Below, piece after piece: positions 1-64,000 of a stretch of 64,000 nucleotides of DNA (positions within the stretch are counted from its first letter, which is position 1; each line of letters opens with the position of its first letter). The translations under genes and the position numbers were made by a program. The notes under the pieces are model-generated. The model worked only from the letters and a program-made list of their open reading frames with translations. It searched no databases and was not told the DNA's origin. This DNA comes from Ferrimonas kyonanensis DSM 18153 (lineage in GTDB: Bacteria; Pseudomonadota; Gammaproteobacteria; Enterobacterales; Shewanellaceae), in assembly GCF_000425405.1 (NCBI RefSeq), contig NZ_AUDJ01000016.1, positions 62,001 to 126,000 of the forward strand. The letters run 5' to 3'.

Positions 1-419
1 AGCATGGCGCTCAGTCCGCTCAGAGACAGCAGGATGCAGATCAAGGTGAACCGGTGCACCCGTTCGCCCAGAAAGTACCAGGCCAGCATCGCGGTAAAGA
101 CCGGATGCAGGTACTGCAGCAGGGTGGCCTCTGCCAGCGGCAGGGTGGTGACCGCGTAATAGACGCACATCAGTGCCAGGGTACCGACCAGACCCCGGGC
201 CAGTAACAGCCCTCGGTGGCGGCCCAGCGGTGCCAATCCCTTGCTGCGAATATCCAGGTAGCTGAGGATCAGTGACACCAAGGCTCGGGCGGCGACAATC
301 TCCAACACCGGAATGTCGCGGGCGCTGGTCAGCTTGACGCAGACGGTCATCAGGGCAAATCCCAGGGCCGACAACAGGGCATAGTAGAGGCTGGGGAGTG
401 GTGGGGTGCGGGTCGGCAT
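1..419 (-). CDS. EamA/DMT-family transporter, C-terminal part outside window
   Basis: The reading frame opens with ATG at 419 (MPTRTPPLPSLYYALLSALG) and runs off the left edge after 139 codons with no stop. It shows alternating hydrophobic helices and short charged loops typical of the EamA half of drug/metabolite transporters, including the LAEATLLQYLHPVFTAMLAW segment, where members carry a conserved 'lots of small residues then P-V-F-T' stretch. EamA proteins are inner-membrane permeases of about 300 residues with ten helices; this part would hold roughly the first four or five. The substrate cannot be told. It is divergent from yihY, with about 180 bp between the starts. Confidence 0.8.
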   Translation of the reverse strand, partial: MPTRTPPLPSLYYALLSALGFALMTVCVKLTSARDIPVLEIVAARALVSLILSYLDIRSKGLAPLGRHRGLLLARGLVGTLALMCVYYAVTTLPLAEATLLQYLHPVFTAMLAWYFLGERVHRFTLICILLSLSGLSAM

Positions 420-557
420 GGTGATGTCGAAACTTGGGGGGCTGGCTATCCGTGGCCGCCATAGTGGCGGTCGACCCGGTAGGGAGTCAAGGGCGGGGGT
501 GACAGTAAACCGGGGGCCGGTGGAATCAAATAGGGTAAATTGTTCTTTTCTATGCCA

Positions 558-566
558 TGTTATGAT
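558..566 (+). promoter_or_regulatory. Extended -10 promoter of yihY
   Basis: TGT followed by TATGAT at 561-566 is an extended -10 element (TG-N-TATAAT). It predicts transcription starting near 573. This lies 3' of the in-frame TTG at 540, so the usable yihY start is the ATG at 597. Confidence 0.45.
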
Positions 567-596
567 CAGAGTGACGTAAGGTTGCACAGGTTTACT

Positions 597-1472
597 ATGA
601 ACATCATGACTCGGGCTCGACTGCAGTGGCAACGGTTTCCCTGGCGTCGCATTCCCGCCTATTTTCGATTTTTGCTTCGGCGTAGCGTCGATAACCGCCT
701 GCAGGTTACCTCGGGGTACCTGGCCTACATGACCTTGTTGTCGCTGGTGCCGCTGATGGCGGTGGTGCTGTCGATCTTCTCTGCGTTTCCGGCCTTCAAA
801 GGGGTGAAGCAGCAGGTGGAGCAGTTTGTGTACAGCAACTTCGTGCCCACTGCCGGCGGTGTGGTGCAGCAGTATCTGGCGGAGTTTGTCGACAACGCGT
901 CGCGAATGACCGCCGTGGGGGTGGTGTTCCTGGCGGTGGTGGCGCTGGCGCTGATCTCGGCCATCGATAAGGCCTTGAATCAGATCTGGCGAATTCGGCA
1001 GCGCCGGCGCTGGGTGTACTCCTTCTCCATGTACTGGATGATTCTGACCCTGGGCCCTATCCTGATAGGCGCCAGTATCGTCATGACCTCTTACCTGGTG
1101 TCATTGAAGCTGTTTTCCGACGTTGGCCTGTCTGGTGTGGTGCCGTTCTTCGTGGCGAAGTTGCCATTTTTGTTGTCGGTGCTGGCGTTTGTGATGATGT
1201 ATGCACTGGTTCCCAATACCCAGGTCCGGTTTCACCATGCCCTCAGCGGTGCGGTGGTGGCGGCGCTGTTGTTTGAGGCGGGTAAGCGGGGCTTTGCCTG
1301 GTACATCACCACCTTTCCGTCTTATGAGGCGATTTATGGGGCGCTGGCCGTGATCCCGATACTCTTTGTCTGGGTGTACCTGTCCTGGATGATCCTTCTG
1401 GTGGGGGCGGAAGTGACTGCGTCTCTGCCGGAGTTCTTTGCCGTAACTGAAAAACATAAGGAATTGACATGA
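597..1472 (+). CDS. yihY: YihY/BrkB-family inner membrane protein
   Basis: This is a 291-aa polytopic membrane protein of the YihY/BrkB (UPF0761) family, once misassigned as ribonuclease BN. About six membrane helices follow a basic N-terminus; the stretch [20 protein letters not shown] and the C-terminal [20 protein letters not shown] are family hallmarks. Its molecular function is not established. I chose ATG at 597 because an extended -10 promoter sits at 558-566; an ATG at 606 is also possible. It overlaps the next gene by ATGA and precedes dtd and a yiiD-like gene, the same order as E. coli yihY-dtd-yiiD. Confidence 0.9.
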
Positions 1473-1999
1473 TGAAACATTGGATGATCGCCGCCGTGCT
1501 GGTTGTGATGACCGGCTGTGCCAGTACCGGAAACGACCCGGTGACCGTCGATATGAGCGGCATGACCAACGAACAGGCCACGGACCATCTGATTGAGGCC
1601 CTGAAGTCGGAGTCTTACCAGGTGAAGCGCGCCAGTGCCGGTCGTGCATTGGTGGATTACGACGGCAGCCATTTCCTGCTGCAGCCGAAGCTGATTCCCA
1701 ACGGCTTGGACCGAGTGGTGATCACCAAGTACTACGCCCTGCACCCGGATTTGGCCCAGACCCCGGAGTTACTGCTGATCATCGGCAAGTTGAATCAGCA
1801 ACTGGACTTTGCCAAGTTTGTGGTGCGCGATGAAGGCAAGGCCATCGAAGTGCGCGGCGCCGCAACCTTTGTGGATAGGATCAGCGTGCTGGAGCTGACT
1901 CGCTTCATGGATTGGACCAATCAGGGTCTGGCGCTGTTGAAGCAGCAGTTCCCCCAGGCGCAGCCCATGGCCAAAGAGGTTCGGCTCAATACCCTCTGA
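1469..1999 (+). CDS. Predicted lipoprotein, possibly YbjN-like fold
   Basis: This 176-aa protein has a short signal sequence ending in a lipobox (VMTGC, Cys17), so it should be lipid-anchored by signal peptidase II. The mature part has alternating strands and helices, with [17 protein letters not shown] and [10 protein letters not shown], that resemble the YbjN/type III-chaperone-like sensory fold; that resemblance is weak and from memory. The start overlaps the yihY stop (ATGA) and an AAGGA ribosome site precedes it, so the two are probably co-translated. The function is unknown; a role tied to yihY or dtd is only suggested by position. Confidence 0.65.
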
Positions 2000-2082
2000 G
2001 CGGCATCGCAAAGATGCGGGTTCCCGCTTGAGTTGCCACGGTGCTGAGGTCACACTGGGGCGACTTTGAATGAGGGGACACA

Positions 2083-2520
2083 ATGATCGCACTGGTGCAG
2101 CGGGTTTCGACCGCAAAAGTGGAAGTGGCAGGCCGAATCACCGGCGAAATTGACCGGGGCCTGCTGGTGTTGTTGGGTGTCGAGCAAGCGGATGACACCG
2201 ACAAACTGCGAAAGCTGGCGGATAAGGTGATGAAGTACAGAATCTTTTCCGATGACGAGGGCAAGATGAACCTTAACGTCCGCCAGGCCGGCGGCAAATT
2301 GCTGGTGGTCAGCCAGTTTACCCTGGCTGCCGACACTGGCCGCGGCCTGCGGCCCAGCTTTTCCCGTGCCGGTAAGCCGGAACAGGCTGAGGCGCAGTAC
2401 CTTGAATTTGTCGACTATTGCCGCAGCACAGGGATGGCGGTGGAGACCGGTGAGTTTGCCGCCGACATGCAGGTGTCGTTGACCAACGACGGTCCGGTGA
2501 CCTTCCACCTGCAGGTGTAG
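2083..2520 (+). CDS. dtd: D-aminoacyl-tRNA deacylase
   Basis: This 145-aa enzyme hydrolyses the ester bond of D-aminoacyl-tRNAs (and glycyl-tRNA-Ala) in the cytoplasm, a chirality proofreading step. The sequence starts [17 protein letters not shown], has the catalytic-site motif [17 protein letters not shown] in mid protein and ends with the GPVTFHLQV motif that forms the cross-subunit site (the Gly-cisPro element). Length matches the family exactly. A GAGGGGACACA ribosome site precedes the ATG. It follows the lipoprotein gene by 83 bp and is closed by a strong terminator at 2536-2562. Confidence 0.97.
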
Positions 2521-2535
2521 TTGCCACAACACCAA

Positions 2536-2562
2536 CAAGCCGCTCAACGGAGCGGCTTTTTT
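2536..2562 (+). terminator. Rho-independent terminator after dtd
   Basis: AAGCCGCTC, a short AACG loop and GAGCGGCTT form a 9-bp stem that runs straight into a T-run, 17 bp after the dtd stop. Confidence 0.9.
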
Positions 2563-2573
2563 GTGGGCCATTT

Positions 2574-3536
2574 TTATCCTTTGCGTTTCAGGCTCAGGGT
2601 GCGGTCGCCGGATTTACGCGGCTTGGGTTTGTCGACCTTGGGTTTGTTGGGATTGTCGACAAAGATTTTTCGACCGCTGGGCTTGTCCAGGGCGCCGCGC
2701 CCCTCTCCCTGGCCACTCGGCCGACGCGGCGCGCCAGAGCGGGGTTTGATCGGCCTGGCGGGCCGAAAGTCGCCGTCGCGGCTGCCCTTGGGTGGAGTGG
2801 TGTTCACGGCGGTTTTGCTGGAGCCCGCCACGGCCTGGTTGATGGCCGCCATCTCGTCGGCACTCAGATCCCGCCACTGGCCGGGGCGCAGTCCCGACAG
2901 GGTCACGTTCATGATGCGGGTACGCTTCAGCTTGGTGACCTTGTAACCCAGATACTCACACATGCGTCGAATCTGACGGTTCAGTCCCTGAGTCAGCACG
3001 ATCTTAAACACATAGCGGCTGACCATGGTGACCTGACAGGGTTTGGTGACGGTATCGAGAATCGGTACCCCTTTGGACATTCGCTCGATGAAGCGTTCGC
3101 TGACCGGTTGATCGACGGTGACCACGTACTCTTTGTCGTGGGCGTTTTCGGCCCGCAGGATCTTGTTGACGATGTCGCCGTCACTGGTGAGAAAAATCAG
3201 CCCTTCGGACGGCTTGTCCAGGCGGCCGATGGGGAAGATGCGCCGCTTGTGACCAATGGCATCAATGATGTTGCCGTGCACGTCCCGCTCGGTGGTGCAG
3301 GTGATGCCGATGGGCTTGTTGTAGGCGATGTAGATGCGATCGGACTTGTTGCTGGCGCTGGCCTTGATGGGCTTACCGTCCACGGCGACCTGGTCGCCCG
3401 GCTGCACCTTGGTGCCAAGTTCCGGGGTGCGACCATTGATGGTGACGCGGTTCTGCTCGATGAGCTTGTCGGCTTCGCGGCGAGAGCAGAAGCCGGATTC
3501 GCTGATGAATTTATTCAGGCGTTTTTCGGTAGTCAC
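2574..3536 (-). CDS. rluF: 23S rRNA pseudouridine(2604) synthase
   Basis: This is an RluF-type pseudouridine synthase (320 aa from the chosen GTG). It has an N-terminal S4 RNA-binding domain (RLNKFISESGFCSRREADKL, about residues 6-50), then the catalytic domain with GRLDKPSEGL, where Asp107 is the nucleophile, and the QGLNRQIRRMCE motif. The LTQGLNRQIRRM and RTRIMNVTLSGL stretches match RluF rather than RluB or RluE. The C-terminal 60 residues form a Lys/Arg/Pro-rich tail, as in E. coli RluF. GTG at 3536 was chosen because no ATG is available and a probable promoter lies at 3575-3583; a TTG at 3584 would precede the transcript. Confidence 0.9.
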   Translation of the reverse strand: MTTEKRLNKFISESGFCSRREADKLIEQNRVTINGRTPELGTKVQPGDQVAVDGKPIKASASNKSDRIYIAYNKPIGITCTTERDVHGNIIDAIGHKRRIFPIGRLDKPSEGLIFLTSDGDIVNKILRAENAHDKEYVVTVDQPVSERFIERMSKGVPILDTVTKPCQVTMVSRYVFKIVLTQGLNRQIRRMCEYLGYKVTKLKRTRIMNVTLSGLRPGQWRDLSADEMAAINQAVAGSSKTAVNTTPPKGSRDGDFRPARPIKPRSGAPRRPSGQGEGRGALDKPSGRKIFVDNPNKPKVDKPKPRKSGDRTLSLKRKG

Positions 3537-3574
3537 TGTGGTATCCAACTGGTGGCCGGGTTTTGGCGCGCCAC

Positions 3575-3583
3575 AGTATACCA
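3575..3583 (-). promoter_or_regulatory. Extended -10 promoter of rluF
   Basis: On the minus strand TGG is followed by TATACT, an extended -10 box. The start point would fall near 3568, about 30 nt before the GTG at 3536. Confidence 0.4.
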
Positions 3584-3650
3584 AATGCAGGCCCGGCTGG
3601 GGTCGGTGGCAGAAAAAAGGCGCCCGCCGGACGCCTTAATGCTGGTCGAC

Positions 3651-4520
3651 TCAGTGGTGTGAGCCGCGGGCGATGGCCGCCAACAGGGCTTCGGGATCAA
3701 ATTTGCACAGGCCTTCGTCGGCGCCGCTGTTGTGGGTGTAGCGACGGCATACCTCGCTGTTGAGTGAGGTGTGCAGAATGATGTAGGTCTCTTTGAGGCA
3801 GGCTTCGCTGCGAACCGTGGTGGCCAGTTGGTAACCGTCCAGCTCCGGCATCTCGATGTCGGACACCAGAATCTGAATCGGTTCGCCGGCGGCGGCTTGT
3901 TCCTGCAGTCGCTCCAGGGCGGCCCGTCCGTTGGGGGCGCTGTGGTAGTCGATGCCGTGTTGCTCCAGCACGTTGGCCAGTTGTCGACGGGCAAAGCGGG
4001 AGTCGTCGCAGATCAGAATTCGCTGGCCGCGAATCTCCGCCAGGGTGGCGTCGTCGAGGACAAAATCGTCGTTGTCCTGACGGGCATTGAGGCCCACGGT
4101 TTCGTTGAGGATGCGCTCCAGATCCAGCACCTGCACCAGGTCGTTGTCGCGACGAATGACGCCGGAGCTGTAGCTGGTGTCGCCCAACTTCGTTGGCATG
4201 GCGGCAACGTCATCACTGTTGCAGTAGTGAATGGTATCGATGCCGGTCACCAGCAGACCGTACAGGCGTTCCTGCACTTCGCACACCACCACCTGTTTGC
4301 AGTCATCGGATGCCATGCCGATGGCGTTGGCCAGATCAATCACCGTCAGAGTGTGGCCCCGCAGTGGCATGGTGCCCACCACCGACGGATGGCTGCCGGG
4401 AATCTGGTTGAACTGTCGGGTGGTGACGATCTCCCGCACTTTCAGCGTGGTGATGGCGAAAGCCCGACGAGGCCCCAGGGTAAAGACCAGAAACTCTTGA
4501 CGATTATTTTCTTGTGACAT
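3651..4520 (-). CDS. cheV: CheV-type chemotaxis adaptor (CheW domain plus receiver)
   Basis: This 289-aa protein joins a CheW-like domain (about residues 8-160, with GTMPLRGHTLTVIDLA) to a response-regulator receiver domain (about 165-285). The receiver has the acidic pair CDDS (Asp172-173), the phospho-acceptor in LVSDIEMPE (Asp221) and the conserved Lys in LCKFDPEAL. CheV proteins couple chemoreceptors to CheA and are tuned by phosphorylation of the receiver. The start is ATG 4520; an upstream TTG at 4532 is possible. No other che genes are nearby, so it is an orphan acting with chemotaxis genes elsewhere; an MCP gene lies at 30.9 kb. Confidence 0.9.
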   Translation of the reverse strand: MSQENNRQEFLVFTLGPRRAFAITTLKVREIVTTRQFNQIPGSHPSVVGTMPLRGHTLTVIDLANAIGMASDDCKQVVVCEVQERLYGLLVTGIDTIHYCNSDDVAAMPTKLGDTSYSSGVIRRDNDLVQVLDLERILNETVGLNARQDNDDFVLDDATLAEIRGQRILICDDSRFARRQLANVLEQHGIDYHSAPNGRAALERLQEQAAAGEPIQILVSDIEMPELDGYQLATTVRSEACLKETYIILHTSLNSEVCRRYTHNSGADEGLCKFDPEALLAAIARGSHH

Positions 4521-4692
4521 CCCAAATACCAAAGGTGACTGCGGTTGTAATAGTGATAGCGACGGCAGATTAGCGGTGATTAAATCACGGCGGTCAGCCT
4601 GGGTTAACCTTGCCTTGGTAGGGCCAGGCTGTCCACTTAATCTGTGCTATTCTCGGCGCTTATTTGCGCTAAAACAGATTACGCAGGTGGCC

Positions 4693-5544
4693 ATGATATT
4701 TGTAAAGCCCGATCCAGCACAATTGACGGCGGGATTTGATCTTCGATTTCGGGTACTGCGTCAACCCTGGCAGCAGCCCAGAGGCAGTGAGCAGGATGAT
4801 CTGGAGGCTCAGGGATTGCACCGGGTCGGGCTGGATGGCGACGGAAACGTGGTGGCCACCGGTCGGGTGCATTCGCTGTCGTGTCGCCGCGGGCAGATTC
4901 GCTATATGGCGGTGGCGCCTGACCGTCAGCGGCAGGGCCTGGGCACGCAACTGCTGGCAGCCCTGGAGCTGGCGGCACAACAGGCCGGTCTGGAGGTGGT
5001 GGAGCTGCAGGCGAGAGAGTCTCAGCTGGGATTCTATCTGGCCCGGGGGTATCGGGACATCGGTGTCGGTCACACCCTGTTTGGCACCGTGTCGCACCGG
5101 CGCATGGCCAAGGTGCTGGACAGTGGCGTTGCCCGTTTGACTCAGGTGTGGCATCAGACCATTCCCCTGGCCGGTTTCATGCAAGTCGAGGGGCTGTCGT
5201 TTGACGGCCGCCGTTTCTGCACTCGGGCCAGTTTCGACAGTGGCCGCAATCTGCACGGAACCCTGTTTGCCGGTGCCGGATACAGCCAGGCGGTGCTCAC
5301 CGGTTGGGGGCGTGTGTGGCTGGAATTGCAATTGTGTGGGCTGGAAGGCGATATCGTGCTGGCCCGGGCGGAAGTCAGTTACAGCAAGCCGGTGGCTGAG
5401 ACGCCGGTGGCCGAGGTGGAGAGTGAGGCGTTGGATTTAGCCCCCCTGCTCAATGGTCGCAATGCCAAAGTGCCGCTGACCGTGGTGTTGGCCGATGGGC
5501 TGAGGTTACAGGCGCTGTTTGCGGTGCTGGCAGAGCGACACTGA
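4693..5544 (+). CDS. yiiD: YiiD-like protein: GNAT acetyltransferase plus hotdog (malonyl-ACP decarboxylase-type) domain
   Basis: This 283-aa protein has an N-terminal GNAT domain with the acetyl-CoA loop (VAPDRQRQGLGTQLL, about residues 75-90) and a C-terminal thioesterase-like hotdog domain (about 145-283, HGTLFAGAGYSQAVLTGWG). This architecture and the position after yihY and dtd match E. coli YiiD. The YiiD C-terminal domain has been linked to malonyl-ACP decarboxylation that can prime fatty acid synthesis without FabH (Mad family); I rely on memory for that and have not aligned the catalytic residues. ATG 4693 was chosen with a weak AGGTGG site; the frame is open upstream to 4576. Confidence 0.8.
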   Translation: MIFVKPDPAQLTAGFDLRFRVLRQPWQQPRGSEQDDLEAQGLHRVGLDGDGNVVATGRVHSLSCRRGQIRYMAVAPDRQRQGLGTQLLAALELAAQQAGLEVVELQARESQLGFYLARGYRDIGVGHTLFGTVSHRRMAKVLDSGVARLTQVWHQTIPLAGFMQVEGLSFDGRRFCTRASFDSGRNLHGTLFAGAGYSQAVLTGWGRVWLELQLCGLEGDIVLARAEVSYSKPVAETPVAEVESEALDLAPLLNGRNAKVPLTVVLADGLRLQALFAVLAERH

Positions 5545-5553
5545 GTGGCAAAC

Positions 5554-5578
5554 AAAAAGGCTCCCTCGGGAGCCTTTT
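5554..5578. terminator. Bidirectional terminator between yiiD and the DUF3014-like gene
   Basis: AAAAAGGCTCCC-TC-GGGAGCCTTTTC is a near-perfect hairpin flanked by A-run and T-run, so it can stop transcription of both convergent genes. Confidence 0.85.
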
Positions 5579-5594
5579 CGGTCGGTGAGCCTGT

Positions 5595-6464
5595 TCAGTC
5601 GTTCATGGCGGCGCGGAAACGGCGCAAGGTCGACTTCAACTTGCGGGCATTGTCCGGTCCCATGCGCAGCATCAGCTTCTCGACGTCGGTCAGCGACTCC
5701 AGATCGGTGTCTTTAAACTCGTAGTTGACGCTGTGGCTTTCCAGTGGAATGGCGGTGTCCATCTCCGGGGCCGACAGCAGCAGGTCCATGGCGTCATCCA
5801 GGCGGTCGCGGAAGCTGTCTTCGTACCCCAGTTCGGCGTAGGCCTGTTCGAACAACGGCTCCATCAGCAGGAAGGTGTCACGCAGGGCTTGCTCATCGAG
5901 GCGGTACAGGAAACTGGTGTAGGCGTCGTAACGGTGGTAGCCGTCGGGATCCAGATACAGCTGACCATTGACGTCCACCGCTTTAAACTCTTCATTCAGG
6001 CGTTTAAACGGTCCCTGCTTACGCAGGACATTGCCTTGTGCCAGATTGTCCACCAGGCCAACGAAGCGGCGGATCAGGCTATCAGGCACCAGGAATTGAC
6101 CTAATTGCATGCCATCGGACAGGCCATTGAGCTGGGCTTTGGCAAAGTCATCGGACTGGGCCAGTGTCGGCAGGGTCACTTTTGGGGCTTCGGGCTCCGG
6201 TTGTGGCTCCGGTTCGATCACTTCGGGTTCCGGTTGCGGCTCTGGCTCTGGCTCGATCACCGGTTCGGTGGGCAAGGGCTCGGCAGGCACTTCCACGATG
6301 GGCTCGATCACCGGCTCAATGGGGTCGACGGTCGCCACCGGGGCCTCCTTATCGCCGGCGAAGTAGAACCAGGCGCCGATGCTCAGAAGGATAACCAGTA
6401 CCACCATCACCATGGCAATGGTGCTGGAATTGGAACTGTTGGTGTCGCGTTCATTTGAATTCAT
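5595..6464 (-). CDS. DUF3014-like membrane-anchored protein with Pro/Glu-rich linker
   Basis: This 289-aa protein has one membrane helix near the N-terminus (about residues 17-37, MVMVVLVILLSIGAWFYFAG) preceded by a short Ser/Asn-rich cytoplasmic tail. A Pro/Glu-rich spacer of EPEPQPEPE-type repeats follows (about 45-95), then a globular domain beginning LPTLAQSDDFAKAQLNG that I recognise as DUF3014-like. The type II topology puts the globular part in the periplasm, and the spacer is suited to cross peptidoglycan. No enzymatic motif is seen and the function is unknown. It is a single gene, convergent with yiiD and 60 bp upstream of the recG 3' end. Confidence 0.75.
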   Translation of the reverse strand: MNSNERDTNSSNSSTIAMVMVVLVILLSIGAWFYFAGDKEAPVATVDPIEPVIEPIVEVPAEPLPTEPVIEPEPEPQPEPEVIEPEPQPEPEAPKVTLPTLAQSDDFAKAQLNGLSDGMQLGQFLVPDSLIRRFVGLVDNLAQGNVLRKQGPFKRLNEEFKAVDVNGQLYLDPDGYHRYDAYTSFLYRLDEQALRDTFLLMEPLFEQAYAELGYEDSFRDRLDDAMDLLLSAPEMDTAIPLESHSVNYEFKDTDLESLTDVEKLMLRMGPDNARKLKSTLRRFRAAMND

Positions 6465-6524
6465 GGTGGTCTCTTTGCTCCTGTGCCGACCTACACTCCA
6501 TTGTGCAAAATTAGCCCTGTCTGT

Positions 6525-8618
6525 CTAGGCTTGACTGTAAATCTCTCGCCCTTTTAACCACCTATCTATAAGCGGCTGCACATTTTGGGGGTAATTCCGC
6601 ATCAGATGCAGGGCCAGTCGTTTCACCTGAGGGATCAGTGCTCCGTCCCGAATCAGATCGGCGATTTTCAGATCCGCCAAGCCGGTTTGCTTGGTGCCCA
6701 GTACTTCTCCCGGGCCGCGAATTTCCAAATCCCGCTGGGCGATGATAAAGCCATCGTTGCTATCTCTGAGTACGCCGATGCGGGCCTGGGCGGTTTTTGA
6801 CAGCGGTGGATGATACAACAGCACACAGTGACTGGCGGTGCTGCCGCGGCCGACCCGGCCCCGCAACTGGTGCAACTGCGCCAGGCCAAGTCGCTCCGGA
6901 TTTTCGATGATCATCAGGCTGGCGTTGGGCACGTCCACGCCGACTTCGATCACCGTGGTGGCCACCAACAGGTCCAGCTCTCCGGACTTGAATTGATCCA
7001 TGACCTGTTGTTTTTCAGAGGATTTCATCCGCCCATGTACCAATCCGACCCGCAAATCCGGCAGTTGTTCCCCAAGTTCCTGAGCGGTGTCTTCGGCGGC
7101 CTGGCACTGAAGCACTTCGGATTCGTCGATCAGGGTGCAGACCCAATAAGCCTGTCGTCCCTGCTCCTTGCAGGCTTGGCGTACCCGCTCGACCACTTCC
7201 GGGCGTCGGCTGTCGCCCACGGCTACCGTGGTGACCGGTGTGCGCCCCGGAGGTAACTCGTCGATCACCGAAGTATCCAGATCGGCGTAGGCGGTCATGG
7301 CCAGGGTGCGGGGGATTGGGGTGGCGGTCATGATCAACTGGTGGGGGTAATTGCCGTCTTTGAAGCCTTTTTCTCTCAGCTCCAGCCGTTGATGGACGCC
7401 AAAACGGTGTTGCTCGTCGATGATGATCAGCGACAGGTGATCGAAGCGAACCTGGTCCTGAAAGATGGCATGGGTGCCGACGATCATTTTGGCGCTGCCG
7501 TCGGCGACTCGGGCCAGGGTCTGCTCCCTGGCTTTGCCTTTCAGTTTTCCTGCCAGCCAGGCGACCGGAAACCCCAGTGGCTCCAGCCAGGCGGCAAAGG
7601 CCAGGGCGTGTTGTTCCGCCAGTAACTCCGTGGGGGCCATCAACGCCACTTGTTGTCCCTGGCTCAGCACCGTCAGGGCCGCCAACGCCGCCACCAGGGT
7701 TTTGCCGGAGCCGACGTCACCTTGTACCAGCCGCATCATCGGTTGGGTCTGCGCCAGATCGGAACGGATTTCGCCGACCACCCGTTGCTGGGCGCCGGTG
7801 GGGGTAAAGGGCAGCTGGTTGAGAAAATCCCGCTCGACGGCGCGGTCCACCTGCTGCGGCAATGCCGTGTGCTGATCGGCACTTTGGCGCAATTGCAGCA
7901 TCGACAGGTTTTGAGCCAGTAACTCCTCCATCGCCAGGCGTTGCTGAGCCGGGTGCTGGCCTTCGGTGAGCAGGTCGACATTGGCGTCGGCAGGGGGCCG
8001 GTGAACGTAATGCAGGGCCTGAGCCATGCTCATCTGTTGGTCGTACAACCCTTCAGGCAGCAGTTCTGGCACCGGATGGCGGCGCAGGTGGTCCACCGCT
8101 TGTTCGCACAGTTTGCGCAGGCTGAGCTGTTTCAGCCCTTCGGTGGTGGGGTAGATGGGCGTCAGGCTTTCTTCCAGCAAGGGGGCGTTGTCGTCCTCCA
8201 GCAGGCTGTACTCCGGATGGATGATCTCCAGCCCGTGCAGGCCGCGTCTGGCTTCACCAAAGGCGCGCAGTCGTTTGCCTGGTTGCAGGCTGTTTTTCTG
8301 AGCCATGGCGAAGTTAAAGAAGCGCAGGGTCAGGCTGCCACTGGCGTCGAGGATCTTCACCGTCATCATCCGCTTGCGGCCATAGGTGACATTGGCGGAC
8401 AGAATCTCACCCTCTACGGTGCCGTGGATGCCGGGCATCAGGCTGGCGATGGTCCAGATTCGAGTGCGGTCTTCGTAGCGCAGGGGCAGGTGGAACAGCA
8501 GGTCCTGCACCGAGTCGACGCCAATCTTGGCGAGTTTTTCTGCTACTTTGCTGCCGACGCCCTTAAGGGAGGTGACCGGCAGGGCCGCTAGATCCGTCAC
8601 ACCGTTATCCAAAACCAC
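6525..8618 (-). CDS. recG: ATP-dependent DNA helicase RecG
   Basis: This 697-aa superfamily 2 helicase remodels stalled replication forks and recombination intermediates. The N-terminal wedge/OB domain (about residues 1-160, with LKGVGSKVAEKLAKIG) is followed by helicase motifs: Walker A GDVGSGKT, motif II DEQH, motif III TATPIPRT and motif VI QLRGRVGRG. The TRG-type C-terminal region is present and the length matches E. coli RecG (693 aa). The start is GTG (GTG GTT TTG GAT). It stands 70 bp downstream of the acyl-CoA ligase gene, whereas in enterics it directly follows trmH. Confidence 0.97.
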   Translation of the reverse strand: MVLDNGVTDLAALPVTSLKGVGSKVAEKLAKIGVDSVQDLLFHLPLRYEDRTRIWTIASLMPGIHGTVEGEILSANVTYGRKRMMTVKILDASGSLTLRFFNFAMAQKNSLQPGKRLRAFGEARRGLHGLEIIHPEYSLLEDDNAPLLEESLTPIYPTTEGLKQLSLRKLCEQAVDHLRRHPVPELLPEGLYDQQMSMAQALHYVHRPPADANVDLLTEGQHPAQQRLAMEELLAQNLSMLQLRQSADQHTALPQQVDRAVERDFLNQLPFTPTGAQQRVVGEIRSDLAQTQPMMRLVQGDVGSGKTLVAALAALTVLSQGQQVALMAPTELLAEQHALAFAAWLEPLGFPVAWLAGKLKGKAREQTLARVADGSAKMIVGTHAIFQDQVRFDHLSLIIIDEQHRFGVHQRLELREKGFKDGNYPHQLIMTATPIPRTLAMTAYADLDTSVIDELPPGRTPVTTVAVGDSRRPEVVERVRQACKEQGRQAYWVCTLIDESEVLQCQAAEDTAQELGEQLPDLRVGLVHGRMKSSEKQQVMDQFKSGELDLLVATTVIEVGVDVPNASLMIIENPERLGLAQLHQLRGRVGRGSTASHCVLLYHPPLSKTAQARIGVLRDSNDGFIIAQRDLEIRGPGEVLGTKQTGLADLKIADLIRDGALIPQVKRLALHLMRNYPQNVQPLIDRWLKGREIYSQA

Positions 8619-8658
8619 TGTAAATATGATCAGATAATAGCAGCCCTAGGCTGAGGAA

Positions 8659-8679
8659 TCAGCCCCTTAGTGGGGCTGA
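8659..8679 (-). terminator. Terminator-like hairpin after the acyl-CoA ligase gene
   Basis: TCAGCCCC-TTAGT-GGGGCTGA makes an 8-bp stem just after the acyl-CoA ligase stop. On the minus strand it is followed only by TTCCTC, so termination may be partial and allow read-through into recG. Confidence 0.5.
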
Positions 8680-8688
8680 CTGCGGCGC

Positions 8689-10362
8689 TTAGCTGGCTTT
8701 GGCGTTATTGCCGAGCTGGTCTTCCCATACCACGGCGTCATTGCGGATGTTGCCGATCAAGGCGTTGTAGCGCTTTTCCAGTACGTGGCGCTTGATCTTC
8801 AGGGTTGGGGTCAGCACGTCATTTTCCACCGTCCACGGTTCCTGCACCACCAGCACTCCGCCCAGGGTGGCGTGGCTTTCCATGGTGGCACTGACGGCCT
8901 GTGACGCGGCCTGCAGAGACGCTTGAACCTGTTCTCGCGGCAGCCCGTAGGCGGATTCTGCCAGCTGCACCAGCGCCACCGGATAGGGCTGACCGGAGCC
9001 GATGACACAAAGCAGTTCGATGTTGGTGTCCTGGGCCAACTTGCGCTCGATGGGCACCGGTGCCACGAATTTGCCTTTGGCGGTTTTGAAGTTGTCTTTG
9101 ACCCGGCCGATGATGCTGACGTAGCCGTCGGCGTCAATTTCCGCTTGGTCGCCGGTGCGGAAGAAGCCGTCTTCGGTCATCGATTCGGCGGTGGCCTCCG
9201 GCTGTTTGTAGTACTCCCGGAACAGCCCCGGGCTCTTAAACAGCAGCTCGTGGTTGTCGCCGATCTTCAGCTCCACGTCCATACCGGCGGCGCCAACGGT
9301 GCCGATTTTATCCTTCCTGAACGGAAAGTTGAGGGTGGCGTAGGCGGCGTTTTCGGTCATGCCCCAGGCTTCGGTAATGTCCATGCCGATGCGGCCGTAC
9401 CAGTGCAATAACGCCGGCGAGACCGGCGCGGAGCCGCAGCCGAGGATGCGGGCATTGTTGAGGCCCAACTGTTTGCGAATCTTGCGGGCTACGAACGCGC
9501 CGATGATAGGGAGGCCGAGCAGGGTATTGAGTTTGTTGTTGCCCACCTTGGCGATGATGTTTTTTTGGAACAGAGTCCACAACCGTGGCACCGACAGGAA
9601 GAAGTTCGGATTGGCTATCTGGACATCTTCGACGAAGGTGTCCAGGCTCTCTACGAAATACACCGTGCCGCCGCCAAAGATGGAGCTGCCGAAGATGTAA
9701 GCCCGTTCGGTGATGTGAGCCAGTGGCAGGTAGGAGATGACCCGATCTTTGGGAGTGCCCCCCAGGTGTTCATTGATGCGGCAGGCGGCCCAGCTGAAGG
9801 CGCCAAAGGTCATCACGGCCCCTTTGGGATTGCCGGTGGAACCGGAGGTGTAGATGATGGTCATCACGTCGTCGGCATCGGGATACTGGGTTTGAATCGG
9901 TTCAGCCAACTCCAGCAGTTGCTGCCAGTGGTACTGGGTCTTAATGCCGTCATAGCCCATTCCCAGTCGCAGCGTTTCGCCGCCGATGCCCGGTTCCTGG
10001 CTGGGACCGTCATCCAGTTTCCCCACAAATACCGCCTTGGCTTCGGAGTGTTGCAGCACGTAGCGAATGGTGTCGGCATTGGCGGTGGGGTAGATGGGCA
10101 CACTGATGAAACCGCCGACCATCAGGGCGTAATCGGTAATGAACCATTCAGAACAGTTTTTCGACAAAATGGCAATCTTGTCGCCTTTCTCAAACCCCAG
10201 CTTATGCAGGGCGCCGGCCAGGCGATGGGCCATCTGGTGTACTTGACTCCAGCTGATGTCATGCAGTCTGCGTTGCTTGGGCTGGCGAAGGTAGGTTTTG
10301 TCGCCCTGAACCCGGGCCCACTGTTCCAACATCTCTACGGGGGTTTTGAACGCCTGTGTCAT
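8689..10362 (-). CDS. AMP-forming long-chain acyl-CoA ligase
   Basis: This 557-aa member of the ANL (AMP-binding) superfamily activates a carboxylate as acyl-AMP and transfers it to CoA. The AMP-binding signature YTSGSTGNPKG lies at residues 171-181, the A5 region as EAWGMTENA and the A7/A8 region as YRTGD-type FFRTGDQAEIDADGYVSIIGRVKD. The sequence resembles membrane-associated long-chain fatty acyl-CoA synthetases, and the last part (EIDADGYVSIIGRVKDNFKTAKGKFVAP) is typical of those. Chain-length preference cannot be read. A strong AGGGAGAG ribosome site precedes the ATG. It is inserted between trmH and recG. Confidence 0.88.
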   Translation of the reverse strand: MTQAFKTPVEMLEQWARVQGDKTYLRQPKQRRLHDISWSQVHQMAHRLAGALHKLGFEKGDKIAILSKNCSEWFITDYALMVGGFISVPIYPTANADTIRYVLQHSEAKAVFVGKLDDGPSQEPGIGGETLRLGMGYDGIKTQYHWQQLLELAEPIQTQYPDADDVMTIIYTSGSTGNPKGAVMTFGAFSWAACRINEHLGGTPKDRVISYLPLAHITERAYIFGSSIFGGGTVYFVESLDTFVEDVQIANPNFFLSVPRLWTLFQKNIIAKVGNNKLNTLLGLPIIGAFVARKIRKQLGLNNARILGCGSAPVSPALLHWYGRIGMDITEAWGMTENAAYATLNFPFRKDKIGTVGAAGMDVELKIGDNHELLFKSPGLFREYYKQPEATAESMTEDGFFRTGDQAEIDADGYVSIIGRVKDNFKTAKGKFVAPVPIERKLAQDTNIELLCVIGSGQPYPVALVQLAESAYGLPREQVQASLQAASQAVSATMESHATLGGVLVVQEPWTVENDVLTPTLKIKRHVLEKRYNALIGNIRNDAVVWEDQLGNNAKAS

Positions 10363-10483
10363 CTCACTCTCCCTAGGTGATATCGCGTCAACGATCCGTC
10401 TGGTTGTAGTTTTTTGATGGCATCAGCGGCAGACGGAGACATCGATTGCCTTGATGCTGTCATTGTCAGTATCGGTTCGATTG

Positions 10484-10505
10484 TAAAAAGCCGGCATCCT
10501 GCCGG
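10484..10505 (-). terminator. Minus-strand rho-independent terminator in the trmH-ligase gap
   Basis: On the minus strand CCGGCA-GGA-TGCCGG is followed by CTTTTTAC. It lies 400 bp beyond the trmH stop, so it ends either read-through from the spoT operon or a separate short transcript. Confidence 0.65.
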
Positions 10506-10740
10506 GGATCATTCGGGGCTTGGCGGATCAGCGCCTAGCCCCTCGAAAATAGCAGGAAATTGGCGATTGTGTAGCCAAAGCATAGTGTTAAATTGCCATT
10601 TAGTGGCTTTGGGCGACGTAATTTGCGCTGTTTCAATGGCGGCGGTTGCGATCAAATGAAGCGGAAGTGGAGCCGAATGGTGAATTGTGTTGTTGCCATC
10701 GCCAACGCAGGGAGGTAACGCTGTTTTTTTGCTGACACCG

Positions 10741-10781
10741 AAAAAATTCCGGCGTTGTGGAGGGGACCGTCCTGGCGCCGG
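10741..10781 (-). terminator. Minus-strand terminator-like hairpin (CCGGCG/CGCCGG plus T-run)
   Basis: On the minus strand CCGGCG (10781-10776) pairs with CGCCGG (10754-10749) around a 21-nt loop and is followed by AATTTTTT. The long loop, which can pair internally, resembles the 3' end of a small RNA more than a minimal terminator. Confidence 0.45.
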
Positions 10782-10871
10782 TTATTTTAAAAACACCTTT
10801 AATTTTAACTGCATAAGAAAAAACGGCGCGGGGGAATCTACGACGTGATGACCGGGAGCTAGGAGGGGGGT

Positions 10872-10900
10872 GTCAGTGGGGCCGAAGCGGCCCCACTGAC
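10872..10900 (-). terminator. Perfect 13-bp hairpin after trmH
   Basis: GTCAGTGGGGCCG-AAG-CGGCCCCACTGAC is a perfect, very GC-rich hairpin starting 10 nt after the trmH stop. On the minus strand it is followed by C-rich sequence and no T-run, so it may act as a 3'-end stabiliser or a rho-assisted stop rather than a classic terminator. Confidence 0.5.
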
Positions 10901-10910
10901 CGGCGCGGTA

Positions 10911-11618
10911 TTAATCGTCCAGGTGAGCCCAGGACTCTTTGTTCATCTGCACTTTCTGCCACCAGTCGTCACTGGCATCGATCTGGCCTTCCTCGTCGAC
11001 CCGAGGGTAGGGCAGGCCTTTCTGGCGGCAGATCTTGGCAAAGATTGGGTGGCCGCCTTCAAACAGCAACCGTTGGCATTCGGCGTCGTCGATGCTGCGC
11101 TGTTGGTACATGCCGGCTTGTTGACGCTGTCGTTGGGCCTCGTACAGCATCAGGGCGGTGGCGACGGAAACGTTCAGCGACTGCACCATCCCCACCATGG
11201 GAATGATGACGTCCTGATCCGCCAGAGCCAGGGCTTCGGCAGTGATGCCGGTCTTTTCCTGACCCATCAGGATGGCGGTGGGCTTGGTGTAGTCGATGTC
11301 GCGGAAATCCACGGCGGTGTCGGACAGGTTGGTGGCGATGATCTGCATGCCTTGCGCCCGCAACTCTTTAATGGCATCGACAATGGTGTCGTGTGACTTC
11401 AGATCCACCCATTGCTGACTGCCGGTGGCGGTTCCGCCGGACAGCTTGGTTTTCTGATCCGGCCAGACGGCGTGAACCCGGTGTACCCCGACGGCGTCGG
11501 CGGTCCGCACCATGGCGGCCAGGTTGTGCGGCTTGTGGACCTCTTCCATGCAGATGGTCAGGTCTGTCTGGCGGCGGTCCAGCATGGCATTGATGCGGGC
11601 GAGACGTTCGGGGCTCAT
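10911..11618 (-). CDS. trmH: tRNA (guanosine(18)-2'-O)-methyltransferase
   Basis: This 235-aa SPOUT-class enzyme methylates the ribose of G18 in the tRNA D-loop using S-adenosylmethionine. The knot motifs are present: ILMGQEKTGIT (motif 2) and IPMVGMVQSLNVSVATAL (motif 3), and the N-terminal NAMLDRRQTDLTICMEEV matches E. coli TrmH. Length (E. coli 229 aa) agrees. AAGGAAG precedes the ATG. It is the last gene of the gmk-rpoZ-spoT-ridA-trmH transcription unit, 76 bp after ridA. Confidence 0.96.
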   Translation of the reverse strand: MSPERLARINAMLDRRQTDLTICMEEVHKPHNLAAMVRTADAVGVHRVHAVWPDQKTKLSGGTATGSQQWVDLKSHDTIVDAIKELRAQGMQIIATNLSDTAVDFRDIDYTKPTAILMGQEKTGITAEALALADQDVIIPMVGMVQSLNVSVATALMLYEAQRQRQQAGMYQQRSIDDAECQRLLFEGGHPIFAKICRQKGLPYPRVDEEGQIDASDDWWQKVQMNKESWAHLDD

Positions 11619-11694
11619 GAAACTTCCTTAAACAATGAATGCGGGGGCGCCAAAAGCGCCCCCGAAGAGTATAGCTGTGGTCGCTGCGGCGGGA

Positions 11695-12078
11695 TTACAG
11701 GATCATCACCGCGTCCATCTCAACCAGGCTGCCCTTGGGCAGTTCCTTCACACCGATGGCGGCGCGCGCCGGGTAGGGCTGCTGGATGTATTGACCCATG
11801 ACTTCGTTGACCTTGGCAAAGTTGGCCAGGTCAACCATAAAAATGTTCAGTTTGGCGATGTGTTGCAGGCTGCCGCCGGCGGCTTCACAGACGGCTTTCA
11901 GGTTATCGAACACCTGTACCACCTGGGAATCAAAGTCGTCACCAACCATCTCCATGGTGTTCGGGTCCAGCGGGATCTGGCCGGAGATGTACACGGTGTC
12001 GCCGGCTTTAATGGCCTGAGAATAGGTGCCAATGGCGGCCGGTGCGTTTTCGGTGGCGATAACGATCTTATCGGTCAT
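11695..12078 (-). CDS. ridA: RidA family 2-iminobutanoate/2-iminopropanoate deaminase
   Basis: This 127-aa member of the YjgF/YER057c/UK114 family hydrolyses reactive enamine/imine intermediates released by PLP enzymes such as threonine dehydratase. It has the conserved Arg in YPARAAIGV (about residue 104), the [24 protein letters not shown]-terminal region and the terminal Glu-containing [15 protein letters not shown] precedes the ATG, 19 bp after the spoT stop, so it is co-transcribed with spoT. The same placement after spoT is known in Shewanella-type genomes. Confidence 0.95.
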
Positions 12079-12097
12079 GGGTTCCCCACAAATATTC

Positions 12098-14197
12098 TTA
12101 ATTACGATTTCGCGCGACTTTCAGAACCTCGGGCTGCACCCTCAGTTTGCGCATGACGTTCGCTAAATGAACCCGATTCTTGACGGTCAGAGTCAATGCG
12201 ATGGAGTAGACTCTGCCCTCTTTCTCTTCGGTGTTCAGATTATGAATATTGGCATCACATGCCGCAATAATGGAAGTGAGTTTTGCCAGAATCCCCTGAT
12301 GATTCACGATTTCCATGCGTAAACCGGTGACAAACTCCTCGCGGCTGTCCTGGTCCCACTCCACATTGAGAAACTTCTCCGACTCCACCTCGCGGGCGCG
12401 TCGAATGTTGCGGCAGGTATCGATGTGCACCACCAGTCCCTTGCCGGGGCTGACGTGGGCGACGATGTCATCACCGGGGATGGGGCGGCAGCATTTGGCA
12501 AACGACAGCAGCACCCCTTCGGCACCGCGAATCGGCAGCTTGTCACTGCCGTTGGCTGACTCCAGCTCTCCGCGCAGTTTCTGAGCCACCACCAGGCTCA
12601 TGGCGTTACCCAGACCAATGTCGGCCAGCAGGGTATCGAAATCGTCGTGACGGTACTCTTCCACGATCTGGTCGATGCGGCTCTGCGGAATCTCGTCCAG
12701 GGTCATGTCGCCCAGGGCGTGGTTGAGCAGACGTTTGCCCAGGGCGGTGGCGTCGCGATCCTGCAGGCTCTTGAGCACGTGACGGATCTTGGCTCGGGCC
12801 TTGGCGGTGACCACAAAGTTGAGCCAGGCGGCGTTGGGCCGGGCACCGGGGGCGGTGATGATCTCCACCGTTTGACCTGACTTGAGCGGTTGGCTCAGCG
12901 GGTAGGCGTGGCGGTTGATCTTGGCGCCGACGCAGCCGTTGCCGACGTCGGTGTGAACCGCGTAGGCAAAATCCACCGCGGTGGCGCCCAGGGGCAGTTC
13001 CAGAATCTTACCGGTGGGGGTGAACACGTAAATCTCATCCGGGAACAGATCGGTTTTTACGTTTTCAATAAATTCAAAGGAGTTACCGGCACTTTGTTGT
13101 AACTCCAGTAGGCTTTGCATCCATTTGCGGGCGCGAACCTGGGCGGTGGTGGCACTGGCTTCGGCGTCGTCTTTGTACAGCCAGTGAGCAGCCACCCCTT
13201 TGTCGGCCATCTGGTCCATGTCATCGGTGCGCACCTGAACCTCCACCGGCACCCCGTGGGGCCCATAGAGCGAGGTGTGCAGACTTTGGTAGCCGTTGGC
13301 TTTGGGGATGGCGATGTAATCTTTGAAGCGGTCCAGGCGGGGTTTATACAGGGTGTGCATGGCCCCGAGTACCCGGTAACAGGTGTCGATGTTCTTCACC
13401 GTTACTCGAAACGCGTAGATGTCCATCACTTCCTGAAACTGCAGCTCTTTGTTCACCATCTTGTTGTAGATGGAGTACAGGTTCTTTTCCCGCCCCTGCA
13501 CCGTGCCCTCGATCTGCACCTCCTCGAGACGGCCGACAATGGCGTCGCGGATGGAGTTCATGATCGCTTTGCGGTTGCCGCTGGCGGCCTGCATCACCTC
13601 TTTGAGGACCCGATGACGCATCGGGTAGAGTGCCTGAAAGCCCAGGTCTTCCAGTTCATTCTTGATGTTGTGGATGCCAAGACGGTTGGCAATGGGGGCG
13701 TAGATCTCCAGGGTTTCCCTGGCGATGCGGCGACGTTTGTCCGGGCGCAGCGAGCCCAGGGTGCGCATGTTGTGGGTGCGGTCGGCCAGTTTTATCAGGA
13801 TCACCCGAATGTCCTGCACCATGGCCAGCACCATCTTGCGGAAGTTTTCCGCCTGCGCTTCTTTCTTGTCGCGGAATTTGAGCTTGTCGAGTTTGGAGAC
13901 CCCTTCCACCAGTTCGGCGACGGCGGGACCAAACTGCTCCGCCAGATCCTCTTTGGTGATCTCGGTGTCTTCGATGACGTCGTGCATCAGGGCGGCCATC
14001 AGCGTCTCGTGATCGAGTCGCATCTCCGCCAGAATGCGGGTAACCGCAATCGGATGAGTAATGTAGGGTTCGCCGCTGGAGCGTGTCTGCCCATCATGGG
14101 CATCTCTAGCGGTGATATAAGCGCGAGTGAGATTCTCGACCTGTTCCGGATCCAGATAACTGGACGCCAGTTCCCTCAGGCTTTCAAACAGATACAA
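12098..14197 (-). CDS. spoT: Bifunctional (p)ppGpp synthetase/hydrolase SpoT
   Basis: This 699-aa RelA/SpoT enzyme degrades, and weakly makes, the alarmone (p)ppGpp. In order it has the HD hydrolase domain (HDVIED about residue 72, [12 protein letters not shown]), the synthetase-like domain ([19 protein letters not shown]), a TGS domain ([18 protein letters not shown]), the helical/CC region ([11 protein letters not shown]) and a C-terminal ACT domain. An intact HD motif means active hydrolase. Translation starts at TTG (TTG TAT CTG TTT), as in E. coli spoT, with GGGGG upstream. It lies 21 bp after rpoZ. Confidence 0.97.
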
Positions 14198-14218
14198 CGA
14201 CGACCCCCATTATGGACG

Positions 14219-14497
14219 TTACAGTGCGCGTCCTTCGGCGATGGCGGCTACCGCTGCCAGTTCTGCCGCTTCCTGTTCGCGCTGAGCTTGCAGCTCCTGC
14301 TCGTCCAGTGTTTTCGCATCGATAAGGCCGGACTCGATTTCGCGCAGTGCGATAACCGTAGGCTTATCGTTCTGCTCTTCGACCAGCGGTTCCTTGCCGT
14401 TTACAGACAGCTGACGTGCGCGACGAGAGGCCACCAAGATCAGGTCGAAACGGTTGCCAATCTTATCTACGGCGTCTTCAACAGTTACCCGTGCCAT
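14219..14497 (-). CDS. rpoZ: RNA polymerase omega subunit
   Basis: This 92-aa omega subunit helps fold beta-prime and is needed for one (p)ppGpp site on RNA polymerase. The sequence [30 protein letters not shown] is diagnostic, and [12 protein letters not shown] gives the second conserved part. The C-terminal third is Glu/Ala-rich, as usual. GGAGTTCCTTCTC precedes the ATG. It sits between gmk and spoT, linking omega to alarmone metabolism in one operon. Confidence 0.97.
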
Positions 14498-14556
14498 GAG
14501 AAGGAACTCCTGTGTTTGAGCTTAAAAAAATGACGCAAAAGTGTACATGATGTTGG

Positions 14557-15180
14557 CTAGTCTGCCAACAGATCATCTAGCATATCATTGTGAGTGATCC
14601 TTTGCCCAGCTAGATGTAGCCGGTTGGCCTTCACAATGGTGGAAAATTCGTTCAGGGCGGTATCGAAATCGTTGTTTACGATCAGATAGTCGTATTCATC
14701 ATAGTGGCTCATCTCATCCACGGCATCGGCCATGCGGCGGGCGATGATGGTCTCACTGTCCTGACCGCGGCTGTTGAGGCGACGCTCCAGCTCCTTGCGG
14801 GAAGGCGGCAGGATGAAGATGCCGATGGACTCCGGCATGGCGGCTTTGACCTGGCGGGCACCCTGCCAGTCGATGTCGAGAAACACGTCGATGCCGCGAT
14901 CCAGGGTTTGCTCAATGGTGATGCGGGAGGTGCCGTAGTAGTTGTCGAACACCTCGGCCCACTCAAAGAAGGCGTTCTGGTCAATCAGGGCTTTGAACTC
15001 GTCTTTGCTGACAAAGTGGTAATGCACGCCATTCTCTTCACCTGGGCGCGGCGCTCGGGTGGTGTGGGAGACGGACACCTGCATGTCGGCGGGCTGGTCT
15101 TGCAGCAAAGCGCTGATCAGCGATGATTTTCCGGCTCCGCTTGGTGCCGACACAATGAATAAATTGCCACGACGAGTCAT
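14557..15180 (-). CDS. gmk: Guanylate kinase
   Basis: This 207-aa enzyme phosphorylates GMP to GDP with ATP. Walker A is [12 protein letters not shown] (residues 10-21), followed by the GMP-binding elements [19 protein letters not shown] and the lid [14 protein letters not shown]. Length matches E. coli Gmk (207). It is the first gene of the gmk-rpoZ-spoT-ridA-trmH unit and divergent from nagZ across 277 bp that must hold both promoters. Confidence 0.98.
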
Positions 15181-15457
15181 GGTAAAGGTCCACCCTATAT
15201 TCGAGTATCACCTGCCGGGCAGGGCTCGGTTAGGGGCCACACCAGACGGGAGTCTAAAGAAAGCGTAGTGGTGAAGGGGCAAACACGCCCAACCACTGGG
15301 ATTGAGGCGGCGTAAAGTACCACGAATGGGGGTATAAATCACCCGTGACCGAATACGGCGGCCACATTTCTTCGATGCAGATGCGGTTGCAGGCTTGATA
15401 ACTCATTGAAGGGGTGGGACTCTTGGGGCCACAAGCCAAGCTGTCCCATGATGGATC

Positions 15458-17200
15458 ATGACGTTAGAACAACAGATTGCGCAAAAACTGATGCTGGACC
15501 TGCGCTATTTCGGCGCCACGTCAGCAACCCGTACTCCGATGCGAACCCTGCCGACAGAACTGGCGGCCCTGATTGCCGATACCGGCCTGGGCGGGGTGAT
15601 TCTGTTTGCAGAGAACCTGCAGGACCCGGAGCAGATCCTGACCCTCACCGACGACCTGCAGCTGGCGGCGGCCGCCTCCAATTCCGGTATACCGCTGCTG
15701 ATTTCGGTGGACCAGGAGGGGGGGCGGGTGTGCCGGACGCCGCGATCCTTTACCACCGCCTTTGCCGGCAACATGGCGCTGGGCGCCACCGATGAGCGTC
15801 ATGGCGATGGCTTGACCCTGGCCTGCGCCGCGGCCATGGCGGCGGAGTTGTCGGCGTTGGGCCTCAATGTCAACCACGCCCCCTGTGTCGATGTGAATAA
15901 CAATCCCGACAATCCGGTGATCAATGTCCGCGCCTTTGGCGACGATCCCGACCTGGTGGCGCGCCTGGGCGAGGCCCAGGTGCTGGGGTTGGAGGAGGCC
16001 GGGGTGGTCGCGACCCTGAAGCACTTCCCCGGTCACGGCGACACCTGCGTCGACAGCCACACCGGGCTGCCGCGGGTAGAGCATGACCGATCGCGGTTGG
16101 ACAAGGTGGAGCTCAAGCCCTTTGCCGACATCATCGCCCGGCAGCCACCCGGCATGGTGATGACTGCCCATGTGCAATTCCCGGCACTGGACAGCACCGA
16201 ACTGGTGGGACGTGATGGCAAACCGGTACTGGTGCCGGCCACCATGTCCAGAGCCATCATTACCGATCTGCTGCGGGGGCAACTGGGTTACCAGGGCGTG
16301 GTGATCACCGACGCCATGGACATGGGCGGCATCAGCGACTATTTCGAACCCTTGGAAGCGGTGATTCAGGCATTTGCTGCCGGCGTCGACATCGCATTGA
16401 TGCCGCTGCGGGTTCGGTGCCCGGAGGATCTTCAGCGTCTGCCGGCACTGATTGCCGGCGTGGCCGCCGCCGTGGCGGATGGCCGCCTGTGCTCCCAGGC
16501 CCTGTCGGCCTCGGCTCAGCGGATTCTGGACCTGAAGTGGCGCTTCAAACTGGGTAACCGTCGAGCTTCTCGGGCCCAGCGGTTGCAGTGGGCCGAGTCG
16601 GTGCTTGGGTGTGAGCCGCATCGGCTACTGGAGCAGCAATTGGCCCAGGCGTCCATTACTCAGGTGGGCGCGGCCAGTGTCTGTTTGCCGCCAACCGGAT
16701 CCTGGCTGTTGTTATTACCGGAACTGGCTCAGGGGCAGGCACTGGCATCGGCGCTTCGACGTTTCGGAGACTCGAGTCTGCAGATTTTGGTGTTGTCGCC
16801 GCGTCACCATGAGGACAACGTCATTCGCGCTGCGATGGCCACGTCGGACGTGGTGATCGGCGGCTATGTCTCGCCCCGTCAGAGCGTGGCGGAACTGGGC
16901 GGCATGGATGATCTGGCTCGACTGACCGAGCAGCAGTTGATTCGGGCCCACGACCCGCTGCGGTTAAAGGGATTAATGAAAGAGGCCCGGGAAACCGGTA
17001 AGTGGGTGGTGCATCTGAGCCTGCGGGCACCCTATGATTGTCGCATTTTTGCCAAAGAGGCCCATTGGATGTTGGCCAGTTACGCCTATCACCTGGATCA
17101 GACTTCACCGCCGCACAGTGCCAGTTTCGATGCCCTGGCCAGGGTGTTGCTGGGTCAGGCAACCCCTCAAGGCAGCCTGCCGTTGAAGGAGGTGCTATGA
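15458..17200 (+). CDS. nagZ: Two-domain family 3 beta-N-acetylhexosaminidase (NagZ-like)
   Basis: This 580-aa glycoside hydrolase family 3 enzyme removes beta-linked GlcNAc, probably from recycled muropeptides or chitin oligomers. The TIM barrel (about residues 1-370) has DQEGGRV, the acid/base loop KHFPGHGDTCVDSH typical of NagZ-type enzymes and the nucleophile Asp in VITDAMDMGG. A second domain of about 210 residues follows, as in Bacillus NagZ; single-domain gammaproteobacterial NagZ is near 340 aa. There is no signal peptide, so it acts in the cytoplasm. Its stop overlaps the nagA start. Confidence 0.88.
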   Translation: MTLEQQIAQKLMLDLRYFGATSATRTPMRTLPTELAALIADTGLGGVILFAENLQDPEQILTLTDDLQLAAAASNSGIPLLISVDQEGGRVCRTPRSFTTAFAGNMALGATDERHGDGLTLACAAAMAAELSALGLNVNHAPCVDVNNNPDNPVINVRAFGDDPDLVARLGEAQVLGLEEAGVVATLKHFPGHGDTCVDSHTGLPRVEHDRSRLDKVELKPFADIIARQPPGMVMTAHVQFPALDSTELVGRDGKPVLVPATMSRAIITDLLRGQLGYQGVVITDAMDMGGISDYFEPLEAVIQAFAAGVDIALMPLRVRCPEDLQRLPALIAGVAAAVADGRLCSQALSASAQRILDLKWRFKLGNRRASRAQRLQWAESVLGCEPHRLLEQQLAQASITQVGAASVCLPPTGSWLLLLPELAQGQALASALRRFGDSSLQILVLSPRHHEDNVIRAAMATSDVVIGGYVSPRQSVAELGGMDDLARLTEQQLIRAHDPLRLKGLMKEARETGKWVVHLSLRAPYDCRIFAKEAHWMLASYAYHLDQTSPPHSASFDALARVLLGQATPQGSLPLKEVL

Positions 17201-18339
17201 CAGTAAGGTATCGGATTGATCGTTTGTTTGACGGCCGGCAGATGCTGGCTGACCGGGTGCTGACCGTTGCCGACGGGCGGGTGGTGGCCGTGGATCAGCA
17301 GTGTCAGCATGCCGATCTGCACCTGGCGGGCATCGTTGCGCCAGGGTTGGTGGATCTGCAGGTCAATGGTGGTGGTGGAGTGCTGCTCAATGACTGCCCC
17401 GAGCCGGCCGCCATGGCGCGTCTGTTTCAGGCACACACCGGCCTGGGCACCACCTCGATGCTGCCGACGGTGATCACCGATTCGGTGGCGGTGATGACTG
17501 CCGCCGCCGACGCGGTCGCCGAGGCCCGTCGCCACAACCCTCATGGCATCATCGGCATTCACTTCGAAGGCCCGCACATTGCTGCTGCCAAGAAGGGGGC
17601 CCATTGCGGTGAGCAGATTCGACCGTTGTCCGAGGCCGAATGGCAGCTGTATCAGCGCGACGATCTTGGGGTCAAGCTGGTGACTCTGGCACCGGAGACG
17701 GTGAGCTGTGCCGAGATTCAGACTCTGACGGCCATGGGCGTCCGGGTGTTTTTGGGGCACTCCAATGCCAGCGCCGATCAGGCGCAGCAAGCCCTGAAAG
17801 CCGGGGCCGTTGGCTTTACCCACCTGTTCAATGCCATGTCGGCGTTTGGTTCCCGCGAACCGGGCATGGTCGGGGCGGCGCTGCTCGATGACAGCAGCGT
17901 GGCCGGTTTGATCGCCGATGGTCAGCATCTGGACTATCGTTCCGCCCGGGTGGCGCTGCGCTGCAAAGGGGCGGACAACATCGCCCTGGTAACCGATGCC
18001 ATGCCATTGGTGGGCAGTGACCTGCAGCGGTTTACCCTGGTGGATCGGGAGGTGCATCGACAGGGGGATCGTCTGCTGGCTCACAGCGGTGAGCTGGCGG
18101 GATCGCTGTTGGACATGGGGGCCGCGGTACGCAATGCGGTGTTGCACCTGGGCGTCAGCCTGGAGCAGGCACTGCGGATGGCCAGTGCGGTGCCGGCGCG
18201 GGCCTTGGGGCTGGAGGCCGTCTATGGTCACCTGCGCCCCGGTGCCGTTGCCAACCTGGTGTGGTTGTCGCCTCAGCTTGACGTTCAGGGCACCTGGGTG
18301 GCTGGCCAGAGACAGGACGTTGAGACGTTACCCCAGTAA
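17197..18339 (+). CDS. nagA: N-acetylglucosamine-6-phosphate deacetylase
   Basis: This 380-aa amidohydrolase deacetylates GlcNAc-6-P to glucosamine-6-P. Metal and substrate motifs are visible: PGLVDLQVNGGGG, HFEGPHI, the metal His in FLGHSNASADQ, THLFNAMSAFGSREPG, and the catalytic Asp in LVTDAMP. The length matches E. coli NagA (382). AAGGAGGTGCT precedes the ATG, which overlaps the nagZ stop by ATGA, so the two are translationally coupled. No nagB, nagK or PTS gene is adjacent. Its 3' end overlaps the convergent kinase/phosphatase gene by 12 bp. Confidence 0.95.
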   Translation: MTVRYRIDRLFDGRQMLADRVLTVADGRVVAVDQQCQHADLHLAGIVAPGLVDLQVNGGGGVLLNDCPEPAAMARLFQAHTGLGTTSMLPTVITDSVAVMTAAADAVAEARRHNPHGIIGIHFEGPHIAAAKKGAHCGEQIRPLSEAEWQLYQRDDLGVKLVTLAPETVSCAEIQTLTAMGVRVFLGHSNASADQAQQALKAGAVGFTHLFNAMSAFGSREPGMVGAALLDDSSVAGLIADGQHLDYRSARVALRCKGADNIALVTDAMPLVGSDLQRFTLVDREVHRQGDRLLAHSGELAGSLLDMGAAVRNAVLHLGVSLEQALRMASAVPARALGLEAVYGHLRPGAVANLVWLSPQLDVQGTWVAGQRQDVETLPQ

Positions 18340-20022
18340 CCACTGGGCGATCAGGGCGGCCATCAGCACCGCACTGATGCCCTGCCAGAACCGCACCGGG
18401 TGACGCTTAGCCAGGGGCAGGCTGGGCTCGTTGGCATCGCTTCGCGGGTGGCGCAACCGCTGCTGCAATTCTGATAATGAGCTCAGTCGTCGCTTGGGGT
18501 CGGCGGCGGTGGCCTGTTGCAACAGTTGGTCCAGCCACAGCGGCTGGTTGGGCTGCCACTGCCTGAGACTGCGGTAGCGCCAATCACTGAAGCGCTTTCG
18601 TTGACCCGGACGTTTATTGGCGTACGGCCGTTGCCCGCACAACAATTCGTACAGGATGATCCCCAGAGAGAACAGATCGCTGCGGTTGTCAGCAGGTTGC
18701 TCCAGCTGGGTTTCCGGGGCGCTGTAATCCACGGTGCCCACGGCCTGAGACAACTGCTGCCAACCGGGCAATTCCTGCAGGGAGCCGGCGCCAACGCTGC
18801 CGAAATCAATCAGCTTGATGTGGCCATCGGCGTCGATCATGATGTTGTCCGGTTTCAGGTCCCGGTGCACCATCTGTTGCCGCTGCAGGGCGCGCAGTCC
18901 GGCGACGATCCCGTCCACCACCGGTCGCAACTGTTGAATCTCCGGAGTGGGGTGATCCTGGTGCCATTGCGACAGCGTCTGACCGTCGATGTACTCGCAG
19001 ATCAGGTACAGGAAGCGGCTGTTGTGATTCAGGCGGGTGGTCATGAGGTTGGGGTGGCTCAGGCACTGACCGACCCAGGCTTCACGGGCCAAAGCCGCCA
19101 GTTGGCTGTGGTGGTCTTCCAGGTTGGGGGACGGGGCCTTGAGAACCCACAGGCCGCCTTGCTGCCGATCCCGAACCAGGTACAGGTGAGAGCGGGGGCT
19201 GGCATGCAGGCAGCGCACTACCTGATAATGATCCAGGCTCTGGCCAGCGGCCAGGACCGGCGGTATGGCCAGGTGTTGCCACTGTTGCAGTAACTGCTGT
19301 GGCTGATCGCCGGGACACTGCTGCACCTCGATGATCAGGCAGCTGATGTTGTCACGACTGCCTTGTTGCTGTGCCAGCCTGACTAATCGTTGAGCGCTGG
19401 TCTCGAGATCCTCTTGGCGCGACAATTCGGCCTTTATCTGCTTTGGCCGAAGGTGATCGTGGAAGCCGTCGGAACTGAGCACGAAGCGATCCCCGGCCTG
19501 CAGCCGCAGTTCATGGGTATCGACCCGCAAGTGGGGGTCGGCCCCCAGTGCCCGGGTCAGTACCCGGCCATTATTGTGGCTGGCGGTCAGCACCTGCCAC
19601 TGTCCGTCACGGATCAGCGCCACCTGGCTGTCACCGACCTGGTACAGGTAGCCCTGATTGCCTTTAAGCACCAGGGCGGAAAAGGTGGTCAACCATTGTT
19701 GCTGGCCGAGACCGCAATGACACAACCAGTGGTTGAGGGCGGCCAACAGCTTCGAGGCGCGGCGGTGAGTGCTCCAGCTGGCCGGGGTGGCGTAGAAGTC
19801 CTGCACAAAATTGGTGACGCTGAGGACTGCGGCCGGACCGCCATGGCTGGCATTGGAGACCCCATCGGCCAAGGCCGCCGCCCAACCGTGATGCTCGGTT
19901 TCTCGGGCGCCGGGGCGCGCCAGGGCAAAGGCGTCCTGGTTGCCGGATTTGGCGCCGGCAGCCGAGTGGCCACCGAACGCCAGGGATAACCGGGTCTGAC
20001 CGGTGACAGGGTTAGCCGACAC
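18328..20022 (-). CDS. PP2C phosphatase-Ser/Thr kinase fusion, tail-anchored, in nitrate assimilation operon
   Basis: This 564-aa protein has an N-terminal PP2C-type phosphatase domain (about 10-235: NQD Asp30, ADG Asp53, SSDG Asp185, RDN Asp224), a Hanks-type kinase domain (about 264-525: Lys295, HRDLKPDN with Asp388, DFG at 406-408, APE at 435-437) and a C-terminal membrane helix (544-563). The kinase glycine loop is degenerate ([13 protein letters not shown]), but the catalytic residues are intact. It starts within the end of the nitrate transporter gene (11-bp overlap). A similar gene sits next to nitrate assimilation genes in Pseudomonas, to my recollection. The likely role is reversible phosphorylation of a nitrate-uptake or reduction component; the target is unknown. 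Confidence 0.9.
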
Positions 20023-21481
20023 GGATCAACTCCACGCTGCCGTCTTCACGAATCTCGGTGATCTGACCCCGGGGTTCCTCCATCAGCAGCAGGGCCAGCA
20101 AGCCCACCACGGCCGTGGCGGCGATGACCCAGAAAAACGTGGCGTAATCCACCATCGACAGCACGGTCAGGTAGACCACGGCACCGACGTTGCCGTAGGC
20201 CCCGGTCATGCCGGCTATCTGGCCGGTGAGGCGGCGTTTGATCAGTGGCACGGCGGCAAATACCGCCCCCTCTCCGGCCTGGACGAAGAAGGAACAGGCC
20301 ATGGCGGCGACGACGGCCAACAGCAGCGGCCAACTGGCGTCGATCTGGGCCATCAATGCGTACCCCAGGGCCAGACCCGTTGTCAGTATGATCAGGGTCC
20401 GCTTGCGGCCAAAGCGGTCGCTGAGCCAGCCGCCGCCGGGGCGGGAGGCCAGGTTCATAAAGGCGTAGGCCGAGGCCAGCATGCCGGCGTACACCATATC
20501 CAGCTCAAACACCTCGGCAAAGAACAACGGCAGCATCGAGACGACCGCCAGTTCGGAGCCGAAGGTGGCGAAATAGAGCACGTTCAGTACCGCCACCTGC
20601 TTGAATTTGTACCGGTGCTCCGCGGCCACCGGCGCTCGAAAGACTCCCTTGTTGACCCGATAGGCCTGCACCACCTCCAGAACAAACAGTAGCCCAAGCG
20701 TGCCATACAGGCCGTAAACCAGAGGCTGACTCAGCAGCTTGACCCCGGCAGGGGAGAGCTTCCAAGTTAACAGGGCCAGGGCGGCGTACATCGGCAGCTT
20801 CATCAGCAGCAACAGGGCGAAATCGCCTTTGCTGGTGACCTCCATGGCGCCGCTCTGTTTGGGTTTGAAGTAGGTTGAGCCCTTGGGAGTATCGTTAACG
20901 TTCTGGTACCAGATGACGCTGAACAGCAGGCTGAGGGCACCGGTTACCGCCACGGCGTAGCGCCAGCCGTCGTCACCACCGAACCACAGCGCCAGCAGCG
21001 GCAGAGTCATGGCGCCCGCGGCGGAGCCGAAGTTGCCCCAGCCGCCGTAGATCCCTTCGGCAGTGCCCAGCTCATGGGCGGGAAACCACTCGCTGACCAT
21101 GCGGATGCCCACCACAAACCCGGCGCCGATGAAGCCAAGCAGGAATCGCGACAGGGCGGCGGTAGCAAAGTCGTCGGCAAAGGCGAACATAAAACAGGGC
21201 AGGCTGCACAGTGCCAGCAAGGCGGCGTAGGTCAGCCTGGGACCGTAGCGGTCGGTGAGCATGCCAATCACCACCCTGGCCGGAATGGTCAGGGCCACGT
21301 TGAGGATCAGCAGGGTCTTCACCTGAGCACCACTGAGACCGAGGGAGTCGGCGATCACGCCCAGGAGTGGTGCGTGGTTGAACCAGACGAAGAAGGTGAT
21401 GAAAAAGGCCATCCAGCTGAGGTGGAGGATTTTCATCTTGCCGGTAAACGAAAGCAGCTTAATGCCGTCATGGGTTTGCAT
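20012..21481 (-). CDS. NarK/NasA-type nitrate/nitrite MFS transporter
   Basis: This 489-aa major facilitator protein has about 12 membrane helices and the nitrate/nitrite porter family features: [19 protein letters not shown] near the N-terminus, [14 protein letters not shown] (loop 2-3 motif), [18 protein letters not shown] (first nitrate signature) and a second glycine-rich stretch [11 protein letters not shown]. It would import nitrate for the reductases encoded beside it. A short hydrophilic insertion and a C-terminal cytosolic tail ([15 protein letters not shown]) are present. AAAGGAG precedes the ATG, 28 bp after nirD. The gene order ties it to assimilation rather than respiration. Confidence 0.93.
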
Positions 21482-21509
21482 GGGTTACTCCTTTAACCAA
21501 AATTGGGGC

Positions 21510-21842
21510 TCAGTGGCGCAGCTGCACCTTGCCGTCCACCGTACGCACCGGATAAGTGGGCACCGATACAGTGTCGTCCTGCAGGCAGCGTCCGCTGCTG
21601 AGGCAGTAGTGGTGGCGATATAGGGGGGAGCTGACGGTCAGGGTGCCGTCCACCTCTGCCAGCAGTCCGCGAGACATGACGTTGGCTTTGCCGAGGGGAT
21701 CGTGGTTGCCGATGGCGTACAGTTCGCCATTGGCCAGGTAGAAGATGGCCACCTGTTTGTTGTCCAGCAGGGCACAGACGCCGCTGTCAGGGCTGAGGTC
21801 GTCGAGGGCGCAGATCTCCTGCCAGTGGGATGAAGTACTCAT
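21510..21842 (-). CDS. nirD: Assimilatory nitrite reductase small subunit
   Basis: This 110-aa Rieske-fold protein is the small subunit of NADH-dependent nitrite reductase. The NirD pattern AIGNHDPLGKANVMSRGLL and SSPLYRHHYCLSSGRCL is recognisable. As in E. coli NirD, the two Cys-X-His pairs that bind a Rieske cluster are not both present, so it likely carries no cluster. It overlaps the nirB stop by ATGA. Confidence 0.95.
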   Translation of the reverse strand: MSTSSHWQEICALDDLSPDSGVCALLDNKQVAIFYLANGELYAIGNHDPLGKANVMSRGLLAEVDGTLTVSSPLYRHHYCLSSGRCLQDDTVSVPTYPVRTVDGKVQLRH

Positions 21843-24355
21843 GCCAACTCCTTGATGTCGATGGGGGCGGGACGGATCTGACCGCGCTCTTCGGTAAAGC
21901 GCACGCCGTCGTCACCGCGTTTGCTGTTGATGAAATGTTGAAACTGCTTCAGGCGTTTGGGGTCATCCAGGGTGGTTTTCCATTCACATTGATAGCGATC
22001 CACCAGCGCCTGCATCTGTCGTTCCAGCTCGGCATTGAGTCCCAGGCTGTCGTCGATGACCACCTGTTTGAGGTAGTCGAGACCGCCGTCGAGGCTCTCC
22101 AGCCATACCGAGGTGCGCTGCAGGCGTTCGGCGGTGCGAACGTAGAACATCATGATGCGATCGATGTAGGTGATCAGGGTGGCGTCATCGAGATCGGTGG
22201 CAAACAGGTCGGCGTGACGGGGGCGCATGCCGCCGTTGCCACCGACATACAGGTTCCAGCCCTTGTCGGTGGCGATGACGCCGTAATCTTTACTCTGGGC
22301 TTCGGCGCATTCGCGGGCACAACCGGACACCGCCAGCTTGATTTTGTGGGGGGAGCGGATGCCTCGGTAACGGTGCTCAATGCGGATCGCCATGGCGGTG
22401 GAGTCTTGAACGCCGTAGCGACACCAGGTGCTGCCGACACAGGATTTGACTGTCCGCATCGCCTTGCCGTAGGCGTGGCCGGTTTCAAAACCGGCGTCCA
22501 CCAGCCGGCGCCAGATGGCTGGCAGTTGTTCCATGCGGGCACCGAACAGATCGATGCGTTGACCGCCGGTGATCTTGGTATACAGGCCATACTCTTTGGC
22601 CACCTGGCCGAGGACGATCAGCTTGTCGGCGGTGATCTCGCCGCCGGGAACCCGAGGGACCACCGAGTAGGTGCCGTCTTTTTGCATGTTGGCCAGGAAG
22701 CGGTCGTTGGTGTCCTGCAGGCCAACATGGGCGTCGTCGAGGATGTAATCGTTCCACAGCGAGGCCAGCATTGAGGCCACTGCCGGTCGGCAGATTTCGC
22801 AGCCACGGCCCTGACCACACTGGGTCAACAGGGCGTCAAAGGTTCTGATCTCTCGCACTCGCAGGATGTCGAACAGTTCGGTACGCGAGTAAGGGAAGTG
22901 GTCGCACAGGCTATGGTCGACGGTCAGGCCCTGTTGCTCCAGCCGGTTATCCAGCAGTTGCCCCACCAGTTGGCCACAGCCGCCGCAGCCGGTGCCGGCC
23001 TTGGTGCAACTCTTAAGGCTGGCCAGGTCACAGGCGCCGGCATCAATGGCCTCGATGAGATCGGCCTTACTGACGTCGTGGCAGGAGCAGATCTGGGCCG
23101 AGTCTGGCAGGGCTTCCACCCCGGACCCGGCCGTGCCGCCCTGCTCCTGCAGCGGCAACAACAGCGATTCAGGAGGCTGCGGCAGTGGCATCTGGTTCAG
23201 GCACAGCTGCAGCCAGTTGCCGTAGTCGCTGGCATCCCCCACCAAGACCGCCCCCAGCAGTTTGGTGCCGCTGTCGTCGACGACGATCTTTTTGTACAGG
23301 CCGTTGGCGTGGTCGCTGAAACAGTAGCTGAGGGCGCCGGGGCTACTGCCGTGGGCGTCGCCGATGCTGGCGACGTCGACGCCCAGCAGCTTCAGCTTGG
23401 TGCTCATGTCGGCGCCGCTGAAGGCGGCTTGCTGGCCTTGAATGGTGGCGGCCGCCACCTTGGCCATCTGGTAGCCCGGCGCCACCAGGCCAAAAATGCG
23501 TTGCTGCCACAAGGCGCATTCGCCGATGGCGTAGACGTTGGCGTCTGAAGTCTGACACCGGTCGTTGATGACGATGCCGCCGCGGTCGCCGATCTGCAAC
23601 TGGCCCTGGCGGGCCAGCTGATCCTGAGGCCGAATGCCGGCGGAGAACACCACCATATCGGTATCCAGGCTGCTGCCGTCGGCAAAGCTCAGCCGGTAGC
23701 GGCAGGGGCCGTCCGGGGTGGCGTCGATGCTTTGGGTGGCTTTGTCGGTGTGTACCGTCAATCCCAGTTGCTCGATCTTTTGTCGCAACAAGGTCCCACC
23801 GCCGTTGTCCAGTTGCACCGCCATCAGTCGCGGGGCGAACTCGACCACGTGGGTTTGCAGGCCCAGGGTATTCAGGGCATTGGCGGCTTCCAGTCCGAGC
23901 AGGCCGCCGCCGATGACCACGCCGACCCGACTGTCGGAGGCGGAGTGTTGAATCGCCTGCAGATCCTCGATGGTCCGGTAGGGGTGGATGTGCGCTTGGT
24001 CCCGCCCCGGAATGGGCGGCACAAAGGGGTAGGAGCCGGTGGCCAGCACCAAGGTATGGTACGCGTATTGCTGCCCGTCGCTGCAGGTCAGCGTCTGTTC
24101 GGTGGTGTCGATGCTGAGCACTCGGGTCGACAGGTGGCTGATTACCCCTTGCTGCTGGTAGTCCTTTGGGTGGGCCAGGGCCAGGTCATCGGCGTTGCCG
24201 CTGTCAAAGTAGCGGGTCAGCTGTACCCGGTCGTAGGCCAGTCGAGGCTCTTCGGCAAACACCAGCAACTCAAAGTCGCTGCAGCCAGCCATCTCTTCGA
24301 TAAAGCGGTGGCCAACCATTCCGTTGCCGACAACCGCAATTATGGGTTTGGTCAT
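21839..24355 (-). CDS. nirB: Assimilatory nitrite reductase large subunit
   Basis: This 838-aa NAD(P)H-nitrite reductase makes six-electron reduction of nitrite to ammonium in the cytosol. It has an N-terminal FAD/NADH oxidoreductase domain (IAVVGNGMVGHRFIEE; GVVIGGGLLGLEAANAL), a BFD-like [2Fe-2S] domain (CSCHDVSKADLIEAI...CTKAGTGCGGC, about 420-470), and siroheme/[4Fe-4S] sulfite-nitrite reductase domains (GSTWCRYG; AVSGCARECAEA with the cluster cysteines). ATG 24355 has AAGGAGAGAGTC upstream and lies 10 bp after the cobA stop. Length matches E. coli NirB (847). Confidence 0.97.
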   Translation of the reverse strand: MTKPIIAVVGNGMVGHRFIEEMAGCSDFELLVFAEEPRLAYDRVQLTRYFDSGNADDLALAHPKDYQQQGVISHLSTRVLSIDTTEQTLTCSDGQQYAYHTLVLATGSYPFVPPIPGRDQAHIHPYRTIEDLQAIQHSASDSRVGVVIGGGLLGLEAANALNTLGLQTHVVEFAPRLMAVQLDNGGGTLLRQKIEQLGLTVHTDKATQSIDATPDGPCRYRLSFADGSSLDTDMVVFSAGIRPQDQLARQGQLQIGDRGGIVINDRCQTSDANVYAIGECALWQQRIFGLVAPGYQMAKVAAATIQGQQAAFSGADMSTKLKLLGVDVASIGDAHGSSPGALSYCFSDHANGLYKKIVVDDSGTKLLGAVLVGDASDYGNWLQLCLNQMPLPQPPESLLLPLQEQGGTAGSGVEALPDSAQICSCHDVSKADLIEAIDAGACDLASLKSCTKAGTGCGGCGQLVGQLLDNRLEQQGLTVDHSLCDHFPYSRTELFDILRVREIRTFDALLTQCGQGRGCEICRPAVASMLASLWNDYILDDAHVGLQDTNDRFLANMQKDGTYSVVPRVPGGEITADKLIVLGQVAKEYGLYTKITGGQRIDLFGARMEQLPAIWRRLVDAGFETGHAYGKAMRTVKSCVGSTWCRYGVQDSTAMAIRIEHRYRGIRSPHKIKLAVSGCARECAEAQSKDYGVIATDKGWNLYVGGNGGMRPRHADLFATDLDDATLITYIDRIMMFYVRTAERLQRTSVWLESLDGGLDYLKQVVIDDSLGLNAELERQMQALVDRYQCEWKTTLDDPKRLKQFQHFINSKRGDDGVRFTEERGQIRPAPIDIKELA

Positions 24356-24365
24356 GACTCTCTCC

Positions 24366-25151
24366 TTAAGCAATCGCTTGTTGGCTTTGAGGGGGCTGCT
24401 GCCACCAACTTAGGGAGTCGGCCAGGCGGACTACCTCGCCAACGTAGATCAGGGTGGGGCTGCGCAGGTGGTGGCGCAGTGCGTCAGTGGCCATCTGTTT
24501 CAACGAGGTGATGACCACCCGTTGTTCGGGGCGACAGCCGTTTTCCACCAGCGCCACCGGCGTGGCGTCGCTCATGCCATGCAGGCTCAGTTGGTGGCGG
24601 ATGTGAGGCAGTTGGTTCAGGCCCATGTAGAACACCAGGGTCTGGTTGCCTTTGGCCAGGGCGGCCCAGTCCAGTTGCAGCTGGGTATTGGCCTGGCCGG
24701 TGATCAGGGTGCAACTCTGGGACAGACCCCGATGGGTAAGGGGAATGCCGGCGTAGCTGCCACAACCGCTGGCGGCGGTGATGCCGGGGATCACTTCGGC
24801 GACAATGCCCGCCTGGTGCAGGGCCAGTAACTCTTCGCTGCCACGACCAAACACAAAAGGGTCACCGCCCTTGAGGCGCACGATCCGATGACCCTGGCGG
24901 GCCAGTGCCACCATGCGTTGATTCAGCCGTGACTGGGGCAAAGCATGGTTGTGGCGTTTTTTGCCCACGTAGATGGCGCTGGCACTGTCGGGAAAGCGCG
25001 CCCGAATGGCCTCGCTGACCAGGTTGTCATACAGGATCACATCGGCGTGCTGAATGCGGTCCATTGCTTTGAGGGTAAGCAACTCCGGATCGCCGGGGCC
25101 AGCGCCAATCAGGGAGACCTGATAGGGAACAGAATCGGACGGGGTTCGCAT
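24366..25151 (-). CDS. cobA: Uroporphyrinogen-III C-methyltransferase
   Basis: This 261-aa SAM-dependent enzyme converts uroporphyrinogen III to precorrin-2, the first step toward the siroheme needed by NirB. Motifs are VSLIGAGPGDPELLTLKA, YDNLVSEAIR and RLKGGDPFVFGRGSEE. It is the single-domain SumT form, without the CysG dehydrogenase/ferrochelatase part, which must be encoded elsewhere. The ATG at 25151 (AGGAGAT upstream) is preferred over upstream frames because a sigma-54 promoter lies at 25193-25208. It leads the cobA-nirBD-transporter-kinase operon. Confidence 0.95.
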   Translation of the reverse strand: MRTPSDSVPYQVSLIGAGPGDPELLTLKAMDRIQHADVILYDNLVSEAIRARFPDSASAIYVGKKRHNHALPQSRLNQRMVALARQGHRIVRLKGGDPFVFGRGSEELLALHQAGIVAEVIPGITAASGCGSYAGIPLTHRGLSQSCTLITGQANTQLQLDWAALAKGNQTLVFYMGLNQLPHIRHQLSLHGMSDATPVALVENGCRPEQRVVITSLKQMATDALRHHLRSPTLIYVGEVVRLADSLSWWQQPPQSQQAIA

Positions 25152-25192
25152 TGTGGCGATCTCCTGCTGAAAAGAAACGGTATTCAGACAGG

Positions 25193-25208
25193 GGCAAGAG
25201 CGGTGCCA
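25193..25208 (-). promoter_or_regulatory. Sigma-54 promoter of the cobA-nirBD operon
   Basis: On the minus strand TGGCACCGCTCTTGCC matches the -24/-12 consensus TGGCACG-N4-TTGCA at nearly every position with the invariant GG/GC spacing. Transcription would begin near 25182, giving a 30-nt leader before cobA. Confidence 0.75.
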
Positions 25209-25219
25209 CAACGTGATAA

Positions 25220-25258
25220 CTTCTGTTTATTGGCGCTTATATTGTTAATAAACAGAAG
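25220..25258. repeat. 12-bp perfect inverted repeat upstream of cobA promoter
   Basis: CTTCTGTTTATT and AATAAACAGAAG face each other across 15 bp. The repeat lies about 40-75 bp upstream of the predicted cobA start point and outside both predicted transcripts, so an operator for a dimeric regulator is more likely than an RNA hairpin. I do not recognise the motif. Confidence 0.7.
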
Positions 25259-25317
25259 GTTGAGTTTGGTTTGGTTTTTTTGGGGCTTGTGGGGGGAGCC
25301 GCAATTCTCCCTCATAA

Positions 25318-25355
25318 TGCACCGTTATGAGGCAGAGCTGCACTAAAGGTGGGAC
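25318..25355. promoter_or_regulatory. Tandem NtrC-like enhancer sites
   Basis: TGCACC-N5-GAGGCA (25318-25334) matches the NtrC consensus TGCACC-N5-GGTGCA at 10 of 12 positions. A weaker site, TGCACT-N5-TGGGAC (25339-25355), lies exactly 21 bp, two helical turns, further on. They sit about 120-160 bp from both predicted sigma-54 start points. Confidence 0.5.
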
Positions 25356-25407
25356 ATTATTCATTTGAAGCGAGTGCTCATTCGGTTCTGGTTGGAATTT
25401 TAAAATT

Positions 25408-25420
25408 TAAACAATTGATT
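25408..25420 (-). promoter_or_regulatory. IHF binding-site consensus
   Basis: On the minus strand AATCAATTGTTTA fits WATCAANNNNTTR perfectly. It lies between the NtrC-like sites and the nasA sigma-54 promoter, the usual place for IHF bending. Confidence 0.5.
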
Positions 25421-25449
25421 TAATGCAATAAATTATTAATTCGCACCCT

Positions 25450-25465
25450 TGGCCTCAGTGTTGCA
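25450..25465 (+). promoter_or_regulatory. Sigma-54 promoter of nasA
   Basis: TGGCCTCAGTGTTGCA keeps the -24 TGGC and the -12 TTGCA with correct spacing. The start point would be near 25476, 33 nt before the nasA ATG. Confidence 0.65.
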
Positions 25466-25508
25466 ATAGTCAGGCAATCCCATACCGACGCCCACACAGG
25501 AGAGCCCG

Positions 25509-28154
25509 ATGACTGAGACCCGAACCACCTGCCCGTACTGCGGCGTTGGCTGCGGCGTGCTAGCCAGCGTCAACGGTGATCAGGTGCAGATCCGTGGTGA
25601 CCAGTACCACCCGTCCAACCAGGGACTGCTGTGCTCAAAGGGGTTGCGGCTGGCGGATACGCTCGGTGAACGGGGACGACTGCTGTACCCGAGCATCGGC
25701 GGCCAGCGTGACAGTTGGTCCCGTACTTTGGCCTATGTGGGGCACAAGTTTCGCCAGGCAGTAGAGCAGCATGGGCCGGATTCGGTGGCGTTCTACCTGT
25801 CCGGACAGCTATTGACCGAGGACTATTATGTGGCCAACAAGCTGATGAAGGGGTTCATCGGCAGTGCCAACGTCGACACCAACTCCCGGCTGTGCATGTC
25901 GTCGGCGGTGACGGCCCATAAGCGCGGCTTGGGCAGCGACAGTGTACCGGGGTGCTACCAGGATTTTGAGCTGGCGGACCTGGTGGTGCTGGTGGGCTCC
26001 AATATGAACTGGTGTCATCCGGTGCTGTTTCAGAGGCTGCAGGCGGCGCGCCGAGCCAGACCCCACATGCGCCTGGTGGTGATTGACCCGAGGCGTACTG
26101 CCACCGCAGAAGCCGCCGATCTGCACCTGGCCATTCGTCCCGGCGGCGACTTGGCGCTGTTTCATGGTTTGCTGCGATTCCTGATTGAGCAGGGATTGCA
26201 GCGCCCGAATGCCCAGCAACTGTCGGGATGGCGCGATACTCAGGTGTCGTTACAGGCCTATGATCTGGACCGGGTTGCCGGTGAGACCGACCTGGATCGC
26301 GATGACATTATCGATTTTTATCAACAGTTCGCCGCTAACCCCCGTGTCGTTACCGGATTTTCCATGGGGATCAATCAATCCGAGCAGGGGGTGGATCAGG
26401 GCAATGCCATCCTTAACTGCCACCTGCTGACCGACCGCATCGGTCGTCCTGGTATGGGGCCGTTCTCCCTTACCGGCCAGCCAAACGCCATGGGCGGGCG
26501 CGAAGTGGGTGGGTTGGCCAACACCCTGGCGGCCCACCGGGAATTGGACGACGAGGTGGCTCGACAGGCCATCGGTGAGATCTGGCGTAGCCCACGGATG
26601 GCGTCTCGACCGGGGTTGAAGGCGGTGGAGTTGTTTGAGGCGATGGAGCGGGGCGAGATTAAGGCACTGTGGATTATGGGCACCAATCCGGCGGTCAGTC
26701 TGCCGGACAGCGGCCTGGTGGCCAGGGCACTTGAGGCCTGCCCTCTGGTGGTGGTCAGCGACTGCATCGTCGGTACCGATACTCAGCGCCATGCCGATGT
26801 GCTGTTGCCGGCCACCGGCTGGGGGGAGAAGGCCGGTACCGTGACCAATTCGGAGCGGCGCCTGTCGAGGCAGCGGGCGTTCATGCCTCCTAGCGGCGAG
26901 GCGCGGCCGGACTGGTGGATGCTGTGCCAGGTGGCCAAGGCCATGGGGTTCAATCATGGGTTTAATTTCGCCAATGAAGCGGACATCTTTCGCGAACATG
27001 CCAGCTTGTCGGCGATAAACGGGCGACTCGGCGGTGAGTTTGATATTGGGGCTCTGGCGACGCTGACCGACGAGCAATACCAGCAGTTGCCGCCGTTGCA
27101 GTGGCCTCAGCCCGCGGGCCAGCCGTTGCGACTGAACAACCAGCGCCTGTTTGCCAGTGAGCCCGAAGGCCCGCCGCGGGGGCAACTGCAGCTGTCGTCG
27201 TCAGCCACATCACCGGCAGCCCCGGGCTGGGTGCTCAACAATGGCCGGTACCGCGACCAGTGGCACACCATGACCCGCAGCGGGTTGTCGCCGCAGTTGG
27301 GCCGTCATCGCCCCTGGCCCGAGGTGGCTCTGCACCCCGAAGATGCCCGCCTGCTGGGCGTGACCGCCAATGATCTGTTAACCCTGCAGGCTGGGGAAGG
27401 CGAGCTGCTGCTGCCGGTGGCGCTGTCGGAACAGCAGCGCCGGGGAGAGTTGTTTGCCCCCATTCACTGGAGTGGCCAATTCAGTGGCCAGGCCACGGTG
27501 AATGCGGTGGTGGGGCGGGGGCGGGATCCGCTGTCGGGTCAACCCGGCTTTAAGGGGGCCAGGGTGCAGGCCCGGCCGTGTGCCGTCAGGGCGTGGGCAC
27601 AACTGTGGCTGCCAGAGCCGGTGGCGATGCCGGCTGGAGTGGCGGTGTTTTGGTCCAGCCAGACTCACCCTCAAGGAGGGGGGTATTTGCTGGCCAGTGA
27701 GTTGCCGGTGTCAGACTGCGTGGAGCGGCTGCAACAATGGCTGGCGACGCTGGGGCATGGGCAGCCCAGCGTTTGCCAGGTGTCGGCCGAAGGCAACAGG
27801 CAGTTATTTGTCAAAGGAGGACGATTGTTGGCCGCCATGTTTGTGTCTCCCCAGCGTCGGCATTTACCTGGGGATTACCTGTTGCAGGCGTTACAATCGC
27901 CTGTCACTGCCACACAACAGAGATCCCTATTGATGACCCCGACCACCGAATCGCGCTTGCTGTGTTGCTGCTTGCAACTGACGGAAGCGGACGTTGATGC
28001 CGCCATTGCCGAAGGGGCCGACAGTGCCGACAAGGTGGCCGACGCCTGTGGCGCGGGCACCGGCTGTGGCTCCTGCCGCAGCGAAGTGATGGAGCGATGC
28101 CGACATGCAAAGCATGAATCAGAGAGTGAGGTTCAAAACGCTTTAGTCGATTAA
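25509..28154 (+). CDS. nasA: Assimilatory nitrate reductase catalytic subunit
   Basis: This 881-aa cytoplasmic molybdoenzyme reduces nitrate to nitrite. It has the N-terminal [4Fe-4S] motif CPYCGVGCGVL with a later LLCSKG cysteine (residues 8-45), the bis-MGD molybdopterin oxidoreductase core (SRLCMSSAV; IMGTNPAVSLPD; GWGEKAGTVTNSERR), a dinucleotide-binding domain (about 580-700), and a C-terminal BFD-like [2Fe-2S] domain (LLCCCLQLTEADVDAAI...GAGTGCGSC, about 830-870). No twin-arginine signal is present, which fits assimilation. No nasB reductase gene is adjacent. Siroheme and nitrite steps are encoded divergently; a sigma-54 promoter precedes it. Confidence 0.95.
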   Translation: MTETRTTCPYCGVGCGVLASVNGDQVQIRGDQYHPSNQGLLCSKGLRLADTLGERGRLLYPSIGGQRDSWSRTLAYVGHKFRQAVEQHGPDSVAFYLSGQLLTEDYYVANKLMKGFIGSANVDTNSRLCMSSAVTAHKRGLGSDSVPGCYQDFELADLVVLVGSNMNWCHPVLFQRLQAARRARPHMRLVVIDPRRTATAEAADLHLAIRPGGDLALFHGLLRFLIEQGLQRPNAQQLSGWRDTQVSLQAYDLDRVAGETDLDRDDIIDFYQQFAANPRVVTGFSMGINQSEQGVDQGNAILNCHLLTDRIGRPGMGPFSLTGQPNAMGGREVGGLANTLAAHRELDDEVARQAIGEIWRSPRMASRPGLKAVELFEAMERGEIKALWIMGTNPAVSLPDSGLVARALEACPLVVVSDCIVGTDTQRHADVLLPATGWGEKAGTVTNSERRLSRQRAFMPPSGEARPDWWMLCQVAKAMGFNHGFNFANEADIFREHASLSAINGRLGGEFDIGALATLTDEQYQQLPPLQWPQPAGQPLRLNNQRLFASEPEGPPRGQLQLSSSATSPAAPGWVLNNGRYRDQWHTMTRSGLSPQLGRHRPWPEVALHPEDARLLGVTANDLLTLQAGEGELLLPVALSEQQRRGELFAPIHWSGQFSGQATVNAVVGRGRDPLSGQPGFKGARVQARPCAVRAWAQLWLPEPVAMPAGVAVFWSSQTHPQGGGYLLASELPVSDCVERLQQWLATLGHGQPSVCQVSAEGNRQLFVKGGRLLAAMFVSPQRRHLPGDYLLQALQSPVTATQQRSLLMTPTTESRLLCCCLQLTEADVDAAIAEGADSADKVADACGAGTGCGSCRSEVMERCRHAKHESESEVQNALVD

Positions 28155-28180
28155 GGTGATAGTTTCCATTTGTTATACCC

Positions 28181-28207
28181 TTGCCGTCCTCAGGTGTAAT
28201 CTACACT
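28181..28207 (+). promoter_or_regulatory. Probable sigma-S-type promoter of dps
   Basis: A -10 box CTACACT (28201-28207) fits the sigma-S preference CTAYACT; TTGCCG at 28181 is a poor -35. The start near 28213 gives a 40-nt leader. Stationary-phase control is usual for dps. Confidence 0.4.
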
Positions 28208-28253
28208 CATTCGCCGCACGACGCGGCCCAGAAGATTCACTGAGGACACTGAT

Positions 28254-28736
28254 ATGACCACCACTAATTTGATTGGACTGAACCGAAATGGCGCCGAGGA
28301 CCTGGCTGCGCAATTGAATGACCTGTTGGCAAACTATCAGGTGCTGTACATGAATGTACGGGGTTTCCACTGGAACATTAAAGGCGCCGATTTCTTTGAG
28401 CTGCACACCAAGTTTGAAGAGATCTACAACGTGCTGCTGGAGAAGGTGGATGAGATTGCCGAGCGGGTATTGACCCTGGGCCAACAGCCATTGCACGCCT
28501 TTTCCGATTACCTGCAGCTCAGCCAGATTCAGCAGGCCATTAACATCTCAAGTGGAGCCGAAGGCATCGACTCCCTGCTGGAAGGCTATCAGGTGTTGAT
28601 TGCCAAACAGCGCCAGATTCTCAATGCCGCCGGTGAGCTGGGTGACGAAGGTACCTCGGCCCTGATGAGCGATTATCTGTCTCAGCAGGAAAAAGAGAGC
28701 TGGATGCTGGCGGCCTACCGGGGTCGTGGCGCCTGA
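28254..28736 (+). CDS. dps: Dps ferritin-like DNA-protection protein
   Basis: This 160-aa mini-ferritin forms dodecamers that oxidise Fe(II) with peroxide and shield DNA in stationary phase. The ferroxidase site across the subunit interface is visible in FHWNIKGADFFELHTKFEEIY (His, Asp and Glu ligands). A C-terminal helix with SQQEKESWMLAAYRG is typical. The N-terminus is short with few Lys, so DNA binding through a Lys tail is unlikely. AGGACACTGAT precedes the ATG. It is a single gene with a probable sigma-S promoter and a strong terminator. Confidence 0.96.
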   Translation: MTTTNLIGLNRNGAEDLAAQLNDLLANYQVLYMNVRGFHWNIKGADFFELHTKFEEIYNVLLEKVDEIAERVLTLGQQPLHAFSDYLQLSQIQQAINISSGAEGIDSLLEGYQVLIAKQRQILNAAGELGDEGTSALMSDYLSQQEKESWMLAAYRGRGA

Positions 28737-28750
28737 TTCAACCGACCAAG

Positions 28751-28798
28751 TTTCATCATCATCCTTGCAAGTAGTAAGCAATACATTTCATCATCATC
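28751..28798. repeat. 13-bp direct repeat TTTCATCATCATC downstream of dps
   Basis: The same 13 bases occur at 28751-28763 and 28786-28798, 35 bp apart, between the dps stop and its terminator. They belong to the dps 3' untranslated region. Confidence 0.7.
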
Positions 28799-28808
28799 TC
28801 TAGTTTTT

Positions 28809-28834
28809 GAGGGCCTTTTGGCCCTCTTTTTTTG
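28809..28834 (+). terminator. Rho-independent terminator of dps
   Basis: GAGGGCC-TTTT-GGCCCTC followed by TTTTTTTG. It lacks a T-run on the minus strand, so it serves dps only. Confidence 0.9.
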
Positions 28835-28842
28835 TTTAGAGA

Positions 28843-29856
28843 TCAATCAAAACAGGTCATCAGTTGCTGATACAGGTCAGCCTTGCGGGCGTCGGAAGCA
28901 AAACTGGCGTCGATGGCATTGGCGGTCAACTGCATCCATTGCGCCTGGGTCAGGGCCAGAGCATCTTGCACATTCTGGTAATTTTCCAGCATATAGCCAC
29001 CAAAGTACGCCGGATCGTCGGAATTTAGCGTGACTTTCAAGCCGGCGTCCAACAGCTCCTTCAGGTTGTGATCGGCCATGGTATCGAAGACCCGCAGTCG
29101 TACGTTGGAGTTGGGACAGACCGTCAGAGGAATGCGTTTCTCGACCAGATGCTGCATCAGTTTTGGGTCTTCTGTGCAGGCGACGCCGTGGTCGATGCGC
29201 TCCACCTGCAGCAACTTCAAGGCCTGCCAGATGTAATCGGCGGGCCCCTCTTCACCGGCGTGTGCCACCAGTCGATAGCCCTGGGCTCTGGCGGCGGCAA
29301 AGGCCCGTTCGAACTTCTCCGGCGGGTGGCCCACTTCAGAGGAATCGAGGCCGATGCCGGTAATTTTGTCCCGAAATGGTTGCGCCTGTTCCAGTGTGTT
29401 GAGGGCCGATTCTTCGCTGAGATGGCGCAGGAAACAGAGGATCAACTCGAAGCTGATGCCATACTGTTGTTGTCCCTGGGTAAAGCCGCGATGCAGGCCG
29501 TTGATGACGGTTGCAAAGGCAATACCGCGATCGGTGTGGGTCTGCGGGTCGAAAAAGATCTCGACGTGACGCACATTCTGCTGCTGGCAGCGCTTAAGGT
29601 AAGCCATGGCCAGATCAAAAAAGTCCTGTTCGGTTTGCAGGACATTGGCACCCTGGTAATAGAGATCCAGGAAGGATTGCAAGTTGCTGAAGTCGTAGGC
29701 CTGGCGCAGGGCATCGACAGAATCGTAGGGCAGTTCAATGCCATTACGTTGCGCCAGAGAGAACATCAATTCTGGCTCGAGAGAGCCCTCGATGTGCATA
29801 TGAAGTTCGATTTTAGGAAGGGATTTCAGAAACTCGGGGGTCAGGGTCATTGGCAT
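28843..29856 (-). CDS. Adenosine deaminase superfamily, probably adenine deaminase
   Basis: This 337-aa amidohydrolase deaminates a 6-aminopurine. Zinc ligands and catalytic residues are visible in [14 protein letters not shown] (residues about 15-28), the His in [14 protein letters not shown] with its catalytic Glu, [12 protein letters not shown] and the [13 protein letters not shown] motif. The [10 protein letters not shown] and DDPAYFGGY forms, rather than HLDG and DDP(A/G)xFG variants, fit the bacterial/fungal adenine deaminase branch (COG1816), so adenine rather than adenosine is the more likely substrate. It would produce hypoxanthine for purine salvage. It is convergent with dps and divergent from the metallopeptidase gene. 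Confidence 0.85.
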
Positions 29857-29978
29857 AATCTCGTTGTAGTCATTGTTAGGAGGTTATGCCCATCTAGTCT
29901 AACTCAATTCCCGTAATCCAGTTAGCGGGGATTGTGACAACCGTTAACTTGGTGGTATCGAACGTCAGGGAGGAATCT

Positions 29979-30938
29979 ATGGGATGGCGAATGATTGTCG
30001 CAGCGATGATGTTGACGTCTGCCGCCGCGGGGGCGGCCATCTGCAGCGATGATATGCGGATTCAGATGCACCCGTCGATGGATCAGCGTCAGCAGTCGAT
30101 GCTGAGGCAGTGGCTGGTCGAAGCCGCCCGGACCGTTTCGGATTACGGCGGCGCAGTACCGGTGCCCTGTGCCAGCATCGAGGTGATGACCGCTAACCGG
30201 GGACAGGGACCGGTGCCCTGGGCTCAGGTGATTCGCTCTGGCCAGGAGGGCATTCGGTTTTATGTGAATCTGGACTACTCCGCTGAGGCGTTTCGTCAGG
30301 ACTGGACTGCGATGCACGAGTTCAGTCATCTGCTGTTGCCCTTTCCCGGTAACGATGCGCCCTGGTTCAGTGAGGGCCTGGCCAGTTATCTGCAGTACCT
30401 GCTGCTCGGGCGCGCGGGTATCCTGACTCAGGAGCAGGCGTTGTCGAGCCTGGATGGGGGATTTCGGCGCGGCAGGGCGGCGGCGAGTAAGCACAACAAA
30501 AGTTTGCGTAACCTCAGTGGCGCCATGTGGGCCAGTCGCAGCTATCAGCGGGTCTATTGGAGTGGTGCCGCCTATTTTTTTCACATCGACGTGGCACTGC
30601 GCCGGTTGCCTGCGCCGTCGTCTCTGCAGCAGGTAGTGGCCGATTTTGTGGCGTGCTGTCGGCACAGTGGTCGCAGCTGGAGTGTGCCGCAACTGATTGA
30701 CCAGTTTGATCGCCTCAGTGGCACTTCACTGTTCAGTCACCATTATCGTCAGATTATTGATGACAGGGGCTTTCCCGATGTCAGCGATGCCTATGCCTGG
30801 TTGGGGATGGTGGCTGATGGCGCGTCGCTGCAGTTGTCACCAGAGCCGGAGTTGCGCCGTCGGCGCACTCAATTGGTGATGGGAGCGCCGGCAGTCAAAC
30901 CGGGAGCGCGGCCGGACGTTGCCGGCCGCTGGCAGTGA
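29979..30938 (+). CDS. Secreted HExxH protein (putative zinc metallopeptidase)
   Basis: This 319-aa protein has a signal peptide (MGWRMIVAAMMLTSAAAGA, cleavage likely after Ala) and a gluzincin-like site: HEFSH at about residues 114-118 and WFSEGLASYL about 15 residues later, which supplies the third ligand Glu. That spacing resembles the peptidase MA-like group. Cysteines at 22, 48 and near 227-228 could form disulfides in the periplasm. The start at 29979 has an excellent AGGGAGGAATCT site. No family name beyond this can be given and the substrate is unknown. Its stop is immediately next to the stop of the convergent MCP gene. Confidence 0.75.
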   Translation: MGWRMIVAAMMLTSAAAGAAICSDDMRIQMHPSMDQRQQSMLRQWLVEAARTVSDYGGAVPVPCASIEVMTANRGQGPVPWAQVIRSGQEGIRFYVNLDYSAEAFRQDWTAMHEFSHLLLPFPGNDAPWFSEGLASYLQYLLLGRAGILTQEQALSSLDGGFRRGRAAASKHNKSLRNLSGAMWASRSYQRVYWSGAAYFFHIDVALRRLPAPSSLQQVVADFVACCRHSGRSWSVPQLIDQFDRLSGTSLFSHHYRQIIDDRGFPDVSDAYAWLGMVADGASLQLSPEPELRRRRTQLVMGAPAVKPGARPDVAGRWQ

Positions 30939-32972
30939 TCAGCTAAAAAATGCCACCTGAGTATTCAGGTTTTCTGACAGTCGCTGCAGCTCGGCGGCAC
31001 TGTCGGCGGTTTGTGCCGAGGTGTCGCGGGTCATGCGGTTCAGATCGCTGACCTGGGTGGCATTGGCGGCGATCTCTTGCGACACCTGGGCTTGCTGCTC
31101 GGAGGTTGTCGCCATGCTTTCGGCCATGGATGCGATGGCGGTGATCTGGCTGGTGATGTTTCTCAGGGCACCTCCGGCGGCCTGAGCCTTGTCTTTGACG
31201 GTGACGCTGGTGCTCTGGCTGGCGTTCATCAGCGCCACGGCCGAATCGATGCGGCCCTGCAACTGGCTGATGATGGCCACCACCTCCTGCACCGAGTGTT
31301 GGGTGCGGTGCGCCAGTTGTCGAACCTCATCGGCTACCACCGCAAAGCCGCGTCCCTGCTCACCGGCTCTGGCGGCTTCAATGGCGGCATTCAGCGCCAG
31401 CAGGTTGGTTTGTTCGGCGATGGAGTCGATCATATTGGTGACCGACTGAATGTTCTTGCTCTCTTCACTGACCTGATGGATGGCGTCGGTTGAGGCGTTT
31501 AACTGCTCCCCCAGATTGCCGATCTCCTGCTCCATCTCCACCACCTGGCGGGCGCCGGATTCGCTGTCGAGGTGGGCGTTGCGGACGTTGTTGGCCACCG
31601 CTTCCACCTGCTCGGCGACGGCATTGGCCGATGAGGCCATCTCTTCGATGGCAGTGGCCATCTGATCCACCTGCTGTTGCTGCTGCTCTGATTGGTTGAG
31701 GTTGTTGTTGGCGAATCCGGAGACCTCGTCGGCGGCCGCATGGGAGTGGGCACTGGTGACTTTGATGTCGCCCACCAGCTGATTCAATCGCTGCGCCATG
31801 GTACGCATATTGTGGGTCAGGTTGGTGATCTCATTACTGGAATCGGCAGGCACTTGAGGGATGTCCAGGCTGACCCGGCCTTGGCCCAGGGCGCTCATGT
31901 AACCGTTGGCCCGACTGAGGGGGCGAATGATGCGTTGCAGCGACCAGGTGACGACGGCCACGGTAAACAGGCTGGCCAGGCCGGCGACCAGGACAATCGT
32001 GGTCATTAACTGCTGAGATTCCTTGGTTACCTCGTTGATAAAGGTGCCACCGGAGATGACCCAGTTCCAACCGGAGACGGCGGCGAACACCAGGTATTTT
32101 TCACCGACGACGCCGTTGAATTCGTGCGGGTAACGCACCACGCCGGCATCGCGCTCAAACAGGTTCTGGAACGGTTTTTCCGGTGTTGCTAACTGGATGA
32201 TGTTTTTGCTGAGGTTGTCTTTAACCGGATGGTGCAGATAGGCCCCGCGATTGTCGGCAGCGTTGTCGAAAATAATGGTGTAGCCACTGTCTCCCCAACT
32301 GATGTTGGACAAATTCTCGAACAACGCCTGGGCGGCCTTATCCACCGGCAGTCCGACAAAGGTGGCACCGATTAATTGACCGGCGTCATTCAGCATGGGG
32401 GCGTAGTAGGTGAGGTATTGCTTGCCAAACAGGGCCACCTTGGCGTAGTAACTTTGCAGTTGTTTGAGGGCTCGATAGGCTTTACTGCTGCGGGTCAGGG
32501 CGGTGCCCACCACCCGCTGATTGTGGTCATTGGTCAGGGAAGTGGACAGGCGGATGAAGTCGCCGTCTTGCATTACAAACACGGTGGCAACGGCGCCGGT
32601 ATCCTTGGTGAAGCGGTCCACCAGACGGTTGTTGCTAACGCGTTCGCCAAAGGTGGCCAGGTCGCGTACCGCTTTGCCTTTGAGCGTTACCGGTGTAGTG
32701 GCAACAGAGAGGCCATCCAGATATTGGTTCTGAAAGGTATTTTCCAGCACTTTGGCTTCGGTTAAGTAGCCATTAAAACTTTGCTCCAGTGTCGAGCTTA
32801 ATGCTTTAACCTTGGATTCATGCTCGGTCAGAGTTTTATTGAGAAGCGTTTTATAGCTCTCTTGATATACCAGATATCCAGTGATAGAGAATGACAGAAC
32901 AATCAATGTGGCGATAATCGAACACAACTGAAAGCTAATGCCTTTATTCTTAAAGTTGACCAAATTAAACAT
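30939..32972 (-). CDS. Methyl-accepting chemotaxis protein with Cache sensor domain
   Basis: This 677-aa chemoreceptor has a first membrane helix (about 17-37, [18 protein letters not shown]), a periplasmic Cache_3/Cache_2-like ligand domain (about 40-330, with [21 protein letters not shown] and GWNWVISGG), a second helix (about 335-355), a HAMP domain and a long signalling coiled coil. The hairpin tip contains [26 protein letters not shown]-type sequence ([20 protein letters not shown]). No C-terminal CheR-binding pentapeptide is present. ATG 32972 was chosen because the frame upstream (to 33113) encodes a basic stretch before the helix and has no family match. The ligand is not predictable. 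Confidence 0.92.
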
Positions 32973-33431
32973 TGAATCACGATTCCAGTTCAAATGAGTT
33001 TGGAAATAAATGCCATTTCGGCGACGAATGGTGCGCTCGGGCAATCGCCGCAATCTGTGCCAGAACAGGCGGTTTCGGTGTTGAGCAACCTTCATGGGCG
33101 TTGGCAATAACATAAAACAAATCAGTTGTGTGTCAATCTGTAGCTAAATTACAAAGAATGAATTGTGACTGTCAGGTGGGTTTGACGAAGAAGTTGGATC
33201 TGGATGCAGTTTGGGAAGAAATGGAGAGTGATCAGGGTGGTGATTTTAGTGGTAAATTAGAGGGGTGATTAAGGGTTAATAATGAATTTTAAAGTGTTTA
33301 TTTTATCCGTAAACTTTTAGGTTGATCCAGTCGCTGTTTATATGTTTCAGGTGGATTTTTGTAAATATATACTTGCAATGACATTGGTGATGGCATGTTT
33401 TTTAGATATGGATTTAAGTAAAAGTCACTGT

Positions 33432-33473
33432 GTTGGCCCCAAGTCCCGGTTTGGGTGAAGGCTTGGGGCCAAC
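33432..33473. repeat. 12-bp perfect inverted repeat
   Basis: GTTGGCCCCAAG and CTTGGGGCCAAC are separated by 18 bp. Neither strand shows a T-run after it. It is 40 bp beyond the terminator of the outer-membrane barrel gene; its role is unknown. Confidence 0.7.
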
Positions 33474-33514
33474 TCGCGCCTTCAGTGATTGGTAAAAACA
33501 CGGAAAGTGAGAAA

Positions 33515-33532
33515 GCGCACCCTAAGGTGCGC
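33515..33532 (-). terminator. Terminator of the outer-membrane barrel gene
   Basis: On the minus strand GCGCACC-TTAG-GGTGCGC is followed by TTTCTCACTTT, 6 nt after the stop codon. Confidence 0.75.
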
Positions 33533-33538
33533 ATACCC

Positions 33539-34195
33539 TCAGAATCGGTAGCCAACAGTAAACATCAGAGTGCTGAGATCCCGATCCTTGATGTTGCCGC
33601 TGGTCGCCTCGGTGGCACTGTTGTCGTTGTCGTAGGCGTTCACCTGGCCCTTCATGGCGCGGTTCCCACTGTGAATGGTGTAGTGGAGGTTGAAGTTCAA
33701 CCCATTGTCCAGGTAGTAGCCGACACCGACCATCGGCTTCCACACGTTGCTGCTGCTGGCGCTGAGATCGAAGCCGGCGTTGTGGTAATCCTCGTGGCCG
33801 GGGGCGGTCTGCAGGTTGAGGCCGGCGTTGATCTTACGCTTGGACAGCTCGGCACCGGCTTTCAGGGCCAGGTGGCCGCTGCCCACTTGGAACTGGTAAC
33901 CCAAGTACAGCTGGTGAGCGCGGTACTTGTCCTTGGAGTAGGCGCTGGCCATGATCGGTGTCTCGTCGTTGAGGTCCAGCGGGCCGGCGGTGCCGTTGGA
34001 CTCCTTATCGCCGTTGTAGGCGTAGCCGAAGATGAAGTCCTTGTAGGCACCCTCAAGGCCCAGGGCCACCTGGCTGCCGAACTCCTTGTTGTGCGCCACA
34101 CCGACCATGGGGTTGAGGGTGAAGTCCCCGGACTGGGCCAGGGCAGGCATGGCGGTGACACAGCTGAGTACGGAAGCGATTACGAATTTTTTCAT
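33539..34195 (-). CDS. Small outer-membrane beta-barrel protein
   Basis: This 218-aa protein has a clear signal peptide (MKKFVIASVLSCVTAMPALA, cleavage before QSGD) and a mature part of alternating amphipathic strands (LYLGYQFQVGSGHLALKAG; WKPMVGVGYYLDNGLNF). It ends in Phe (TVGYRF), the terminal aromatic signal for BAM-dependent assembly. About eight to ten strands would fit, in the OmpA/OmpW-like size range, but I cannot assign a family. The start is ATG 34195, since upstream codons precede the signal peptide. It is a monocistronic gene with its own terminator. Confidence 0.8.
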   Translation of the reverse strand: MKKFVIASVLSCVTAMPALAQSGDFTLNPMVGVAHNKEFGSQVALGLEGAYKDFIFGYAYNGDKESNGTAGPLDLNDETPIMASAYSKDKYRAHQLYLGYQFQVGSGHLALKAGAELSKRKINAGLNLQTAPGHEDYHNAGFDLSASSSNVWKPMVGVGYYLDNGLNFNLHYTIHSGNRAMKGQVNAYDNDNSATEATSGNIKDRDLSTLMFTVGYRF

Positions 34196-34716
34196 TACAG
34201 TCTCTCTGATTTTCAGTGAATGGGTTCGGCTCAAGGCCGTCGTTGATGTGCCGGGTAGCATCGGTTCTCTCCCCTGGCCTGGGTCAGGCTGCTGGGGGCC
34301 GGCTTAACTTACGGGGGCCAATGCGCCAGCGACCTCCTGTCCCCGTTGAGTGGTGCCCATGGTAGGTAGGAGAGAATCACCAGACATCACTAACGGATCT
34401 GATGAGCATTGATGGCGACGTACGGTTGCCGCTGCTGAGGTTGCGACAGCCCTGGTCTGGGGCGGTGCTGCGGTTTGCGGTGGTGGGGCGAGCATCGGAG
34501 TGTGCTGCCCGGGTGGGGCGAGACTGGGTCGGGAAGCTGGAGGGGGCCATCCTTGGCGTCAGAGAGTTCCTTGATATTGGTGGTCAACCGCCGCGGGGCC
34601 GCCGTTGACCGCAGATTCACTATGGCAGCTGGAGGATTACCAAGAAATCCTATGACTCCTAGAAATCGAAGATAAATTGGCGTAAAAGCAATAACATCAG
34701 ACAGAAATAGGGGTTG
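34196..34716. other. 521-bp gene-free stretch
   Basis: I see no supportable gene: short open frames on both strands have no ribosome site or protein features. An 11-bp direct repeat GGTGGGGCGAG occurs at 34482-34492 and 34512-34522, and GGTCAAC/GTTGACC arms flank a GC-rich loop at 34582-34610. The promoters of the flanking divergent genes must lie here. Confidence 0.55.
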
Positions 34717-35370
34717 ATGGAGACGATGACGCACACCCTTTCAGCCAATGCCAAATCGGAGTTGGGCAAGTTGTTGGTGGATACGCCGGAGTTGATTGAT
34801 CTGCTGGCGCTGTTGCCCAAAGAGCAGCTGCAGTCCTACCCGACGCTGCAGAAGGAGCTGATCAGCAAGCACCCCAATGTTCGCCTCTATAAGCGGGCGC
34901 TTAAGGAGGGCAACTTTTCCAAGGAAGAGTTTCGGGATCGGGTGTTCGCCCGCCTGGACATGTTTGCCTACGAGCTGGCCACCACCATGAACACCGACTA
35001 TCTGATGGAGCGGATCAGCCTGCTGGTGGGGGATGAGATCGATCGCATCGACGAGCTGTCGCTGCAGGAGATGGGCACCGATGTTATCCACCGTATCCTG
35101 GGCGATCTGTCCCAACAGGTGTTTAAGCACACCGAGCCGAAGGGAGACCACCCCTTCCTGGCGGAGCGCGGCCGCATTGATCACGGTTTCTGGCGGCACG
35201 CTGACAGGGCGTTCGATGCCTTTCTGGATGGCTACACCACCCAGGCGGCCCTGGATGCCTGGTGCCAGCTGAACCTGCACACCCGCTGTCCCCAAAGCTT
35301 CATCCGCTGGCTGAAGGTACACGGGGATCCCCGCGAGCTGGCAGAGTGGCGGGAGTATGCAAAAGGGTAG
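34717..35370 (+). CDS. Unrecognised cytoplasmic protein, 217 aa
   Basis: I do not recognise this protein. It has no signal peptide or membrane helix, is charged and mainly helical, and contains Leu-rich N-terminal helices (LIDLLALLPKEQL), a central DEIDRIDELSLQEMG segment and a C-terminal part rich in Trp, His and Asp (HGFWRHADRAFDAFLDGYTTQAALDAW). The composition and codon use look like genuine coding sequence. ATG 34717 (AGGGG upstream) or 34726 (GGAG upstream) could start it. It stands alone between a 521-bp gap and the yicC terminator, so context gives no clue. Confidence 0.7.
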   Translation: METMTHTLSANAKSELGKLLVDTPELIDLLALLPKEQLQSYPTLQKELISKHPNVRLYKRALKEGNFSKEEFRDRVFARLDMFAYELATTMNTDYLMERISLLVGDEIDRIDELSLQEMGTDVIHRILGDLSQQVFKHTEPKGDHPFLAERGRIDHGFWRHADRAFDAFLDGYTTQAALDAWCQLNLHTRCPQSFIRWLKVHGDPRELAEWREYAKG

Positions 35371-35538
35371 GCAATCACAGTGGCCGGGAAGTGAATCTTC
35401 GTTGCCGGTGGACGTTCGACCAACTCGGGGTTTACCCATGTCGAGCCTGACGGCCACAAGTCGGTTGTTCGAGGCCTCCCGAGTCAACACTGAGAGCTGA
35501 AGGTTAGCGTGCTCGGTCTCTGTTCCGAGTTGAAAATG

Positions 35539-35561
35539 AAAAGCCCCGCATTGCGGGGCTT
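35539..35561 (-). terminator. Terminator of yicC
   Basis: On the minus strand AAGCCCCGCA-A-TGCGGGGCTT is followed by TTCATTTTC, 20 nt after the yicC stop. Confidence 0.85.
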
Positions 35562-35580
35562 GGCTGAGAAGGGGCGTGGC

Positions 35581-36444
35581 TTACTCGATGTTCTGGATCT
35601 GCTCGCGCATCTGCTCGATCAGCACCTTCAGTTCCACGGCGGCGGCGGTGATGTCGGTGCTGATGGACTTGGAGGCCAGGGTGTTGGACTCGCGGTTGAA
35701 CTCCTGCATCATGAAGTCCAGGCGTCGGCCGCAGGCGCCGCCCTTTTTCAGAACCTTGCGGGTTTCGGCCACGTGGGCGTCGAGGCGATCCACCTCTTCG
35801 GCGACGTCCATCTTCTGCGCCATCAGGATCATCTCCTGCTCGATGCGAGCCGGATCCAGGTCCTCTTTCACTTCGGCCAGGCGGTCGGTCAATTTCTGAC
35901 GTTGCCACTCCATGATCTCCGGCATGCGGCTGCGAACGAAGGCCGCCTGCTCGGTGACGCCATCGAGGCGCTCGATGATCATCTGTTCCAGAGCCTGGCC
36001 TTCCGAGCCACGGGCTTCTAGGAAGCTGTCGACGGTGGTGTCGAATGCCTTCATCAACTCTTTGCCGATGGCATCCATGTCTCGCTCGTTGGCTTCCAGC
36101 ACGCCGGGCCAGCGCATCAGTTCCACCAGGTTCAACTGGCCGATGCCGGCCATGGTGTGCAGGTGCTGGGCCTTGTCGATCAACTGGGCGGCCAGTTTTT
36201 CATTCATCTGGATGCTTTCACCGGCGTTTTCTGCCAGTTCAAAGCGCAGGTTGACTTCGACCTTACCCCGAGCCAGGCGTTTGCGCAGGCGATCACGCAG
36301 CATGGGTTCCAGGGAGCGGAATTGCTCGGGCAGGCGCAGGTAGGTTTCCAGGTAGCGCTGGTTTACTGAGCGGATTTCCCAGGAGGCGTTGCCCCAGTCG
36401 GCTTTTACTTCACCGCGGGCGTACGCAGTCATGCTGTGGATCAT
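35581..36444 (-). CDS. yicC: YicC-family endoribonuclease
   Basis: This 287-aa protein is the size of E. coli YicC and opens with the hallmark MIHSMTAYARGE followed by WEIRSVNQRYLE. The C-terminal DUF1732 part contains ARIEQEMILMAQKMDVAEEVDRL and LDFMMQEFNRESNTLASK. YicC proteins have been described as endoribonucleases acting in sRNA decay. The start is ATG 36444; the frame upstream is not family-like. In enterics yicC is divergent from rph; here an mscS-like gene lies between. Confidence 0.96.
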   Translation of the reverse strand: MIHSMTAYARGEVKADWGNASWEIRSVNQRYLETYLRLPEQFRSLEPMLRDRLRKRLARGKVEVNLRFELAENAGESIQMNEKLAAQLIDKAQHLHTMAGIGQLNLVELMRWPGVLEANERDMDAIGKELMKAFDTTVDSFLEARGSEGQALEQMIIERLDGVTEQAAFVRSRMPEIMEWQRQKLTDRLAEVKEDLDPARIEQEMILMAQKMDVAEEVDRLDAHVAETRKVLKKGGACGRRLDFMMQEFNRESNTLASKSISTDITAAAVELKVLIEQMREQIQNIE

Positions 36445-36629
36445 TAGCTGATGGCCTTGTGATGTGGAGGTGCTGCGATTATACCAACCCCGGCAGGCAA
36501 CGCCAAAAGCCACAGGGGATCTTTACCAACCAGACGAGGTCGGGGCCTCGGTGGCGGGCTCAGATCAACGTCGAGTGTGGTGAAAGGGCTCCTTTTTAAT
36601 GCAGAAGGGGCCCTCGCGGGCGTGGTGGT

Positions 36630-38261
36630 TTAGGATTCGCTGGTGAGCGCCGTTTGTTGGTGGCTGAGTCGGCGCTGAGTGGCGTCGGCCAGCGAGACCT
36701 TATGCTGTTCCAGCAGCGTCAGTATGGTCAGGTTGAGCGCTTCGGCGACCTCCAGGTAGACCGGGAAATCGGTGGTAGTGATGTAGCTGAGAATGTTCAA
36801 TTGCAGCGCCTGAGGGCCAAACTTGTGGAACCGCACCCGCACCGGCGCCTCGTCCACCTTGTCGTGGGCTTGCAGCGCCTCGGTGATGGCATCCATCAGC
36901 GGTCGCAGTTGACTGGCCTGGGTGTCGTAACGCAAGTGGATGGTGGGGCTGAAGCGAATTTTCTCGCGTTCGGAGAAGTTTTCCAGTTGCAGGTCGACAA
37001 AGGTGGCGTTGGAGATGTGAATCACGGTGCGATCCAGGGTGCGGATGCGGGTGTAGCGCAGGCCAATCTCTTCGACCACCCCCATCTGGGAGCCGAAGCG
37101 GCAGAAGTTGCCGACCCTCACCGGGGTGGACATGTACAGGGTGATGGCACCGATCAGGTTCTCCACCGACTTCTGCGCCGCCAGGGCCACCGCCAGGCCA
37201 CCGATGCCGAGACCGGCGAGGATGGTGGTGGCTTTGAAGCCCAGGTTCTCCAGCCACAACAACAGGCCGGTCAGAATCACCAGGGTTTTGGCCACCGTAA
37301 ACAGCGGTCGCATCAGCAGCGCGCCCTGATCTTTGCCCTTTTCCTTAAGAACCAGTATCAGGTGTTGTCGGGTCAATTCCAGTCCGGCCACCGCGACCCA
37401 GATAAAGGCAATGATCAGCAGAGTCCGGCCTTCGGCAAACGCCTGGGCTTCGATGGAAGGGCGAACCAGAGGGAAGGTCTGGCGAATCACCAGCACCAGC
37501 AGTAGCAGCCTCAGCGGGCCGCGGATGAACTTTTGCAGGTGCTGAGTGTGCTCGCCGCGGCGGCCGATGAGGGTGTTGGTCAGCCAAAACAACGGCCAGC
37601 TTATTAGGTAGGCGATCAGCAGGAACAGCAGCAGGGCCACCAGTTGCCAGCTTTGCAGACCCATCACCTCGAACACCGGCAGATGCTGGCTTAAAAACTC
37701 GCCGATGGGGCCATCGCCATGGATGCGGTACAACTCTGGAATGTAAGACAGGGTCGCGTTGGAGACCTTCCAGATGGATTCGCCGTCACCACGGGGCACC
37801 CGTTGCATATAGACACTGACTTGGCGGCGCTTCAGGGGAATTTTGCCCACCAGATCCCGATAACTGGGCAAGCCGTCTTCTGTCAGACCGTGTTTGCTGT
37901 TGCTCATGGATTGCAGGTCGACCCAGAGGGTACGATCCAGCACCACCTTCAGCTGTCGAGCCAGTTCCGCCGAGTCTAATGCGGCCACCGCTGCCGGCAG
38001 GTTGCGGGTGTCCAGGTAGTGGCCCGCTTGCTCGAAGTCGCCGTAGCGCATGGCGTGCAGCAACCCTTCCATGGAGGAGCGGGGCGAGCCGCGCTCATGT
38101 TCGTCGGCCACGGTCGGCGGCGCCACAGGGGCGGGCTTCGAAGCGGCCTCTTCTGCCGGAGTGTCTTGTTCCATGACGTTTTTCAACGTGGGGGTGGTTG
38201 CCTGGCTCCACAGTGGCAACAGCGCCCACATCAGCAGCAATCCATAGCCGACTCGTTTCAT
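36630..38261 (-). CDS. MscS-family mechanosensitive channel with periplasmic N-terminal domain
   Basis: This 543-aa protein has a signal peptide (MKRVGYGLLLMWALLPLWSQA), a periplasmic domain of about 170 residues with a Pro/Ala-rich start, then about five membrane helices. The pore helix has the Gly/Ala pattern (ILAGLGIGGLAVALAAQKSVENLIGAI), then the MscS beta domain (PVRVGNFCRFG...VVEEIGLRYTRIRTLDRT) and the C-terminal alpha/beta domain. It should release solutes on hypo-osmotic shock from the inner membrane. It is larger than MscS (286 aa) and smaller than MscK. It stands alone between yicC and rph. Confidence 0.93.
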   Translation of the reverse strand: MKRVGYGLLLMWALLPLWSQATTPTLKNVMEQDTPAEEAASKPAPVAPPTVADEHERGSPRSSMEGLLHAMRYGDFEQAGHYLDTRNLPAAVAALDSAELARQLKVVLDRTLWVDLQSMSNSKHGLTEDGLPSYRDLVGKIPLKRRQVSVYMQRVPRGDGESIWKVSNATLSYIPELYRIHGDGPIGEFLSQHLPVFEVMGLQSWQLVALLLFLLIAYLISWPLFWLTNTLIGRRGEHTQHLQKFIRGPLRLLLLVLVIRQTFPLVRPSIEAQAFAEGRTLLIIAFIWVAVAGLELTRQHLILVLKEKGKDQGALLMRPLFTVAKTLVILTGLLLWLENLGFKATTILAGLGIGGLAVALAAQKSVENLIGAITLYMSTPVRVGNFCRFGSQMGVVEEIGLRYTRIRTLDRTVIHISNATFVDLQLENFSEREKIRFSPTIHLRYDTQASQLRPLMDAITEALQAHDKVDEAPVRVRFHKFGPQALQLNILSYITTTDFPVYLEVAEALNLTILTLLEQHKVSLADATQRRLSHQQTALTSES

Positions 38262-38401
38262 AGTGATGCTTTTTTGATCTGTTGGTGATTCAGTTATAAC
38301 AGATATTTAGGGGGAAACAACCGGCGTATCAATGGCATGACCCCGGCGTGTGGCACCCGGTCCACGGCCCAGTGTCCGGCCGAGACCAGTGCCTTACGGC
38401 C

Positions 38402-38430
38402 TCGCTTAACGGGCGCTGGATCGGTATAAT
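38402..38430 (+). promoter_or_regulatory. Sigma-70 promoter of rph
   Basis: A consensus -10 TATAAT (38425-38430) is 34 bp upstream of the rph ATG. The best -35 at 17-bp spacing is TCGCTT, which is weak. Confidence 0.5.
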
Positions 38431-38463
38431 GTGACCCCAAATTTTCAAGCCAAGGCTGACTCC

Positions 38464-39183
38464 ATGCGTCCAGATAACCGCGCCCAGAACCAAACTCGTC
38501 CCATCACCATTACCCGCAACTACACCCGTTATGCGGAAGGCTCTGTGCTGGTAGAGTTTGGCCATACCAAGGTGCTGTGTAACGCCACCGTCGAAGAGGG
38601 CGTGCCCCGCTTCCTTAAGGGTAAGGGCCAGGGCTGGGTGACCGCCGAGTACAGCATGTTGCCACGGGCGACCCACAGCCGCAGTGGCCGGGAAGCGGCC
38701 CGGGGCAAACAGGGGGGCCGTACCCTGGAGATTCAGCGCCTGATTGGCCGATCATTGCGAGCGGCCATGGATCTGAAAAAACTGGGTGAGTACACCATTA
38801 CCATCGATTGTGATGTGATTCAGGCGGATGGCGGCACCCGCACCGCCGCCATTTCCGGCGCCTGCGTGGCCCTGGTGGATGCCCTCAATGGCCTGCAGCG
38901 TGACAAGAAGCTGACCAAGGACCCGCTCAAGTTCATGATTGCGGCGGTTTCCGTGGGCGTGGTGGATGGCCAGGCGGTGTGTGATTTGGAGTACGTGGAA
39001 GACTCCGCCGCCGAGACCGACATGAACGTGGTGATGGCGGAAGATGGTCGCATGATTGAGGTGCAAGGCACCGCCGAGGGGGAACCCTTCAGCCACGAGG
39101 AGCTCCTCGAGATGCTGGCGCTGGCCAAGTCGGGGATTGCCGACATCGTCGAAGCCCAGAAGGCGGCGCTCGCCGTCGGTTAA
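38464..39183 (+). CDS. rph: Ribonuclease PH
   Basis: This 239-aa phosphorolytic exoribonuclease trims tRNA 3' ends. Diagnostic parts are [48 protein letters not shown]-type sequence, the Arg-rich [20 protein letters not shown] and the phosphate-site [14 protein letters not shown]. Length matches full, active RNase PH (238 aa in E. coli wild type), with no frameshift. ATG 38464 was chosen over the frame start at 38431, which lies over the promoter. A terminator separates it from pyrE. Confidence 0.97.
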
Positions 39184-39193
39184 TGATTTTTTG

Positions 39194-39218
39194 AAGCGAC
39201 CCGGGTGGTCGCTTTTTT
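39194..39218 (+). terminator. Terminator/attenuator between rph and pyrE
   Basis: AAGCGACC-CGGGT-GGTCGCTT followed by a T-run, 10 nt after the rph stop and 33 nt before the pyrE GTG. In E. coli this position is a UTP-sensitive attenuator of pyrE; the layout here would allow the same coupling. Confidence 0.85.
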
Positions 39219-39250
39219 GTACCCACAATGAGAATAAAGGTCGGAAAACA

Positions 39251-39892
39251 GTGAAAGCTTACCAACGAGAATTTATTGAGTTTGCCCTAGAACGTAACGT
39301 ATTGCGTTTTGGCGAGTTTACCCTGAAGTCTGGCCGTAAGAGCCCCTACTTTTTTAACGCTGGTTTGTTTAATACCGGTCGTGACCTGGCTCGGCTGGGT
39401 CGCTTCTACGCGGCGGCGCTGGCGGATTCAGGCATCGATTACGATCTGTTGTTCGGACCGGCGTACAAGGGCATTCCCATCGCCACCACCACGGCGGTGG
39501 CGCTGGCGGACCATCATGACATCGATAAGCCGTACTGCTTTAACCGCAAAGAGAAGAAAGATCATGGTGAGGGCGGCAACCTGGTGGGCTCAGAGTTGAC
39601 CGGCAAGGTGATGCTGGTGGACGACGTGATCACTGCCGGTACCGCCATTCGCGAGTCGATGGAGATCATCAAGGCCCATCAGGCGTCGCTGTCCGGGGTG
39701 CTGATTGCGTTGGATCGTCAGGAGAAGGGCAAGGGCGAGTTGTCTGCCATTCAGGAAGTGGAGCGGGATTACGGCTGCAGCATCATCGCCATCGTTACCC
39801 TGGGTGACCTGATCACCTACCTGAAGGAGCAGCCTGGCCGCGAAGCCGAACTGGCCCAGGTCAGTGCCTACCGGCAGCAGTACGGCATCTGA
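39251..39892 (+). CDS. pyrE: Orotate phosphoribosyltransferase
   Basis: This 213-aa enzyme makes orotidine-5'-phosphate from orotate and PRPP in pyrimidine synthesis. Motifs are [34 protein letters not shown], the flexible loop [12 protein letters not shown] and the PRPP signature [14 protein letters not shown]. Alignment with E. coli PyrE (MKPYQRQFIEFAL) fixes the start at GTG 39251 (V-K-A-Y-Q-R). No in-frame ATG is near. It lies just after the rph terminator, so attenuation by translation speed in rph is plausible. Confidence 0.97.
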
Positions 39893-39917
39893 CGCCTGTT
39901 GGTATAACAACCGTTGC

Positions 39918-39945
39918 AAGGGCACTCCCGGGTGCCCTTTTTTAT
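39918..39945 (+). terminator. Rho-independent terminator of pyrE
   Basis: AAGGGCAC-TCCCGG-GTGCCCTT followed by TTTTATTG, 25 nt after the stop codon. Confidence 0.9.
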
Positions 39946-39960
39946 TGTCCTGTAATCACG

Positions 39961-39985
39961 AAAAACGGCACCTTTCGGTGCCGTT
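39961..39985 (-). terminator. Rho-independent terminator of slmA
   Basis: On the minus strand AACGGCACC-GAAA-GGTGCCGTT with a T-run (TTTTTCG) beyond it; 29 nt after the slmA stop. Confidence 0.9.
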
Positions 39986-40014
39986 GTCGATGGTTTTGCC
40001 GCCATTCGGCGACA

Positions 40015-40608
40015 TTAGCTTTGCAGCAGCTGTCGCTGGATAAAGGCCCATTGCTCGGAGAACCGCTCGGTGGGCATCAACTTGAATTCGCTGCGCACGT
40101 ATTGGGCAATGCGGCCTTCGGCGTAGCTCAGCAGCAAGTTGGCCAGCATACCCTCTTCCAGGTAGAAGCCGGAGCTTTCCCGCAGCGCCTTCTCCCGCAA
40201 GGCTTGCTTGAGATTGGTCTCAATCTTGGCAAACAGCTGATTGATGCGCTCGCGCAGGCGTTCCTGCTCACCGATCAGGGCATCACCGGTCAGCAGGCGG
40301 GTGATGCCGGGGTTGCGCTCGGCAAAGGTCAGCAGCAGCTGCAGAATCAGCTGACAGCGGACCATGGTGTCGGTTTCCTCTTCCATGATCAGGTTGATGC
40401 GGGACAGCAACGAGTCTTCGATGAACTCGATCAGGCCTTCAAACATTCGAGCCTTGGAGGGGAAGTGGCGATACAGGGCGGCTTCCGACACCCCCACTTC
40501 GGCGGCCAGTTTGGCGATGGTGATGCGCTGGCCCGGTGAGGTTTCCAGCATCCGAGCCAGACACTGGAGTATCTGCTCACGGCGGTTGCTTTTTTGTGTG
40601 GTGGTCAT
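40015..40608 (-). CDS. slmA: Nucleoid occlusion factor SlmA
   Basis: This 197-aa TetR-fold DNA-binding protein blocks FtsZ assembly over the nucleoid. The N-terminal helix-turn-helix ([22 protein letters not shown], about residues 29-50) and the SlmA-typical [18 protein letters not shown] and [19 protein letters not shown] identify it. Size matches E. coli SlmA (198). It lies 16 bp after dut on the same strand, the conserved dut-slmA pair, and convergent to pyrE. Confidence 0.96.
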
Positions 40609-40624
40609 GGCCTAGGGTCTTCTG

Positions 40625-41083
40625 TTACTTGGTACCGGAGTGGCCAAAGCCACCTTCGCCACGCTCACTGGCGTCAAAGGCGTCGACCTGAGTGAACGCC
40701 GCCTGCACTACTGGCAGGAACACCAGTTGGGCGACGCGTTCGCCGGGTTCGATCTCCACCGCGGTGTTGCTGCGGTTCCACAGGGAACACATCAGCGGGC
40801 CCTGGTAGTCGGAGTCGATCAGTCCCACCAGGTTGCCCAGGACGATGCCTTTCTTATGGCCCATGCCGGAGCGGGGCAAAATGGTGGCGGCCAGACTGGC
40901 GTCGCCAATGTGAATGGCGATGCCAGTGGGCACCAGTTGGCTCTGACCCGGTTCCAGCACCAGTGGCTGCTCCAGCATGGCGCGCAGATCCATGCCGGCG
41001 GATCCCGGGGTGGCGTATTCCGGCAGAGGCCAGTCGTTACCCAGTCGGGAGTCCAGGATTTTCAATTCGATAGGTGTTTTCAT
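40625..41083 (-). CDS. dut: dUTP diphosphatase
   Basis: This 152-aa trimeric enzyme hydrolyses dUTP to dUMP and pyrophosphate. The five motifs are present: GSAGMDLRA (I), [12 protein letters not shown] (II), [11 protein letters not shown] (III, catalytic Asp), [11 protein letters not shown] (IV) and the C-terminal [10 protein letters not shown] (V) that closes on the substrate. Length equals E. coli Dut (152). It is 9 bp after coaBC, so coaBC-dut-slmA are co-transcribed. Confidence 0.98.
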
Positions 41084-41092
41084 GGGTCGCTC

Positions 41093-42298
41093 TTATTGAT
41101 TCAGTTTGTCGGCGATGGTGAGCAGCAACTGCCGGGCCTGGCTGGCCTTATCGCTGTGGCCCAGATCCTGGTGGCCGCCCTGCCAGTACAGGGTGAGGGC
41201 GTTGCTGTCGGCGTTGAATCCCTGACCGGGCTTGGAGACGTCGTTGGCGGCGATCATATCCAGTTGCTTGCGGGCCAGTTTATCCAGCGCATAACGTTCC
41301 ACATCATTGGTTTCGGCGGCAAAGCCGACAGTGAATGGTCGCTTACTGTGGCTGGCTACTGTAGCAAGGATGTCCGGGTTGCGCACCATCTCAATGGTGA
41401 GGGTGTCTTTGCTCTTTTTGATTTTGTTATCGGCGACGCTGACCGGCCGGTAATCGGCCACGGCGGCGCAGCCGATAAAGATGTGCTGTTGATCCACCTC
41501 GGCCATGACCGCATCCAGCATCTGCTGTGCCGATTGCACGTCGATGCGGGTCACGCCCGCTGGCGTCGCCAGGGACACCGGGCCACTGACCAGGGTCACG
41601 TCGGCACCCAGTTGCCTGGCTTGCTCGGCCAGGGCAAAGCCCATCTTGCCGGAGCTGTGGTTAGACAGGTAACGCACCGGATCCAGAGCCTCACGGGTGG
41701 GGCCGGCGGTAAGCAACAGTTTTTTGCCTGCCAGTGGCTTGGGGGCGGCGGCTTCGGTGGCGGCTGCCAATGACAGGGCGGTGATCTCCTCCGGCTCCGG
41801 CATTCGCCCGGGTCCCACTTCGCCGCAAGCCTGATCGCCGCTGGCAGGACCCCACTGAGTTATGCCTCGGGCATTCAGAGTCGCCAGGTTGGCCTGAGTG
41901 GCCTGAGCCTGGTACATCACCTGATTCATGGCCGGACAGATGCGAATCGGCGCTTCGGTGGCCAGGCAGATGGCGGTAATCAGTTCATCGGCCATGCCGG
42001 CTGCCAGCCGGGCCAGGAAGTTGGCGCTGGCGGGGGCGATGATGACCTCATCGGCCCAGCGGGCCAGTTCGATGTGGCCCATGCCCTGTTCGGCCGCCGG
42101 GTCGAGCAGATCGTGGGCGACCGCATGACCAGACACCGCCTGCAGCGACATCGGGGTCACAAAGGCTTTGGCGCCGCCACTCAAGACGACACGGACGTCG
42201 GCGCCGGTCTCTTTAAGACGGCGAACGATGATTGGGGCCTTGTAGGCGGCGATGCCACCGCTGATTCCCAACACAATATTTCGAGTGATTTTGCTCAT
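41093..42298 (-). CDS. coaBC: Bifunctional phosphopantothenoylcysteine decarboxylase/synthetase
   Basis: This 401-aa flavoenzyme carries out two coenzyme A steps. The N-terminal CoaC decarboxylase domain has LGISGGIAAYKA, the His-containing segment and the substrate clamp ICPAMNQVMYQ; the C-terminal CoaB synthetase begins about residue 190 (LLTAGPTREALDPVRYLSN). E. coli CoaBC is 406 aa. ATG 42298 (MSKITRNIV) was chosen; ATG 42304 two codons earlier is equally possible. The gene is divergent from radC with about 108 bp between starts. Confidence 0.96.
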   Translation of the reverse strand: MSKITRNIVLGISGGIAAYKAPIIVRRLKETGADVRVVLSGGAKAFVTPMSLQAVSGHAVAHDLLDPAAEQGMGHIELARWADEVIIAPASANFLARLAAGMADELITAICLATEAPIRICPAMNQVMYQAQATQANLATLNARGITQWGPASGDQACGEVGPGRMPEPEEITALSLAAATEAAAPKPLAGKKLLLTAGPTREALDPVRYLSNHSSGKMGFALAEQARQLGADVTLVSGPVSLATPAGVTRIDVQSAQQMLDAVMAEVDQQHIFIGCAAVADYRPVSVADNKIKKSKDTLTIEMVRNPDILATVASHSKRPFTVGFAAETNDVERYALDKLARKQLDMIAANDVSKPGQGFNADSNALTLYWQGGHQDLGHSDKASQARQLLLTIADKLNQ

Positions 42299-42406
42299 GG
42301 CCATTGGTCGTTTTTCGATAATGGCGCCTAAGATAACACAGGAAGTGCCGTGGCAATCAATGACCGATGCCACACGGAGCGAGCCGGATCCACAAGGAGG
42401 TGCGTC

Positions 42407-43081
42407 ATGGCAATACGGGATTGGCCGAAGACCGAACGACCAAGAGAACGTCTTTTGGCTCAAGGGGTTGGTGTTTTAAGCGACGCCGAGTTACTGGCGA
42501 TTTTTCTTCGAACCGGCATCGCCGGTTGCAGCGCGGTGGAACTGGCACGGCAACTGCTGACGCACGCGGGCGGGTTGAATCGGTTGTTGGCGATGGATCG
42601 CCGCCAGTTTGCCGACATTCGCGGCATGGGACCGGCAAAATACGCCCAGCTTCAGGCGGCGCTGGAGTTAGGGCGCCGCTGTCTGGGGGAGAAAAGTCAG
42701 CAGGCCGATGCCCTCACCAGCCCAGATTCGGCCCAGGAATATCTGCAGGTCAGCCTGGGTCATTTAGGGCATGAGGTGTTCGCCATGCTGTTGCTCGACA
42801 GTCAGCATCGAGTAGTCAAGCTAACGGAATTATTTCGTGGTACCATAGACGCCGCTAATGTGTACCCCCGTGAGGTGGTGAAAACGGTTCTGGCTGCCAA
42901 TGCGGCAGCAGTGATACTCGCTCACAATCACCCCAGTGGCGTCAGTGAGCCCAGCCAAGCGGACCGTGCCATTACTAAACGGATACAGAATGCCTTGGCA
43001 CTGATCGATGTATCGGTGCTCGATCACTTGGTCATCGGCCATGGCGAATGCTGCTCATTCGCACAAAGAGGATGGCTTTAA
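42407..43081 (+). CDS. radC: RadC/JAB-domain protein
   Basis: This 224-aa protein joins a helix-hairpin-helix region (about residues 20-100, [15 protein letters not shown]) to a JAB/MPN metalloprotease-like domain with the JAMM motif [14 protein letters not shown]. Its role is uncertain; the E. coli radC mutant phenotype was later traced to recG. The start at ATG 42407 has a perfect AAGGAGG site; upstream codons to 42350 overlap the coaBC promoter zone. It precedes rpmB-rpmG as in most gammaproteobacteria. Confidence 0.95.
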
Positions 43082-43092
43082 CATCAGTTTGC

Positions 43093-43121
43093 TTGATCTT
43101 TGCTTCTTTATCTTGTATAAA
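43093..43121 (+). promoter_or_regulatory. Sigma-70 promoter of rpmB-rpmG
   Basis: TTGATC (43093-43098), a 17-bp spacer and TATAAA (43116-43121) form a strong promoter starting near 43128. A 68-nt leader precedes rpmB. Confidence 0.7.
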
Positions 43122-43195
43122 ATGCGCCCTTCGTGTGCCTCGGGCGACGGCCATACGAGGCACAATGATGCTCGAGCAATATTTTGGAGACTGAA

Positions 43196-43432
43196 ATGTC
43201 TAAAGTATGTCAAGTTACCGGTAAGCGTCCGGTAACCGGGAACAACGTATCCCACGCAAAAAACCACACTAAGCGTCGTTTTCTGCCAAACCTGCAAACT
43301 CACCGTTTTTGGGTTGAAGATGAAAAGCGTTTCGTGAAGCTGCGCGTATCCACCAAAGGTATGCGTATCATTGATAAGAAGGGTATCGAAGTAGTTCTGA
43401 AAGAACTGCGTGCCCGCGGTGAGAAGGTTTAA
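43196..43432 (+). CDS. rpmB: 50S ribosomal protein L28
   Basis: This 78-aa ribosomal protein starts [21 protein letters not shown], diagnostic for L28, and continues with NTKRRF-type [19 protein letters not shown]. Length matches E. coli L28 (78). The ATG at 43196 is preceded by GGAGACTGAA. It is co-transcribed with rpmG, 11 bp downstream. Confidence 0.98.
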
Positions 43433-43443
43433 GGAGATAAATC

Positions 43444-43614
43444 ATGGCAGCTAAAGGTGGTCGTGAGAAGATCCGTCTGGTATCCACTGCTGGTACTGGT
43501 CACTTCTATACTACAGACAAGAACAAGCGCAACATGCCTGAAAAGTTCGAAATCAAAAAATTCGATCCTAAGGCGCGTAAGCACGTTCTGTACAAAGAAG
43601 CCAAAATCAAGTAA
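43444..43614 (+). CDS. rpmG: 50S ribosomal protein L33
   Basis: This 56-aa protein reads [20 protein letters not shown] and continues [20 protein letters not shown], ending [11 protein letters not shown]. It matches E. coli L33 (55 aa). It has no cysteines, so it is the zinc-free (C-minus) form. AAGGAGATAAATC precedes the ATG. A strong terminator follows. Confidence 0.98.
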
Positions 43615-43632
43615 TTGATCCTGGACTCTTGA

Positions 43633-43659
43633 AAAACCCGGCTTCGGCCGGGTTTTTTT
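43633..43659 (+). terminator. Rho-independent terminator of rpmBG
   Basis: AAAAACCCGGC-TTCG-GCCGGGTTTTTTT: a UUCG-capped hairpin with T-run, 19 nt after rpmG. Confidence 0.92.
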
Positions 43660-43714
43660 ATGGGCGATAAAAAACTACAATTTCAGAATAACTTAACTGA
43701 AGTTGAGCGTGCTT

Positions 43715-44167
43715 ATGGCGAAACGTCGTACCTGGAACAACGTGCTGATTCTGGCGTTGTCCCTGTTTGGCATGCTGATGCTGTATGTCAGCAACCTGAT
43801 CAGCCCCAACAGCAGCAGTTATCCGCTGTTGCCGGAGGGAGCCGGCATCGAGGCTCTGGTGATGCAGGAGCTGGTGGTGCGCCGCGACGGCGAACACTGG
43901 CGTTCGGCGCCGGCGGTGGCCGACGCTCAACTGCAGGCGCTGATGGCCCATTGGCGTGAGGCCAGGTTGCTGCCCATCGCCGAGCCGATTCCGGCGCCGA
44001 TGCAACCGGTGCAGGTGGACCTGTATCTGGATGACGGCTCGGCGCCGATTACCGTGTTGATCTATCCTCGCTACGGCTACCTGAAGCTGCTGGGGCAGCC
44101 GCAGTGGTGGAAGCTGCTGTCGGCCGAAGGCGCTCAACTGTTAAACCGAGAAGGGAAGGATGCCTGA
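43715..44167 (+). CDS. Unrecognised single-pass membrane protein upstream of mutM
   Basis: This 150-aa protein has a basic N-terminus (MAKRRTWNN) and one membrane helix (about residues 10-30, [20 protein letters not shown]). A soluble domain of about 110 residues follows, with strands such as [20 protein letters not shown] and a C-terminal [14 protein letters not shown] cannot name the family. Its stop overlaps the mutM start by 8 bp, so it is translationally coupled to mutM. The domain probably faces the periplasm by the positive-inside rule. Confidence 0.72.
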
Positions 44168-44972
44168 ATTACCGGAAGTGGAAGTGACCTGTCAGGGGAT
44201 CCGTCCCCACTTGCAGGGGCGGTGCGTCACCGAGGTGGTGGTGCGACAGCCGCAACTGCGCTGGCCCATCGAGCCGGAGATTCTGCAGATGCAGGGGCAG
44301 GCGATCACTGGGGTGCGGCGACGGGCCAAGTACCTGTTGCTGGAAACCGACATCGGGGTGTTGATTCTGCACCTGGGCATGTCCGGCAGTCTGCGGGTGC
44401 TGAAGCCGGCACCGGCGCCGGAAAAACACGACCATCTTGACCTGGTGCTGGACAGTGGAGCGGTGCTGCGGCTTAACGATCCACGACGCTTCGGCGCCGC
44501 CATCTGGTGGACGGGGCCCCTGCCTAAGCATCCGCTGCTGGCCAAATTGGGCCCTGAGCCCCTCACCAGCGCATTTAATGCCGATTACCTGATGTCGCAG
44601 CTTCAAGGCAAGAAGAAGGCCGTTAAACTGGCGCTGATGGACAACCAGGTGGTGGTCGGTGTAGGCAACATCTACGCCAACGAGGCGCTATTCAGCGCCG
44701 GCATCGATCCCCGCCGTCCTGCCGGTACCCTGAGTCATGCCCAGGCGTCGCAATTGGTGGATGAGGTGAAAACCGTGTTGGCACGGGCCATCAAGCAGGG
44801 GGGGACCACCCTCAAAGACTTCACCCAGGCCGATGGCAAGCCGGGGTATTTCGCCCAGCAACTGCTGGTGTATGGCCGTGGCGGCGAGGCGTGTCCGTTG
44901 TGTCAGCAGACTCTGACCGAGGTGAAACTGGGGCAGCGGGCAACGGTGTTTTGCGACCGCTGCCAGCGCTGA
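44160..44972 (+). CDS. mutM: Formamidopyrimidine-DNA glycosylase
   Basis: This 270-aa bifunctional glycosylase/AP lyase removes 8-oxoguanine and FaPy lesions. The N-terminal PELPEVEVT supplies the catalytic Pro2 and Glu3. The helix-two-turn-helix ([16 protein letters not shown]) and the C-terminal zinc finger (CPLCQQTL...FCDRCQR, four Cys) are intact, and Lys in LGMSGSLRV/beta-turn region is present. Length matches E. coli MutM (269). It overlaps the upstream membrane-protein gene and is convergent with coaD. Confidence 0.98.
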
Positions 44973-44978
44973 ATCGGT

Positions 44979-45518
<540 letters not shown>

Positions 45519-45705
45519 TCAGTCGCCGGCGATGTTGGTGTAGAATAGCAGCTTTGCAAATACTGCTGTAGTTTCAGTATTTCCAGTGTTTTTTATCCTT
45601 TGGGTCAACGCAGGCCGAGGGGAAAACCGGTGCTTCCACAGACCGTCTGGCGACGAACGGGGTCGGCAGTGGCAGGATAAGACAGAGTAGAAGGCGAACG
45701 ATTCT

Positions 45706-47100
45706 ATGAAAAATGTGGTCATCTTTGGTGCGTCCAGCGGCGGTAAGATCGTCGCCGATGCCTTGCTGCGTCAGCCAGAGCGTTATCGACTGAAATACTT
45801 CTTGGACAATGATACATCCCGTTGGGGTCAGCAGTTGCTGGGCATTAGCATCGCCGGTGGCATGGATGAGCTGGCGGTTCTGGCCAAAGCGGAGCCCATC
45901 GATAAGGTGATCGTGGCCATCTCCAACATCGGTGAAGATGACCTGGCGGTGATCTCCGAGACCTGTCGTCAATGGGACATTGAGCTCAGAATCATTCCCC
46001 AGGCGCTGGACATTGTGTTTGAGGATCCGATTCTCAACCAGATGCGCGAAGTCAGCGTGGCCGATCTGCTCGGGCGCCACGAAGTCAGCCTGGCGGATGA
46101 TCGGGTGTCGGCAGAGATTCAGGGCCAGACCGTGTTGGTAACCGGTGCGGCCGGCTCCATCGGCAGTGAGGTGGTGCGCCAGGTGGCAAAGTTTGCCCCC
46201 GCCCGAATCATCGGTCTGGACGTGAATGAAAACGACCTGTATCTGCTGGAGCTGTTTGTCGGCCGTCATTTCCCGGAGATTGCGTTTTCGTCGGTGATCT
46301 GCTCGATTCAGGATCGCACCGAGCTGGTGCGAGAGTTGACGGGACAGGGCATCGATGTGGTGTTCCACTGCGCCGCCCATAAGCATGTGCCGCTGATGGA
46401 GCGCTCGCCGGTGCAGGCGGTGAAGAATAACGTTCTCGGGACCCTCAATGTGGCCCAGGTGGCCGATGAGTTGGCCATCGGCCGCTTCGTGCTGATCTCC
46501 ACCGATAAGGCGGTCAATCCCACCAACGTCATGGGGGCCTCGAAGCGGGTGGCCGAACTGATTGTGCTGGAGATGAATCGTCGCTCCGATACCCGCTTCA
46601 TGGCGGTTCGCTTTGGCAACGTGCTCGGCTCTGCCGGCAGTGTGATTCCCATTTTCAAGGAGCTGCTGAAAGAGGGGCGGGATCTGACCATCACCGATGA
46701 ACGCATGACCCGCTACTTCATGACCATTCCCGAGGCGGCCCGGCTGGTGATCGAGTCCGGGGTTCAGGGCCAGGGGGGCGAGTTGTTTGTGCTGGAGATG
46801 GGCGAGCCGGTGGAGATTCTGACCCTGGCGCGCAAGATGATCGAGTTGTCACGGGCTCAGTCCGACATCAAGATCATTGGCCTTCGTCCCGGAGAGAAAC
46901 TGTACGAGGAGCTGTTCTACGACATGGACAGCGTGATCCCCACCGATAATCGCAAGATTCTGCTGTCCACCGCCGAGGCGGATCAGCAGCTGGACCTGAC
47001 CCAACTGCGCCAGGAGATTGAGGCGGTCATCGCCGATGCCAGTGGCAGTCGGTCCTTCCTCGGTCGTTACGTGGCCAGCTTTAGTGGGGCACAGGCATGA
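45706..47100 (+). CDS. Soluble NDP-sugar 4,6-dehydratase (CapD/WbpM C-terminal type)
   Basis: This 464-aa protein has an N-terminal Rossmann-like nucleotide/CoA-binding domain (VVIFGASSGGKIVADALL, residues 3-20) and a C-terminal short-chain dehydrogenase domain of the polysaccharide biosynthesis CapD type, with TGAAGSIGSEVVRQ (NAD site) and STDKAVNPTNVMGASKR. In the last motif Met stands where classical SDRs have the catalytic Tyr, as in WbpM. It lacks the four membrane helices of full-length WbpM/FlaA1 proteins. It should make a UDP-4-keto-6-deoxyhexosamine. It is the first gene of the operon, and the next gene overlaps its stop. Confidence 0.85.
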   Translation: MKNVVIFGASSGGKIVADALLRQPERYRLKYFLDNDTSRWGQQLLGISIAGGMDELAVLAKAEPIDKVIVAISNIGEDDLAVISETCRQWDIELRIIPQALDIVFEDPILNQMREVSVADLLGRHEVSLADDRVSAEIQGQTVLVTGAAGSIGSEVVRQVAKFAPARIIGLDVNENDLYLLELFVGRHFPEIAFSSVICSIQDRTELVRELTGQGIDVVFHCAAHKHVPLMERSPVQAVKNNVLGTLNVAQVADELAIGRFVLISTDKAVNPTNVMGASKRVAELIVLEMNRRSDTRFMAVRFGNVLGSAGSVIPIFKELLKEGRDLTITDERMTRYFMTIPEAARLVIESGVQGQGGELFVLEMGEPVEILTLARKMIELSRAQSDIKIIGLRPGEKLYEELFYDMDSVIPTDNRKILLSTAEADQQLDLTQLRQEIEAVIADASGSRSFLGRYVASFSGAQA

Positions 47101-47957
47101 GGACTCTGGTGGTAACCCACGTCTACCAGCAGGCCAAGCCTTACCTGACCGAACTGTTTGCCTCCATCGCGGCGCAAACCGACCAGAATTTTGATTGTGT
47201 GGCGTTCAACTATGGCCTGGACGCACCGCTGACGCAGTTCGGCTTTGTTGGTACGGAAGTGGCCAATGAGCATAATCTGGGCATTCCGGATGCTCGTGAC
47301 TGGGCCCTGCGCTATGCCCTCGAGCAGGGCTATGAGCTGGCGATTTTCATCGATGCCGATGACGTGATGGCCGCCGACAGGGTGGCTCGCACCAAGGCGG
47401 CCTACAGCGACGAATATGGTTTCTACTACACCGGCCTTAATCTGCTGTCGAATCGTCAGCGTGACTTTTTCGAGGGGCAGCAGCCGTCTCAGGTGACATC
47501 GGTGGATGCGCTGATGGCGCACAACTTTGTCGGCCTGTCCCACTTTGCCCTCAATGTGAAGGCGGCAGCGGCGGTGATCGAGGCCATGACCTGTCCATTG
47601 GACGTCGTTGCCTACGATTGGTTTCTGACCTCGGCGTTGCTGCTTAATGGCCTCAAGGGCAAACGGGTGGACAGCACCACCTACTACCGTATTTATGAAC
47701 AGAACACCGCCGGCTTTACCAACAGCCTGACCCCGGAGAAGCTGAAACGCACCGTTGAGGTTAAAGCGATCCATTATCGGGTTATGGCGGAGTATTGCCG
47801 GGCCCATGGCTTCAGTGCCATGCTTACGGCTTACGCCGATCGACGGCACCACTATCAAGGGCTGCTGGCGCAACTTGAGGCGGAAACGCCGGCTCAGATG
47901 CGGCAGAGACTCACGACTATTCATCCCACCAATGCCTATTGGTGGAGCGCAATTTAG
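47097..47957 (+). CDS. GT-A-fold glycosyltransferase
   Basis: This 286-aa protein has a family-2-like GT-A fold: an N-terminal RTLVVTHVYQQAKPYLTEL strand-helix, a donor-binding DADD motif in ELAIFIDADDVMAADRVAR (about residues 78-96) and an acceptor-side segment near residue 175 (DVVAYDWFLTSALLLNG). The protein has no membrane helix. It is coupled to the dehydratase (ATGA overlap) and sits inside the nonulosonate operon, so it may transfer a sugar in the same glycan. Donor and acceptor are unknown. Confidence 0.75.
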   Translation: MRTLVVTHVYQQAKPYLTELFASIAAQTDQNFDCVAFNYGLDAPLTQFGFVGTEVANEHNLGIPDARDWALRYALEQGYELAIFIDADDVMAADRVARTKAAYSDEYGFYYTGLNLLSNRQRDFFEGQQPSQVTSVDALMAHNFVGLSHFALNVKAAAAVIEAMTCPLDVVAYDWFLTSALLLNGLKGKRVDSTTYYRIYEQNTAGFTNSLTPEKLKRTVEVKAIHYRVMAEYCRAHGFSAMLTAYADRRHHYQGLLAQLEAETPAQMRQRLTTIHPTNAYWWSAI

Positions 47958-47965
47958 GAGCTGTA

Positions 47966-49027
47966 ATGAACAGTAAAGTTATCAAGCTGGGCGATCGCGA
48001 GATCAGTAACTTTGGTCGCCCCTACGTGATTGCCGAGATCGGCGCTAACCACAATGGGGATATGGAACTGGCGAAATCGATGATCGACTCTGCGGTCGAC
48101 AACGGTGCCGATGCGGTGAAGTTCCAGTCCTGGAGCAACACTTCGCTGATCGCCAAAGAGGAGTACGATCGCAATCAGAGCTATGACGATTGCAAGAAGA
48201 AGCACTTCGGTTCCCTGTTTGAGATGGTGGACAAATACGCCCTGAGCACCGAGGACCATCACGAGCTGAAGCGCTATTGCGATGACAAAGGGGTGGCGTT
48301 CTGCTCCACTCCGTTCTCAGAAACCGAAGCGGACTTGCTGGAGTCGTTGGGGGTGCCGTTTTTCAAGATCGCCTCCATGGACATCACCAACCTGCGCCTG
48401 CTTAAGCACGTGGCGGCAAAAGGCCTGCCGGTGATCATCTCCACCGGTATGTCTACCATGGCCGAGATCGATAATGCCGTGGCAGCCATCGAGTCCACCG
48501 GCAACCGCCAGATCGTGATTCTGCACTGCATCTCCATCTACCCACCGGCGATGGAAGACGTCAACCTGGCCAACATCAGCATGTTGATGCAGGCTTACGA
48601 CTACCCCATCGGTTTCTCCGACCACTCCATCGGCAGCGCCCTGCCGCTGGCCTCGGTGGCACTGGGCTCCTGCCTGATCGAGAAGCACTACACCACCGAC
48701 AAGGATTTGCCGGGCTGGGATCACGCCATCTCCGCCGATCCGGCCGAGCTGAAGGTGATTTGCGACGAGTCCCGCAACATTCAGATCGCCATGGGCTGTA
48801 GCAAACGGGTGGTGTCCGAGGCCGAATTGGCCAAGAAAGACAAGTTCCGCCGCAGCGTGGTGCTGACCCGGGATCTGCAGCCAGGTCATGTGCTGCAGGC
48901 CAGCGATTTTACCTTTAAGCGCCCGGGAACCGGCATTCCTCCGGAGATGGAGATGCAGGTAATTGGCCGCACCATGAAGGTAGCCAAGGGTGAAGACGAA
49001 CTGCTCAGCTGGGATGATCTGGGCTAA
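47966..49027 (+). CDS. NeuB-family nonulosonic acid synthase
   Basis: This 353-aa enzyme condenses phosphoenolpyruvate with an N-acyl hexosamine to form a sialic-type nine-carbon sugar. Family motifs are YVIAEIGANHNGDMELA, DAVKFQSW, FCSTPFSE, VIISTGMSTMAEI, LHCISIYP, and the metal-binding His residues in FSDHS and IEKHYTTD. A C-terminal SAF (antifreeze-like) domain (about 285-353, DLQPGHVLQASDFTFKRPGTGI) completes it. ATG 47966 has TAGGAGCTGTA upstream. Whether the product is Neu5Ac, legionaminate or pseudaminate cannot be decided; the neighbouring dehydratase and aminotransferase favour a di-amino nonulosonate. Confidence 0.88.
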   Translation: MNSKVIKLGDREISNFGRPYVIAEIGANHNGDMELAKSMIDSAVDNGADAVKFQSWSNTSLIAKEEYDRNQSYDDCKKKHFGSLFEMVDKYALSTEDHHELKRYCDDKGVAFCSTPFSETEADLLESLGVPFFKIASMDITNLRLLKHVAAKGLPVIISTGMSTMAEIDNAVAAIESTGNRQIVILHCISIYPPAMEDVNLANISMLMQAYDYPIGFSDHSIGSALPLASVALGSCLIEKHYTTDKDLPGWDHAISADPAELKVICDESRNIQIAMGCSKRVVSEAELAKKDKFRRSVVLTRDLQPGHVLQASDFTFKRPGTGIPPEMEMQVIGRTMKVAKGEDELLSWDDLG

Positions 49028-49046
49028 GTAAACCGACAACAATAGA

Positions 49047-49066
49047 GGGCGCCGTCGGCGCCCTTT
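49047..49066 (+). terminator. Intra-operon terminator-like hairpin
   Basis: GGGCGCC-GTC-GGCGCCC followed by TTT and then the AGGAAAC ribosome site of the next gene. The T-run is short, so it should attenuate or process the transcript rather than end it. Confidence 0.5.
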
Positions 49067-49080
49067 AGGAAACTAACTGC

Positions 49081-49890
49081 ATGAAAACCGTAGCCTGTAT
49101 TATTGCTCGCACCACATCGACGCGGCTGCCACTGAAAGTGCTGCGCAGCTTCGATTCCGAGCGTCGTGTGTCGATGCTGGACATCATCAGCACCAGTTTG
49201 AAAAAGGCCCGCCGGGTCGACGACATTTTTCTGTGCACCTCCAGCGAAAGCTGTGACGACATCATGGAAGACGTGGCCGATAAAAATGGCATCCAGCTCT
49301 ACCGCGGTGCGGCGACCGCGGTGATCGAGCGGATGCTGGCTGTGGCCGAGCAGACTCAGGCGGACTACGTCATTCGGGTCACCGGTGACAACGTGTTTAC
49401 CGCCGGTGACATGCTGGATGAGCAGATTGGCCAGTGTTACGAGCAGCAACTGGATTACTGCCGGGTGGTAAACGTACCGCTGGGGATCACCGCCGAGGTG
49501 ATCAAGGTGACGGCACTGAAGGACATCTACGCCAAGATCGATCCCGAGGTCAGTGAGTATCTGATGCTGTTTGCCTTTGATCCGAGCTGTTATCGCTGCG
49601 GTGTGCTCAAGGTGGATAAGGATTACAGTCATTTCAGCCTGACGGTGGATACCCCGGCGGATCTGGCCGTCGGCCGGGCGCTGTTGCGGGAGCTGGGGGA
49701 TCGGGCCGATGCCGTGTCCCTGGCCGGGGTGCTGCGTATGCTGGATCAGAAACCGGATACCTTCAAGGCCATTCCCATGGATACCAACATCAAGTTGCCC
49801 TACGGCAAGAATGTCGACTTTGCCGCCTTCCTGGCGGATCAGCAGCGACGCATTGATGCCTGCCACGTGGTGAAAGAGGTGCAGTTATGA
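49081..49890 (+). CDS. SpsF-type cytidylyltransferase
   Basis: This 269-aa nucleotidyltransferase resembles SpsF (COG1861), which activates nonulosonic acids with CTP. The N-terminal ACIIARTTSTRLPLKVL is a variant of the IIQARMxSTRLPGKVL signature, with Leu in place of the usual Gly. GTAVIERMLA-type GAATAVIERMLAVAEQ and DYVIRVTGDNVFT follow, where the Asp should bind metal. A lower C-terminal part (PYGKNVDFAAF) is less conserved. It overlaps the next gene by ATGA. It likely makes the CMP-sugar used by the glycosyltransferases nearby. Confidence 0.8.
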   Translation: MKTVACIIARTTSTRLPLKVLRSFDSERRVSMLDIISTSLKKARRVDDIFLCTSSESCDDIMEDVADKNGIQLYRGAATAVIERMLAVAEQTQADYVIRVTGDNVFTAGDMLDEQIGQCYEQQLDYCRVVNVPLGITAEVIKVTALKDIYAKIDPEVSEYLMLFAFDPSCYRCGVLKVDKDYSHFSLTVDTPADLAVGRALLRELGDRADAVSLAGVLRMLDQKPDTFKAIPMDTNIKLPYGKNVDFAAFLADQQRRIDACHVVKEVQL

Positions 49891-50858
49891 TTGTGATTGC
49901 CGAGACCGCCTTCAATCATGAAGGGGACTTTGATTATCTGTTGAGGTTGATCGATGCCGCCGCCGACAGCGGTGCCGACATGATCAAGTTTCAGGTGCTG
50001 ATCAATGCCGATGAGTTTGTCAGCCACGGTGCCGACAGTCACGGGTTGATCACCAGTTGGTGTTTCACCTTAGAGCAGTGGCAGCAGGCGTTGGATCGGG
50101 CCGAATCCCGAGGGTTGCGGCTGTTCCTGATGCCGCTGGACACCGCCGCGGTTGCCCTGTGCGAGCGCCCTTCGGTGGAGTTTGTCGAGATCCATTCGGT
50201 CAGTTTCAATGACCAGGCATTGATTGACGCGGTACAGGCTCTGCCCAAGACTCTGGCCTTTGGCATTGGTGGTCGTACCCTGGAAGAGGTGGAGTACCTG
50301 GTGGCCACCTATGGTGAGGATCGGTTGTTGCTGATGCACGGCTTTCAAGCCTACCCCACCGACATCGAAGACGTCTGCTTTGAGCGCATCAATCATTTGT
50401 GCCAGCGCTTTCCCGGAGTGCGCATCGGCTACGCCGATCATTCACCGCCAGACAGCGATGAATCGCTGGAGGCCTGTTTGATGGCTTACGCGCGCGGGCT
50501 GCGCATCTTTGAAAAGCACGTCACCCTGGAAGCGGAGCGCACCGATGCCCAGGCTGGATTACTGCCGCAGGCGATGGCCCACTTTGTGGCCAGAATGCGG
50601 CGTTTTCATCGCCTCGGCAACCCGGATGCGGCCAGCTGGCAACCGATGACCGACGCCGAACTGGTGTATCGTCAGCGCCAGAAGCAGGTGGTGGCCGCCG
50701 AAGCGATTGAAGCCGGTCAGGCCTTTACCCGTAACAACCTGATGTTGTGTATGCACACCAGCGCTGGCAGTCATACCCGCATCAGTGACCTGTTGGGTCA
50801 ATCGGCCACAAGCAGTTACCGCAGTGGTGAGGTGATCGATGAGCCTGCCGCAGACTGA
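49887..50858 (+). CDS. Divergent second NeuB-family protein
   Basis: This 323-aa protein keeps the NeuB fold (MIVIAETAFNHEGDFDYLL; DMIKFQVLIN) and both metal His motifs (GYADHSP, FEKHVTLE), plus a C-terminal SAF-like part (QAFTRNNLMLCMHTSAGSHT). Several catalytic-loop motifs have changed: STGM becomes GIGGR, LHCxxxYP becomes LMHGFQAYPT, and the CSTPF region becomes FLMPLDT. It may use another sugar, or be a partner subunit of the upstream NeuB. It is translationally coupled to genes on both sides (ATGA overlap before, 20-bp overlap after). Confidence 0.75.
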   Translation: MIVIAETAFNHEGDFDYLLRLIDAAADSGADMIKFQVLINADEFVSHGADSHGLITSWCFTLEQWQQALDRAESRGLRLFLMPLDTAAVALCERPSVEFVEIHSVSFNDQALIDAVQALPKTLAFGIGGRTLEEVEYLVATYGEDRLLLMHGFQAYPTDIEDVCFERINHLCQRFPGVRIGYADHSPPDSDESLEACLMAYARGLRIFEKHVTLEAERTDAQAGLLPQAMAHFVARMRRFHRLGNPDAASWQPMTDAELVYRQRQKQVVAAEAIEAGQAFTRNNLMLCMHTSAGSHTRISDLLGQSATSSYRSGEVIDEPAAD

Positions 50859-51507
50859 GTGGTTGCAAGGCCTGAAAGCCGAGGGCCGAGCGGTCTATGC
50901 CGTGTTCGGTGCCGGTGGTCATGGCAAGGTGGTGGCGGATGCCATCGAGCAGCAGCACCCCGGTTGTCAGGTGGTGGTATTTGACGATGCCGACGATGCG
51001 TCGTCCGCCTGGCCGCTGATGGGCGGTGAGCAGCAACTGCTGGCTTGCCGATCCCACCTGGACGGCGTAGTCGTGGCCATCGGCAGCAATCCGGTACGCC
51101 TGGCGGTGCAACGGCGTTTGCAGCAGGCCGCAGTGGCGATGTTGACCGTAGTGCACCCTCGTGCTTGCGTCAGCCAGTATGCCAGGCTCGGGGCTGGAAC
51201 CGTGGTGTTGGCCCACGCCGTCATCAATGCGGATGCCCGGGTTGGTGACGCGGTGATCGTCAATTCTGCCGCCGTGGTTGAGCACGACTGCCGGGTCGCC
51301 GATGCGGTACACCTGAGTCCGGGCGCCGTGATGAGCGGTGGCAGTCAAGTGGGCCAGTGCAGCTGGCTGGGAGCGCAATCCTGTTTGCGTCAATTAATTA
51401 CCGTGGCCGATGGCGTGACCGTCGGTGCGGGCGCGGTGGTGGTGGCCGATGTGGCGGCCAATGACTGCGTGGTGGGCGTCCCCGCTAAACCCCTGAAGTC
51501 GGAGTAA
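50839..51507 (+). CDS. NeuD/PglD-type sugar O- or N-acyltransferase
   Basis: This 222-aa protein has a small N-terminal Rossmann-like domain (YAVFGAGGHGKVVADAI, residues 14-30) and a left-handed beta-helix of hexapeptide repeats (about 95-220; GAGTVVLAHAVINADARVGDAVIVNSAAVVEHDC). This is the layout of PglD and NeuD sugar acetyltransferases. The catalytic His is probably in VVEHDC. It could N-acetylate the 4-amino sugar made by the adjacent aminotransferase, or O-acetylate the nonulosonate. It lies 6 bp before the aminotransferase gene. Confidence 0.88.
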   Translation: MSLPQTEWLQGLKAEGRAVYAVFGAGGHGKVVADAIEQQHPGCQVVVFDDADDASSAWPLMGGEQQLLACRSHLDGVVVAIGSNPVRLAVQRRLQQAAVAMLTVVHPRACVSQYARLGAGTVVLAHAVINADARVGDAVIVNSAAVVEHDCRVADAVHLSPGAVMSGGSQVGQCSWLGAQSCLRQLITVADGVTVGAGAVVVADVAANDCVVGVPAKPLKSE

Positions 51508-51513
51508 GACAAC

Positions 51514-52689
51514 GTGTTGAATACCCCCTTTTCCCCCTGGCCCAGTTACAGCCAGGAGGAGGCCGATAAGGCCGCCGAAGTGATCCTGTCCAACCGGGTG
51601 AACTACTGGACCGGCGGCGAGTGCCGCGAGTTTGAGAAAGAGTTTGCCGCCTGGTGCGAGTGCAATTACGCGGTGGCAGTGACCAATGGCACCGTGGCCC
51701 TGGATCTGGCCCTGAAGGCGTTGAACATCGGCGCCGGTGACGAGGTGATTACCACCTCGCGGACGTTTCTGGCCTCGGCGTCGTCCATCGTTACTGCGGG
51801 GGCCACGCCGGTGTTTGCCGACGTGGATCTGGACACCCAGAATGTCAGTGCCGACACCATCGAGGCGGTGCTGACCGAACGCACCAAGGCGGTGATCGTG
51901 GTGCACCTGGCGGGAATGCCGGCGGAGATGGACGCCATCATGGCGTTGGCAGAGCAGCGCGGTTTCTACGTCATCGAAGACTGTGCCCAGGCCCATGGTT
52001 GTCGCTACAAAGGCCGCCCGGTGGGCAGCATCGGCCATATCGGTGCCTGGTCGTTCTGCCAGGACAAGATCATGACCACCGCCGGTGAGGGGGGCATGGT
52101 GACCACCAACGACAAAGCGTTGTGGGCGGCGATGTGGAGCTACAAGGACCATGGCAAGAGCCATGCGGCGGTGTATGAGAAAGCCCATCCGCCGGGATTC
52201 CGTTGGCTGCACGAGAGTTTCGGTACCAACTGGCGCATGACCGAAGTACAGGGGGCCATCGGCCGTATCCAACTGCGGCGGATGGCCGACTGGCAGGCCA
52301 GGCGCACCGCCAACGCCGAGCGCTTGCTGAGCACCGCCAGTGAGTTTGCCCTGATTCGGTCGATACCGGTGCCGGACTACGTCACGCACGCCTGGTACAA
52401 GTGTTATCTGTTTATCGAACCTTCACAGTTGGCGCCGGGCTGGAGCCGGGACCGCATCGTGGCGGCGATCAACGACGCCGGGGTGCCGTGCATGCAGGGC
52501 AGTTGTTCCGAGGTGTACAACGAGAAAGCCTTTGATGGCACCGGTTGGCGTCCGGCTACGCCACTGGCCAATGCGGTGCAGTTGGGGGAGACCAGCCTGA
52601 TGTTTCTGGTGCACCCGACGCTGACCGAGGCCGAGATGGACACCAGCTGTGAGGTGCTTCAGCGGGTGCTGACTCAGGCTCAGCGCTGA
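51514..52689 (+). CDS. DegT/DnrJ/EryC1/StrS-family sugar aminotransferase
   Basis: This 391-aa PLP enzyme transfers an amino group, usually from glutamate, to a nucleotide keto-sugar. Signs are VTNGTVALDLALKAL (PLP phosphate site), VIEDCAQAHGCRYKGRPVG (Asp that binds the PLP nitrogen) and SFCQDKIMTTAGEGGM, with the Schiff-base Lys. It is the usual partner of a 4,6-dehydratase. The start is GTG (GTG TTG AAT ACC) with GGAG overlapping the previous stop. It is the last gene of the operon, before the 30-nt palindrome terminator. Confidence 0.9.
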   Translation: MLNTPFSPWPSYSQEEADKAAEVILSNRVNYWTGGECREFEKEFAAWCECNYAVAVTNGTVALDLALKALNIGAGDEVITTSRTFLASASSIVTAGATPVFADVDLDTQNVSADTIEAVLTERTKAVIVVHLAGMPAEMDAIMALAEQRGFYVIEDCAQAHGCRYKGRPVGSIGHIGAWSFCQDKIMTTAGEGGMVTTNDKALWAAMWSYKDHGKSHAAVYEKAHPPGFRWLHESFGTNWRMTEVQGAIGRIQLRRMADWQARRTANAERLLSTASEFALIRSIPVPDYVTHAWYKCYLFIEPSQLAPGWSRDRIVAAINDAGVPCMQGSCSEVYNEKAFDGTGWRPATPLANAVQLGETSLMFLVHPTLTEAEMDTSCEVLQRVLTQAQR

Positions 52690-52706
52690 GTGTGTCGGCC
52701 AGAAAC

Positions 52707-52736
52707 CAACAAGGGCACCCTAGGGTGCCCTTGTTG
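52707..52736. terminator. Perfect 30-nt palindrome between convergent glycan genes
   Basis: CAACAAGGGCACCCT is followed at once by its exact reverse complement, giving 15-bp arms with no spacer. It lies between the aminotransferase and GT52-like genes and should form a hairpin in both directions, with TTGTTG in place of a pure T-run. Confidence 0.75.
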
Positions 52737-52751
52737 CGTGTTATGAGTTGT

Positions 52752-53831
52752 TCAGTCGTTACTGACGCTGACGAGGGCCTGTTTCAGAGCCTTTTGCCAG
52801 CGAGTGGGGTCGCTGCCCCAGCGGCCCAGAGTGTCGGCCAGAGTGGTGTCCGCCAGGGTCAGTCGGTGGCAGTGCTGCTCGAAGCCGGTGCCGGCGGCGG
52901 ACAGGATCGAGATGGCCGGTATCACCGAAGGCATACCCAGCAAAATCGCCTCCAGCGGCACCTTGGCGTTCAGCACGGTGCAGCGCTGGGCAAACTCCTG
53001 GTACTGGTCGGTGTCTTCTGCCGGGTGAATCTTCAGGTACACCTGATAGCCCTGGGCCATCAGGGCGTCGATCAGGGTGCGGTAGATGGTCAGCTTGCCG
53101 GCCACCCCGCAGCCAGCGATGTTCTCTATGGGCTGGGTACTCAGCACCGCCTCGCGCTGGCCGGTGTGTGCCGGTGGCGTCAGCCGGAACAGCGTCAGCA
53201 CCATGGCTGATTGTTCCTTGGGATCGAGGAAATCGATCTTAACCGCTTTGTGACTGATGGAGTCGGGGGCCCGCTCCGGCGTAAGCAGGTGCACCTGTCG
53301 GCAGCGGGGGCTTTCACCAAACACCTTATAAGACGGCGTACGACCGGTGAGTAGCCGCCCCAGTTGCTTGAAGGTCTTTACCGGCAGTTTGCGGTAGTTG
53401 CCTTCGCCGTCTTCGATGATGGAAAACTGGGGCACCACTCGACTGAACAGGCGGGCCATCTTGTTCTTTTCATTGAACAGCACCATTTGCGGCTGATCGG
53501 CCTCCAGCAATGCTCGGGACAGGGCCGGGGACAGGCTGGCCAACTGTTCGCAGAAGTGACGACGGAAGCGGGCCGGCGCCGGCAGATCGCGCATGGCCAG
53601 AAAATAGAACAGGGTGCCGGTCAGGGTTTTGCTTTGCAGTTTGCTGGTTGCCCGGCGGCTGAGCAGGTGCACCTGAATGTGATCGGGCAGCACCTCGGTA
53701 TCCAGCAGGTCGGGGGTAATGCCCTGGTAGTCGGCAAACAGCACCACGTGAGACTGCACCTGAGGACGGGCATTGGCTCGTAACACGGCAAACAGCAGGT
53801 GACGCACGGTGGAGCAGACGTAAAATTCCAT
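52752..53831 (-). CDS. GT52-like (sialyltransferase-type) glycosyltransferase
   Basis: This 359-aa protein resembles family 52 / bacterial lipooligosaccharide sialyl- and polysialyltransferase-like enzymes: an N-terminal VCSTVRHLLFAVLRA strand-helix, SIIEDGEGNYR in the middle, a KIHPAEDTDQY segment (the HP motif) and a downstream Pro-Ser segment (AILLGMPSVIPAIS). No membrane helix is present, so it is a cytoplasmic or peripheral enzyme. It would be the natural user of the CMP-nonulosonate made by the convergent operon. The family assignment is by motif memory; another GT-B family cannot be excluded. Confidence 0.6.
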   Translation of the reverse strand: MEFYVCSTVRHLLFAVLRANARPQVQSHVVLFADYQGITPDLLDTEVLPDHIQVHLLSRRATSKLQSKTLTGTLFYFLAMRDLPAPARFRRHFCEQLASLSPALSRALLEADQPQMVLFNEKNKMARLFSRVVPQFSIIEDGEGNYRKLPVKTFKQLGRLLTGRTPSYKVFGESPRCRQVHLLTPERAPDSISHKAVKIDFLDPKEQSAMVLTLFRLTPPAHTGQREAVLSTQPIENIAGCGVAGKLTIYRTLIDALMAQGYQVYLKIHPAEDTDQYQEFAQRCTVLNAKVPLEAILLGMPSVIPAISILSAAGTGFEQHCHRLTLADTTLADTLGRWGSDPTRWQKALKQALVSVSND

Positions 53832-53855
53832 TGGGATTCCTTTGCCGAGTCCGGT

Positions 53856-54923
53856 CTACCAGCGCCAGTAGCCCAGGCTCTTTCGTTGCTTGAAGCGGCG
53901 GATCAGATTCAGTGGCTTGGCCTTGAGGTGCCCCAGCCCGGATTCGATCAGAGTGTTGACCGCCACCAGGACTCGCTCGGTGGAGCGGCCATCCCGGTAG
54001 GGGTGCAGTTGATTGCTGAATGCCTCGATGGCGGCCATCAACTCCGCCGGGCGGCTGTGGGCCAGCTCGAGGGCTTCGGCAATCTGCTCAGGCTCGGTGA
54101 CGTTGAGCAGGTGTGGCTGTGGTGTCTGAGTATTGAAGGTGACCACTGGCTTTTGCTGCAGCAGGAACATCAACAACATCGATGAGGTGTCGCACAGCAT
54201 CAGATCGGCGGCCTGCAGCAGCGGGATGACGTTGTCGGTTTCGACAAAGGTCAGGTTATCGTTTTGCATCCCCTTATAGGTGTCGATCACCGCCTGTTCC
54301 ATCTTGGGATGGAACTGCACCAGAATGCGCCACTTGCCCGAGTCTCTCAGCGCTTCAAGCTCGGGTACCAGTTTTTTGGCGCAGCTGTACTTCTGAGAGA
54401 AGGTGGAGCAGAACAACAGAGTGGGCCTGGAATCGTTGCCGTCGAGGTAGGGGTTATCGGCGCAGGGGGTAAACAGCGGGTCCAGGTTGGCCCAGCCGGT
54501 TTCCACCACATCGAAGAAACCATGTTGCTTGGCCAATTCCACGAACGGAGCGGTGGTGTTGGGGCCCTGAGTGCAGTAGAGATCGAAGCAACCGCGAATC
54601 TCGAAGTGATCTTCGCGGCCCCGGCTGTTGATCTTGCCGGAGTTGAAGCCATGGAACACGCCCACCTTGATGCCGGGAATGAAACTGGGAACCACATTGC
54701 CAGGCACCAACACCGCATGGGGCTGCCACGCGCGTACCTCATCGATGCTCATCAACCGGCGTTCGTCCGACGCCAGAAACCCCGGGTCAACCTCATCGGT
54801 GGCCAGAAACCAGCACACCTCGCCGCCATGAGCCCGAATGGCCTGTTGCAGCGGCCGTAGCATGGCGTAAGCGTAACTTTGATGGATGAACATCAGATAG
54901 CGTTGATTATGACAGCGATGCAC
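53856..54923 (-). CDS. TagB/SpsB-like CDP-glycerol glycerophosphotransferase family protein
   Basis: This protein of about 355 aa belongs to the CDP-glycerol:glycerophosphotransferase family. Marks are RYLMFIHQSYAYAMLRPLQQ, GVFHGFNSGKI, the LVQFHPKM motif and a metal/nucleotide segment LLQAADLMLCDTSSMLLMFL (the DTSS motif). Members add phosphoglycerol or related groups to glycans; some act as GT-B enzymes without CDP-glycerol. The start is uncertain: GTG 54923 has a GGGTACC site and gives HRCHNQRYLMF, ATG 54893 would shorten it by ten residues, and the frame is open to 55121 inside the upstream gene. Confidence 0.8.
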   Translation of the reverse strand: MHRCHNQRYLMFIHQSYAYAMLRPLQQAIRAHGGEVCWFLATDEVDPGFLASDERRLMSIDEVRAWQPHAVLVPGNVVPSFIPGIKVGVFHGFNSGKINSRGREDHFEIRGCFDLYCTQGPNTTAPFVELAKQHGFFDVVETGWANLDPLFTPCADNPYLDGNDSRPTLLFCSTFSQKYSCAKKLVPELEALRDSGKWRILVQFHPKMEQAVIDTYKGMQNDNLTFVETDNVIPLLQAADLMLCDTSSMLLMFLLQQKPVVTFNTQTPQPHLLNVTEPEQIAEALELAHSRPAELMAAIEAFSNQLHPYRDGRSTERVLVAVNTLIESGLGHLKAKPLNLIRRFKQRKSLGYWRW

Positions 54924-54967
54924 GTGGTACCCGTTAATGTCTGTTCGTCGATAAGCCGGTTTTGCGG

Positions 54968-55747
54968 TTACTTCTTCGGGGGATTGTCGCGGCGGTATTC
55001 CAGATACCACAGCCCGGCGTATTTGTTGAATGACGCCTGGGCGAACATCACCGCCATCATCAGGCCGCGACGGCCATCGAGGAAGCCCAGGCGAATGATG
55101 TAAATCAGCAAGAAGGTCCACAGGGCTCGCAGTACCGCCACTTCCGGCCCCAGGCTGGGTTTGCCCTGTTCGAAGTATTTCTGCGTGGTTTCCCAGGAGT
55201 AGGTGCGGTTTTTCTCCATCAGGTGGTCGAAACCGCGCAGGGAGTTGTGCATCAGGAAGCCGTCCTTAATGGTGGACATCTTGCCTTCGGTGACCACGTG
55301 GGCATGGACCACCACCGGGGTGATGTGGGCCCCTTCCCGCTTGAACAACCGCTTGGGTGCCCGAGCGGAGCGGCCGTGCTTCATCAGCTTGTCCATGATG
55401 ACGTTGCCCCAGGGCAGCTTGAAGGCGGTCTCTTCGATGGTGTCCTGGGCCAGGATGTTGCCGATGGTGCGCTTCATGTTGTCGTCGAGCCATTCGTCGG
55501 CGTCGATGATCAGCGCCCAGTCACAGCTGGCCTGATCCAGGGCACGCTGCTTCTGAAAGCCGTCACCCGGCCAGTCTTCGGTGATCCACACCTTGTCGGT
55601 GTACTCACGGACAATGTCGATGGTGCTGTCGGTGCTGCCTGAATCGAACACGATGATCTCATCTGCAAATCCTTTGAGTGACTCCAGGCAGGGACGGATC
55701 CTGTCCTCTTCATTCATACAAATAATCAGGGCAGATAGGGTGTGCAT
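54968..55747 (-). CDS. Family 2 glycosyltransferase, WaaE/KdtX-like
   Basis: This 259-aa GT2 enzyme has SALIICMNEEDRI at the start, IVFDSGSTDSTIDI (nucleotide site), LIIDADEWLDD (the DxD metal motif) and a C-terminal amphipathic/membrane-associated stretch (ALWTFLLIYIIRLGFLDG). It is close to WaaE/KdtX beta-1,4-glucosyltransferases of the LPS inner core. It would extend the heptose region. It is upstream of the TagB-like gene on the same strand with a 44-bp gap. Confidence 0.88.
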   Translation of the reverse strand: MHTLSALIICMNEEDRIRPCLESLKGFADEIIVFDSGSTDSTIDIVREYTDKVWITEDWPGDGFQKQRALDQASCDWALIIDADEWLDDNMKRTIGNILAQDTIEETAFKLPWGNVIMDKLMKHGRSARAPKRLFKREGAHITPVVVHAHVVTEGKMSTIKDGFLMHNSLRGFDHLMEKNRTYSWETTQKYFEQGKPSLGPEVAVLRALWTFLLIYIIRLGFLDGRRGLMMAVMFAQASFNKYAGLWYLEYRRDNPPKK

Positions 55748-55926
55748 CGATGTGATCCTTTCAGGGTTAAGAGCGGCCTATAGAATGCCAGTAATGGTGT
55801 GCCCTGACCGACTCAGAATCAACGTTTGTGACGGCGGTGGGCAAAGTCGACCAAAGGATATGATTCGGGATGTTAAAAGTCTAGTGACAGAGGGGGATAG
55901 AGGCAGAGAACCGATCGATTGTGGAT

Positions 55927-55967
55927 GAAAAAGCGCTGCGGCTGTTGTTGGCGGTGACCGCAGCGCT
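55927..55967 (-). terminator. Terminator of the GT4 gene
   Basis: On the minus strand AGCGCTGCGG and CCGCAGCGCT pair around a 16-nt loop and run into TTTTTC, 9 nt after the GT4 stop. Confidence 0.8.
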
Positions 55968-55975
55968 GGGCCATT

Positions 55976-57091
55976 CTACAGGCGTCCGGTCAGCTGCTTA
56001 TACAGCTGCAGGTGCTTATCGATGCCCTGTTGCACATTGAAAATGGTTTCGATGCGCTGGCGGGCATTGGCGCCAAAGGCGTCAGTCTGATCCCGATCCT
56101 GCCACAAACGGGTGATCGCTTTGCCCAGGGCCGGGGCGTCGCTGGGATCCACCACGTAGCCGGACTCGCCGTCTTTTACCAGCTCGGCATTGCCGCCGGT
56201 ACTGGTGACAACCGCGGCCCGGCCGTAGGCCATGCCTTCAAGAATCGCCCGCGACAAGCCTTCCCGTTTGGTGGTCGGTAACACGATGATGTCGCTGGCA
56301 CCAGAGACCTGAGGGGCGTCGTTGCGATAGCCCAGGGCGATCACCTTGCTGGGGTCTACCGCCTTGGCGGCCATCTCCTTGACCTTGGGATCGTCAGGAT
56401 TGGCGCCCACCAGCAGGGTGTAGATGGGGGCATCTTTGGGAAAGTGGTGGGTGGCTTCCATCAGCACGTGCAGGCCTTTGCGGGGCCGAAGGTTGGCCAC
56501 CAGCGACAGGGTAAAGGCATCGTCGGGCAGGTTCAGCGCCGACAGATCGGCTTTGGGGGCCTGATACCAATCCAGGGAATGGCCCTTGTAGATGGTGACC
56601 AGCTTGTCCTTGTTGCCCCACAGATGCTTGCGCAGATCCAATTCCACCGCCTTGGCCACGCAGACAATCTTGTCGATGCGGGGGTGCAGCATGTTCAGGT
56701 AGCTGGAGGGATCGTAGCGTTTAATGCTGCCAGTCTGACCGCGGTAGGCGATCACCTTGACCGGCAGGCCGATGGCGGCGGTAGCGCCGTTACTGATGGC
56801 GCGGCTGTTGAACAGGTGCAACAGCTCAAAGCCCTGGTCACGAATCAGTTTGCGGATGAAGCGAATGCTTTTGAGCGATAACTTGCCGTCGATCTTATGG
56901 GGAATGACCGTCAGGCCGTTGTCGCGGTAGTAGTCCACCAGAACCGATTCCGGGCTGCAAAGTACGCTGATGTCGGCCTCGCCGGATTGCTGCAGGCCGA
57001 ACAGTTGAGCGGCTTCGGGACGCACCGGGTTGAGGTTGCTGCGGCCAAGGTAGTCGGCGATGACCAGGACTTTGATTTTCTGTTTTGACAT
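55976..57091 (-). CDS. Family 4 glycosyltransferase
   Basis: This 371-aa GT-B enzyme has an N-terminal acceptor domain (VLVIADYLGRSNLNPVR) and a C-terminal donor domain with SLVANLRPRKGLHVL, the UDP/GDP-sugar segment IIVLPTTKREGLSRAILEGMA (the EX7E motif) and PAVVTSTGGNAEL-type AAVVTSTGGNAELV. It is a retaining transferase, probably of the LPS core/outer glycan. It stands with 96 bp after the epimerase gene and its own terminator, so it is the end of that transcript. Confidence 0.9.
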   Translation of the reverse strand: MSKQKIKVLVIADYLGRSNLNPVRPEAAQLFGLQQSGEADISVLCSPESVLVDYYRDNGLTVIPHKIDGKLSLKSIRFIRKLIRDQGFELLHLFNSRAISNGATAAIGLPVKVIAYRGQTGSIKRYDPSSYLNMLHPRIDKIVCVAKAVELDLRKHLWGNKDKLVTIYKGHSLDWYQAPKADLSALNLPDDAFTLSLVANLRPRKGLHVLMEATHHFPKDAPIYTLLVGANPDDPKVKEMAAKAVDPSKVIALGYRNDAPQVSGASDIIVLPTTKREGLSRAILEGMAYGRAAVVTSTGGNAELVKDGESGYVVDPSDAPALGKAITRLWQDRDQTDAFGANARQRIETIFNVQQGIDKHLQLYKQLTGRL

Positions 57092-57148
57092 GAAATTGAA
57101 TCGGTTCTCTGGATGATAGGAGGATGCTAGAGGGTTGCCAGGAGGAAC

Positions 57149-57174
57149 ACAAGGGAAGCCGGGGCTTCCCTTGT
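57149..57174 (-). terminator. Hairpin downstream of the epimerase gene
   Basis: ACAAGGGAAGC-CGGG-GCTTCCCTTGT makes an 11-bp stem 13 nt after the epimerase stop. On the minus strand it is followed by GTTCCTCC, only weakly T-rich, so termination may be partial. Confidence 0.6.
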
Positions 57175-57187
57175 GGGGCGAGGGCTC

Positions 57188-58186
57188 TTAGCCATAAAAA
57201 GCACGATACCAGTCGGCGAATTTCTGCAGGCCATCGGCCAGGGAGGTATCCGGGCTGAAGCCGACCGCCTGTTGCAGGTTGTCGGTGTCGGCGTAGGTGG
57301 TGTAGACGTCACCGGCCTGCATCGGTTTCATGTTGAGCTTGGCGGTGACGCCCAGAGCCTGCTCCAGGGTGCGAATAAAGGTCATCAGCTCCACCGGTTG
57401 ATGGTTGCCGATGTTGAACAAGCGGTAGGGGGCGCTGGAGCTATCCGGGCTGGCGCAGTCGTTGTTGTCATCCCGCTCCGGTACCTGTTCCAGTATCCGC
57501 ACCACGCCTTCGACGATGTCGTCGATGTAGGTGAAGTCCCGCGACAGCTTGCCGTGGTTGAAGACATCGATGGGCTCGCCAGCCAGCATCTTCTTGGTAA
57601 AGCTGAAGTAGGCCATGTCCGGCCGTCCCATGGGGCCGTACACGGTAAAGAACCGCAGACCGGTGGTAGGCAGGTCGTACAGGTGGCTGTAGGTGTGGGC
57701 CATCAGCTCGTTAGACTTCTTGGTGGCGGCGTACAGGCTGATGGGGTGATCGACGGCATCGGCTTCACTGAACGGCACTTTCTTGTTCATGCCGTACACC
57801 GACGAGGAGGAGGCGTACACCAGGTGTGGCACTTTCTGCTGACGACAGCCTTCGAGGATGGTCAGCATGCCGGCCAGGTTGGAGTCCAGATAAGCCATGG
57901 GGTTGTCGATGGAATAACGCACGCCGGCCTGGGCGGCCAGGTGGATCACCCGATCGAAATTGTCGTTGGCAAACAGCCGGGCCATGCCGTCCCGATCCGC
58001 CAGGTCCTGTTCGACAAACTGGAACCCCGGCTGGGGCAGCAGTTGCTTCAGCCGGGCTTGTTTCAGCTCGACGTCATAGTAATCATTGAGGTTGTCCAGA
58101 CCAACGATTTGATGGCCTTCGGCCAGCAAACGCTGGCTGACGTAGTAACCGATGAAACCGGCGGCGCCGGTGATCAGAATGCGCAT
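57188..58186 (-). CDS. UDP-glucuronate 4-epimerase-like NAD-dependent epimerase
   Basis: This 332-aa extended SDR has MRILITGAAGFIGYYVSQ (NAD site), the VHLAAQAGVRYSIDNP and SSSVYG motifs, catalytic Tyr-Lys in ISLYAATKKSNELM and RFFTVYGPMGRPDMAYF. These features match UDP-glucuronic acid 4-epimerase, which makes UDP-galacturonate for the acidic LPS core. The start is ATG 58186; an open frame extends to 58303 without a signal. It lies 64 bp after the GT9 gene. Confidence 0.92.
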   Translation of the reverse strand: MRILITGAAGFIGYYVSQRLLAEGHQIVGLDNLNDYYDVELKQARLKQLLPQPGFQFVEQDLADRDGMARLFANDNFDRVIHLAAQAGVRYSIDNPMAYLDSNLAGMLTILEGCRQQKVPHLVYASSSSVYGMNKKVPFSEADAVDHPISLYAATKKSNELMAHTYSHLYDLPTTGLRFFTVYGPMGRPDMAYFSFTKKMLAGEPIDVFNHGKLSRDFTYIDDIVEGVVRILEQVPERDDNNDCASPDSSSAPYRLFNIGNHQPVELMTFIRTLEQALGVTAKLNMKPMQAGDVYTTYADTDNLQQAVGFSPDTSLADGLQKFADWYRAFYG

Positions 58187-58250
58187 GACGCTGTTCCTAT
58201 AACTGCTGCCCTGAGTCTGCCCCAAAGCAAAAAATGGAATATTGGCTGGC

Positions 58251-59297
58251 TTAAGTGTATGCCTCAAGGGCGCCGTTAACCTGTTCAATGACGGTATCGA
58301 CATCGATGGCGGCCATCAGTTCGGCGCCTTTGGCTCGGGTACCAAAAGGGATCTGTGCCAACGGCGCCTGCTGCTGTTGCTCCACGTGTTGCTGATAGCA
58401 ACTGGCCACCCAGTGCCGATACCGGTAGGGGCCGGTGCGAGCCGGGTTGGAGTGGGCGTACAGTCCCACCACCGGGGTGCCCTGAGTGACGGCCATGTGG
58501 GCCGGACCGGTATCGGGCGCCAGTACCAGCGTGGCCCGTCGCAACAGCGCCAGCAGTTGTTTCAGGTTGGTTTGCCCCACCAGGTTGACCAGTTGGGTAT
58601 TGGCATGCTGTTGGATGGCGTCGGCCAGGGAAAGTTCCAGGGCCGCCGGACCGCCGCACAGCATCACCGTCATGCCGAGGCTGGCAGCATGGTCTGCCAC
58701 GGCGGCATAGCGCTCTGGCAGCCAGTTGCGCTCGGCTTTACTGGCGGCGGCGCAAATCACCAGGGTGCGTTGTCCGTCGGGAATCTGCAGGGCGGCAAAC
58801 TGGTGATCGGCTGCGCTGATGGGCATGTTCCAGCTTGGATCGGTGTCGGTTACCCCCAGTTCGCGGGCAAAATTCATAAAACCGTCCAGCACGTGGGGAC
58901 TGGCCTGGGGGGCGATGCGGTGGTTGGTAAACAGCCACTGCCCCTCTTTGGCCCGGTCTCGATCAAACCCCACCTTTACCTTGGCACGAATGCCCAGGGT
59001 GGCCACCGAGGCTCGCAGGGCAACCTGCATGTGCAACAGCACATCGAAATGGCGGCCTTTGAGGGTGCGCCACAGAGCCTTGTATCCCTGCCAGCCCTGG
59101 CGTTTGTCGAACACGACCAGCTCGACACCGTCGAGACCGTCCAGCAGGGCGGCTTCGATCTTGCCCACGATCCAGGTGATGGCGGCATCGGGGTGCCGCT
59201 TTTGCAGCGCCTGCACCATGGCCACGGCATGACAGACATCGCCGATGGCCGACAGGCGCATGATGCAGATGGAGTTAACTTTGCTTGGAATGGGCAT
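58251..59297 (-). CDS. Family 9 glycosyltransferase (heptosyltransferase)
   Basis: This 348-aa GT-B enzyme transfers heptose from ADP-heptose to the LPS inner core. Signs are CIMRLSAIGDVCHAVAMVQAL (N-terminal acceptor loop), KVGFDRDRAKEGQWLF, and LAPDTGPAHMAVTQGTPVVGLY (donor site). The closest named members are the WaaC/WaaF/OpsX group; OpsX-like is the best fit. It is divergent from kdkA across 151 bp, and begins the minus-strand core-glycan transcript. Confidence 0.92.
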   Translation of the reverse strand: MPIPSKVNSICIMRLSAIGDVCHAVAMVQALQKRHPDAAITWIVGKIEAALLDGLDGVELVVFDKRQGWQGYKALWRTLKGRHFDVLLHMQVALRASVATLGIRAKVKVGFDRDRAKEGQWLFTNHRIAPQASPHVLDGFMNFARELGVTDTDPSWNMPISAADHQFAALQIPDGQRTLVICAAASKAERNWLPERYAAVADHAASLGMTVMLCGGPAALELSLADAIQQHANTQLVNLVGQTNLKQLLALLRRATLVLAPDTGPAHMAVTQGTPVVGLYAHSNPARTGPYRYRHWVASCYQQHVEQQQQAPLAQIPFGTRAKGAELMAAIDVDTVIEQVNGALEAYT

Positions 59298-59448
59298 AAT
59301 TGGGCTGGTGGTTGCCGTAAAATCGCAAGTTTAAAGAAATTCTCGGCGCTGACCAAGTGCCGTTTGGGTTTGTCGGTTGCGTTGCCCGGGTTGTGGCTCC
59401 ACAATGGCGTCACTTTTGTGATTTCTAATGGCGCCACCGAGAGTTGTC

Positions 59449-60153
59449 ATGCAATTGACTGAACACCGAGAGAACACCCTGCTGCTGGCAGACGACAGTC
59501 CCGCCAAGGAGTGCTGGTTTGACCGGGAATGGCTTCAGCGCGGTAACCGCATTGATGGTCATTCCGATGCCAGTGGCCGAAACCCGGCGCTGTTTCTGAA
59601 GATCGACGGCGGTCATTTTGTGCTGCGTCATTACTACCGGGGCGGGTTACCGGGCAAGCTGATTGAAGATGCTTATTTGTGGCCGGGCCTGAATAAGACC
59701 CGGGCCTATCGGGAGCTGAAGTTGCTGGAGCAGATTCAGGCGCTGCAGTTGCCTGCCTGTCGACCGGTTGCCGCTCGCATCGAGCGCCAGGGATTCAGCT
59801 ACCGTGCCGACCTGATCACCGAGCGACTGATGGGCTGTCAGGACTTGGTGGGGGCGCTGTCTCAGGCGTCGTTGAGCGAGTCGCGCTGGATTCAGCTGGG
59901 TCAGGTGCTGGCCCGGTTCCACCAGGCCGGGGTCTACCATGCCGATCTTAATGCCCGCAACATTCTGCTGGATAGCGAACAGTTCTACCTGATCGATTTT
60001 GACCGCGGTGAGATGCGCAAACCCGATCGCAAATGGCAGCAGGCCAACCTGGACCGGTTGCAGCGATCACTGCGCAAAGAGGCGCAGCGGGTCTCCGGGC
60101 TGAAGTGGCAGGAGAGTGACTGGTCGCTGCTGCTTAAGGGGTACCGGCTGTAA
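59449..60153 (+). CDS. kdkA: 3-deoxy-D-manno-octulosonic acid kinase
   Basis: This 234-aa kinase phosphorylates Kdo at O-4 in the LPS inner core. The kinase-like fold has HFVLRHYYRGGLPGK (ATP-site Lys/Arg region), the catalytic loop VYHADLNARNILLD and LIDFDRGEMR in place of DFG. KdkA from Haemophilus is about 240 aa. ATG 59449 was chosen (GAG upstream); ATG 59428 is in frame. It is convergent with waaA, overlapping it by 20 bp, the usual kdkA-waaA neighbourhood. Confidence 0.93.
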   Translation: MQLTEHRENTLLLADDSPAKECWFDREWLQRGNRIDGHSDASGRNPALFLKIDGGHFVLRHYYRGGLPGKLIEDAYLWPGLNKTRAYRELKLLEQIQALQLPACRPVAARIERQGFSYRADLITERLMGCQDLVGALSQASLSESRWIQLGQVLARFHQAGVYHADLNARNILLDSEQFYLIDFDRGEMRKPDRKWQQANLDRLQRSLRKEAQRVSGLKWQESDWSLLLKGYRL

Positions 60154-61408
60154 TGGCGTCGCGGATCACCTGCAGTTGTCGCTCGGTGGCACCGCGGTTC
60201 TGAGACACGAACAGCAGCGCCGCCTCGCCCATGCTCTGCCGCTGACGGCGATCATTGAGCAGGCTGCGCAGGGTCTCGGTCAACTGACCTTGATTCGCCA
60301 CGGTGAGCAGCGCGCCGTGTTGCTGCAACTGATCGCCGATCTCCTGAAAATTGAAGTAATGCGGTCCCATTAGCACCGGTTTACCAAACGCCGCCGGTTC
60401 CAGTGGATTGTGCCCACCTCGCTCGATCAGGCTGCCGCCCACCAAGGCGATGTCGCAGCCGCCGTACAATCCCATCAACTCTCCCATGGTGTCGCCCACC
60501 AGTACCTGGGTGTCGGCAGCCACCTCGGTGGTCTGGCTGCGGCGTTGCAGGGTCAGTCCGGCCTGTTGGCACAGATCGGCGGCATGATCAAATTGTTCCG
60601 GGTGCCGGGGCACCAACACCAGCAGTAACTCAGGGTGGGTGCGCAGCAGTTGCTGATGGCTGGCCACAACCTGCTCGAACTCACCGGGGTGGGTGGACGC
60701 GGCAATCCAGCGGGGGCGGGCACCAAACAGTGTTTGCCCCAATTCCGCGGCCTGCTGACGGGCCGGTTTGTCGATGGGGATATCAAATTTCAGGCTGCCG
60801 CAATCGATAAGACGGGCGGCGCTGACCCCTAATTTGACCAAGCGGGCGCCGTCGTTGCTGTTCTGGGCGGCCACCGCCGTGAGTCGGTTCAGCATCGGCC
60901 CCACCAGCTTGGGAAACCGGCCGTAACCCCGGGCGGAGCGCTCAGACAGGCGGGCGTTCGCCAGGATCACCGGAGTGTGGCGGCAGAAACTGTGGTGGAT
61001 CAGGTTAGGCCACAGTTCAGTTTCCATAAGAATGATCGCTTTTGGCTTTAATTTGTTCAGGAAACGGCGCATTATCAGCGAATGATCCATGGGCAGGTAG
61101 CAGTGAAAGACGCTGTCGCCCAGGTGTTTTTTGACCTGCTGTGATCCCGTCGGAGTGGTGGTGGTCACCAACAACAGGGTGGTCGGATACTGCTGTTGCA
61201 GCTTTCTGATCAACGGCAGTGCCGCCAGGGTCTCACCCATGGAGGCGCAGTGGATCATCAGTGGACCGCTGACCCGGGGGAGACCCAGTGCGAACCGTTC
61301 CCCTAGCCGGCCTCGGTAGTCCGGACTCTTGAGTGCACGCCAGCCGAAATAGAGCAGCGCCAAAGGGGTAGCAAGAATAAGCAGTAAGCTGTAACTGATT
61401 CGGTTCAT
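60134..61408 (-). CDS. waaA: Kdo transferase
   Basis: This 424-aa inner-membrane-associated GT30 enzyme adds Kdo to lipid A precursor. It has an N-terminal membrane anchor (SYSLLLILATPLALLYFGW), then the GT30 core with IHCASMGETLAALPLI, ILMETELWPNLIH and VGGSLIERGGHNPLEPAAFGKPV. With an adjacent kdkA, this bacterium may make a mono-Kdo, 4-phosphorylated core, as in Haemophilus and Shewanella; that is an inference from family context. It is convergent with kdkA. Confidence 0.96.
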   Translation of the reverse strand: MNRISYSLLLILATPLALLYFGWRALKSPDYRGRLGERFALGLPRVSGPLMIHCASMGETLAALPLIRKLQQQYPTTLLLVTTTTPTGSQQVKKHLGDSVFHCYLPMDHSLIMRRFLNKLKPKAIILMETELWPNLIHHSFCRHTPVILANARLSERSARGYGRFPKLVGPMLNRLTAVAAQNSNDGARLVKLGVSAARLIDCGSLKFDIPIDKPARQQAAELGQTLFGARPRWIAASTHPGEFEQVVASHQQLLRTHPELLLVLVPRHPEQFDHAADLCQQAGLTLQRRSQTTEVAADTQVLVGDTMGELMGLYGGCDIALVGGSLIERGGHNPLEPAAFGKPVLMGPHYFNFQEIGDQLQQHGALLTVANQGQLTETLRSLLNDRRQRQSMGEAALLFVSQNRGATERQLQVIRDAITAGTP

Positions 61409-61516
61409 GGTTGGATAACTATCAGGGAGACGCCCGCATCATAGAGCAGGGCGCATACTGTTTCAAATCTAGCCACGCCAAGGTAAGCTAGCGGGTGACA
61501 AAGAGAAGGCGAGCCC

Positions 61517-62227
61517 ATGAAAACTAAAGATAAAATTATTCTAGCCAGTTGTGAGCTGTTTAATCAGCATGGCGAACGGGCGATTACGACCAATCACATT
61601 GCGGCCCATCTTGGGATCAGCCCGGGTAATCTGTATTACCACTTCCGCAACAAGGAAGACATCATTCGCAGCATCTACAGCGAATATGAAAGCTACATTC
61701 TGGAGGCATTTCGCCCCTACGACGTAGAGAGCGAGAGTGATCTCGGTTTTATGGTGCGTTACCTGGACGGAATGTTCAAGGTGATGTGGCGGTACCGGTT
61801 TTTCTACGCCAACCTGGCGGACATTCTCAATCGGGATCAGGAGTTGCGTAAGCGCTACATCGAAGTGCAAAAAAAGATGGACGTGCAGTCCTCCAGTGCA
61901 TTGCGGATTTTGCGTGACAACGGCACCGTGGTGCTGGCGGACATCTACATTGCCGATCTGGCCCAGACCCTGAAGATGATCATCACCTGCTGGATCGGAT
62001 TCCAGAGTGCCCAGAAGGTGGATGGCAACCTGTCTAAAGATGAGATCTATCAGGGTGTGCTGCGGGTGTTGACCACCTTCCGCGGCTACATCTCTGAAAA
62101 GGCGCGGCCGGAATTTGATCGCATCGAAGCCCAGTACCGGCAGTTGCTGAAGCAGGTGGAAAGCCGCTCCGAAGCGTCTATGGCCGACGAATCGCTGTTG
62201 GATACGCTCAAGCCATCGGACCAGTAA
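61517..62227 (+). CDS. TetR-family transcriptional regulator
   Basis: This 236-aa protein has an N-terminal TetR helix-turn-helix (KDKIILASCELFNQHGERAITTNHIAAHLGI, with ISPGNLYYHFRNKEDI; about residues 4-50). A longer ligand-binding domain follows (FMVRYLDGMFKVMWRYRFFYANLADIL) that matches a subfamily of TetR-like proteins of about 200-240 aa. It carries an acidic C-terminal tail. The ligand and target are not known; the kbl-tdh operon 233 bp downstream is one candidate. Confidence 0.88.
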   Translation: MKTKDKIILASCELFNQHGERAITTNHIAAHLGISPGNLYYHFRNKEDIIRSIYSEYESYILEAFRPYDVESESDLGFMVRYLDGMFKVMWRYRFFYANLADILNRDQELRKRYIEVQKKMDVQSSSALRILRDNGTVVLADIYIADLAQTLKMIITCWIGFQSAQKVDGNLSKDEIYQGVLRVLTTFRGYISEKARPEFDRIEAQYRQLLKQVESRSEASMADESLLDTLKPSDQ

Positions 62228-62355
62228 ATCCCACTTTTGTTGCATTAAAGCGCAATTTGCTGCTGCGCTGATCGCGCTCCCTCGTTAGAATGTCGGCAAT
62301 AAAAAAAAGATGGCCGACGCTCATCAACGACGCCACCTCCTCCGTCCCCAGACCG

Positions 62356-62377
62356 CTGCGGCACAGAATCCTGTGCC
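62356..62377 (+). other. 9-bp hairpin in the leader of kbl
   Basis: GCGGCACAG-AATC-CTGTGCCGC is a perfect stem about 80 nt upstream of the kbl start with no T-run after it. The 233-bp region also has TAGAAT near 62286 as a possible -10. No riboswitch consensus was recognised. Confidence 0.4.
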
Positions 62378-62460
62378 GCCTGACACCGGCGTGACCACGG
62401 AGAGGAGCGCTGCGGCGTCGACCATTGGTCCAATAATTCAGGATGCCAACGGGAGGCAGC

Positions 62461-63660
62461 ATGTCATCTTCTGCATTTTACGCTCAGATTCAGCAACAGC
62501 TGGAGGGCGTAAAAGCCGATGGGCTTTACAAGCATGAGCGGGTGATCACTTCACCTCAACAAACCGCCATCGAAGTGAGCAGCGGCGAAACGGTCATCAA
62601 CTTCTGCGCCAATAACTACCTGGGACTGGCCAATCACCCGACCCTGGTGTCGGCGGCGCAGCAAGGGCTCAGTGATCACGGTTTTGGTATGGCCTCGGTG
62701 CGGTTTATCTGCGGCACTCAGAACATCCATAAGCAACTGGAAGCCAAGCTGTCCGAGTTCCTGGGAATGGAAGACACCATCCTGTACTCCTCCTGCTTTG
62801 ACGCCAATGCCGGCCTGTTTGAAACCCTGCTGGGCCCCGAAGACGCCATCATCAGTGATGCCCTCAACCACGCCTCCATCATCGATGGCGTTCGTTTGTG
62901 CAAAGCCAAGCGGTTCCGCTATGCCAACAACAACCTGGTCGAATTGGAGCAGTGCCTGCAGCAGGCGGCCGAAGCTGGCTGTCGCCATACGCTGATCGCC
63001 ACCGACGGCGTGTTTTCCATGGATGGTGTCATCGCCAACCTGGAAGGCATCTGCGATCTGGCGGACAAGTACGGTGCCCTGGTGATGGTGGATGATTCCC
63101 ATGCGGTCGGCTTTGTTGGTGAAAACGGCCGTGGCACCCACGAGCATTGTCAGGTGATGGAGCGGGTCGATATCATTACCGGCACCCTGGGCAAGGCTCT
63201 GGGCGGCGCCTCCGGTGGCTTTACCGCCGCCAAAAAAGAGGTGATCGATTGGTTGCGTCAGCGCAGCCGTCCCTACCTGTTCTCCAACTCCCTGGCCCCG
63301 GCCATCGTGTCGGCCTCCATTGAGGTGCTGGACATGATTGCCGACGGGCATGAACTGCGTGCTAAGCTTTGGGACAATGCGGCGCATTTCCGCGCCCGCA
63401 TGAGCGAAGCCGGTTTTACCCTGGCTGGTGCCGACCATGCCATCATTCCGGTGATGATCGGGGACGCGGCGTTGGCGGCGGAGTTTTCCGACCGACTGTT
63501 GGCCGAGGGGATCTACGTCATTGGCTTCTCCTTCCCGGTGGTACCGAAAGGGGCGGCGCGAATCCGTACTCAGATGTCGGCGGCGCACACCCGGGCTCAA
63601 CTCGACCAAGCCATTGATGCCTTTATCCGCATCGGCAAAGAGCTGGAGATCATTGCATGA
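62461..63660 (+). CDS. kbl: 2-amino-3-ketobutyrate coenzyme A ligase
   Basis: This 399-aa PLP enzyme cleaves 2-amino-3-ketobutyrate with CoA to glycine and acetyl-CoA. Signs are [45 protein letters not shown] (PLP site Asp) and the Schiff-base Lys in [17 protein letters not shown]. Length matches E. coli Kbl (398). ATG 62461 has GGGAGGCAGC upstream; an ATG at 62443 is in frame but without a site. It overlaps tdh by ATGA, so they are translationally coupled for threonine degradation. Confidence 0.97.
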
Positions 63661-64000
63661 CCACCATGAAAGCGTTATCGAAGCTTAAGCCGGAGATGGG
63701 CATCTGGATGGTGGAGGCGCCCAAGCCCAAGCTGGGTCACAATGATCTGCTGATTAAGATTAAGAAGACCGCCATCTGCGGTACCGACGTGCACATCTAC
63801 AACTGGGACGAGTGGTCGCAAAAGACCATTCCTGTCCCCATGGTGGTGGGCCACGAGTACGTGGGTGAAGTGGTGGACATGGGCCAGGAGGTGCGCGGGT
63901 TTGCCCTCGGCGATCGGGTCTCTGGCGAGGGTCACATCACCTGCGGTCACTGTCGTAACTGCCGAGGCGGCCGCACTCACCTGTGTCGCAATACCATTGG
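63657..64000 (+). CDS. tdh: L-threonine 3-dehydrogenase, C-terminal part outside window
   Basis: Only the first 114 codons are present. [20 protein letters not shown] and [18 protein letters not shown] match E. coli Tdh nearly residue for residue, including the catalytic-zinc Cys (ICGTD), the GHEYVGEV motif and the structural-zinc cysteines in [17 protein letters not shown]. The enzyme oxidises threonine with NAD to 2-amino-3-ketobutyrate for Kbl. E. coli Tdh starts at MKALSKL, so ATG 63666 is an alternative start. Confidence 0.96.

Follow-up and report, generated by a model that had tools for sequence, protein, structure and literature searches.

Gene content and layout of the cobA/nasA region

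The window, that is, the whole 64,000-nucleotide stretch of DNA analyzed here, belongs to a genome of 4.93 Mb in 40 contigs. Within it, a gap of 357 bp separates the cobA ATG (25151, minus strand) from the nasA ATG (25509, plus strand). The minus-strand run of cobA, nirB, nirD, a narK-type gene and a gene for a kinase/phosphatase fusion is tightly packed: cobA and nirB lie 10 bp apart, nirD and narK 28 bp apart, and the genes overlap at the remaining junctions (Table 1). These five genes probably form one operon and would be transcribed as a unit. The 881-aa product of the plus-strand gene combines a molybdopterin core with a BFD-like domain at the C-terminus. Among NCBIfam models, formate dehydrogenase alpha scored best for this product, at 407 bits (cut-off 666), followed by NasC at 364 bits (cut-off 1100); since all such models fell below their cut-offs, the name nasA rests on the domains and on the neighboring nirBD, narK and cobA genes.

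Table 1. Genes and predicted control elements at the cobA/nasA gap, with positions in the window.
Feature	Sequence	Position	Strand	Match
PP2C-like phosphatase/Ser-Thr kinase fusion, final gene of the cobA run		18328..20022	-	Pfam PP2C_2 and Pkinase, above cut-offs
narK-type nitrate/nitrite transporter		20012..21481	-	TIGR00886, 327 bits (cut-off 312)
nirD, nitrite reductase small subunit		21510..21842	-	TIGR02378, 118 bits (cut-off 75)
nirB, nitrite reductase large subunit		21839..24355	-	TIGR02374, 1094 bits (cut-off 578)
cobA, uroporphyrinogen-III C-methyltransferase (siroheme)		24366..25151	-	TIGR01469, 290 bits (cut-off 185)
Predicted sigma-54 -24/-12 element of cobA-nirB-nirD-narK-kinase	TGGCACCGCTCTTGCC	25193..25208	-	10/11 consensus positions
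IHF-like site, cobA arm	AAACAGAAGGTTG	25250..25262	+	7/9, weak alone
NtrC-like site 1	TGCACCGTTATGAGGCA	25318..25334		10/12 consensus positions
NtrC-like site 2	TGCACTAAAGGTGGGAC	25339..25355		7/12, exactly 21 bp past site 1
IHF consensus site, nasA arm	AATCAATTGTTTA	25408..25420	-	9/9
Predicted sigma-54 -24/-12 element of nasA	TGGCCTCAGTGTTGCA	25450..25465	+	9/11 consensus positions
nasA, assimilatory nitrate reductase catalytic subunit, C-terminal BFD-like domain		25509..28154	+	Pfam Molybdopterin, Molydop_binding, Molybdop_Fe4S4, Fer2_BFD

Relatives of the PP2C-like phosphatase/kinase are also encoded at nas loci in Photobacterium, Shewanella, Aestuariicella, Microbulbifer and several alphaproteobacteria. 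The gene after nasA, at 28254-28736, is Dps/ferritin-like, and one of this kind likewise adjoins nasA in the loci L090, L092 and L093. A search of the intergenic region against its own genome returned no other match at E <= 0.001, by which a repeated-element reading was ruled out.

Paired sigma-54 elements and their conservation

The sigma-54, NtrC-like and IHF sequences that the original prediction placed in this gap are all found where it put them. It had described the two promoters as facing each other, which is wrong: both sigma-54 elements read outwards, back to back, and the promoters would be divergent. Its positions for the elements were right, and its gaps of 42 and 44 bp to the start codons were off by one, with 41 nt between the cobA-side element TGGCACCGCTCTTGCC and the cobA ATG and 43 nt between the nasA-side element TGGCCTCAGTGTTGCA and the nasA ATG. 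The pattern sought was GG and GC 10 bp apart within TGGCAC-N5-TTGCW, a short distance 5' of a gene; both elements have this spacing at these distances and are thus candidate sigma-54 promoters, from which transcription would start near 25182 and 25476.

The strict pattern occurred once in the 64-kb window (0.23 expected), a count reached by 22 of 100 shuffles, and the relaxed pattern three times (2.4 expected). Over both strands of the genome, strict TGGCAC-N5-TTGC was found 18 times as against 4 for a reversed control pattern. Because the frequencies in the window are close to chance, motif matches in a single genome prove little beyond placement. The case for paired sigma-54 elements is carried instead by comparison with relatives, and it is this comparison that decides for them as predicted promoters.

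NasA relatives were taken as the best 80 loci from named genomes and the best 30 loci from 152 genomes of the family, giving 110 loci (L009-L118), with divergence judged only where the contig also carries cobA. Among these best 110 loci, cobA diverges from nasA in 22, of which 21 are distinct; L095 duplicates L016, being identical between the promoters, and was left out of the NarP, placement, shuffle and pair-spacing counts. All 22 have an outward element of at least 9/11 on both sides. The cobA-side element scores 10-11/11 at 32-144 nt from the estimated start, and the nasA-side element 9-10/11 at 39-94 nt. Both sides reached 9/11 or better by chance in 1 of 4200 dinucleotide shuffles of the 21 loci. 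The original prediction had proposed the GG and GC pairs of close relatives as a check, and both pairs are kept in 22/22 divergent loci among the best 110. Two further loci, L102 and L104, closely resemble L101 and L103; they were left out of the placement and pair-spacing tests, which covered 19 loci, and kept in the NarP/NarQ count. Within the window's genus, NasA of at least 52 percent identity is encoded in 6 of 14 genomes, and the rest gave distant molybdoenzyme matches only. In 13 other loci of the family (L106-L118), a cobA-like gene lies downstream of, and co-directional with, a more distant NasA-like gene.

The nas operon of Klebsiella is controlled by NasR antitermination. Control of the NasR or NasT type in the window's genus, or transcription from sigma-70 promoters, with the sigma-54 elements surviving as relics, appears very improbable, even though NasT-type control is known for other nas operons from the available portions of PMC3795266 and PMC5424462. 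The predicted leaders are only ~30 nt long, and in 24800-25800 every Rfam family stayed below its gathering score, the one match (E 0.84) by a wide margin; both the shortage of space and the lack of an Rfam match speak against an antitermination leader. Sigma-70 promoters were rejected on a consensus scan of 25100-25560, which found no sigma-70-type site against 0.5 expected. The retention of both elements throughout the divergent loci among the best 110 argues against relics. An ANTAR search of 17 genomes gave no matches, and with its controls equally silent this result is uninformative.

NtrC-like sites and the encoded regulators

The NtrC consensus is TGCACC-N5-GGTGCA, with sites usually in tandem and 100-160 bp upstream. 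A good NtrC-like site followed by a weaker one exactly 21 bp further on had been claimed for the gap, and the two are present at 10/12 and 7/12. Their distance is suitable and their placement conserved, and matches of such quality are at chance level in the 64-kb window: with up to two mismatches the NtrC pattern was found 4 times (6.7 expected), no more commonly than by chance. The same search across the genome gave 381 places, compared with 62 for a reversed control.

Placement relative to the cobA element is the more telling property. A TGCACC-bearing NtrC-like site lies 109-121 bp from that element in 6/6 loci of the window's genus, and an NtrC-like site lies 116-121 bp from it in nine Shewanella loci compared; in L016, a slightly better match lies at 138 bp. 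In L091 and L094, another NtrC-like match elsewhere scores as well as or better than the one at the conserved position. Placement was scored in 40 comparisons against circular shifts, a control that does not remove shared ancestry, with z values of 5.6 for the genus (6 loci) and 12.5 for Shewanella (9 loci) and 0/300 shifts as good in either group. For four loci outside Shewanella and the genus, placement was not significant from the cobA side (108/300 shifts as good), and from the nasA side it was matched by 12/300 shifts. The enhancer spacing, which the original prediction had also proposed to follow through relatives, is therefore kept from the cobA element in the genus and in Shewanella and not significantly so in the four other loci.

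The TGCACC half alone is firmly kept across the window's genus, where the other half-site is degenerate throughout. A second site of 7-9/12 follows at 21 bp in L089, L090, L092 and L093 and at 22 bp in L091 and L094. It is also found at 21 bp in L016, L096, L057 and L079, with most other Shewanella loci reaching 5-7/12 there. The mean score for pairs 21 bp apart in the genus, 15.7, exceeded all 200 mononucleotide shuffles (largest 13.5). A spacing of 13 bp scored higher than 21 bp, which in our judgement reflects a palindromic motif overlapping itself. Since each site of the genus pairs a good half with a degenerate one, NtrC is best described as the putative activator.

The TGCACC half-site of the window is also the center of a perfect 8-bp inverted repeat, CCTCATAA-TGCACCG-TTATGAGG (25310..25332). 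This repeat, together with the degenerate second half-site across the genus, could point to a regulator other than NtrC that binds the TGCACC elements, for instance by recognizing the CCTCATAA-N7-TTATGAGG repeat. We regard such a regulator as improbable: arms of at least 8 bp arose in 55/1000 shuffles, and comparison by eye shows the repeat preserved in part in L090, the closest relative, and not preserved in the remaining loci of the genus. At the corresponding position, most Shewanella loci carry more complete CGCAC(C)-N5-GTGCA sites, and NtrC is encoded.

NtrC scores above its family cut-off in 14/14 genomes of the window's genus. The window's own genome encodes RpoN (TIGR02395, 532 bits, cut-off 277) and an IHF-alpha (ihfA) above cut-off. 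It also carries NtrC sites of 12/12 at ntrB and 11/12 at glnA, the latter with a sigma-54 element as well (genes recognized by eye). Next to these, the nas enhancer is weak by local standards and may need high NtrC~P. The reading of the gap as an NtrC- and IHF-assisted sigma-54 region is supported by the conserved pairs, by the presence of RpoN, NtrC and IHF-alpha, and by the strong sites at glnA and ntrB. Elsewhere in the genome, a perfect 12/12 NtrC palindrome lies at L149:3466-3482 (G000:C18:17465-17481), just past a 351-aa frame, and no sigma-54 element of at least 9/11 was found within that stretch.

A possible shared enhancer for two arms

Most compact loci of the genus and of Shewanella have one main NtrC-like cluster, at a workable distance from both sigma-54 elements. 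The widest gaps among the compared loci are those of L057 (399 bp) and L079 (371 bp), and these two have two NtrC-like clusters, one 129-139 bp from cobA (8/12) and another 117-155 bp from nasA (10/12). The pattern looks as though every promoter required an enhancer that far away, a single one being shared in the compact form. The same two loci, in which each arm seems to have its own cluster, could be taken to mean that both promoters are of the sigma-54 type but that the central site serves a single arm, the other using a separate site or a different enhancer-binding protein. Candidates for such a protein are plentiful, as the genome encodes dozens of sigma-54 activator relatives (59 NtrC-model matches among the 59 scored of 71 candidates). 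We nevertheless consider this arrangement unlikely, given the single main cluster of most compact loci; moreover, simple inspection of the genus loci recognized no other conserved activator-like site. A single enhancer would then drive both arms.

IHF sites and inverted repeats

The perfect IHF consensus claimed for the nasA arm is there, at 9/9. In the 64-kb window the pattern occurs twice (0.7 expected), a count reached by 20/100 shuffles. Loci of the genus repeatedly show an IHF-like match ~199 bp from the cobA element (z 4.7, 0/300 circular shifts as good), which places the nasA-arm site at a steady distance from the enhancer. When placement was measured from the nasA element, no clear signal was seen in the genus (29/300 shifts as good).

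The cobA arm has a weaker candidate that the original prediction did not include. Over the 19 loci tested, an IHF-like match lies ~39 bp from the cobA element (z 10.8, 0/300 shifts as good; Shewanella alone, z 6.3). With offsets of 36-45 bp inspected, a match of 7-8/9 is found at 39-43 bp in 18/21 distinct loci, a score that 3-29 percent of all windows in a locus equal. The exceptions are L013 and L093, which have none, and L021, which has one at 37 bp. In the genus alone, this site is not the best-placed IHF match. A predicted IHF site, weak on the cobA arm, therefore lies between enhancer and promoter on both arms, as in an IHF-assisted sigma-54 layout, and IHF may act on each. Counting the weak candidate, the order across the gap can be read as sigma54 / IHF / NtrC-NtrC / IHF / sigma54.

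The cobA-arm candidate is overlapped by a perfect 12-bp inverted repeat with a 15-nt spacer (25220..25258), situated between the cobA promoter and the enhancer. None of 1000 local shuffles produced one as long. A consensus scan picked out this repeat on the plus strand as its single terminator-like hit (0.5 expected). Relative to either predicted start point, its position is upstream. The other distinct loci have no inverted repeat with arms of at least 9 bp, except that L094 has a perfect but unrelated 14-bp repeat at about this location. Neither the 12-bp repeat nor the 8-bp repeat around TGCACC had been part of the original prediction, which likewise did not mention a NarP-type site found in many relatives from outside the genus.

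A NarP-type site in relatives

The NarP/NarL 7-2-7 consensus is TACYNMT-N2-AKNRGTA. Its best match in the window's control region, 8/12, is within the shuffled range. Of the 15 distinct loci outside the genus, 10 have a site of 11-12/12 between the enhancer and the nasA promoter, 73-85 bp upstream of the nasA element; these belong to eight Shewanella and two Photobacterium genomes (L097, L098, L100-L105, L013 and L021). All ten genomes encode a NarQ 36-47 percent identical to that of E. coli over nearly its full length. The five other distinct loci outside the genus, from genomes without a full-length NarQ match, score 9-10/12, and L057, at 10/12, was counted as lacking the site. Thus, outside the genus, the site is present in 10/10 genomes with a full-length NarQ match and in 0/5 without one, for which the Fisher value of 0.0003 overstates the evidence because the genomes are related. 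In the window's genus, the site is found in 0/6 loci and NarQP is kept in 5/6.

Two of the five relatives counted as lacking NarQ (L016, from S. surugensis, and L096) come with a partial NarQ-like match in a frame of 626-634 aa (E 7e-41 and 4e-39) and with a NarP/NarL-like regulator (47-48 percent). In S. surugensis, as judged by eye, this regulator is encoded close to nasA, next to molybdenum-cofactor-like genes and a second transporter. We judged these matches to be NarX/NarL-like rather than NarQP and left them uncounted. A strict form of the 7-2-7 pattern (TACYCMT-N2-AKGRGTA) occurs once in the window's own genome, outside the window, with 0 matches to a reversed control; the genes adjoining it could not be linked to nitrate by eye.

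Proposed mechanism

We conclude that nasA and cobA-nirB-nirD-narK-kinase are probably driven by an NtrC/IHF-dependent divergent pair of sigma-54 promoters with an NtrC enhancer that both would share. Under nitrogen limitation, phosphorylated NtrC would activate both promoters from weak sites in tandem, spaced by two helical turns, in the middle of the gap. IHF would bend each arm, at a strong site on the nasA side and a weaker one on the cobA side, and these bends could bring a single bound NtrC oligomer into contact with sigma-54 polymerase on either side. As a result, nasA, for the reduction of nitrate to nitrite, would be switched on jointly with the cobA run, which would supply siroheme, the reduction of nitrite to ammonium, nitrate uptake and a regulatory kinase/phosphatase. 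This suggests a nitrogen-limitation promoter for the kinase/phosphatase fusion at the end of the nirBD run.

More tentatively, and with somewhat less than even confidence, we propose that the gap represents a bidirectional enhancer, with a central NtrC tandem and a dedicated IHF bend per arm serving both halves of assimilation, to which nitrate sensing is added as an evolutionarily optional module. If so, nitrate-specific control would act on one arm, atop the shared nitrogen control.

Comparison with known systems

In the nas operons of Klebsiella, Azotobacter and Paracoccus, NtrC exerts nitrogen control over the genes for assimilatory nitrate and nitrite reductases. Nitrate specificity in these systems comes from leader antitermination, for which the leaders predicted here are too short. 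The glnA-ntrBC region of the same genome resembles the nas region in having a sigma-54 element and an NtrC palindrome (11/12) upstream of glnA, but it is not a divergent pair and its NtrC sites are stronger. The hyc/hyp genes for hydrogenase-3 of E. coli are reportedly transcribed from divergent sigma-54 promoters. As in the nas region, two outward sigma-54 promoters would there share one gap and coordinate a single pathway, with the difference that the activator is FhlA. For Salmonella, the hycA and hypA sigma-54 elements are listed in the accessible part of PMC3844500.

The available portions of PMC3897727 describe the divergent orp1/orp2 operons of Desulfovibrio vulgaris, whose sigma-54 promoters have a common cognate enhancer-binding protein. 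IHF sites lie between the sigma-54 and activator sites, and IHF was required in an E. coli reconstruction; the loss of one IHF-alpha was without effect in D. vulgaris itself. The likeness to the nas region lies in the divergent sigma-54 pair, the activator common to both promoters and the IHF sites between promoter and activator sites, a mechanism that we infer here. Unlike in the nas region, the orp activator is DVU2106, itself served by a sigma-70 promoter within the region, and the genes are unrelated (PMC3897727, same portions). A description of the cobA/nasA control region was not found in the literature covered, largely outside subscription journals, nor in the accessible text of PMC1274295 and PMC12316311. 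The available part of a study of Shewanella regulons (PMC3223726) lists NtrC and NarP regulons, and its main text is without any 'nas' word; RegPrecise may list Shewanella NtrC and NarP sites.

The region is a small natural example of two promoters that seem to be served by one sigma-54 enhancer, and enhancer sharing, IHF bending and promoter competition could be studied in it within ~270 bp. The difference between lineages in the NarP-type site further provides a comparison for how, where no antitermination leader is used, a nitrate signal may be added to one for nitrogen starvation. With good support from these comparisons, the region is best seen not as a new mechanism but as an addition to a known kind of arrangement, the divergent sigma-54 pair with a common activator and IHF arms, predicted here in a form that varies in evolution.
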